Source of the DNA: Kiloniellales bacterium
GTDB lineage: Bacteria > Pseudomonadota > Alphaproteobacteria > Kiloniellales > JAKSBE01
Direction of reading: 5' to 3'
Length of the DNA stretch: 37,181 nucleotides
Assembly: GCA_028282935.1 (NCBI GenBank)
Contig: JANQGU010000365.1
Coordinates: 1 to 37,181, forward strand
This document shows positions 1 through 37,181 of this stretch, piece after piece. The notes below the pieces were generated by a model. The model was not told the origin of the DNA. It was given only the letters and a program-made list of their open reading frames with translations, and ran no database searches. The stretch's first letter is position 1; each line of letters starts with the position of its first letter. The position numbers were made by a program, and so were the translations under genes.

Positions 1-1119
1 CACGTTGACGATGGACAGGATCTGCTGCCCCTGCGACTTGGCGTAGTGCAGCGCCGAGAGGGTGTCGATGGTCTCGCCCGACTGCGAGATGAAGATCGAG
101 AGGCCGCCCTCGGGCATGGGCGCCTCGCGGTAGCGGAACTCCGAGGCGATGTCGATCTCGACCGGCTGGCGGGCGATCTGCTCGAACCAGTACTTGGCGA
201 CCATGGCGGCGAGGAAGGCGGTGCCGCAGGCCGAGATGGTGATCCGCGGGATCTTGCCCAGGTCGAAGGGCAGCGCCGGCAGGGTCACCTCGCGCGACAG
301 CGGGTTCAGGAAGGAGTGCAGGGTGTCGCCGATGACCGCTGGCTGCTCGAAGATCTCCTTCTGCATGAAGTGGCGGTACTGGCCCTTGCCGATGGCGGCG
401 CCCGAAAGCGCGGTCTGGGTCACCTTGCGCTCGACCACGGCGTCGGTCGCGTCATGGACCGTCGCGCTCTCGGGGCCGACCACGACCCAGTCGCCCTCCT
501 CCAGGTAGCAGATGCGGTCGGTCAGAGGCGCCAGGGCCATGGCATCGGTGCCGAGGAACATCTCGCCCTCGCCGTAGCCGACCGCCAGCGGGCTGCCGCG
601 GCGCGCGCCGATCATCAGGTCGTGGCGCCCGGCGAAGACGATGGCCAGCGAGAAGGCGCCCTCCAGGCGCTTGAGCGCGGCGGCCACCGCCTCCTGCGGC
701 GTCTTCTGCTGATTCAGGCCCTCGGTGATCAGATGGACCACGACCTCGGTGTCGGTCTCGGTCTCGAAGCGGTGGCCCAGGCCGGCCAGCTCCTCGCGCA
801 GCTCGCGGAAGTTCTCGATGATGCCGTTGTGGACCAGCGCGACCCGCTCGTTGGCGTGGGGATGGGCGTTGGTCTCGTTGGGCACGCCGTGGGTGGCCCA
901 GCGGGTGTGGCCGATCCCGGTGGTGCCTTCCAGGGGCTCGCTGTCCAGACGCTTCGCCAGGTTGACCAGCTTGCCCTCGGCGCGGCGGCGCTCGATCTTG
1001 CCGTTGACCAGGGTCGCCACCCCGGCCGAGTCGTAGCCGCGGTACTCCAGGCGCTTCAGCGCATCGACCAGCAGCGCCGCCGCCGGCGCCTTGCCCAGGA
1101 TTCCGATGATGCCGCACAT
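1..1119 (-). CDS. glmS: Glutamine--fructose-6-phosphate aminotransferase (isomerizing), partial: 3' end lies outside the window
   Basis: Reverse-strand translation starts MCGIIGILGKAPAAALLVDALKRLEYRGYDSAGVATL (Cys2 class II glutamine amidotransferase N-terminus) and continues through SGETIDTLSALHYAKSQGQQILSIVNV at the window edge. Confidence 0.97.
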   Translation of the reverse strand, partial: MCGIIGILGKAPAAALLVDALKRLEYRGYDSAGVATLVNGKIERRRAEGKLVNLAKRLDSEPLEGTTGIGHTRWATHGVPNETNAHPHANERVALVHNGIIENFRELREELAGLGHRFETETDTEVVVHLITEGLNQQKTPQEAVAAALKRLEGAFSLAIVFAGRHDLMIGARRGSPLAVGYGEGEMFLGTDAMALAPLTDRICYLEEGDWVVVGPESATVHDATDAVVERKVTQTALSGAAIGKGQYRHFMQKEIFEQPAVIGDTLHSFLNPLSREVTLPALPFDLGKIPRITISACGTAFLAAMVAKYWFEQIARQPVEIDIASEFRYREAPMPEGGLSIFISQSGETIDTLSALHYAKSQGQQILSIVNV

Positions 1120-1122
1120 GGG

Positions 1123-2502
1123 TCAGCCGTCCTTTGCCTTGGGTTCGCCGTCAGCCTTCCCCGTCTTCTGCTTCAGCTCCCGATAGCGCTTGGCCCGGCC
1201 CTGTCTGTTCTGCTGGTCGTTGCGCTCGACCGCCAGGGCGTCCTCGGGCACGTCGCGGGTGATCGTGCTGCCGGCGCCGACGATCGCACCGGCGCCGACC
1301 TTGACCGGAGCGACCAGCGCGGTGTTGGAGCCGATAAAGGCGCCCGCCCCGATCTCGGTGCGCGACTTGGTGAAGCCGTCGTAGTTGCAGGTGATGGTGC
1401 CGGCGCCGACGTTGGCCTCGGGGCCGATCTCGGCGTCGCCCAGGTAGGTCAGGTGGTTGGCCTTGGCGCCCTTGCCGAGCCGGGCGTTCTTGACCTCGAC
1501 GAAGTTGCCGACCTTGGCCCCTTCCGACAGCTCGGTTCCGGGCCGCAGGCGGGCATAGGGCCCGACCGTGGCCCCGGCGCCGATGCGCGCGCCTTCCAGG
1601 TGGCTGAAGGCGCGGATCCGCGCGCCCTCGCCGACCGACACGCCGGGGGCGAAGACGACGTTGGGCTCGACCAGGACGCCGGGCGCCAGCGCGGTGTCGT
1701 GGCTGAACCAGACCGCGGCCGGATCGATCAGGGTCACCCCGCCGGCCATGGCGGCGGCGCGCAGCCGGGTCTGCATCTCGGCCTCGACCACGGCCAGTTC
1801 GGCCTGGGTGTTGACGCCCTGGACCTCGGCCTCGCTCGCCTCGACCACGCTGCCGTGCAGGCCGGCCTGATAGGCCAGGCGGTAGACGTCGGGCAGGTAG
1901 TACTCGCCCTTGGCGTTGTCCTTGCCGACCTTGGCCAGCAGGTCGAAGAGGCAGCGGCGCTCGGCCAGCATGACCCCAGCGTTGCAGAGGTCGATGCGGC
2001 GCTGCGCGGCGTCGGCGTCGACCGCCTCGACGACGCCAGTCAGGCGGCCGGAGTCGTCCAGCAGCATGCGGCCGTAGGGCGCCGGATCGGCGGCCCGGAA
2101 GGCCAGCGCCACCAGCGCCGGGGCCGGCTGCGCGGCCCTCGCCGCGACCAGGCGCTTCAGGGTCGCGACCGTGATCAGGGGCGTGTCGCCGAAGACCACC
2201 AGCAGGTCGCCGTCGCGGTCGATGTCGGCCAGCGCCTCGGCCGCGGTCAGCACCGCGTGTCCGGTGCCGAGCTGCTCCGCCTGCACCACGCAGGGGTGCG
2301 GCGCCGCGGCGGCGGCCGTCTCCGGCATGTCGGGCCCGACGACCACGACGATGCGGGCCGGGTCCAGGGCCTGCAGGCTGTCCAGGACGTGGCCGAGCAT
2401 GGAGCGGCCGGCGACCTCGTGCAGCACCTTGGGCTGCCGGGACTTCATCCGGGTGCCCTTTCCGGCGGCTAGCACGACGCAGACGAGGTGATCGGAGGCC
2501 AT
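1123..2502 (-). CDS. glmU: Bifunctional UDP-N-acetylglucosamine pyrophosphorylase / glucosamine-1-phosphate N-acetyltransferase
   Basis: MASDHLVCVVLAAGKGTRMKSRQPKVLHEVAGRSMLGHVLDSL, followed by left-handed beta-helix hexapeptides and NVGAGTITCNYDGFTKSRTEIGAGAFIGSNTALVAPV. The stop is 3 nt upstream of the glmS start. ATG at 2502 is preferred over the longer track ORF. Confidence 0.97.
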   Translation of the reverse strand: MASDHLVCVVLAAGKGTRMKSRQPKVLHEVAGRSMLGHVLDSLQALDPARIVVVVGPDMPETAAAAAPHPCVVQAEQLGTGHAVLTAAEALADIDRDGDLLVVFGDTPLITVATLKRLVAARAAQPAPALVALAFRAADPAPYGRMLLDDSGRLTGVVEAVDADAAQRRIDLCNAGVMLAERRCLFDLLAKVGKDNAKGEYYLPDVYRLAYQAGLHGSVVEASEAEVQGVNTQAELAVVEAEMQTRLRAAAMAGGVTLIDPAAVWFSHDTALAPGVLVEPNVVFAPGVSVGEGARIRAFSHLEGARIGAGATVGPYARLRPGTELSEGAKVGNFVEVKNARLGKGAKANHLTYLGDAEIGPEANVGAGTITCNYDGFTKSRTEIGAGAFIGSNTALVAPVKVGAGAIVGAGSTITRDVPEDALAVERNDQQNRQGRAKRYRELKQKTGKADGEPKAKDG

Positions 2503-2647
2503 GTGAAAGATAATGCGGATGCTTACGGGCGTTCCAGGATCCGCGCCTTGCCAGCCGGACTCGGCGCTGGCAAAAGACCCGGGCCTGCCGAGCACTTGCC
2601 ACAAGGGGCAGGCGGACCGCAAGTCATCATTGCTTTGGGGCGGATTT

Positions 2648-3349
2648 ATGACCGCAGCGCAGCCCGGGCGCCGATCCGCCCTGCTCTTCGACCTGGACGG
2701 CACCCTGGTCCACAGCCTGCCCGACATGGCCGGCGCCCTGAACAGCCTGCTCGAGGAGCTGGCCCTGCCCGGCCTCGCCGTCGAGGAGGTCCGGCAGATG
2801 ATCGGCGACGGCATCCCGGCCCTGGTGCACCGCGCCCTGGAGGCCGAGGGCCAGGCCGCCCAAGGGCTGGCGCTGGAGGAAGCCGAGATCGTCCAGCGCT
2901 TCCGGGGCCACTACCGCGCCCGCCTGACCCGCGAGACCCGGCCCTATCCCGGCGTGGTCGAGACCCTGAGCCGGCTCCGCGACGGCGGCTGGTCCATGGC
3001 GGTCTGCACCAACAAGGCCGAGACCCCGGCGCGCGAGATCCTGGACGACCTGGGCCTCGCGCGCTTCTTCGACGGCCTCGCCGGCGGCGACACCTACGCC
3101 GCGGCCAAGCCGGCCGCCGACCCGCTGCTGGGCCTGGCCGAGGTCCTGGGCCGGCCGCGGACGGAGACGGTCATGGTCGGCGACAGCCCGGCCGACGTCG
3201 GCGCGGCGCGCAACGCCGGCATGGCGGTGGTGGCGGTGTCCTACGGCTATCGCAAGGTGCCGGCCGAGGCGCTGGGCGCGGACGCCCTGATCGACCGCTT
3301 CGACGACTTGCCGGCCGCCCTGGGCGGCCTGATCGACACGGCCGGGTGA
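2648..3349 (+). CDS. gph: HAD-family phosphoglycolate phosphatase
   Basis: MTAAQPGRRSALLFDLDGTLVHSLPDMAGALNSLLEEL...VCTNKAETPAREILDDLGLARFFDGLAGGDTYAAAKPAADPLLGLAEVLG...MVGDSPADVGAARNAGM: HAD motifs I-III typical of Gph. ATG at 2648 chosen. Confidence 0.88.
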   Translation: MTAAQPGRRSALLFDLDGTLVHSLPDMAGALNSLLEELALPGLAVEEVRQMIGDGIPALVHRALEAEGQAAQGLALEEAEIVQRFRGHYRARLTRETRPYPGVVETLSRLRDGGWSMAVCTNKAETPAREILDDLGLARFFDGLAGGDTYAAAKPAADPLLGLAEVLGRPRTETVMVGDSPADVGAARNAGMAVVAVSYGYRKVPAEALGADALIDRFDDLPAALGGLIDTAG

Positions 3350-3390
3350 CTGGGCCCGGATGACCGGGGCGCCTTCGGCCCGCGCGGCGC

Positions 3391-4224
3391 TCAGAAGCCC
3401 AGGCTGGCCGGCTGCACGCCGCGGCTCAGCCTGGCGTCGACCATGTGGATGATGATCGAGAAGAAGTCGTTCTTGGCTTCCAGGCGGACCGGCACCGGCG
3501 GCACGTCCTCGAGGATCGGCGCCAGGAAGATCCGCAGCTCGTTGTAGTCGTGCTCGTCCTTATCGGTGTCGTGCCAGAAGCCGCCGATCTTCTTCATGCC
3601 GGCGCGGCACTCGACCGCCGGTCCGGCGTAGGGCGAATAGCTGGTCTGCGAGACCTCGGTCGGGCCGATGTGGCGCACCACCATGTCGTAGCGGCGGCGA
3701 CCGTCGAAGACCGGGATCTCGCCCTGGCAGCGGCCCAGGACCGCGCTCTGCTCCAGCAAGGTGAGGACCGCGCTCATCGGGTCCACGGTGCCCAGGATCT
3801 GGTCCATCGGCACCGGGTCGCGGTTGTCGTCCTCGGCCGGCGGATCGACCTTGACCAGCGGCTTGGCGTCGGCGTAGTCGATCGCCACCAGGCGGTCCTG
3901 GTCGCGCCACTTGGAGCGGACCTCGTAGGCCTCCGGCCGCGGGTTGTCGCGGCTCTCCGCCGGCCGCGTCCCCTGGGTGCGGGCGCTCAGCTTGAAGGGG
4001 AAGAGCCGGCCGAGCATGCCGGCCGACTCGACCGTCACGTCGACCTGGTAGCGGTCCTGAGCCCGGAGCATCCGGGTCTCCAGGCTCATGGCCTGCAGGC
4101 CGCCGGCCCAGACCTCGTAGTCGAGCTCGACCGATTTCTGTTGCGACGCCCCGGCCGAAGTCGCCAGCAGCAACGCAACCGCACCGGCAGAAAAGCCTGC
4201 CAGAGACAACCGCATCTCGTTCAT
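3391..4224 (-). CDS. Exported DUF3108-like protein
   Basis: Signal-peptide-like N-terminus MNEMRLSLAGFSAGAVALLLATSAGASQ, then LDYEVWAGGLQAMSLETRML...YQVDVTVESAGMLGRLFPFKLSARTQG, resembling DUF3108 proteins. ATG at 4224 (the track ORF starts at an upstream TTG). Confidence 0.7.
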   Translation of the reverse strand: MNEMRLSLAGFSAGAVALLLATSAGASQQKSVELDYEVWAGGLQAMSLETRMLRAQDRYQVDVTVESAGMLGRLFPFKLSARTQGTRPAESRDNPRPEAYEVRSKWRDQDRLVAIDYADAKPLVKVDPPAEDDNRDPVPMDQILGTVDPMSAVLTLLEQSAVLGRCQGEIPVFDGRRRYDMVVRHIGPTEVSQTSYSPYAGPAVECRAGMKKIGGFWHDTDKDEHDYNELRIFLAPILEDVPPVPVRLEAKNDFFSIIIHMVDARLSRGVQPASLGF

Positions 4225-4325
4225 GGCCAAAAGGTAACAGGCTTTGCGGCGCGCGTCTCGTGTCAGATTGCGGACACGCGCACTTTCCGCGGCGGAATCC
4301 GGGGGCGGGCTCGCGGTCCCCTCGC

Positions 4326-4354
4326 TTGACAGGCCAAGGAGGCTCGCCTACATC
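4326..4354 (+). promoter_or_regulatory. Sigma-70-like promoter for tRNA-Val
   Basis: TTGACA (4326-4331), 17-nt spacer, TACATC (4349-4354), located 26 nt before the tRNA 5' end. Confidence 0.6.
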
Positions 4355-4379
4355 GGGGACCCCATCCGAATGCGGGCAA

Positions 4380-4454
4380 GGGCGCATAGCTCAGCGGGAG
4401 AGCGCCTCGTTCACACCGAGGAGGTCCCTGGTTCAATCCCAGGTGCGCCCACCA
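4380..4454 (+). tRNA. tRNA-Val (anticodon CAC), encoded CCA
   Basis: Acceptor GGGCGCA (4380-4386) pairs with TGCGCCC (4444-4450) and is followed by ACCA. Anticodon stem CCTCG/CGAGG has loop TTCACAC. T-arm CCTGGTTCAATCCCAGG. Confidence 0.97.
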
Positions 4455-4590
4455 TCCACGGTCCCAGGCCTATCGGCTGCAATCCAATCCGCGTCCTCGC
4501 GGCGCCGAGCGACGGCGAGAAGCTGAACGATCAGGTCGCTTTCATGGCCTTGCGCTGTGCTAGGGTCGCGGCCGGTTTCATCGCTCCGGG

Positions 4591-5013
4591 ATGGAGGGCG
4601 CGAAGATGGGCGGCGGAAGACCGCGGAGGCGGACGACAGGCCTTGCCGTCGTGGCAGGGGTCATCCTGCTGACGGGATGCGGCAGCGACAGCAGCAGTAG
4701 CAGCGACTTCATACCTACGGACTTCCGGCCGCAGATCAAAGAGTACCGCGGCCAGGACCACTACCGGGCCTTCGCGAGCACGGCGGCGGCGGCGGCGCGG
4801 CGGCGCGCCTTTGGATCGTCCTGGAACCAGGGCAGCATCGACAGGGCCATCGACGATGCGCTGGAGCGCTGCCGGAGAAATGCCGAGATCGCGGAGTCCT
4901 GCCGACTCCACTACCTGGGAGACATCGACGTGTCGGGCCTGAACGAGGAAGAGCTCGGACGCGCCAAGGCGGTCTACAGACGCAACCTCTCGGCCACCAT
5001 CGACGATCTCTGA
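4591..5013 (+). CDS. Small putative lipoprotein, paralogue A, unknown function (start 4591 or 4606)
   Basis: Lipobox-like VILLTGC after a basic N-terminus. C-terminal half (DHYRAFAS...AIDDALERCRR...CRLHYLGDIDVSGLNEEELGRAKAVYRRNLSATIDDL) aligns with the next gene. Confidence 0.75.
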   Translation: MEGAKMGGGRPRRRTTGLAVVAGVILLTGCGSDSSSSSDFIPTDFRPQIKEYRGQDHYRAFASTAAAAARRRAFGSSWNQGSIDRAIDDALERCRRNAEIAESCRLHYLGDIDVSGLNEEELGRAKAVYRRNLSATIDDL

Positions 5014-5067
5014 CTGCGCCGCCCCGAAGACGGGCCGGTTCTCCGCATCCGATACGACCGACCCCAC

Positions 5068-5225
5068 GGCGCCGGCCCCTGTCCCTGTGGCTTGGCGTGG
5101 CGGTCTTCGATCAGTCCGCAGCGGGGCCTTTCCGTAGCTCGGTTCCACCTTTGCCCGGGTCGAGGCCACGCGGACATCGAGGCTGACCGTCCCCCGCCCT
5201 TCGGGGCAACGCACGCGCAGCACAT
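5068..5225 (-). pseudogene. Frameshifted remnant of the 3' end of the downstream NAD-dependent epimerase gene (duplication relic)
   Basis: Antisense frame 1 reads EGRGTVSLDVRVASTRAKVEPSYGKAPLRT and frame 2 reads LIEDRHAKPQGQGPAP. The intact epimerase C-terminus is EGVEMVSLDARVVSTRAKEELGYENVPLRTLIEDSHAWLQGQGLVP. Confidence 0.85.
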
Positions 5226-5300
5226 AGCTGAGATGGCGAGATCACACTGACGCATAAGTTGTGCTAACATTTCGCACTGGTAGCGTTCTTTCGATCGGGA

Positions 5301-5702
5301 ATGACAGGGAGTCACGTTTTCATGTGCACGGTGAGATTGGCGAGGGGCCTGACCGCCCTTTTCGTCCTTGTCCTGTTGGGCGGATGCGAGAACACCTCGT
5401 CGCTGCCGCCCTATTGGGGCGGGGACGTCGAGACCTATAAGAAGAGGCCCCACTTCAGAGCCTTTGTCCTATCGGGTCGCGGTGCGACCTCGAGCGCCGG
5501 CTACTCCTGGGTCTCCTCGCAGGAAAGTGCCGACGAGGCAATCAAACTCGCTCTCGATCGCTGCGAGTCCATGCCCATCGGATATGTCTGCAAGGTTGTC
5601 TACCTTGGCGACATCGATGTCTGGGGCATGAGCAAGGAAGAGTTGGAGCACGCGAAGGAGGTCTACACCGAGAATCCCGCGGCCACCAATGACGACCTGT
5701 GA
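5301..5702 (+). CDS. Small putative lipoprotein, paralogue B, unknown function (start 5301 or 5322)
   Basis: Lipobox-like VLLGGC; ...HFRAFVLSG...EAIKLALDRCES...CKVVYLGDIDVWGMSKEELEHAKEVYTENPAATNDDL, collinear with paralogue A. Confidence 0.78.
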   Translation: MTGSHVFMCTVRLARGLTALFVLVLLGGCENTSSLPPYWGGDVETYKKRPHFRAFVLSGRGATSSAGYSWVSSQESADEAIKLALDRCESMPIGYVCKVVYLGDIDVWGMSKEELEHAKEVYTENPAATNDDL

Positions 5703-5787
5703 GGCGCGGAGCGTTCCGGCTCCCGCCCCCTGACGGCGATCTGAAAGCTCATCCCTAGAGCGGCGTGGGTTTTGGGCGGCGTGGATT

Positions 5788-6774
5788 TCAGGGCACCAGC
5801 CCCTGGCCCTGCAGCCAGGCGTGGCTGTCCTCGATCAGGGTGCGCAGCGGCACGTTCTCGTAGCCCAGTTCCTCCTTTGCCCGGGTCGAGACCACGCGGG
5901 CGTCGAGGCTGACCATCTCGACGCCTTCGGGGGTGATCTCCGGCTCGTAGCCCAGGACCGCGGCCAGCATCACGTTGATCCGCGCGACCGAGCGGAAGGC
6001 GAAGGCGGGGACGCTGCGGCTCGGCACCTTGCAGCCGGAAACCTCGCCGATGATCCGGAAGACCTTGAGCAGCGTCGCGTGCTCGCCGCCCAGCAGGTAG
6101 TTCAGGCCGCTGCGGCCGCGCTCGGCGGCGGCGATCTGGGCCCGGGCGATCGCCGCGCCGTGGCAGAAGCAGCCGGCGCCGGGCGCCGCCGCCGGGATCC
6201 AGCGGCTGCAGAGGTCGATCACGATCCGCGCCCAGCTGTGCCGGTCGTAGCGGCCCATGATGTGGCAGGGGTTCAGGATCACCGTGTCGAGGCCGCGCGC
6301 GCCGGCAGCGCGCACCGCCTCCTCGGCCAGGAACTTGGTGCGGTTGTAGTTGATCCAGGAGCCGCCGCCGAGCTGCGGCAGGTCCTCGTGCAGCTCGCCC
6401 TGCTCCAGGCCGTAGGTGTTCCAGGTCGAGGTGTGGAGGAAGCGCCGCGCCTTGGCCGCCAGCGCCGCCTCCAGGACGTTCTCCGTGCCCTCGACGTTGA
6501 TCCGGGTCTGGCGCCGGTCGTTGCGCGCCCAGACCGAGGTGTCCGCCGCGACGTGGAAGACCGCGTCGACGCCTTGGGGCAAGGCCCGCTTCAGCGACGG
6601 CGGGTCGAGCAGGTCGCCCTCGACCGGCTCGACCGGATAGGCCCGCAGCGGGCCGAGATCCGAGGTCGGCCGATGCAGCGCGACCACCGACCAGCCCGCG
6701 GCGGTCAGCTGCTCGACCAGGTTCAATCCCAGGAACCCGGTCGCGCCGGTGACGAAAGCGGTTTTATCGGCCAT
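5788..6774 (-). CDS. NAD-dependent epimerase/dehydratase (extended SDR)
   Basis: MADKTAFVTGATGFLGLNLVEQLTAAGWSVVALHRPTSDLG...GVDAVFHVAADTSVWARNDRRQTRINVEGTENVLEAALAAKARRFLHTSTWNTYG: TGxxGFLG nucleotide-binding motif and SDR features. ATG at 6774. Confidence 0.9.
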   Translation of the reverse strand: MADKTAFVTGATGFLGLNLVEQLTAAGWSVVALHRPTSDLGPLRAYPVEPVEGDLLDPPSLKRALPQGVDAVFHVAADTSVWARNDRRQTRINVEGTENVLEAALAAKARRFLHTSTWNTYGLEQGELHEDLPQLGGGSWINYNRTKFLAEEAVRAAGARGLDTVILNPCHIMGRYDRHSWARIVIDLCSRWIPAAAPGAGCFCHGAAIARAQIAAAERGRSGLNYLLGGEHATLLKVFRIIGEVSGCKVPSRSVPAFAFRSVARINVMLAAVLGYEPEITPEGVEMVSLDARVVSTRAKEELGYENVPLRTLIEDSHAWLQGQGLVP

Positions 6775-6904
6775 GGACCTCCTTCCGGATCGCTGCAGGC
6801 CAAGGGGCCTGCTGTTTCCTTTCCTTGAAGGACACCGCCTACTGCGAAGTCTTCCCCGGTCGCCGATCGGCCCACGCCCGTGCTGGCTTGCATAGATCGG
6901 GAAG

Positions 6905-6950
6905 CCACCTCCGCCCCAGCCCTCCCCCTTGATGGGGGTGGCCCTCCGAA
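6905..6950. repeat. Degenerate copy of a short palindromic element (core CCCTCCCCCTTGATGGGGG)
   Basis: CCACCTCCGCCCCAGCCCTCCCCCTTGATGGGGGTGGCCCTCCGAA shares its core and the CTCCGAA edge with the element at 32274-32385. Confidence 0.6.
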
Positions 6951-6959
6951 ACCTCCAAA

Positions 6960-7778
6960 TCAAGCCGGCTTGCGCGCCGTCACCAGGACCGCCGGCATGG
7001 CGAGTTCGATCCGGCCGTCCTTGCGATGGCCTTCGGCCGCCTCCAGGATCGCCGCCTCGATTCGCGCCCGCGCCTCGGCGGTCTGGGCCTGCATCACCAT
7101 GGCCGTGCGCACGCCGCCCTTGTAGATCGCCTCGATGATCGCCCGGGCCGAGCGGTTGCGCCAGACCAGCGGCAGGTCCCGCAGGGCCGGCTCGACGAAG
7201 CCGGCCGCGCCCAGCAGCGCCGACGCCACCGCCGGGTCGGCCAGCCGGTCGGCGGGCGGTGCCGCGGGCAGGCCGACCTCGGCCTCGCCCTCGGCCTCGA
7301 TCGCGCCGCGGGTCAGGGCGAAGAACTCGCAGCCGTCCTCCGGCCCGCGCCAGATCGTGAAGCCGTAGCGTCCGCGCGGGCGCAGGACCCGGTGGGCCTC
7401 CGCGATCGCGGCCTCCTGGTCGCTCAGGTGCAGCAGCGCGAAGGAGCAGACCACGGCGTCGAAGCTGGCGTCGGCGAGGTCCAGGGCTTCGGCGTCGCCC
7501 TGCCGGAAGGCGATCCCGGGATAGTTCGCCCGCGCCCGCGCGACCATGGTCTCGGCGAAATCGACGCCCAGCACCTCGGCGCCGCGCCGCGCCGCCGCGG
7601 CGGCGAGATGGCCGGTGCCGCAGCCGACATCGAGCAGGCGCTTGCCGCCGAGCGGCCCCAAAGCGTCGAGAATCGGGGCGATCGCCGCGCCGGTCATCTC
7701 CGCGAAGTGATCGTCGAAGGTCGTCGCGCGCGCCGACCAGCCCTCGTACTCGAGCTGCTTGAAGCTCTTCTTCAACAT
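6960..7778 (-). CDS. Class I SAM-dependent methyltransferase
   Basis: MLKKSFKQLEYEGWSARATTFDDHFAEMTGAAIAPILDALGPLGGKRLLDVGCGTGHLAAAAARRGAEVLGVDFAETMVARAR...VVCSFALLHLSDQEAAIAEAHRVLRPRGRYGFTIW: LDVGCGTG motif I and downstream motifs. Confidence 0.92.
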   Translation of the reverse strand: MLKKSFKQLEYEGWSARATTFDDHFAEMTGAAIAPILDALGPLGGKRLLDVGCGTGHLAAAAARRGAEVLGVDFAETMVARARANYPGIAFRQGDAEALDLADASFDAVVCSFALLHLSDQEAAIAEAHRVLRPRGRYGFTIWRGPEDGCEFFALTRGAIEAEGEAEVGLPAAPPADRLADPAVASALLGAAGFVEPALRDLPLVWRNRSARAIIEAIYKGGVRTAMVMQAQTAEARARIEAAILEAAEGHRKDGRIELAMPAVLVTARKPA

Positions 7779-7952
7779 GACCTCTCCCCCCTCCGCCTCG
7801 GGGAGGACCATAGCACGTCGTAGAGTTGTGTCGCGGCCAAGCTTTTCGCCGGGCCGCCGCCCCGGTGCAATCCGCGGCGCGGACGAAGGCCGGCCGGCCT
7901 CCGCAGGACGTTGAAGGCCGGCCGGAACGGTGTTGGAGTCGACTCCTCTCGC

Positions 7953-10496
7953 TCAGTCCTCGTCGAGGCCGTCGTCCTTCGCGACCTGGTGGAAGCCGCC
8001 GAACATCGGGAAGCTGGCGACGATGGGGTCATGGTCGCTGGCCTGGTCCGAGAACTCGCTGTTCACGTGGACGACGTCGACCTTGCCCAAAAAGCCGAGC
8101 CGCCGGCTGACCAGGATGTTGTCCAGGGCCTGGGAGTTGCCGTCGAAGATGAAGGTGTAGCGGTCCCGGGCGGGAAGCCGGCCGAGCAGGTCCTTGAGCA
8201 CGGGCGGCTTCCACCGGAACCCGCGCCGCCCGTCGTCCTCGCCCTCGGCGGTCGCGGTGCCCCGCAGCACGTCGAGGGGCGGCGAGAAGGGGAAGTCGTT
8301 GAGGTCGCCCAGGACGATGACCTTCGCCCAGCGGTCCTCGGCCAGGATCGCGTCGACGAAGTCGTTGATGACCTGCGCCTGCTGCAGACGCTGGGTCTCG
8401 GAGATCAGCGTCGGCCGCTGCGACGGCCCGAAGAGGGGCTGGTCGCCGCCCTTGGAGTTGAAGTGGTTAGCGACGACGAAGATCCGGTTGCGGCCGAAGC
8501 GAAACTCGGCGGCCAAGGGCTTGCGGCTGGACGCGAAGGCGTCGCCGTCGGAAAGGTCGGGATCGAGGACCCGCCCGGGGTTGAACGACAGCCTGGGTCC
8601 GGGCAGCACCGTGGTGTTGCTGGTCGCGTCGCCCGCATCCCCGGGGGCCAGGCTGGTGCGGTCCTGGCGGAACAGGAAGCCGACCCGGATGTTGCCGCCC
8701 GGCTGGCCGCCGTCCCGGCCGTCCTCGGGATCGATCTGGGCGAAGTCGTAGACCCCGGCCAGGGCGGGATCGGCGGCCTCGATCGCGGCGATCAGCTCGG
8801 CGAAGCTCTGCGCCGCCGAGACCGTGCCGTCGTCGTTGGGCCCGGTGTCGTCCTGCACCTCCTGCAGCGCCAGGATGTCGGGCGCCTTGAGGTTGTCGAC
8901 GATGATCCCGGCCAGCTCGCCGATCCGCGCGCCATCGCCGGGATCGAGGTTCTCGACGTTGAGGGTGGCGACGGTGAGCGCGAAGCGCGACCCCTTGAGC
9001 TTGGTGACCTCGCGGGTCAGGTCGTTGGAGACCACCTCGAGCGGCGCCAGGGTGTCGATCTCGAAGTTCTCGAAATCATAGCGCAGCACGCCGACCACCG
9101 GCTCCAGCCGGGCGCCGACGTCGAGGTCGTCCGGCACGGCGCCGCCGACGATGCCGTCGTCGATCTGGATCCGCTCGGGGTTGAAGTCCCTGGCGCGGAT
9201 GGTGATGCCGCCGCGCGCGTTGACGCCGCTCGCCGCCGCGCCGTCGTCGGCGACCACCCAGACCTCGCCGAAGCGGCTGGGCGGCGAGACCACCTGCGGG
9301 GCGGAGACCTCGACCAGCATGCCTTCGAGGCTCTCGTAGAAGTCGAGGCCCTCGGAGAGCTCGAGCGCCGCCGCGTCCTCGATGAAGCCGTCGAAGCGCG
9401 AGATCGTCCTGTCCGGCGGCAGCAGGCCGGCCTGGCCCAGCAGCGTCGGCGCGATGGCGCCGCCGCCGCCCAGGACCGTGACCTGATTCGCGGGATCAGC
9501 GTTGGCGCGGATCCGGGTGGTGGTCAGGTTCTCGACGTTGGCCGCCGGGCGTTCCTCCTCGACCACGCCGTCGACCTGGATCAGGCTGCCGATCGTGACG
9601 CCGAGGTCTGCGGGATCGCTGCGGCCGATCAGCACGAAGACGCCCTCGGAGCTGCGCGGATCCCCGTCCGGCGCGGCCTCCTGCATGTAGAAGCCGCGAG
9701 CGAAGCTGGGGCTGGTGTCGATCGCCGTCACCACGCCCTCCAGGCCCGCCACCGCCTGGCCCTCGAAGACCGAGCGATGGGCGATGCCCTGGACGTCGTG
9801 GATGCGCAGGCCCGCCGGGGCGTCGCCGCCGCCGCTGGCGTAGTCGCGGGCGTTGGGATCGGCCGGCGTGTTGAGCGCCTCGACCGCCGGATCGAGGTCG
9901 CCGTCGAAGCCGGGAATGCCCTCGGCGAAGAAGTCGTTGCGCAGCCAGACCCCGGAGACCAGCGAGGCGCCGCCGACGGTGAACGCGCCGCCGTCGAAGT
10001 CCGGGTCCAGGACCAGGTCCGCGTAGACCAGGTCGCCCGCCCCGCCGTCGCTGACCGCGATCGAATCGAGGATCTCGTCCCAGAAGGTCGCGGTGATCGC
10101 GCCGCTGCCGCCCGGGTCGACGTTGTCGCCGACCGCCCCGGAGAAGTTGGTGACCAGCAGGAGCGTGTTGGTCCCGTTCTCGAAGCGGTTGTTCTGGTAG
10201 CGCGTCGTGACCAGTCCGCGCGTGTCGGAGGTGCCGAAGCGCTGGGCGGCGTCGATGCGGCCCTGCGGGGCGTTGCTGTCGCCCTCGATGGACAGCACCC
10301 AGACGTCGAAGTAGCTCGTGTTCGGCTCGCCCAGGATCTCGACGTATTCGTTGAAGTCGCTGCCCACGTGGTTGAGCACGAACTCGTTGAGGCGCGGCGG
10401 CGTCTCGGCGGCGGCGGCGAAGGGGCCGCTCGCGGCAAGGGCCAAGGCGCCGGCGACGGCCGTCAGGCCGCGGCGCCGTAAGAGCGCAGGTTTCAT
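7953..10496 (-). CDS. Secreted nuclease: lamin-tail-like (LTD) N-terminal region plus C-terminal endonuclease/exonuclease/phosphatase domain (ExeM/NucH-like)
   Basis: Signal peptide MKPALLRRRGLTAVAGALALAASGPFAAAAE; PRLNEFVLNHVGSDFNEYVEILGEPNTSY...VWVLSIEGD (LTD-like); C-terminal TVATLNVENLDP...PDILALQEVQD...KVIVLGDLNDFPFSPPL...SDQASDHDPIVASFP (EEP catalytic motifs). Confidence 0.87.
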   Translation of the reverse strand: MKPALLRRRGLTAVAGALALAASGPFAAAAETPPRLNEFVLNHVGSDFNEYVEILGEPNTSYFDVWVLSIEGDSNAPQGRIDAAQRFGTSDTRGLVTTRYQNNRFENGTNTLLLVTNFSGAVGDNVDPGGSGAITATFWDEILDSIAVSDGGAGDLVYADLVLDPDFDGGAFTVGGASLVSGVWLRNDFFAEGIPGFDGDLDPAVEALNTPADPNARDYASGGGDAPAGLRIHDVQGIAHRSVFEGQAVAGLEGVVTAIDTSPSFARGFYMQEAAPDGDPRSSEGVFVLIGRSDPADLGVTIGSLIQVDGVVEEERPAANVENLTTTRIRANADPANQVTVLGGGGAIAPTLLGQAGLLPPDRTISRFDGFIEDAAALELSEGLDFYESLEGMLVEVSAPQVVSPPSRFGEVWVVADDGAAASGVNARGGITIRARDFNPERIQIDDGIVGGAVPDDLDVGARLEPVVGVLRYDFENFEIDTLAPLEVVSNDLTREVTKLKGSRFALTVATLNVENLDPGDGARIGELAGIIVDNLKAPDILALQEVQDDTGPNDDGTVSAAQSFAELIAAIEAADPALAGVYDFAQIDPEDGRDGGQPGGNIRVGFLFRQDRTSLAPGDAGDATSNTTVLPGPRLSFNPGRVLDPDLSDGDAFASSRKPLAAEFRFGRNRIFVVANHFNSKGGDQPLFGPSQRPTLISETQRLQQAQVINDFVDAILAEDRWAKVIVLGDLNDFPFSPPLDVLRGTATAEGEDDGRRGFRWKPPVLKDLLGRLPARDRYTFIFDGNSQALDNILVSRRLGFLGKVDVVHVNSEFSDQASDHDPIVASFPMFGGFHQVAKDDGLDED

Positions 10497-10700
10497 GTCT
10501 TGGACTCCCTATTGCTGGTGAGGAGGCGGCCGAAACTGCGATGGCTGGAAGGATGGAACGCCACGGCGGGACCGCCTGTGGTTGCAGGTTACCTCAGGCG
10601 CTCTAGCCTCGGCATATGACCGGGCGATAACAGTTGCTTGAGACTTTGGTGACGAGGCCGGGGACGGGAGCACGTTACGGGGCCTGGCGGCCGCGGGCGT

Positions 10701-11597
10701 TTGAGGCGTTTGAAAACCCGGCCCCGCGCGATAGAAACAAGGCGTCGCCAGAAACTTCGCAGGACCGCCGCGGGACTTCGCCCCTTGCCCCACCCCGCCC
10801 CGACATCGGCCAGGACGATCCCGGCCCGCCCGGACTGGGCCTTGTTCCTCGACGTCGACGGCACCCTGCTGCCGATCGCCGAGACGCCGGACGGCGTCGC
10901 GCGGAGCGACGACCTCTGCCATATCCTCGCGCGCCTGGTCCCCGCGCTGGACGGCGCGCTGGCCCTGATCAGCGGCCGGACCATCGCCAACCTCGACCGG
11001 CTTTTCGCGCCCCTGACGCTCTGCGCCGCCGGCCTGCACGGCCTGGAGCGCCGGGGCGCCGACGGCCGGCTGCACCTATTGGGAGAGGCCGCGGCATTGG
11101 ACCACCTGCGGGCGCCGCTGGCGGCGCTGGCCGCCGAGGACCCCGGCCTGATCCTGGAGGACAAGGGCCGGGCGCTGGCCGTGCACTACCGCCAGGCGCC
11201 CGGGCTGGCGGCGCGCGTCAAGGACCGGATCGCGGGCCTGGTGGCGGGATCGCGGGACGAGCTCCGCCTGATCCACGGCAAGATGGTGGTCGAGATCAAG
11301 CCGCGCCACGCCGACAAGGGCTCTGCCGTGCAGGCCTTCATGGCCGAGCCGCCTTTCGCCGGGCGGACAGCGGTCTTCATCGGCGATGACGTGACCGACG
11401 AAGACGGCTTCCGGGCGGTCAACGCCATGGACGGCCTGTCGATCTACGTCGGCGCGGACCAGGTCGGCAGGGGTCAGGTCGGGCTGGCCGAGCGGACGGT
11501 GGCGCGCTATCAGCTATCCCAGGTCGAGCAGGTCTGGCGCTGGCTGGAAGCGACGGCCGACGCCTTGGACGCGCTGAGAGAAGGACCGACGCCTTGA
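10701..11597 (+). CDS. otsB: Trehalose-6-phosphate phosphatase (start uncertain; no upstream ATG, TTG start likely)
   Basis: WALFLDVDGTLLPIAETPDGVARSDDLCHILARLVPALDGALALISGRTIANLDRLF...GKMVVEIKPRHADKGSAVQAFMAEPPFAGRTAVFIGDDVTDEDGFRAVNAMDGLSIYVG. Confidence 0.9.
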   Translation: MRRLKTRPRAIETRRRQKLRRTAAGLRPLPHPAPTSARTIPARPDWALFLDVDGTLLPIAETPDGVARSDDLCHILARLVPALDGALALISGRTIANLDRLFAPLTLCAAGLHGLERRGADGRLHLLGEAAALDHLRAPLAALAAEDPGLILEDKGRALAVHYRQAPGLAARVKDRIAGLVAGSRDELRLIHGKMVVEIKPRHADKGSAVQAFMAEPPFAGRTAVFIGDDVTDEDGFRAVNAMDGLSIYVGADQVGRGQVGLAERTVARYQLSQVEQVWRWLEATADALDALREGPTP

Positions 11598-13378
11598 CCT
11601 CCCTGGATCTCTCGATCATCGGCAACGGCAACTTCAGCGCCCTTATCGACCTGCGCGGCAAGATCGTCTGGAGCTGCCTGCCGCGCTTCGACAGCGATCC
11701 GCGCTTCTGCGCCCTGCTGAACGATCACCAGGACGGCGACAAGGGCTTCTACGAGATCGAGCTGCTGGGCCTCGCCGAGGCCGAGCAAAGCTACCGCGGC
11801 AATTCCGCCGTGGTCGAGACCCGGCTCAAGGACGGCAACGGCGGCGTGGTCCAGATCACCGACTTCGCGCCGCGCTTCCATCAGTTCGGGCGCATGTTCC
11901 GTCCGGGCATGCTGATCCGGCAGATCACGCCGCTGGCCGGCACGCCGCGGGTGCGGATCCGGATGCGGCCGACCTTCGGCTACGGCCAGGGCAAGCCCGA
12001 GCGGACCCGGGGGTCGAACCACATCCGCTACGTGATGCCGGACCTGACCCTGCGGCTGACCACCGACGCCTCCGTGACCTATGTCTGGGACGAGGTCGCC
12101 TTCGTCCTGGAGCGGCCGATCTCGCTCCTGCTGGGGCCGGACGAGAGCTTCACCCTGCCGGTCGCCGAGACCAGCCGAGAGTTCCTGGAGAAGACCGACG
12201 ACTACTGGCGGAACTGGTCGCGCAGCCTGTCCCTGCCCTTCGAGTGGCAGGACGCGGTGATCCGCGCCGCGATCACCCTCAAGCTCTGCAGCTTCGAGGA
12301 GACCGGCGCCATCGTGGCGGCGCCGACGACCTCGATCCCGGAAGCCCACGGCAGCGAGCGCAACTGGGACTACCGCTTCTGCTGGCTGCGCGACTCCTAC
12401 TTCGTGGTCCACGCCCTGAACGCCCTCGGCGCGACCCGGACCATGGAGGAGTACCTCAGCTACATCACCAACATCGTCGCCGCCTCGGAGGACGGCTATC
12501 TGCAGCCGGTCTTCGGGATCACCCTGGAGACCCGCCTGGACGAGACCGTGGTCGACAGCCTGGCCGGCTACCGCGGCATGAGGCCGGTGCGGATCGGCAA
12601 CGACGCCTACAAGCAGGTCCAGAACGACGGCTACGGCGCCGTGGTCCTGTCCTCGGCGCAGGCCTTCTTCGACCGCCGGCTGGAGCACCCCGGCGGCGTC
12701 ACCCTGTTCCGCCGGCTGGAGCGGCTCGGCGAGCAGGCGGCGAAGCGCTGGAACCAGCCGGACGCCGGAATCTGGGAATACCGCGGCCGCGAGGCGGTCC
12801 ACACCTATTCGAGCGTGATGTGCTGGGCCGCCTGCGACCGGCTGAACAAGATCGCCCGGCACCTGGGGATCGAGGATCGCGCCGCCTACTGGTCCAAGAA
12901 GGCCGAGGCGATCCGCAAGGAGATCCTGAAGCGCGCCTGGAACCCGAAGCTGGAGAGCTTCACGGCGACCTTCGACGGCGAGGCGATGGACGCCGTGCTT
13001 CTGCTGCTGCCGCAGCTCGGCTTCATCGCCGTCGACGACCAGCGCTACGTCAAGACGGTCGAGCGGATCGAGACGGTCCTGCGCCGCGGCGACCACATCT
13101 TCCGCTATGCCGAGGCCGACGACTTCGGCGTGCCCTCGACCGCCTTCAACGTCTGCAGCTTCTGGTTCATCGAAGCCCTGGCCGCGCTGGGGCGGGAGGA
13201 GGAGGCGCGCGCGCTCTTCGAGAAGATGCTGGGGGCCCGCAACCCGGTCGGCCTGTTGTCCGAGGACATCGATCCGGCAAGCGGAGAGCTCTGGGGCAAT
13301 TTCCCGCAGACCTATTCGATGGTCGGTCTGATACACTGTGCCATGAAGCTCTCGAAGCCCTGGGAGGAAGCCTTTTGA
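11594..13378 (+). CDS. Glycoside hydrolase family 15 protein (glucoamylase/trehalase-like)
   Basis: MTSLDLSIIGNGNFSALIDLRGKIVWSCLPRFDSDPRFCALLND...SIPEAHGSERNWDYRFCWLRDSYFVVHALNALG...DIDPASGELWGNFPQTYSMVGLIHCAMKL: characteristic GH15 pattern. TTG start at 11594 overlaps the otsB stop. Confidence 0.93.
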   Translation: MTSLDLSIIGNGNFSALIDLRGKIVWSCLPRFDSDPRFCALLNDHQDGDKGFYEIELLGLAEAEQSYRGNSAVVETRLKDGNGGVVQITDFAPRFHQFGRMFRPGMLIRQITPLAGTPRVRIRMRPTFGYGQGKPERTRGSNHIRYVMPDLTLRLTTDASVTYVWDEVAFVLERPISLLLGPDESFTLPVAETSREFLEKTDDYWRNWSRSLSLPFEWQDAVIRAAITLKLCSFEETGAIVAAPTTSIPEAHGSERNWDYRFCWLRDSYFVVHALNALGATRTMEEYLSYITNIVAASEDGYLQPVFGITLETRLDETVVDSLAGYRGMRPVRIGNDAYKQVQNDGYGAVVLSSAQAFFDRRLEHPGGVTLFRRLERLGEQAAKRWNQPDAGIWEYRGREAVHTYSSVMCWAACDRLNKIARHLGIEDRAAYWSKKAEAIRKEILKRAWNPKLESFTATFDGEAMDAVLLLLPQLGFIAVDDQRYVKTVERIETVLRRGDHIFRYAEADDFGVPSTAFNVCSFWFIEALAALGREEEARALFEKMLGARNPVGLLSEDIDPASGELWGNFPQTYSMVGLIHCAMKLSKPWEEAF

Positions 13379-14769
13379 ACCGGCTGGTCGTCGTCTCCAA
13401 CCGTGTGGCTCCGGTGCGCCGAGGCGGGACCGGCGCGGAGGGCGGCCTGGCGGTCGCCATGCAGGGCGCGATGAAGGACCGGGGCGGCGTCTGGTTCGGC
13501 TGGAGCGGCAATACCGTGGCGCACGATTCCAGCCAGGCCAAGGTGATCGAGACCGGCCGGATCTCCTACGCCACCCTCGACCTGACCCAGCGGGACTACA
13601 ACGAGTACTACACCGGCTTCGCCAACTCGGTGCTCTGGCCGCTGTTCCACTACCGCCTGGACCTGACCGACTTCAGCCGCCGCGACATGGCGGGCTACCA
13701 CCGGGTCAACGCGATGTTCGCGAGCCGCCTGCTGCCTCTGCTGAAGGACGGCGACGTGATCTGGGTGCACGACTACCACTTCATCCCCCTGGGCGCCTAC
13801 CTGCGGCAGGCGGGCAGCCGGCAGAAGCTGGGCTTCTTCCTGCACATCCCCTGGCCGCCGATGGAGCTGCTGGCGACCCTGCCGAACCACGAGGCCCTGG
13901 TCCGGGACCTCTGCACCTACGATCTCATCGGCTTCCAGACTCGGACCGACCTCCATGCCTTCGAGGCCTACATCCGCGAGGAGGCCGGCGGCGAGGTCCT
14001 TTCGGGCGGCCGAATCAAGGCCTTCGGCCGCAGCACCCTGGCCAAGGCCTTTCCGATCAGCATCGACACCGAGGAGGTCGCCAAGCTGGCGCGCAGGGCC
14101 GAGCACAGCCCGCAGAGCCGGCGGCTGAGAGAGAGCCTCTCGGACCGTCAGCTGATCACCGGCGTCGACCGGCTCGACTACACCAAGGGCCTGACCGAGC
14201 GCCTGGAGGCCTATCAGCACCTTCTGGCCGGCTATCCGGCCTACCGCGGCCAGGTGACCCTGCTTCAGATCGCGCCGCCGTCGCGCGGCGACCTCTCCGA
14301 CTACCAGCAGATGCGCCAGCAGGTCGAGGCGATCGCGGGGCACATCAACGGCCGCTTCGCCGAGTTCGACTGGTCGCCCGTGCGCTACCTCAACCGGGGC
14401 TTCAAGCGCCAGACCCTGATGGGCTTCCTGAGGCTCAGCGACGTCGGCCTGGTCACGCCCCTGCGCGACGGCATGAACCTGGTCGCCAAGGAGTTCGTGG
14501 CGGCGCAGCCGCCCGAGGACCCCGGCGTCCTGGTCCTCTCCCGCTTCGCCGGCGCGGCGCGCGAGCTCGACGGCGCCCTCATCGTGAACCCCTACGACAT
14601 CGAAGGGGTCGGCGACACCCTGGCGCGCGCCCTGTCGATGGCCCTGCCCGAACGGCGCGAGCGCTGGGAGGCGATGTTCGAGCGGCTGAGCCGCCACGAC
14701 CTCGCGGCCTGGCGCAACGCCTTCATGACCAACCTGGACGCAGCCCCCTGCGCCGCCGCCGCTGCCTGA
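13375..14769 (+). CDS. otsA: Alpha,alpha-trehalose-phosphate synthase (UDP-forming)
   Basis: (M)[44 protein letters not shown]...[18 protein letters not shown]...[22 protein letters not shown]...[18 protein letters not shown] start at 13375 overlaps the GH15 stop; the 841-aa track ORF is an N-terminally over-extended call. Confidence 0.95.
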
Positions 14770-14773
14770 CGCA

Positions 14774-15727
14774 ATGACCCACGACCTCGTCCTCCTGGGC
14801 GACATCGGCGGCACCAACGCCCGCTTCGCCCTGGCCCGGAACGGCAAGATCAAGACGGTGGCGAGCCTGCGGGTCGCGGAGCATCCGACCGCGAGTTCGG
14901 CGCTGGCCGAGGTCCTGCAGCGGCTTCCGGATGCCCGGCCGCGCCGGGCGGTCTTCGCCTGCGCCGGCCCGGTCGAGGCCGGCGCCATCGCCCTGACCAA
15001 CAGCGCGTGGCGCCTCGAGGAGGGCGAGCTCGAGGCGCGTTTCGGCTTCGAGCGGGTCCTCCTGGTGAACGACTTCGTCGCCGTCGCCTGGGCGCTGCCC
15101 CATCTGCAGCCGGAGCACCTGCGGCCGATCGGTACGGGCGGCGGCAAGCCCGGACGGCCCTGCGTCGCGCTGGGCCCCGGGACCGGCCTCGGCGTCGCCG
15201 CCTACCTGCCGCCGCCGCTGGGCCCGCAGGTGATCACCGGCGAAGGCGGCCACGTCACGCTGCCGGCCGCCGACGACCGGGAGGCCGAGGTCCTGCGGCG
15301 CCTGCGGGGACAGCTCGGGCATGTCTCGGCGGAGCGGCTGCTGTCCGGCGGCGGCCTGGTCCGGCTCTACCAGACCCTGGCCGAGGTCGACGGCCTGAGC
15401 CCGCCGCCGCGCGCCGCCCCGGAGATCACCGCGGCCGCGGCCGCGGGCGGCTGCGCCGCCAGCCGGGCCGCGCTCGACATGTTCTGTGCCATGCTGGGCG
15501 GCTTTGCCGGAAACCTGGCCCTGACCTGGGGCGCCCAGGGCGGCGTCTACATCGCCGGCGGCATCGCGCCGCGGATCGCCGAGCAGCTCGCCGCCTCCGC
15601 CTTCCGGGCCCGCTTCGAGGCCAAGGGCCGGTTCCGGCCCTACCTGGAAGCGATTCCCACCTGGATCGTCCGCCATCCCGAGCCCGCCTTCCTCGGCCTG
15701 TCGCGGATCCGGATCGAAGCCCGCTGA
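14774..15727 (+). CDS. glk: Glucokinase
   Basis: MTHDLVLLGDIGGTNARFALARNGKIKTVASLRVAEHPTASSALAEVL...LTNSAWRLEEGELEARFGFERVLLVNDFVAVAWALPHL...ALGPGTGLGVAAYLPP: GDIGGTNARFAL and NDFVA motifs of the Glk family. Confidence 0.94.
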   Translation: MTHDLVLLGDIGGTNARFALARNGKIKTVASLRVAEHPTASSALAEVLQRLPDARPRRAVFACAGPVEAGAIALTNSAWRLEEGELEARFGFERVLLVNDFVAVAWALPHLQPEHLRPIGTGGGKPGRPCVALGPGTGLGVAAYLPPPLGPQVITGEGGHVTLPAADDREAEVLRRLRGQLGHVSAERLLSGGGLVRLYQTLAEVDGLSPPPRAAPEITAAAAAGGCAASRAALDMFCAMLGGFAGNLALTWGAQGGVYIAGGIAPRIAEQLAASAFRARFEAKGRFRPYLEAIPTWIVRHPEPAFLGLSRIRIEAR

Positions 15728-15837
15728 CCTGACAGGAATCGTGCCTGACCGGCCGGCTGTGCTAGTCTCTGGGCAAGGGACCCGGGTGGGGCCGAGAAGC
15801 GCAGGCGAAACCTGCCAAACGGGACGGTGGAGGCAAG

Positions 15838-17735
15838 GTGTTCAAGCTCAAGAAGCACACCGCGGTGCTGGCGATCGCGGCCGTGGTTCTCTTGCCGCTG
15901 TTGCTTTGGCAGACCGCGGTCTGGACCGAGCGCGTGGCCCTGCGCCAGGTGGCCGAGCAGGCCGCCTCGACCCTGGCGCTCTACGCCACGGGCCTGCAGG
16001 AGGCGGTCGGCAAGTACGAGGCCCTGCCCCGCCTGCTGGCCCGGGACCCGACGCTCGCCGACCTGCTGCGCAACCCCGACGACCCGGCCCGGCGGGACCG
16101 GGTCAACCGCGCCCTGGAAGAGGTCAATGCGATCGCCGGCACCGCCGACACCTATCTGCTCGACCGGGACGGCCTGACCCTGGCCGCGAGCAACTGGAAC
16201 GGCCCGACGCCCTTCGTCGGCCGCAGCTACAGCTACCGCCCTTATTTCCAGCAAGCGATCCGGGGCCGGCTCGGCCGCTACGTCGCCTTGGGCACGGCCT
16301 CCGGCAAGCGGGGCTACTACTTCGCCTATCCGGTCCGCGACCCGGGCGGCGAGATCCTCGGCGCGATCACGGTCAAGGTCCTGCTCGGGCCACTCGAGGC
16401 CGCCTGGCCCGGCACCCCGGACCGTGTGATCGTCACCGATTCGGTCGGCGTGATCCTGATGAGCAGCCGCGATGACTGGCGCTACCGGACCCTGGCGCCG
16501 CTGAGCCCGGCCGAACTGAGCCGGATCAAGACCCAGCGGCAGTACACCGGCACCTCCCTCGCCCCGCTGCCGATCGCCGACCGCCGTGCCTTCGGCGCCA
16601 AGGCGGAGCGGGTCGAGCTGACCGAGGAGACGGCCGGCGGTCCCGCCGCCGGCGGCGAGGCCTTCCTCTTGGAGTCCTTCCCGCTGCGGGGCATCGGCCT
16701 GACGGTCTGGTCGCTTTCGCCGGTCAGCCAGGTCCGCGGCGCTGTCACCCAGGCCATGGTCCTGGCCGCCTTCGGCTTCCTCATCGTCATCGGCCTGACC
16801 TGGATCTGGCTGCAGCGCCGCCTGGCGATCCGCGAGCGCTTCGAGACCGACGAGCGCCACAAGGCGGAGCTGGAAGGCAAGGTCGCCGCCCGCACCCGGG
16901 CGCTGCAGACGGTCAACGCCGACCTGCGCGCGGAGGTCGCGGAGCGCCAGAAGACCGAGCGCGAGCTGCGCGAGACCCAGGCCGAGCTGGTCCAGGCGGC
17001 CAAGATGGCGGCCCTGGGACAGCTCTCGGCCGGCATCGGCCACGAGCTGAACCAGCCCCTGGGCGCGATCCGCTCCTATGCCGACAATGCCAAGGTCCTG
17101 CTGACCCGCGACCGCCTGCCGGAGGTCGAGGCCAACCTGACCCAGATCTCCGGCATCACGACCCGCATGGCCGAGATCATCCGCCGGCTCAAGACCTTCG
17201 CCCGCAAGCCCAGCCACAAGGCCGAGGCGGTCTGCCTGCGCGAGGCCCTGGACGACGCGCTGGCGCTGATGGACTCCCGGATCGACGGTGAGCGCATCGA
17301 GATCGAGGTGCCGGCCGAGGACGCGCGGGTGCTGGCCGACCCGGTGCGCCTGCAGCAGACCCTGGTCAACCTGATCGGCAACGCCCTCGACGCCATGGCC
17401 GAGACCGAGGCGCCCTGCCTGCGCTTCGTCGCCGAGACTCAGGGCGATCAAGTGGCCCTGCAGGTGATCGACTGCGGCCCCGGGATCGCGGAGGCGGCCC
17501 TGGACCACGTCTTCGACCCCTTCTACACCACCAAGGACCCCGGCCAGGGCCTGGGGCTCGGCCTGTCGATCTCCTACAACATCCTGCGCGACCTCGGCGG
17601 CTCGCTGACTGCGCGCAACCGGCCCGAGGGCGGCGCCTGCTTCACCCTGACCCTGCCACGGGCCGTGCCCGCGCCGGCCCCGGCGAAGGCGGAAGAGGTC
17701 GCCGGCCTGGCGCCGCGGCCCAGGGAAGCGGTCCG

Positions 17736-17739
<4 letters not shown>
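15838..17739 (+). CDS. dctB: Membrane sensor histidine kinase, DctB-like
   Basis: GTG start preceded by GGTGGAGG. N-terminal TM and periplasmic sensor, then MAALGQLSAGIGHELNQPLGAIRSYADNAKVLL (H box), NLIGNALDAM, DPFYTTKDPGQGLGLGLSIS (N/G boxes). Adjacent to a dctD-like gene and dctPQM. Confidence 0.87.
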
Positions 17740-19088
<1,349 letters not shown>

Positions 19089-19157
19089 GCGCGCCCGGAA
19101 GGACGCCCGGGAGTCCCTGTGCCGTGTGGCGGGGGTGACAGTCGAAGCCGAAGGGCC

Positions 19158-19173
19158 GTGTGGAAATCCGCAC
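19158..19173. promoter_or_regulatory. Candidate DctD-type upstream activator site
   Basis: GTGTGGAAATCCGCAC: imperfect palindrome about 126 bp upstream of the sigma-54 -24 box. Confidence 0.55.
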
Positions 19174-19283
19174 GCCGCAGAGGCCGGCCCGACGCAGCGG
19201 GTTCCGGAAAGCGGCGGCGAAGTTACAAGCCGAGCGGGCCTTTGCCCGGGTTCGAGCCGGGTTGCCAAGGAAACCTCTTGCTC

Positions 19284-19300
19284 TTGGCACAGCTCTTGCT
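19284..19300 (+). promoter_or_regulatory. Sigma-54 (-24/-12) promoter upstream of dctP
   Basis: TTGGCAC-AGCTC-TTGCT matches the YTGGCAC-N5-TTGCW consensus and lies 104 nt upstream of the dctP ATG. Confidence 0.85.
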
Positions 19301-19349
19301 CACAAGACGGGTACAAGAAAGACTTCAGATGTTCTACTCCGGCGGGTAG

Positions 19350-20426
<1,077 letters not shown>

Positions 20427-20583
20427 ACTTCTCCAAAGAAAGACGGATTCGAGACGGCGGCCTGCAATCGCGGGCCGCCGGACTCGAAAACTGTGTATAA
20501 GACTCCGGAGACGAACCGGGGCGAGTTGAGCTTCGTCAGCGCCGGCAAGCAAAACAAGGCGCGCGAGCAGGGGGAAAGAGAAC

Positions 20584-21201
20584 ATGCAAGCGCTCGGCAG
20601 AGCCGTGAATCAGATCGAGGAAACGCTGATTGCCGCGATCCTCGGCCTGATGACCGTCATCACCTTCGCCAACGTCATCGCCCGCCAGGTCTTCGCGGAC
20701 AACATTCTCTGGGCCCTGGAAGCGACCGTCTTCCTCTTCGCCTGGCTGGTGCTGCTGGGGGTGTCCTACTGCGTCAAGATCACGGCGCATCTGGGCGTCG
20801 ACGTCGTCGTCGGCGCCGTGAACCCGAGGGTCCGCAAGGTCCTGACCCTGATCTCGGTCGTCTGCTGCCTCGCCTTCAGCCTGCTGCTGCTGGTCGGCGG
20901 CTGGAACTACTGGTGGAAGTTCGCCACCACGGCCTCCTTCCTGGAGGTCAACGACATCCCCATGCCCGATTTCCTCCAGTTCCTGGCGGACTCGATGAAC
21001 GAGGGCGAAGCCTACGAGAAGATCCCCCGCTACATACCGTACTTCGTGCTGCCGCTGAGCATGGCCCTGCTGACCTTCCGCTTCCTGCAGGCGGCCTGGC
21101 GGGTGCTGCAGGGCCGGCAGGAGATGCTGATCGCCAGCCACGAGGCCGAGGAACTGATCGAAGAGGCGAGCGCCCAGGGCGCCGCCGGCCGGGAGGGCTG
21201 A
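20584..21201 (+). CDS. dctQ: TRAP transporter small permease, DctQ family
   Basis: MQALGRAVNQIEETLIAAILGLMTVITFANVIARQVFADNILWALEATVFLFAWLVLLGVSYCVKITAHLGVDVVV; four-TM pattern between dctP and dctM. Confidence 0.93.
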   Translation: MQALGRAVNQIEETLIAAILGLMTVITFANVIARQVFADNILWALEATVFLFAWLVLLGVSYCVKITAHLGVDVVVGAVNPRVRKVLTLISVVCCLAFSLLLLVGGWNYWWKFATTASFLEVNDIPMPDFLQFLADSMNEGEAYEKIPRYIPYFVLPLSMALLTFRFLQAAWRVLQGRQEMLIASHEAEELIEEASAQGAAGREG

Positions 21202-21205
21202 TCCC

Positions 21206-22576
21206 GTGGAAGCCTTCCTGCTGTTCCTTCTGGTCATCGTCCTGCTGCTGATCGGCGTGCCCATCGCGGTCGCGCTGGGCCTCTCCAGCGTGGTCTTCCT
21301 GCTGGCCTACTCCGACGCCTCGCTGGCCTCCATCGCGCAGACCCTGTTCGCGGCCTTCGACGGCCACTACACCCTGCTGGCGATTCCTTTCTTCATCCTG
21401 GCCTCGGCCTTCATGTCGACCGGCGGCGTCGCCCAGCGCATCATCCGCTTCGCCATCGCCTGCGTCGGCCACTTCCAGGGCGGGCTGGCCATCGCCGGCG
21501 TCTTCGCCTGCATGCTCTTCGCGGCGCTCAGCGGCTCCTCGCCGGCCACCGTCGTCGCCATCGGCACCATCGTCATCGCCGGCATGCGCCAGGTCGGCTA
21601 CACCAAGGAGTTTGCCGCCGGCGTGATCTGCAACGCCGGAACCCTTGGCATCCTGATCCCGCCGTCCATCGTCATGGTGGTCTACGCCGCCGCGGTCGAC
21701 GTCTCGGTCGGCCGGATGTTCCTGGCCGGGGTCATCCCCGGCCTGCTGGCCGGCCTGATGCTGATGATCGGCATCTACATCGCGGCCAAGATCAAGCACC
21801 TGCCGGCGCAGCCCTGGGCCGGCTTCAAGGAGATCTTCCAGTCCGCCCGGGACGCCGCCTGGGGCCTGTTCCTGATCGTCATCATCCTGGGCGGCATCTA
21901 CGGCGGCGTCTTCACGCCGACCGAGGCCGCCGCGGTGGCCGCGGTCTACGCCTTCTTCATCGCCAACTTCGTCTACCGCGACATGGGGCCCTTCAGCCGC
22001 GATAGCGGCGGGCGGAACCTGGCGATGATCCCCTGGCTGGCGCTGACCACCCTGTGGCACCCGGACACCCGGAAGACGCTGCTCGAGGCCGGCAAGCTCA
22101 CCATCATGCTGATGTTCATCATCGCCAACGCGCTGATCCTCAAGCACGTCCTGACCGAGGAGCAGATCCCGCAGTCGATCGCCGCGGCCATGCTGGACGC
22201 CGGCTTCGGGCCGGTGATGTTCCTGGTGATCGTCAACGTGATCCTCTTGATCGGCGGCCAGTTCATGGAGCCCTCGGGCCTGATCGTGATCGTCGCGCCG
22301 CTGGTCTTCCCGATCGCCATCGAGCTGGGCATCGATCCGATCCACCTCGGCATCATCATGGTCGTCAACATGGAGATCGGCATGATCACGCCGCCGGTCG
22401 GGCTGAACCTCTTCGTCACCTCGGGCGTGGCGCAGATGCCGATGATGAGCGTGGTGCGCGCGGCCCTGCCCTGGCTGGGCATCCTGTTCATCTTCCTGAT
22501 CATGGTGACCTACATACCCGAGCTTTCGACCCTGATCCCCAACGCCCTGATGGGGCCGGAGATCATCACCCGCTGA
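21206..22576 (+). CDS. dctM: TRAP transporter large permease, DctM family
   Basis: GTG start. VEAFLLFLLVIVLLLIGVPIAVALGLSSVVFLL...ALSGSSPATVVAIGTIVIAGM...GTLGILIPPSIVMVVYAA...GMITPPVGLNLFVTSGV. Confidence 0.95.
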   Translation: MEAFLLFLLVIVLLLIGVPIAVALGLSSVVFLLAYSDASLASIAQTLFAAFDGHYTLLAIPFFILASAFMSTGGVAQRIIRFAIACVGHFQGGLAIAGVFACMLFAALSGSSPATVVAIGTIVIAGMRQVGYTKEFAAGVICNAGTLGILIPPSIVMVVYAAAVDVSVGRMFLAGVIPGLLAGLMLMIGIYIAAKIKHLPAQPWAGFKEIFQSARDAAWGLFLIVIILGGIYGGVFTPTEAAAVAAVYAFFIANFVYRDMGPFSRDSGGRNLAMIPWLALTTLWHPDTRKTLLEAGKLTIMLMFIIANALILKHVLTEEQIPQSIAAAMLDAGFGPVMFLVIVNVILLIGGQFMEPSGLIVIVAPLVFPIAIELGIDPIHLGIIMVVNMEIGMITPPVGLNLFVTSGVAQMPMMSVVRAALPWLGILFIFLIMVTYIPELSTLIPNALMGPEIITR

Positions 22577-22582
22577 GCGGTC

Positions 22583-22609
22583 GCCGGCGCCCTCGCCAGG
22601 GGCGCCGGC
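22583..22609 (+). terminator. GC-rich hairpin after dctM, candidate terminator without a T-tract
   Basis: GCCGGCGCCC (22583-22592) / GGGCGCCGGC (22600-22609), 10-bp perfect stem just after the dctM stop at 22576. Confidence 0.4.
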
Positions 22610-22740
22610 GCCCCGGGGCCGGGGCCGCGGCGGCATGGCGTCCGAGGCCGAGATCTGCGATAATTCCCATTGGATCGTCGGCCGGGCCGCCGGCACGCAA
22701 GGCGCCCGGGAGCCGACGCGCAATCAGGCGGGAAACGCGA

Positions 22741-23072
22741 TGAAACGGAGAACGGCCCTGGGCGCCGTCTTGGCGCTTCTCGGCTCTGTCTCGTTTTTTC
22801 CCGACGCCGGCCAGGCTGACGAAGGGCGCTGCGCCGCTGCCACGTCCCAGCACCTGGCCAGCCTCGGGATCGAGCAGGCCGAGGTGCAAGAGATCTCGAT
22901 CGTGGAACAGTCTCAATTCGTCGACGGGGAGCCCAAGACCATCGGCTATCAGGCCTGGGTCGGTCTGAGCTCCTGCAGCCGGGGGAAGCTCGTGATCAAG
23001 ATGAGCCTGCTCTGCCAGTTCAAGACCGCCTTCACCACGTCCGGCTGCGAGGTGGCGGGCGTCTGCGACTGA
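22741..23072 (+). CDS. Small secreted Cys-containing protein, paralogue 1, unknown function
   Basis: Signal peptide MKRRTALGAVLALLGSVSFFPDAGQADEGRCAAATSQHLASLGIEQAEVQEISIV...IGYQAWVGLSSCSRGKLVIKMSLLCQFKTAFTTSGCEVAGVCD; aligns with the next gene. Confidence 0.72.
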
Positions 23073-23325
23073 CCGGCCGGCGTCCGCCCGGACGCTGACG
23101 CGTTGCCAGGGCGCCGCCGACGCGCCGCCCTGGCGCTCACGAGGTCGTGTCCTTCGATTGGCCCGGCGGCGTTGATGGCGTCGCGCGCGGCCCCTACCTC
23201 TATAGCCGAAGCGCAGGTCCCGGCCGGCTTGGCAGCGCCTCGAGCCGGCGTGGAAGGCCGGGAGCCGGAGCGCAGTTGCGACTGCCAAGCCGTTGCGATC
23301 ACAGCGGACGCTCGGGGAGACGCCT

Positions 23326-23652
23326 TTGAGACATCTTTTCCTGGCCGCCGCCGCCCTCCTTGGCGGCTTCGCAAGCCTGCCGCAATCCGCCCTGGCCGAA
23401 AACCATCCCTGCACGGCCAGCGTCGAGCAGCGCCTGGCCGAGCTCGGCGTCGACAAGAGCGATGTCAAGAAACTGCGCTTCGGCGGGCGCTATCAGTCCA
23501 GAGGCCAGAGCAGCCGCTTGGTCGGCTACGAAGCCTGGATGGAGCTGGAGTCCTGCTCCCGGGGGCAGCTCGTGGTCGTGGTAAGCCGCCAATGCCGGCA
23601 TATCACGGAGTTCACGACGGGAAGCTGCAAGGTGGCCGGCGTCGACGACTGA
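23326..23652 (+). CDS. Small secreted Cys-containing protein, paralogue 2, unknown function (TTG start likely)
   Basis: (M)RHLFLAAAALLGGFASLPQSALAENHPCTASVEQRLAELGVDKSDVKKLRF...VGYEAWMELESCSRGQLVVVVSRQCRHITEFTTGSCKVAGVDD; GGGGAG SD-like sequence before TTG at 23326. Confidence 0.72.
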   Translation: MRHLFLAAAALLGGFASLPQSALAENHPCTASVEQRLAELGVDKSDVKKLRFGGRYQSRGQSSRLVGYEAWMELESCSRGQLVVVVSRQCRHITEFTTGSCKVAGVDD

Positions 23653-24088
23653 TATCCAGGCCCCCTGATACCCCAACCGTCCGGGCTCGCCCGGCGGTCC
23701 ACCACAGAAAAGTCACAGCTGTGCCGTGCGTGTCGGCGACGGCTCGAGAGGCGTTTACCAGGCGACCCGCCCACGGGCGACGACGTGGCCGCCAGCGCGG
23801 CCGGCCCGGCGGCCGCGCAAGGGCCGGCGTTTGCTGGCTCCAGCGCCGGTGCGACAGGCGTCATCGGCAAAATACATACTAAATAATATCCAATAAATAC
23901 ATTGATTACCATAAGTATTTATCGCCTTATTACTGACACACGCCCTCCAAATGACACTGTCTATTCTACTTCGCTTCCGGTTCAATAGCTGACCCTTGAG
24001 GCCGCAGAACGCAGCCGTCAAGCCCCGTTCCAGAAACACCTCCGCGGGACGCGGTGTATCTGCGGAAACAGGCGAAGGAGTAAGGTCC

Positions 24089-25351
24089 ATGAGGCCGAAG
24101 CCAGGCTCTTGCCGCCCAGGGCGGCTTCGCAGCTATGCGGCTGACGAGAGCGGCGCTGCGATGGTTTTCCTCGCGGCGACCGTGGTGGTCCTTGTCGGTG
24201 CCGCCGGCCTCGCGTTCGATGCCGGACGCGGCTACATGGTCAACGCCCGCCTGAGCCAGGCCGTCGATGCCGCGGCCCTGGCCGGCGGCCGCTCGCTGAC
24301 CATCGGCGGAGGCGGCGACTACGCGGCGCAGATCACCAAGTACTTCGACGCCAACTTCCCCCCGGGCTACATGGGCGCCGACGTTTCCGAGCCCGATATC
24401 ACGGTCAACACCAGCGGCGACCAGATCACGGTGGTGGCCACGGCGAGCATCCCGACGACCCTGATGCGGGTCCTCAGCGTCCAAAACGTCGAGGTGTCCG
24501 CGAGCGCGACCGTCAACCGCACGATCAAGGGGCTGGAGGTCGCCATGGTGCTGGACAACTCCGGCTCCATGAAAGGCGGCAAGCTCGGCGACCTGAAGGC
24601 CTCCTCCAAGCTGCTGCTCGACATCCTCTACGGCGAAAACGACTCGGTCGAGGACCTCTACGTCGCCCTGGTGCCCTTCACCGCACGCACCAACGTGACC
24701 GGCTTTCCGAGCGTGCATCCGGTGTCGCCGCTGGACCCCGACTACGTCTGCCTGGCCCCGCGCGCGGCGCCCCACCACACCAACGACACCTCTCCGGCCG
24801 AGGCGCTCTTCAGCCACTATTCCGGCCCCTTCGCCCCGCCGTCGTCCGAGTACCGGAGCCGGATCTGCCCGAAGGCCCCGGTGCTGCCGCTGGTCGAGAG
24901 CAAGTCGGCGGTCAAGTCGGCGGTCGACTCCATGACCGCAAAGGGCTGCACCCGCTACGACATCGGCTCGGTCTGGGGCTGGCGCACGCTGTCGCCGAAC
25001 TGGCGGACCTACTGGGAGAACAACGTGCTGCCGCTGGACTACGGCCATCAGCAGATGAGCAAGGCGATCATCATCATGACCGACGGCGCCAACACGCCGG
25101 ACTGCGCGGGCGACCCGCTGACCAAGGCCCAGACCGAGACCATGTTCGACCAGCAGTGCCAGGCCATGAAGAACGAGGGCGTGATCATCTACACCATCAC
25201 CTTCCAGCTGAACGATCCGGACACCAACAATCTCTTCCGCGACTGCGCCTCGGGCGCGGAGCGCTACTTCAAGTCGCCGAGCGGCGAGGAGCTGGAACTC
25301 GCCTTCACCACGATCGCCAACGACCTGAGCACCTTGAGACTGACCCAGTAA
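24089..25351 (+). CDS. TadE/TadG-like pilus-assembly protein with von Willebrand factor A domain
   Basis: N-terminal DESGAAMVFLAATVVVLVGAAGLAFDAGRGYMVNARLSQAVDAAALAGGRSL (Tad/RSE-type), then EVAMVLDNSGSMKGGKLGDLKASSKLLLDIL (DxSxS MIDAS) and AIIIMTDGANTPDC. SD AAGGAG before ATG at 24089. Confidence 0.87.
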   Translation: MRPKPGSCRPGRLRSYAADESGAAMVFLAATVVVLVGAAGLAFDAGRGYMVNARLSQAVDAAALAGGRSLTIGGGGDYAAQITKYFDANFPPGYMGADVSEPDITVNTSGDQITVVATASIPTTLMRVLSVQNVEVSASATVNRTIKGLEVAMVLDNSGSMKGGKLGDLKASSKLLLDILYGENDSVEDLYVALVPFTARTNVTGFPSVHPVSPLDPDYVCLAPRAAPHHTNDTSPAEALFSHYSGPFAPPSSEYRSRICPKAPVLPLVESKSAVKSAVDSMTAKGCTRYDIGSVWGWRTLSPNWRTYWENNVLPLDYGHQQMSKAIIIMTDGANTPDCAGDPLTKAQTETMFDQQCQAMKNEGVIIYTITFQLNDPDTNNLFRDCASGAERYFKSPSGEELELAFTTIANDLSTLRLTQ

Positions 25352-25380
25352 GCCGAAGGGAAGAAGAGGGGCGGCTCCGG

Positions 25381-25420
25381 CGACGGCGCGGCAGGTAGCC
25401 GCGCCGTCGTTCTTTCTTGT
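25381..25420 (+). terminator. Rho-independent terminator after the TadG-like gene
   Basis: CGACGGCGCGGC-AGGTA-GCCGCGCCGTCG, perfect 12-bp stem with 5-nt loop, followed by TTCTTTCTT. Confidence 0.9.
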
Positions 25421-25450
25421 CTGGCTTTCTTGTCTGGCTTTCTTGTCTGG
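25412..25450 (+). repeat. Three perfect tandem copies of a 13-bp unit CTTTCTTGTCTGG
   Basis: 25412-25424, 25425-25437 and 25438-25450 are identical. The first copy overlaps the T-tract of the terminator. Confidence 0.95.
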
Positions 25451-25916
25451 AGCCTGGCCCGTGGGACCGGCTTGGCGACCCCTCTGAAAATCAGGAAGTC
25501 GTCCTTGGCATAGCCCGGCCGCCACCGCCGAGACCGCAAGCATCTTCCGGCAGCGGAACGGAAAGCCGAAGTAAGGCGCTTCGAGATCCGCACCAAAGAC
25601 CTGCGCACATACCTAGAGTCCTCAAATACAATTTATACGATAAAATCTCTCCCTTCCCATCTCTATGCCAGGTGCTTGGAAAGGCATATACGGTTCGGAG
25701 ATTCACCGAAAATCCTGAAATAGTACTTTATTTATAACGCATAGCTCGTAAGTGAGCCCCGGGGCGGGTGCCACTGGGAAGAATTTTATTCAATTTATAG
25801 TTGTATTTCTATACTATCTCTCCGCCTGCAAACGCTGTGGGCCCAAAGCCGAAACAGGGTCGCAACGCTCTTGCCGGACCGAATGCGGGACGGTCCGGCC
25901 AAACGGCAACGCACTC

Positions 25917-28220
25917 ATGGAGAGATCGATGCGCAACGAGAGACTGACGAAGAGGCGTCGGATGAGATCCTTGGTGGCTTCGCTGACGTTGGCGGGCTTG
26001 GCCTGGTCAATTACGGATGCTCCTGCGCAAGCACAGAACGCTGGCATAGAGCCGATCCTGCCGGACCTGACCGGGATCGTGAAGGACGAGGATTGGGCAC
26101 GGATCCTCGGCAAGGCCTTGTTCTGGGAGCAGTGGGCCGGCAGCGACGGCATGGCCTGCGCCAGCTGCCACTTCAGCGCGGGCGCCGACAGCCGCCTGAC
26201 CAACCAGTTGAGCCCGGGCCTGCTGGACGTGACGCTCGATGTCCTGGGGAACCAGATTCCCGATCCCGACACCGGCTTCGGTGCCACCGAGCCTGCCTCT
26301 CAGGCAGGACTGACGGCATCGGGAAACCTCTCCGGCTCAAACTACACGGTCGAACCGAACGATTTCCCCTTCCATCAACTGGCCGATCGGATCGACCGCA
26401 ACTCGGAGATCGTGATCACGACCAACGACCGGATGTCGTCCTCCGGCTCCTTCGACGCTACCTTTGTCAGCGCCGGGCGCTACTTCGACCGCTGCCGGGA
26501 CTTCAGGTCCGACGTTTTTCACGTCAACGGCCGCCCGGCCCGGACCGTGGAGCCGCGCAACACTCCGACGACGATCAACGCGGTCTTCAACCACCGGAAC
26601 TTCTGGGACGGGCGTGCCAAGAACATCTTCAACGGCAAGGGCGTCTTCGGCCGCAGCGAAATCAAGAACGACCCGGCCGCCCGCATCATCAGTTTCGACG
26701 GCAATCGCGTCGAAGTCGTCGCCATGGAGATCGACAACGCGAGCCTGGCGTCCCAGGCTGTCGGACCGCCGCTGAGCAACCTCGAGATGTCCTGCGACGG
26801 CCGGACCTTCCCCGACGTCGGCTTCAAGATCCTGTCCCTCGTGCGGCGTCCCCTGGCGACCCAGAGGATCCACCCGGACGACAGCCTGCTGGGCGCGCCC
26901 GGGCCAAAGGGAAGTCTCGTCCTGTCAGGCGGGCGGGGCCTCAGCATAACCTACGAAGAACTGGTCAAGCGCGCCTTCGAGGACGCCTATTGGGCCGCCG
27001 ACGGCCGCTTCGTGATCCAGCCGGACGGAACGCTCGTGGAGGTGACCAACGGCAGCCGAGAAGGCTTCACCCAGATGGAGCAGAACTTCTCGCTCTTCTG
27101 GGGACTATCGATCCTGCTCTACGAGGCGACGTTGATATCCGATCAGAGCCGCTTCGATACCGCCGACGCCGCCGGCTGCGTTTCGCTGGGCGACTTCCAG
27201 TTCCCAGGCGGCGAACCGGCCAGCGCGCAGGCCTGTGTCGACCGGGGCCTCCTGACCGAGAAGGAGGCCGATGGCCTCGCCCTGTTCTTCAACCAGGGGA
27301 ACTGCGGCCTCTGCCACGTCCCGCCCCTGTTCACTGATGCGGCGCAGTTCGTCGGACAGGACGGCATCGCGGATCAACCCGTCAATCGTACTCTCCTCCC
27401 GCCCTTCACGCCCGCCACGGTACCGCTCGCGGACCGCGGCTTCCTGTCAGTCGGCAGTCGGCCCGTGGATCAGGACCTGGGGATCGGCGGCAGCGACCCC
27501 TGGGGCGAGCCGCTGTCCTTCGCCCGCCAACTGAAGCGCTTCCTGCAGACCGGGGCCGAGCCCGCCGACGGTTCGCAGGTCGACCCCTGCAACCCGAGCG
27601 ACCCGAACCTCTTCGAGTCCGAGGGCATCTGCGGCATCACCGGCAGCGCGGCGGACGATCTCGTGCTCCAGATCGACGGCACCATGAAGACACCCGGACT
27701 GCGCAACATTGCCCTGACGCCACCCTACTTCCACTACGGCGGCTACTCGACCCTGGAGCAGGCCGTGGACTTCTACGTCCGCGGTGGCAGCCGGCGAGAA
27801 GCGAGCCTCCTGGACCCCACCTGGACCGGCGACGACTCCGGCACCGGGCCGAACGGCGATCTGGGTGCCCCCGCCAACCTGCACCCGGACTTCACCGGCG
27901 ACTTCGGCACCAACACGCCGGGCATCATCGAGGTCTTCGATCCCTCCCTGGATCCGGACAACGGCAAGGGCCTGCAGTACGGCATCGAGGCCATGGCGGA
28001 CTTCCTCCGCACCCTGACCGACTTCAGGGCCGCTTGTGATCAGGCGCCCTTCGACCACCCTTCATTGCTGATCCCGAACGGCCACAACCCCGACGGCAGC
28101 GACATCGTCATCATGCTGCCGGCGGTTGGAGAAGACGGCTATGCCGGCACCGGCTTCGGGTGCCTGCCGAACAGCGGCGATCTCTTCGCTCTCCAGAACC
28201 GGATCGAACCGGCGAGGTAG
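25917..28220 (+). CDS. Di-heme cytochrome c peroxidase / MauG-family-like exported protein (start 25917 or 25929)
   Basis: Signal peptide RMRSLVASLTLAGLAWSITDAPAQAQ; two c-type heme motifs CASCH (around 26157) and CGLCH (around 27303); KALFWEQWAGSDGMACASCHFSAGADSR; MKTPGLRNIALTPPYFHYGGYSTLEQAVDFY typical of the CCP/MauG family. Confidence 0.87.
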   Translation: MERSMRNERLTKRRRMRSLVASLTLAGLAWSITDAPAQAQNAGIEPILPDLTGIVKDEDWARILGKALFWEQWAGSDGMACASCHFSAGADSRLTNQLSPGLLDVTLDVLGNQIPDPDTGFGATEPASQAGLTASGNLSGSNYTVEPNDFPFHQLADRIDRNSEIVITTNDRMSSSGSFDATFVSAGRYFDRCRDFRSDVFHVNGRPARTVEPRNTPTTINAVFNHRNFWDGRAKNIFNGKGVFGRSEIKNDPAARIISFDGNRVEVVAMEIDNASLASQAVGPPLSNLEMSCDGRTFPDVGFKILSLVRRPLATQRIHPDDSLLGAPGPKGSLVLSGGRGLSITYEELVKRAFEDAYWAADGRFVIQPDGTLVEVTNGSREGFTQMEQNFSLFWGLSILLYEATLISDQSRFDTADAAGCVSLGDFQFPGGEPASAQACVDRGLLTEKEADGLALFFNQGNCGLCHVPPLFTDAAQFVGQDGIADQPVNRTLLPPFTPATVPLADRGFLSVGSRPVDQDLGIGGSDPWGEPLSFARQLKRFLQTGAEPADGSQVDPCNPSDPNLFESEGICGITGSAADDLVLQIDGTMKTPGLRNIALTPPYFHYGGYSTLEQAVDFYVRGGSRREASLLDPTWTGDDSGTGPNGDLGAPANLHPDFTGDFGTNTPGIIEVFDPSLDPDNGKGLQYGIEAMADFLRTLTDFRAACDQAPFDHPSLLIPNGHNPDGSDIVIMLPAVGEDGYAGTGFGCLPNSGDLFALQNRIEPAR

Positions 28221-28288
28221 GCTGGGCGGCGGTGCCGATCCGAGGTCGATGCCGTGGCGCCATCCAACCGCGGCATCGGCCCGGGATC

Positions 28289-28324
28289 GAACTGCGCGCA
28301 ATCGGACTCAATTGCGCGCAGTTC
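28289..28324. terminator. Perfect 14-bp inverted repeat between convergent genes; possible bidirectional terminator
   Basis: GAACTGCGCGCAAT-CGGACTCA-ATTGCGCGCAGTTC; lies between + stop 28220 and - stop 28389. No clear T-tract. Confidence 0.6.
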
Positions 28325-28388
28325 GGTCCATTTCATGTCGTTGGAGCAGCTTACCCGCGTTCGAACGAATGCGGGCAGCGGTAGCGCC

Positions 28389-28982
28389 TCAGAACGACAG
28401 GCGCAGGGCCGCGTCCCGCGCCTTCCGGCCCAGGGCGGAGTCGGGAAAGCCGTCCAGGGTTTCCGGCAGGCGGGCCGAGACATCGATGCAGTCCCCGGTC
28501 GAGGCTTCGATCCGGGCGTCGAACTGGGCCAGGATCGCCAGCATCGGGGCATTGCCGGCCTGGATCTGACCGGAGAAGCGGCGCAGGCCCTGGGCCCGCC
28601 CGAGACGCCACAGCAGGGCCAGGAGCAGGATCCCGAGGCCCCGCCGCTGATGGGCGTCGACCACGGTCAGCGCGATCTCGGCAGTGCCCGGCCGATCCGC
28701 CAGCCGCACGAAGCGGGCGACGCCGATGCCCTTGCGACCGGGCGCGCTCAGGTCGCTCGCGCCCCAGGCGACGTGGTGGCGTTGATCGACCGCGGTCAGA
28801 TAGCGCAGTTCCTCGGCCGAGAAGCGCGAAACCGGCCGTCCAAACCGCCGATAGCGGGAAAGGGGGGAGAGGCGCTGCAGCCCGGCCTGCAAGCCCGGAG
28901 CATCTTTCGGCGAAAGCGGGTGCAGACGGACCTCTCCCCCGTCGGCCAGCGGAACCCGGAAAGCGGCCTTGGCTGGGATCAT
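28389..28982 (-). CDS. GNAT-family N-acetyltransferase
   Basis: MIPAKAAFRVPLADGGEVRLHPLSPKDAPGLQAGLQRLSPLSRYRRFGRPV...GTAEIALTVVDAHQRRGLGILLLALLWRLGRAQGLRRFSGQIQAGNAPMLAIL: Q/RxxGxG/A-like acetyl-CoA site. ATG at 28982. Confidence 0.85.
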   Translation of the reverse strand: MIPAKAAFRVPLADGGEVRLHPLSPKDAPGLQAGLQRLSPLSRYRRFGRPVSRFSAEELRYLTAVDQRHHVAWGASDLSAPGRKGIGVARFVRLADRPGTAEIALTVVDAHQRRGLGILLLALLWRLGRAQGLRRFSGQIQAGNAPMLAILAQFDARIEASTGDCIDVSARLPETLDGFPDSALGRKARDAALRLSF

Positions 28983-29177
28983 GACGCCGCCCCGGCAGCG
29001 GCCGCGCCGAAAAGCGCCATCTCCGAGCGGCAGGGCAAGGCGGCGAAGCGGGCAGGGAAAGCGATCGGCAGGGGCATGTTCCGAACACCCTTCTGCGGCG
29101 TTTCCAGCGGCGGGCTCGGCGCGATGAGCGCCCATCCGTTTTGAAATGAAACTTGGCTGCGGGAGGAATGCAAGAGG

Positions 29178-29198
29178 AAAGTTGTATAATACAACTTT
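29178..29198. promoter_or_regulatory. Perfect 21-bp palindrome containing a TATAAT -10-like box upstream of hxlR-type gene; candidate HxlR operator
   Basis: AAAGTTGTAT-A-ATACAACTTT, 21 nt upstream of the HxlR ATG at 29219; TATAAT at 29185-29190. Confidence 0.7.
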
Positions 29199-29218
29199 TC
29201 TTCCTAGACTCCGGATCC

Positions 29219-29719
29219 ATGCGAAAGCGCTTCGATGACATGAACTGCTCGGTCGCGCGCGCCCTCGACCTTCTGGGCGAATGGTGGACGATCCTGATCA
29301 TCCGCGAGGCCTTTGCCGGCACCCGCCGCTTCGAGGACTTCCAGCAGCGCCTCGGGATCGCCCGGAACATCTTGACCTCGCGCCTGCGACGGCTGACCGA
29401 CCAGGGGGTGCTGGAGCGGGTCGCCGCCCGGGAAGGCGGGCGGCGGAAGGTCTATCGCCTGACGCGCAAGGGCCGGGACCTGCTGCCGGTGCTGGTCGCG
29501 CTGATGCAGTGGGGTGACCGCTGGGTCACCGGCCCCGGCCGGGAGCCGCTGCGGCTGGTCGAGCGGGCCAGCGGCCTGGGCATCGCCCGCGTCACGGTGC
29601 AGAACCTGCACGGCCGGACGCTCGGCCTCGAGGACCTCAAGACCTTGCCGGGCCCCGGATTCGTTCGGGAAACCCAGGCCAGGCCCCGATCCGAGGCGGC
29701 GGAGACCGAGGGCGCCTGA
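29219..29719 (+). CDS. HxlR-family winged-helix transcriptional regulator
   Basis: MRKRFDDMNCSVARALDLLGEWWTILIIREAFAGTRRFEDFQQRLGIARNILTSRLRRLTDQGVLERVAAREGGRRKVYRLTRKGRDLLPVLVALMQWGDRW: classic HxlR domain. Confidence 0.95.
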   Translation: MRKRFDDMNCSVARALDLLGEWWTILIIREAFAGTRRFEDFQQRLGIARNILTSRLRRLTDQGVLERVAAREGGRRKVYRLTRKGRDLLPVLVALMQWGDRWVTGPGREPLRLVERASGLGIARVTVQNLHGRTLGLEDLKTLPGPGFVRETQARPRSEAAETEGA

Positions 29720-29879
29720 ACCGAGAGCCCATCACAGGCGCCCGTCATCCGGCCGCGCGTGATTACCGAGAGTTAACGACACTTGTGGACTATGTCCTTC
29801 GGCAGGCTATCTCCCCGCGAGGCCGGGGGCCGGCAGGCCGAGCGATTCCCAGGGACAGAGACCGGCGCGGGCGAGTGAT

Positions 29880-30926
29880 ATGACGGCAGACACGGCCAAA
29901 GGCGGAACCCAGGCGGAAGCCGTCAGCTTCGAGCACAAGCTGTTCTCCTCCATGGAGAACTTGCACTTCCGCCTCTCGGTGCAGAACCCCGACCAGCCGG
30001 TCATGATGGTCACCTTCGGCGAGAACGAGGTCGCCCTGCCCTTCGACGGCATCCGCAAGGAGTTCGCGATCGAGGAGGGCTCGGCCGACGACCACATGCT
30101 GAAGCTGGTCGCCGAGGGCCTCAACTTCGTCGTGCTGCTGCGCCCCGGCGACCCGATCCCGGCCGAGCTCCTGACCGGCGCCCCCTCGGCGGAAATCTCC
30201 CCGGACCACCGCCTGATCGCCTTCCAGCGCCTGACCCTGCAGCTCGCGACCTGGGTCTCGGGCGACGAATCCCTGATCACCGACCGCGAGCAGCTGGCCC
30301 AGATCGCCGAGGACCCGGAGACCAAGAAGCGGATCAACAACGCCATGGGCGAGGCGGCGGCGCAGCTCGGCCTGGAGCCCGGCGACAAGGACAAGGTGCT
30401 GCAGCTGATCGAGCGCCTGGCCGACGACCTCGCCGCCATCGAGGCGCTGCGCGACCGCTTCGTCGGGATCAAGGCCATGGACGAGAAGATCCAAGGCCTG
30501 CGCGGGGCGATGAAGAGCCAGCAGATCGTCATGGAGCTGATCGACCCCGTCGCCCGCCTGATGACCGAGGCAACCAAGAAGTTCGGCGCCGACTTCGAGC
30601 AGATCGATGCCCAGACCGGCGAGATCATCGCGCTCCTCAAGAACATCGACTCCCAGGTCCGCTTTATCCGCGAGCAGCGCAACGACCTCCATCACCGCCT
30701 GCTGGCCTGGGACGAGATGTTCGAGGCCTGGGACAAGGTCAAGATCGAGGACAGCGAGGCCAACGTCCGGCTGCTGCGCGAGACCTACCGCTTCCTGGCG
30801 CCGCGCTTCATGCCGGTCGACGAATGGTCGCTGCGCAGCAAGCTGCAGACGGCCGGCGGCACCGAGGTCGACCAGCGCCGGAGCGAGACCAACCACGGGC
30901 TCGCCAAGACCGAGGTGATCTGGTAG
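29880..30926 (+). CDS. Conserved-looking protein of unknown function, 348 aa, predicted soluble and helix-rich
   Basis: Codon-biased ORF with long helical stretches (AAIEALRDRFVGIKAMDEKIQGLRGAMKSQQIVMELIDPVARLMTEATKKFGADFEQIDAQTGEIIALLKNIDSQVRFIREQRNDLHHRLLAWDEMFEAWDKV). No family recognised by eye. Confidence 0.8.
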   Translation: MTADTAKGGTQAEAVSFEHKLFSSMENLHFRLSVQNPDQPVMMVTFGENEVALPFDGIRKEFAIEEGSADDHMLKLVAEGLNFVVLLRPGDPIPAELLTGAPSAEISPDHRLIAFQRLTLQLATWVSGDESLITDREQLAQIAEDPETKKRINNAMGEAAAQLGLEPGDKDKVLQLIERLADDLAAIEALRDRFVGIKAMDEKIQGLRGAMKSQQIVMELIDPVARLMTEATKKFGADFEQIDAQTGEIIALLKNIDSQVRFIREQRNDLHHRLLAWDEMFEAWDKVKIEDSEANVRLLRETYRFLAPRFMPVDEWSLRSKLQTAGGTEVDQRRSETNHGLAKTEVIW

Positions 30927-30932
30927 CGCCGG

Positions 30933-32159
30933 TCAGCTCCGGCGGCCCGCGCGGCCCTCGACCAGCAGGCCGAAGGCCGGCCGCAGCCGGGTCCCAAGGT
31001 AGCTGCCGACCAGGGCGGCCAGGAACCAGAGCCAGCCGTGCAGGCTGCCCGAGGCGATGCCGCTGAAGTAGGCCCCGACGTTGCAGCCGAAGGCGAGGCG
31101 GGCGCCATAGCCCATCAGCAGGCCGCCGACGACGGCGGCCAGCAGCGAGCGCCAGGGGATGCGCCGCTCGGGCGCGAAGCGGCCGGCCAGGCCCGCCGCC
31201 AGGAAGGCGCCGACGATGATCCCGAAGTTCATCACCGAGGTGGTGTTGGCGAAGACCGAGGCCTCCAGCAGGTTCTGCCGGCCGGGCGTGGCCCAGTAGG
31301 TCCAGCCGCCGAGGTCGACGCCCAGGGCCGAGGCCGCCTTGGCGCCCCAGATCGTGTAGCCGAAGCTGACCCCCCAGGGATGGCCGGCCAGGGCCAGGGT
31401 CGCCAGGTTGAGCCCGGCGAGCAGGACCGCGCCGGCGATCAGCGGCCAGGGCCCCTGCAGCAGGCGGCTGCGGCCCTTGGCGGTCCGGAGGATCGGCTCC
31501 AGGCGGCCGTGGCGCCGGCGCTCGACGACCACGGTGGCGAGGACGATGGCGCCGAAGGCCGCCCATTGCAGGGCGATGGCCCCGAGGGCGCCGAACTCGC
31601 GGCTCAGCGAGATGCTGCCCAGGCTGTACTGCTGCAGCCACCAGGGCAGATGGGCGGTGCCGATGACCGAGCCGACGCAGAAGAACACCAGGGTGACCAG
31701 CATCCGGCTCCGCCCGCCACCCACGGTGAAGAGCGTGCCCGAGGCGCAGCCGCCGCCGAGCTGCATGCCCAGGCCGAAGAGGAAGGCACCGACCGTGACC
31801 GAGACCCCGACCGGGGCGATAAAGCCGCCGGCCGGGCGGCCGAAGAGGCTGCCGGCGGCGATGATCGGCAGGAAGCAGGCGGTGGTCAGGGCCAGCATGA
31901 CCATCTGGGCGCGCAGCCCGGCCCCGCGCCCGTCGGCGATGAAGACCCGCCAGGCCCCGGTGAAGCCGAAGCTGGCGTGATAGAGCACCAGGCCGAAGCC
32001 GCCGCCGAGCAGGTAGAGCCAGGCCTGCCGGCCCTCGAAGCTCCGGCTCAGCGCCAGGGCGCCGCCGAGAAGCAGCAGCAGGCCCAGGCCCGTGACCCAG
32101 GGGTCGGGGCTGCGCGGCCGGCTCTCCGGCGCGCCCAGCGCGGCATCGACGGCGGTCAT
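30933..32159 (-). CDS. YeeE/YedE-family sulfur (thiosulfate) transporter-like membrane protein
   Basis: Polytopic, with two repeats: GLGMQLGGGCASGTLFTVGGGRSRMLVTLVFFCVGSVIG and LMGYGARLAFGCNVGAYFSGIASGSLHGWLWFLAALVGSYLG (conserved Cys-containing YeeE/YedE motifs). Confidence 0.9.
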   Translation of the reverse strand: MTAVDAALGAPESRPRSPDPWVTGLGLLLLLGGALALSRSFEGRQAWLYLLGGGFGLVLYHASFGFTGAWRVFIADGRGAGLRAQMVMLALTTACFLPIIAAGSLFGRPAGGFIAPVGVSVTVGAFLFGLGMQLGGGCASGTLFTVGGGRSRMLVTLVFFCVGSVIGTAHLPWWLQQYSLGSISLSREFGALGAIALQWAAFGAIVLATVVVERRRHGRLEPILRTAKGRSRLLQGPWPLIAGAVLLAGLNLATLALAGHPWGVSFGYTIWGAKAASALGVDLGGWTYWATPGRQNLLEASVFANTTSVMNFGIIVGAFLAAGLAGRFAPERRIPWRSLLAAVVGGLLMGYGARLAFGCNVGAYFSGIASGSLHGWLWFLAALVGSYLGTRLRPAFGLLVEGRAGRRS

Positions 32160-32273
32160 CGCGGAGTCGGGTTCCGTGTCATGGGAGGACTATGGCCAGC
32201 CTCCGACCGGCCTGTCGAGCCGCCCCACGCAGATGTGAACCTAGTCCCGGGTGCCGACGCTTGCAGGAGTAGA

Positions 32274-32385
32274 AGAGTCACCCCCACCCCAGCCCTCCCC
32301 CATCAAGGGGGAGGGAGCAGGATCGGGACCGCCGCCCAATCAAGCCCTCCCCCTTGATGGGGGAGGGTTGGGAGGGGGTGACTCT
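32274..32385. repeat. 112-bp MITE/BIME-like inverted repeat element
   Basis: Left arm AGAGTCACCCCCACCCCAGCCCTCCCCCATCAAGGGGGAGGG nearly matches the reverse complement of the right arm, AGAGTCACCCCCTCCCAACCCTCCCCCATCAAGGGGGAGGG. Each arm also contains its own 9-bp hairpin. Confidence 0.85.
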
Positions 32386-32405
32386 CCGAATTGCACAGGT
32401 GAGTC

Positions 32406-33134
32406 CTACAGCAGCCGGAGCTGGGCGGCGGGCTCGGGCGCCGCGGCGCCTTCCTCCAGCGGCGCGGCCGCCTCGGTCAGCGAGGCATCGTCGTTGCGGA
32501 CCGCGTTGACCCGGGTCGAGACCGGCGTGGCGACGAAGGTCGCCTCCGGCGCCGGACGCAGCAGCGCCTGCAGCGCGTCGCCGGCGGCCTCGGGGTCGAG
32601 CCAGGCGGCATGGTCGGCCGGCGCCAGGACCACCGGCATGCGGTGGTGGATGGCCTCGAGTCCCCGGTTCGCTTCGGTGGTGACGATGGTGAAGCTCTCC
32701 ACCGCCTCGCCGCCGGCCCGGTCGGTCCAGCGCTCCCAAAGGCCGGCGAAGGCGAAGGGGCCGCCTTCCGGGCGGGCGATGTGATAGGGCTGCTTGGGAC
32801 CCGAAGGCCGCGCCTGCCACTCGTAGAAGCCGTCGGCCGGGATCAGGCAGCGGCGCTGGCGGAAGGCCGCCCGGAAGGCCGGCTTCTCGGCGACGCTTTC
32901 GGCCCGGGCGTTGATCATGCGGCTGCCGATCGAGGCCTCCTTGGCCCAGGACGGGATCAGGCCCCAGCGCAGCGGGACCAGATGCCGCTTGCCGTCCTCC
33001 GGCCCCAGCCGGACGGCCGGCACCTCCTGGGTCGGCGCGATGTTGTAGCGCGGCGCAAGGTTGGGGGACTCCTCGAAGAGGAAGACCTCCCGCAGGCCCT
33101 CCAAGGGCGTGGTCAGGGTGTAGCGTCCGCACAT
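32406..33134 (-). CDS. SOS response-associated peptidase (SRAP; YedK/HMCES family)
   Basis: MCGRYTLTTPLEGLREVFLFEESPNLAPRYNIAPTQEVPAVR...RWGLIPSWAKEASIGSRMINARAESVAEKPAFRAAFRQRRCLIPADGFYEWQ: Cys2, Asn and active-site motifs of SRAP. Confidence 0.96.
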   Translation of the reverse strand: MCGRYTLTTPLEGLREVFLFEESPNLAPRYNIAPTQEVPAVRLGPEDGKRHLVPLRWGLIPSWAKEASIGSRMINARAESVAEKPAFRAAFRQRRCLIPADGFYEWQARPSGPKQPYHIARPEGGPFAFAGLWERWTDRAGGEAVESFTIVTTEANRGLEAIHHRMPVVLAPADHAAWLDPEAAGDALQALLRPAPEATFVATPVSTRVNAVRNDDASLTEAAAPLEEGAAAPEPAAQLRLL

Positions 33135-33314
33135 GGCCCCATGCTGGCCTCAAGCCGCCGCGGAGGCAAAGCAGAACTGCAGGGCCCGGTGAGAAATCAC
33201 ACAGGCAAGAGCGCGGTTTCCGGGGATGCTCGCTTGAGGCGGAACCGCCTGAAGGCTCTTCCCCACGGACCTGCGGGCGCGCTTCCCGCCACTCGAAATC
33301 CGGGGAGAGGACCT

Positions 33315-34226
33315 ATGCCGTTGACCCGTACGCTGAAGCTGACGCGTCCCTTGCTGCACGGCGACGATGTCAGGCAGGTCCAGGAACGCCTCTTGGAGCT
33401 GGGCTACCATCAGGTCGGCCGCGCCGACGGGATCTTCGGCGCCGATACCGACAGGGGGTTGCGTCTGTTCCAGCGCGACCGCCGGCTCGGGGTCGACGGA
33501 ATCGTCGGCGAGAACACCTGGGCCGCGCTCTTCGAGGCCCCTGACCGGCAAGCGCCGAGCGGGACGCCCGGCGCCTGGATCGAGCTGCTGCCGCCGCTGA
33601 CCGTGAACCACGGCATCTTCGGCAGCGTCGAGTGGCGCCTGGCGGAGGACGGCATCCGAATCGCGGATGCCGGTCCCGAGGTCACCGGCGGCCCGCCGCT
33701 GACGGTGCGGCGGGTCTGGGAGGACTTCGGCGTCTCGATCTCGCGCTGGTGCGGCGCGTTCGACGTCCCGGTGGAACTGATCCTGGCGACGATCTGCACG
33801 GAGACCGGGGGCAAACCCGAGGCGCTGCGCACCGAGCCGGGCTACGTCAGCGACGAGGCGACGCCCGACCGCGTCTCGCCGGGGATCATGCAGACCCTGA
33901 TCTCGACCGCGCGCGAGGCCCTGGACGACCGGAACATCGACCGGGACTGGCTGCTGGTCGCCGACAACTCGATCCAGGCCGGGACCGCCTACATCAGCCA
34001 GCAGCGGCGCAAGACCGACCTCGACCCGCCCAAGGTCGCCTGCGCCTACAACGCCGGCAGCGTGATCCGCAACGACGGCCCCGGCAACCGCTGGAAGATG
34101 CGCCAGTTCCCGATCGGGACGAGCCATCACGCCGACCGCTTCGTCGCCTGGTTCAACGACGCCTTCCGGTACTTCGAAACCCTGGATACCCCGCCGGGCA
34201 ACGGCTTCTGGCAGGCCCTGCGCTAA
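33315..34226 (+). CDS. Peptidoglycan-binding (PG_binding_1) plus lytic transglycosylase-like protein
   Basis: LLHGDDVRQVQERLLELGYHQVGRADGIFGADTDRGLRLFQRDRRLGVDGIVGENTWAAL (PG-binding repeat); C-terminal LATICTETGGKPEALRTEPG...VSPGIMQTLISTAREAL...AGTAYISQQRRKTDLDPPKVACAYNAGS (SLT-like E and AYN motifs). Confidence 0.87.
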   Translation: MPLTRTLKLTRPLLHGDDVRQVQERLLELGYHQVGRADGIFGADTDRGLRLFQRDRRLGVDGIVGENTWAALFEAPDRQAPSGTPGAWIELLPPLTVNHGIFGSVEWRLAEDGIRIADAGPEVTGGPPLTVRRVWEDFGVSISRWCGAFDVPVELILATICTETGGKPEALRTEPGYVSDEATPDRVSPGIMQTLISTAREALDDRNIDRDWLLVADNSIQAGTAYISQQRRKTDLDPPKVACAYNAGSVIRNDGPGNRWKMRQFPIGTSHHADRFVAWFNDAFRYFETLDTPPGNGFWQALR

Positions 34227-34411
34227 TACCAAGGCGCGTTGATACCGACTCATTTGATGGCGCGCGGCGGCCCGCGGGGCCGAGCGACCGACGGAGTCCG
34301 GCCATCGCCGCCTTGCGATCGGCGACGTCATCCATTAACCTCAATGTTCCTTTTTTGTTCCCGATGACAGGACCGTGACGGTCTTCTACATTTGGGGGTC
34401 TGGGGCTAGCG

Positions 34412-34429
34412 ACACCCTATATCTTGTAG
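34412..34429. promoter_or_regulatory. Candidate NrdR box upstream of nrdA
   Basis: ACACCCTATATCTTGTAG resembles the acaCwATATwTTGtgt-type NrdR boxes seen upstream of nrd operons. Only one box recognised. Confidence 0.5.
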
Positions 34430-34448
34430 ATTTACACAATTCATCCCA

Positions 34449-34462
34449 TCCACAGCTGTGGA
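34449..34462. promoter_or_regulatory. Inverted pair of DnaA-box-like half sites (TCCACAGCTGTGGA palindrome)
   Basis: Perfect 14-bp palindrome TCCACAGCTGTGGA formed by two DnaA-box-like cores about 45 nt upstream of the nrdA ATG. Confidence 0.45.
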
Positions 34463-34504
34463 AAACGGCCCGCAGCGCGGTGGATAGACGAAGGGGGAGA
34501 CACC

Positions 34505-36596
34505 ATGGACCGAGCGGCCAGCCTGGAGGAGCGAAGGGACAGCGGGACCACGGCCCTTGTGGATAACGCGAGGAGCGCTGTGGATGAGTCCCTTCAACCT
34601 TCCCCGGGCGACTCGGCCGCCGCCGCGGAAAGCCAGGGCGAGAGCCTTCGGGGCGCGGGCCTTCTGGGCGAGGAGATTCTCGGTAACGGCCAGATCCGGG
34701 ACGTCTTCCAGAACGGGCGCGGTATCACGGTCCGGATCGATCGCGACCGCGATACCCTGCTGACCGAGTTCGGCAAGGCCACCCTCACCGACCGCTATCT
34801 CATGCCCGGCGAGAGCTTCCAGGACCTCTTCGCCCGGGTCGCGGCCCATTTCGCCGACGACTCGGCCCATGCCCAGCGGATCTACGACTACATCTCGCGG
34901 CTCTGGTTCATGCCGGCGACCCCGGTCCTGTCCAACGGCGGCACCGGCCGCGGCCTACCGATCTCCTGCTTTCTCAACGAGTCCCAGGACAGCCTGGACG
35001 GCATCGTCGGCCTGTGGAACGAAAACGTCTGGCTGGCGGCGCGCGGCGGCGGCATCGGCAGCTACTGGGGCAACCTGCGCTGGATCGGCGTAGATCCGGG
35101 CGGAGGGCAGGCCGCGCTGGGTCAGGAGGCGGCAGGCGGCCTCGACCATCGGCGGCCGGGTCGGCCACAACGGCAAGACCTCGGGCGTGGTGCCCTTCAT
35201 CCGGGTCATGGATTCCCTGACCCTGGCCATCAGCCAAGGCTCGCTGCGCCGCGGCTCGGCCGCCGTCTACCTGCCGGTCAGCCATCCTGAGATCGAGGAG
35301 TTCATCGAGCTGCGCCGGCCGACCGGCGGCGACCCCAACCGCAAGGCGCTGAACCTGCACCACGGCGTGGTCATCCCGGATGCCTTCATGCGCGCGGTCG
35401 AGAAGGACGAGGACTGGGCCCTGACCAGCCCCAAGGACCAGACGGTGGTCCGGACGGTCAAGGCCCGGGCGCTGTGGATCCGCATCCTGACGGCGCGGAT
35501 CGAGACCGGCGAGCCCTACCTGATCTACGTCGACCACGTGAATCGGGCGATCCCCGAGCACCACAAGCTGGCCGGCCTGTCGGTCAAGATGTCCAACCTC
35601 TGCAGCGAGATCACCCTGCCGACGGGCATCGATCACCTGGGCAAGGACCGGACGGCGGTCTGCTGCCTCTCCTCCCTGAACCTGGAGACCTATTTCGACT
35701 GGCAGGACGACCCGCGCTTCGTCGAGGACGTGCTGCGCTTCCTGGACAACGTCCTGGAGGACTTCATCGAGCGCGCGCCGGACTCCATGGCCCGGGCGCG
35801 CTATTCGGCCATGCGGGAGCGTTCGGTCGGCCTGGGAGTCATGGGCTTCCACTCCTTCCTGCAGCAGAACGGCATCCCCATCGAGGGCGTCATGGCCAAG
35901 GTCTGGAACCGGCGCATATTCCAGCAGATCCGCGAGGCCGCCGACGCCGCCTCGGCGAAGCTGGCCGAGGAGCGCGGCCCCTGCGAGGATGCCAAGGAAC
36001 TGGGCATCGCCGAGCGCTTCTCCAACAAGATGGCCATCGCGCCGACGGCCTCGATCTCGATCATCTGCGGCGGCGCCTCGCCGGGGATCGAGCCCATCGC
36101 CGCCAACAGCTACACCCACAAGACGCTGTCCGGCTCCTTCAACGTGCGCAACAAGTACCTGGCCGAGCTGCTGGCGTCGAAGGGCCGCAACGACGAGGAG
36201 GTCTGGACCTCGATCACCCTGCACGAGGGCTCGGTCCAGCAGCTGGACTTTCTCAGCGACGAGGAAAAGGACGTCTTCAAGACCGCCTTCGAGATCGACC
36301 AGCGCTGGCTGATCGAGCATGCGGCCGACCGGGCGCCGCACATCTGCCAGGCCCAGTCGCTGAACGTCTTTCTGCCGGCCGACGTGCACAAGCGCGACCT
36401 GCACCAGATCCACTTCCAGGCCTGGAAGAAGGGCGTGAAGAGCCTCTACTACTGCCGCTCCAAGTCGATCCAGCGCGCCGAATCGGGCCTGGGCGCGCCG
36501 GCGCCCAAGGCCGTGCCCCTGCTGGGCAAGGTCAACGGCCGGGAGCAGCCGCAGGCCGGCAGCACCGACTACGAGGAATGCCTGGCCTGTCAGTGA
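34505..36596 (+). CDS. nrdA: Ribonucleoside-diphosphate reductase alpha subunit, disrupted as sequenced by a 64-nt out-of-frame insertion (about 35084-35147)
   Basis: N-terminal part in the frame of 34505 (VRIDRDRDTLLTEFGKATLTDRYLMPGESFQDLFARVAAHFADD...MPATPVLSNGGTGRGLPISCFLNESQDSLDGIVGLWNENVWLAARGGGIGSYWGNLRWIG). Remainder in another frame (IGGRVGHNGKTSGVVPFIRVMDSLTLAISQGSLRRGSAAVYLPVSHPEIEEF...YEECLACQ). Span minus 64 nt is 2028 nt, or 676 codons including stop. Confidence 0.93.
35084..35154. other. 64-nt insertion in nrdA with 7-bp direct repeat ATCGGCG at both ends
   Basis: ATCGGCG at 35084-35090 and at 35148-35154. Antisense translation across the segment: RPPMVEAACRLLTQRGLPSARIYADP. 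Confidence 0.8.
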
Positions 36597-36638
36597 GCCG
36601 GGACAGAAGAACAATCAGACCGAGAGAACGAGACCCGC

Positions 36639-37181
36639 ATGTCCCTGCTCGAACACAACCCCGTCTACAAGCCCTTCAAGTATCCCTGGGCCTATGAGGC
36701 CTGGCTGACCCAGCAGCGCATCCACTGGCTGCCGGAAGAGGTGCCCCTGGCGGACGACGTCAAGGATTGGCAGCGCAACCTCAGCGCCGCCGAGCGCAAC
36801 CTGCTGACCCAGATCTTCCGCTTCTTCACGCAGTCGGACGTCGAGGTCAACAACTGCTACATGAAGCACTACGCCCGGGTCTTCGGGCCGACCGAGATCC
36901 AGATGATGCTGGCCGCCTTCTCCAACATGGAGACGGTGCACATCGCGGCCTACTCCCACCTGCTGGACACCATCGGCATGCCGGAGTCGGAGTACTCGGC
37001 CTTCCTCCACTACAAGGAGATGAAGGACAAGTACGACTACATGCAGGGCTTCGGCACCGAGACCAAGGAGGACATCGCGCTGACCCTCGCGGTCTTCGGC
37101 GCCTTCACCGAGGGCCTGCAGCTCTTCGCCTCCTTCGCGATCCTGCTGAACTTCCCGCGCTTCAACAAGATGAAGGGCATG
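36639..37181 (+). CDS. nrdB: Ribonucleoside-diphosphate reductase beta subunit, partial: 3' end lies outside the window
   Basis: MSLLEHNPVYKPFKYPWAYEAWLTQQRIHWLPEEVPLADDVKDWQRNLSAAERNLLTQIFRFFTQSDVEVNNCYMKHYARVFGPTEIQMMLAAFSNMETVHIAAYSHLLDTIGMPE...; runs open to the window edge. Confidence 0.97.
   Translation, partial: MSLLEHNPVYKPFKYPWAYEAWLTQQRIHWLPEEVPLADDVKDWQRNLSAAERNLLTQIFRFFTQSDVEVNNCYMKHYARVFGPTEIQMMLAAFSNMETVHIAAYSHLLDTIGMPESEYSAFLHYKEMKDKYDYMQGFGTETKEDIALTLAVFGAFTEGLQLFASFAILLNFPRFNKMKGM

Follow-up and report, generated by a model that had tools for sequence, protein, structure and literature searches.

In the nrdA gene of an uncultured, Kiloniellales-related bacterium, about 11 nt appear, on comparison with the rest of the genome and with relatives, to have been replaced by a 75-nt antisense copy of a reductase gene, which shifts the reading frame. 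The best explanation, which we hold to be probable, is that the reductase antisense was copied into nrdA through microhomology, that this happened recently, and that the resulting truncation of NrdA has left the cell dependent on class II ribonucleotide reductases (RNRs).

The split nrdA and its donor gene

The window that we analysed is the whole of contig C335 (37,181 nt), part of a draft genome of 460 contigs that is 81% complete (G000); G001 and G002 denote two other genomes of the same genus, referred to below as the congeners. nrdA spans 34505-36596 on the forward strand, and its frame shifts across a segment that adds a net 64 nt. The N-terminal part, taken from the ORF list, occupies the native frame at 34505-35089 and matches PF00317 and the start of PF02867. 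The C-terminal part, comprising the barrel domain (PF02867), lies in the shifted frame and runs from 35148 to the native stop at 36596. NCBIfam identified each half as ribonucleoside-diphosphate reductase alpha (PRK09102), the first matching profile positions 9-134 and the second 133-604 (814 bits). The native frame that begins at 34505 stays open through the foreign tract and meets its first stop at 35290. Downstream on the same strand, the 5' part of nrdB (36639-37181; NCBIfam ribonucleotide-diphosphate reductase beta, 334 bits) is truncated by the contig end. In G001 (contig C114, loci L206 and L207), nrdA and nrdB are separated by about 0.8 kb of extra sequence with a possible ORF, the middle of which resembles, by eye only, the ribosomal L7/L12 C-terminal domain.

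A search of the same genome at the DNA level returned a single strong second match, on the opposite strand of contig C153 (6650-6736). The tract at 35082-35156 of the window is identical to this locus at 75/75 nt (L029, approximately 6662-6736), and its counterpart there forms the 3' terminus of a 286-aa ORF, which is intact and contains an FAD-binding (PF00970) and an NAD-binding (PF00175) domain. The nearest NCBIfam model for this ORF was NAD(P)H-flavin reductase, with a score below the cut-off; the gene adjoins an iron-sulphur-biosynthesis gene (PF01521). The donor locus is cleanly assembled and the donor gene has been kept intact. A sequence-only reading of the window had recognised the C terminus of a reductase on the opposite strand, had offered as its first option an insertion templated by a distant gene through microhomology and had proposed searching the insert against the rest of the genome; the FAD/NAD(P)-binding reductase ORF and the 75/75 match on C153 bear out the recognition and the first option. 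Insertion of a member of a repeat family was rejected, as there is only one strong donor match.

Sequences that do recur elsewhere in the assembly were mostly intergenic palindromic elements. One such element at 32274-32390 of the window (CTCCCTCCCCCTTGA...) recurs dozens of times, in either orientation, in this genome as well as in the two congeners, and copies of a short intergenic repeat at 34223-34281 (TAATACCAAGG...CATTTGATGGCGCGCGG) occur on numerous contigs from the genus. Another intergenic palindromic repeat of about 119 nt (TAGAGCATGATCGTG...) was found in L121 (227-346), L131 (4549-4667) and L161 (18820-18939), with copies that are 97-99% identical; a related repeat stands at the end of contig C153.

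Each congener has its own copy of the reductase (79-80% protein identity), and in each nrdA is intact (in G002 the two loci are on separate contigs, C51 and C19), which argues that copying ran from the reductase into nrdA. The tract equals its donor here, while the donor gene differs by about 15% from its counterparts in the congeners, which points to a recent event.

Using nrdA as the query, we searched 61 genomes, 48 of which gave a match, mostly to nrdA itself. Where matches covered both sides of the site, the alignment either stopped at query position 584-586 and restarted at about 642-644 or crossed the site with a gap; the relatives' alignments thus join query position 586 to 644, with the segment missing. 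Uninterrupted-site spacing was seen at all loci that could be measured from both flanks (84/84, some genomes being included twice and 78 of the sequences being distinct), and the segment is accordingly missing from 78 or more distinct relatives, the two congeners among them. Relatives carrying the segment in frame, which the sequence-only reading had named as evidence against an insertion, were looked for and are absent; the segment as a conserved in-frame part of NrdA was rejected on this ground. The two flanks of the site are syntenic with both congeners. When the whole window was aligned with these two genomes and inspected by eye, the +64 was the sole recognised coding gap that breaks the frame against both, and the remaining gaps that are not a multiple of three lay near gene ends or between genes.

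The near-invariance of the target makes both edges of the tract readable. At the site, the 78 distinct relatives have Ser-Ile-Gly-Glu, with Ser in all but one and Glu in all, and they carry TCGATCGGCGA at the position of the left microhomology. Here, Trp (TGG) stands for Ser and Gly (GGC) for Glu, the latter encoded by GAG or GAA in the relatives. Conservation is 97% or higher in 289 NrdA columns, and this gene departs from them nowhere else; the two deviations sit at the two edges of the tract, and both carry donor bases. Outside these two codons, nrdA is free of decay. The event is therefore best described as a replacement: a tract of the form G-GATCGGCG-(57 nt)-ATCGGCG-GC would have taken the place of C-GATCGGCG-AG, the ancestral 11-nt sequence as reconstructed from relatives, with about 11 nt of nrdA lost and 75 gained. 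The left ATCGGCG copy (35084-35090) lies within the left microhomology, GATCGGCG at 35083-35090, as its common core, and the right copy (35148-35154) is itself the right microhomology, followed by donor GC at 35155-35156 where relatives have AG. Donor bases thus reach 1 and 2 nt past the microhomologies.

These edges qualify what had been read from the sequence alone. Two ATCGGCG repeats 64 nt apart had been reported at the frame switch, as had a 2,028-nt ORF obtained by removing 64 nt, and both observations are accurate (2,092 - 64 = 2,028 nt). The proposed 64-nt insertion stands as a net gain and not as a size, the foreign tract being 75 nt in place of about 11; likewise, the idea of templated filler survives and that of a plain insertion does not, with donor bases extending past the ATCGGCG repeats. 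The 'repaired' ORF would read LRWIGGRVG, where the relatives have LRSIGE(R/K/Q)VG. Because both deviant flanking codons carry donor bases, cutting out the 64 nt would not be expected to give back the native NrdA, and the obvious repair, deletion of one repeat, would yield a protein that never existed.

Microhomology, mechanism and rival explanations

The two microhomologies, of 8 nt on the left and 7 nt on the right, are in register with the replaced site. A tract with such an in-register 8-nt and 7-nt pair occurred twice in 1.32 million scanned positions, compared with 0.07 occurrences expected if the two were independent; the scanned set includes donor and insert, and the two occurrences are taken to be these two, as the script counts and gives no positions. 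This excess argues that microhomology guided the event. Compared with random genomic 50-mers, the duplexes of the donor ends with the target have energies in the strong tail, although the donor stretches used were not all 50 nt long.

We propose that a short single-stranded piece of the donor, or a strand copied from it, annealed at nrdA, probably at a replication fork or in a repair gap. It would have paired by way of GATCGGCG at one end and of ATCGGCG at the opposite end before being sealed in, with the donor strand either physically incorporated, as in short-patch double illegitimate recombination (SPDIR), or favoured when a heteroduplex was corrected towards the donor. A polymerase that switches template at a microhomology retains the recipient base outside the homology on the entry side. 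Because the outer edge bases are those of the donor on both sides, donor-strand incorporation or heteroduplex correction fits better than simple copy-choice by a polymerase. Within the target site the two microhomologies overlap each other, a point against the pairing of a single donor strand at both ends. The ComEC-type family PF03772 is present, so DNA uptake would be possible; it is not required, since the donor is intragenomic.

A different origin of the same junctions would be a library or assembly chimera, in which template switching or a ligation joined the pieces in vitro and the nrdA of the cell is intact. We consider this unlikely, and what speaks for it is specific. Contig C30 ends in an inverted fold-back inside nrdJ (L133, 7895-7999), a structure typical of in-vitro chimeras; read in reverse complement, its final 64 nt are identical to C216 230-293. 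It has the look of a fold-back read or of a chimera made in vitro, and suggests that in-vitro chimeras did enter the assembly. The bin also seems to mix contigs from more than one related organism, and a gene that is otherwise without decay is what an artefact, too, would predict. However, a k-mer graph cannot generate junctions from homologies of 7-8 nt, which are too short, and the junctions must therefore be in the reads; a final assembly k of 99 is suggested by one pair of contig ends that overlaps by exactly 99 nt. A chimera would moreover need to exit and re-enter at the same site; the flanks on both sides are syntenic with the two congeners, and the donor locus assembled cleanly. It would also have to place donor bases beyond the homology at either end, a pattern that is not produced by simple polymerase switching. 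Finally, when 676 kb of the assembly were scanned for other short coding copies that are nearly identical, only the nrdA/C153 pair emerged, and no second coding patch of this kind. The survey set aside, by eye, overlaps between contig ends, the C30 fold-back and one overlap of 436 bp between contigs (L180/L188), and it is blind to pairs whose partner lies outside the sample. A literature search on in-vitro chimeras returned nothing. On balance, a library or assembly artefact is disfavoured as the cause.

Much harder to sustain is a break in nrdA that lost 11 nt and was closed by end joining with a stray 75-bp fragment serving as non-homologous filler. This would account for donor bases lying, without homology, exactly at the join, but the in-register agreement with the lost segment, 8 nt at one end and 7 nt at the other, is far above chance. 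Ku (PF02735) was found neither in this genome (81% complete) nor in G001 or G002, although the Bacillus subtilis control was positive, and Ku-dependent end joining was rejected on account of its absence.

Translational bypass or frameshifting, in which ribosomes pass the segment and make full-length NrdA, had been the third option of the sequence-only reading; we rejected it and give it almost no credence, as the ATC GGC codons on both edges (35084 and 35148) are left by microhomology as a by-product, no stop directly follows the take-off site (the next codons are GTA GAT CCG, and the first stop is at 35290), the frame overlap contains no slippery heptamer, the structure of 35084-35160 is no better than that of shuffled sequence (z = -0.08), the segment is missing in all relatives, and even a perfect product would have Trp and Gly at the invariant Ser and Glu.

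Ribonucleotide reductases in the genome

If nrdA was interrupted by microhomology-guided copying, the upstream NrdA product should be inactive, because the frame stops (at 35290) early in the catalytic barrel domain. A second RNR, one of three implications that the sequence-only reading had drawn from a real insertion, is present in the form of class II NrdJ genes of two NCBIfam types, a PRK07562-like gene on C108 and a TIGR02504 gene on C216, and by their presence the loss of the class I enzyme would be buffered. For nrdA itself, the outcome would be unremarkable: its function would be lost while backup enzymes remain.

Additional RNR matches lie on C209 and, on C30, at the contig end. Of one NrdJ kind, L210 (C209) and L211 (C108) are 79.6% identical; of the other, L133 (C30) and L212 (C216) are 91% identical over their overlap. 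Each congener has three RNR large subunits, with one NrdJ of each kind, and the duplicates here are either paralogues or a sign that the bin mixes related organisms. The TIGR02504-type NrdJ on C216 (L001, 3-3300) has an apparent intein after TNP that starts with CVTGDTW and ends with VHNC, as read from the translation and a gap in the profile match only.

Relation to known systems

The event is of a known but rare mutational kind, and this instance of it is new: a frame-breaking indel in an uncultured bacterium has been followed back, with base resolution, to the very ectopic sequence that served as its template. Indels of unexplained origin in metagenomic genes can thus be traced to a donor.

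The closest likeness is to SPDIR, reportedly described by Harms et al. (PNAS, 2016) from experiments in Acinetobacter baylyi. Its hallmarks are said to be a short ectopic or foreign donor segment, retention of the donor, and a single-stranded donor intermediate that acts independently of RecA. Here, an ectopic intragenomic segment likewise replaces a shorter recipient stretch, with microhomology at both sides. The donor is short and retained (75/75 with the intact C153 reductase gene), GATCGGCG and ATCGGCG pair in register on the two sides, and the replacement is heterologous, with about 11 nt exchanged for 75 and the Ser and Glu codons changed by donor bases. SPDIR has been cited as a process whose demands on sequence identity are relaxed (PMC7192050). 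The present case differs in being natural and inferred from a genome, that of an uncultured Kiloniellales-related bacterium, rather than from A. baylyi experiments, and in having donor bases 1 and 2 nt beyond the microhomologies. We can entertain only tentatively the fuller account, in which natural SPDIR with donor-strand incorporation knocked out the class I RNR of an environmental alphaproteobacterial lineage that now has B12-dependent class II enzymes only.

Polymerase template switching, or templated insertion during fork or break repair, resembles the event in that a distant sequence is copied with microhomology at both junctions; under plain copy-choice, however, the base at the side of entry remains that of the recipient, whereas both outer edges are those of the donor here. 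In the translational bypass of bacteriophage T4 gene 60, a stop beside the take-off site goes together with a stem loop at take-off and a signal from the nascent peptide (PMC5009743). This system shares with the nrdA site an insert of similar size (50 nt in T4) between matched codons (PMC5009743). By contrast, nrdA has no take-off stop, special structure or conservation of the segment, and its joined product would contain two non-native residues.
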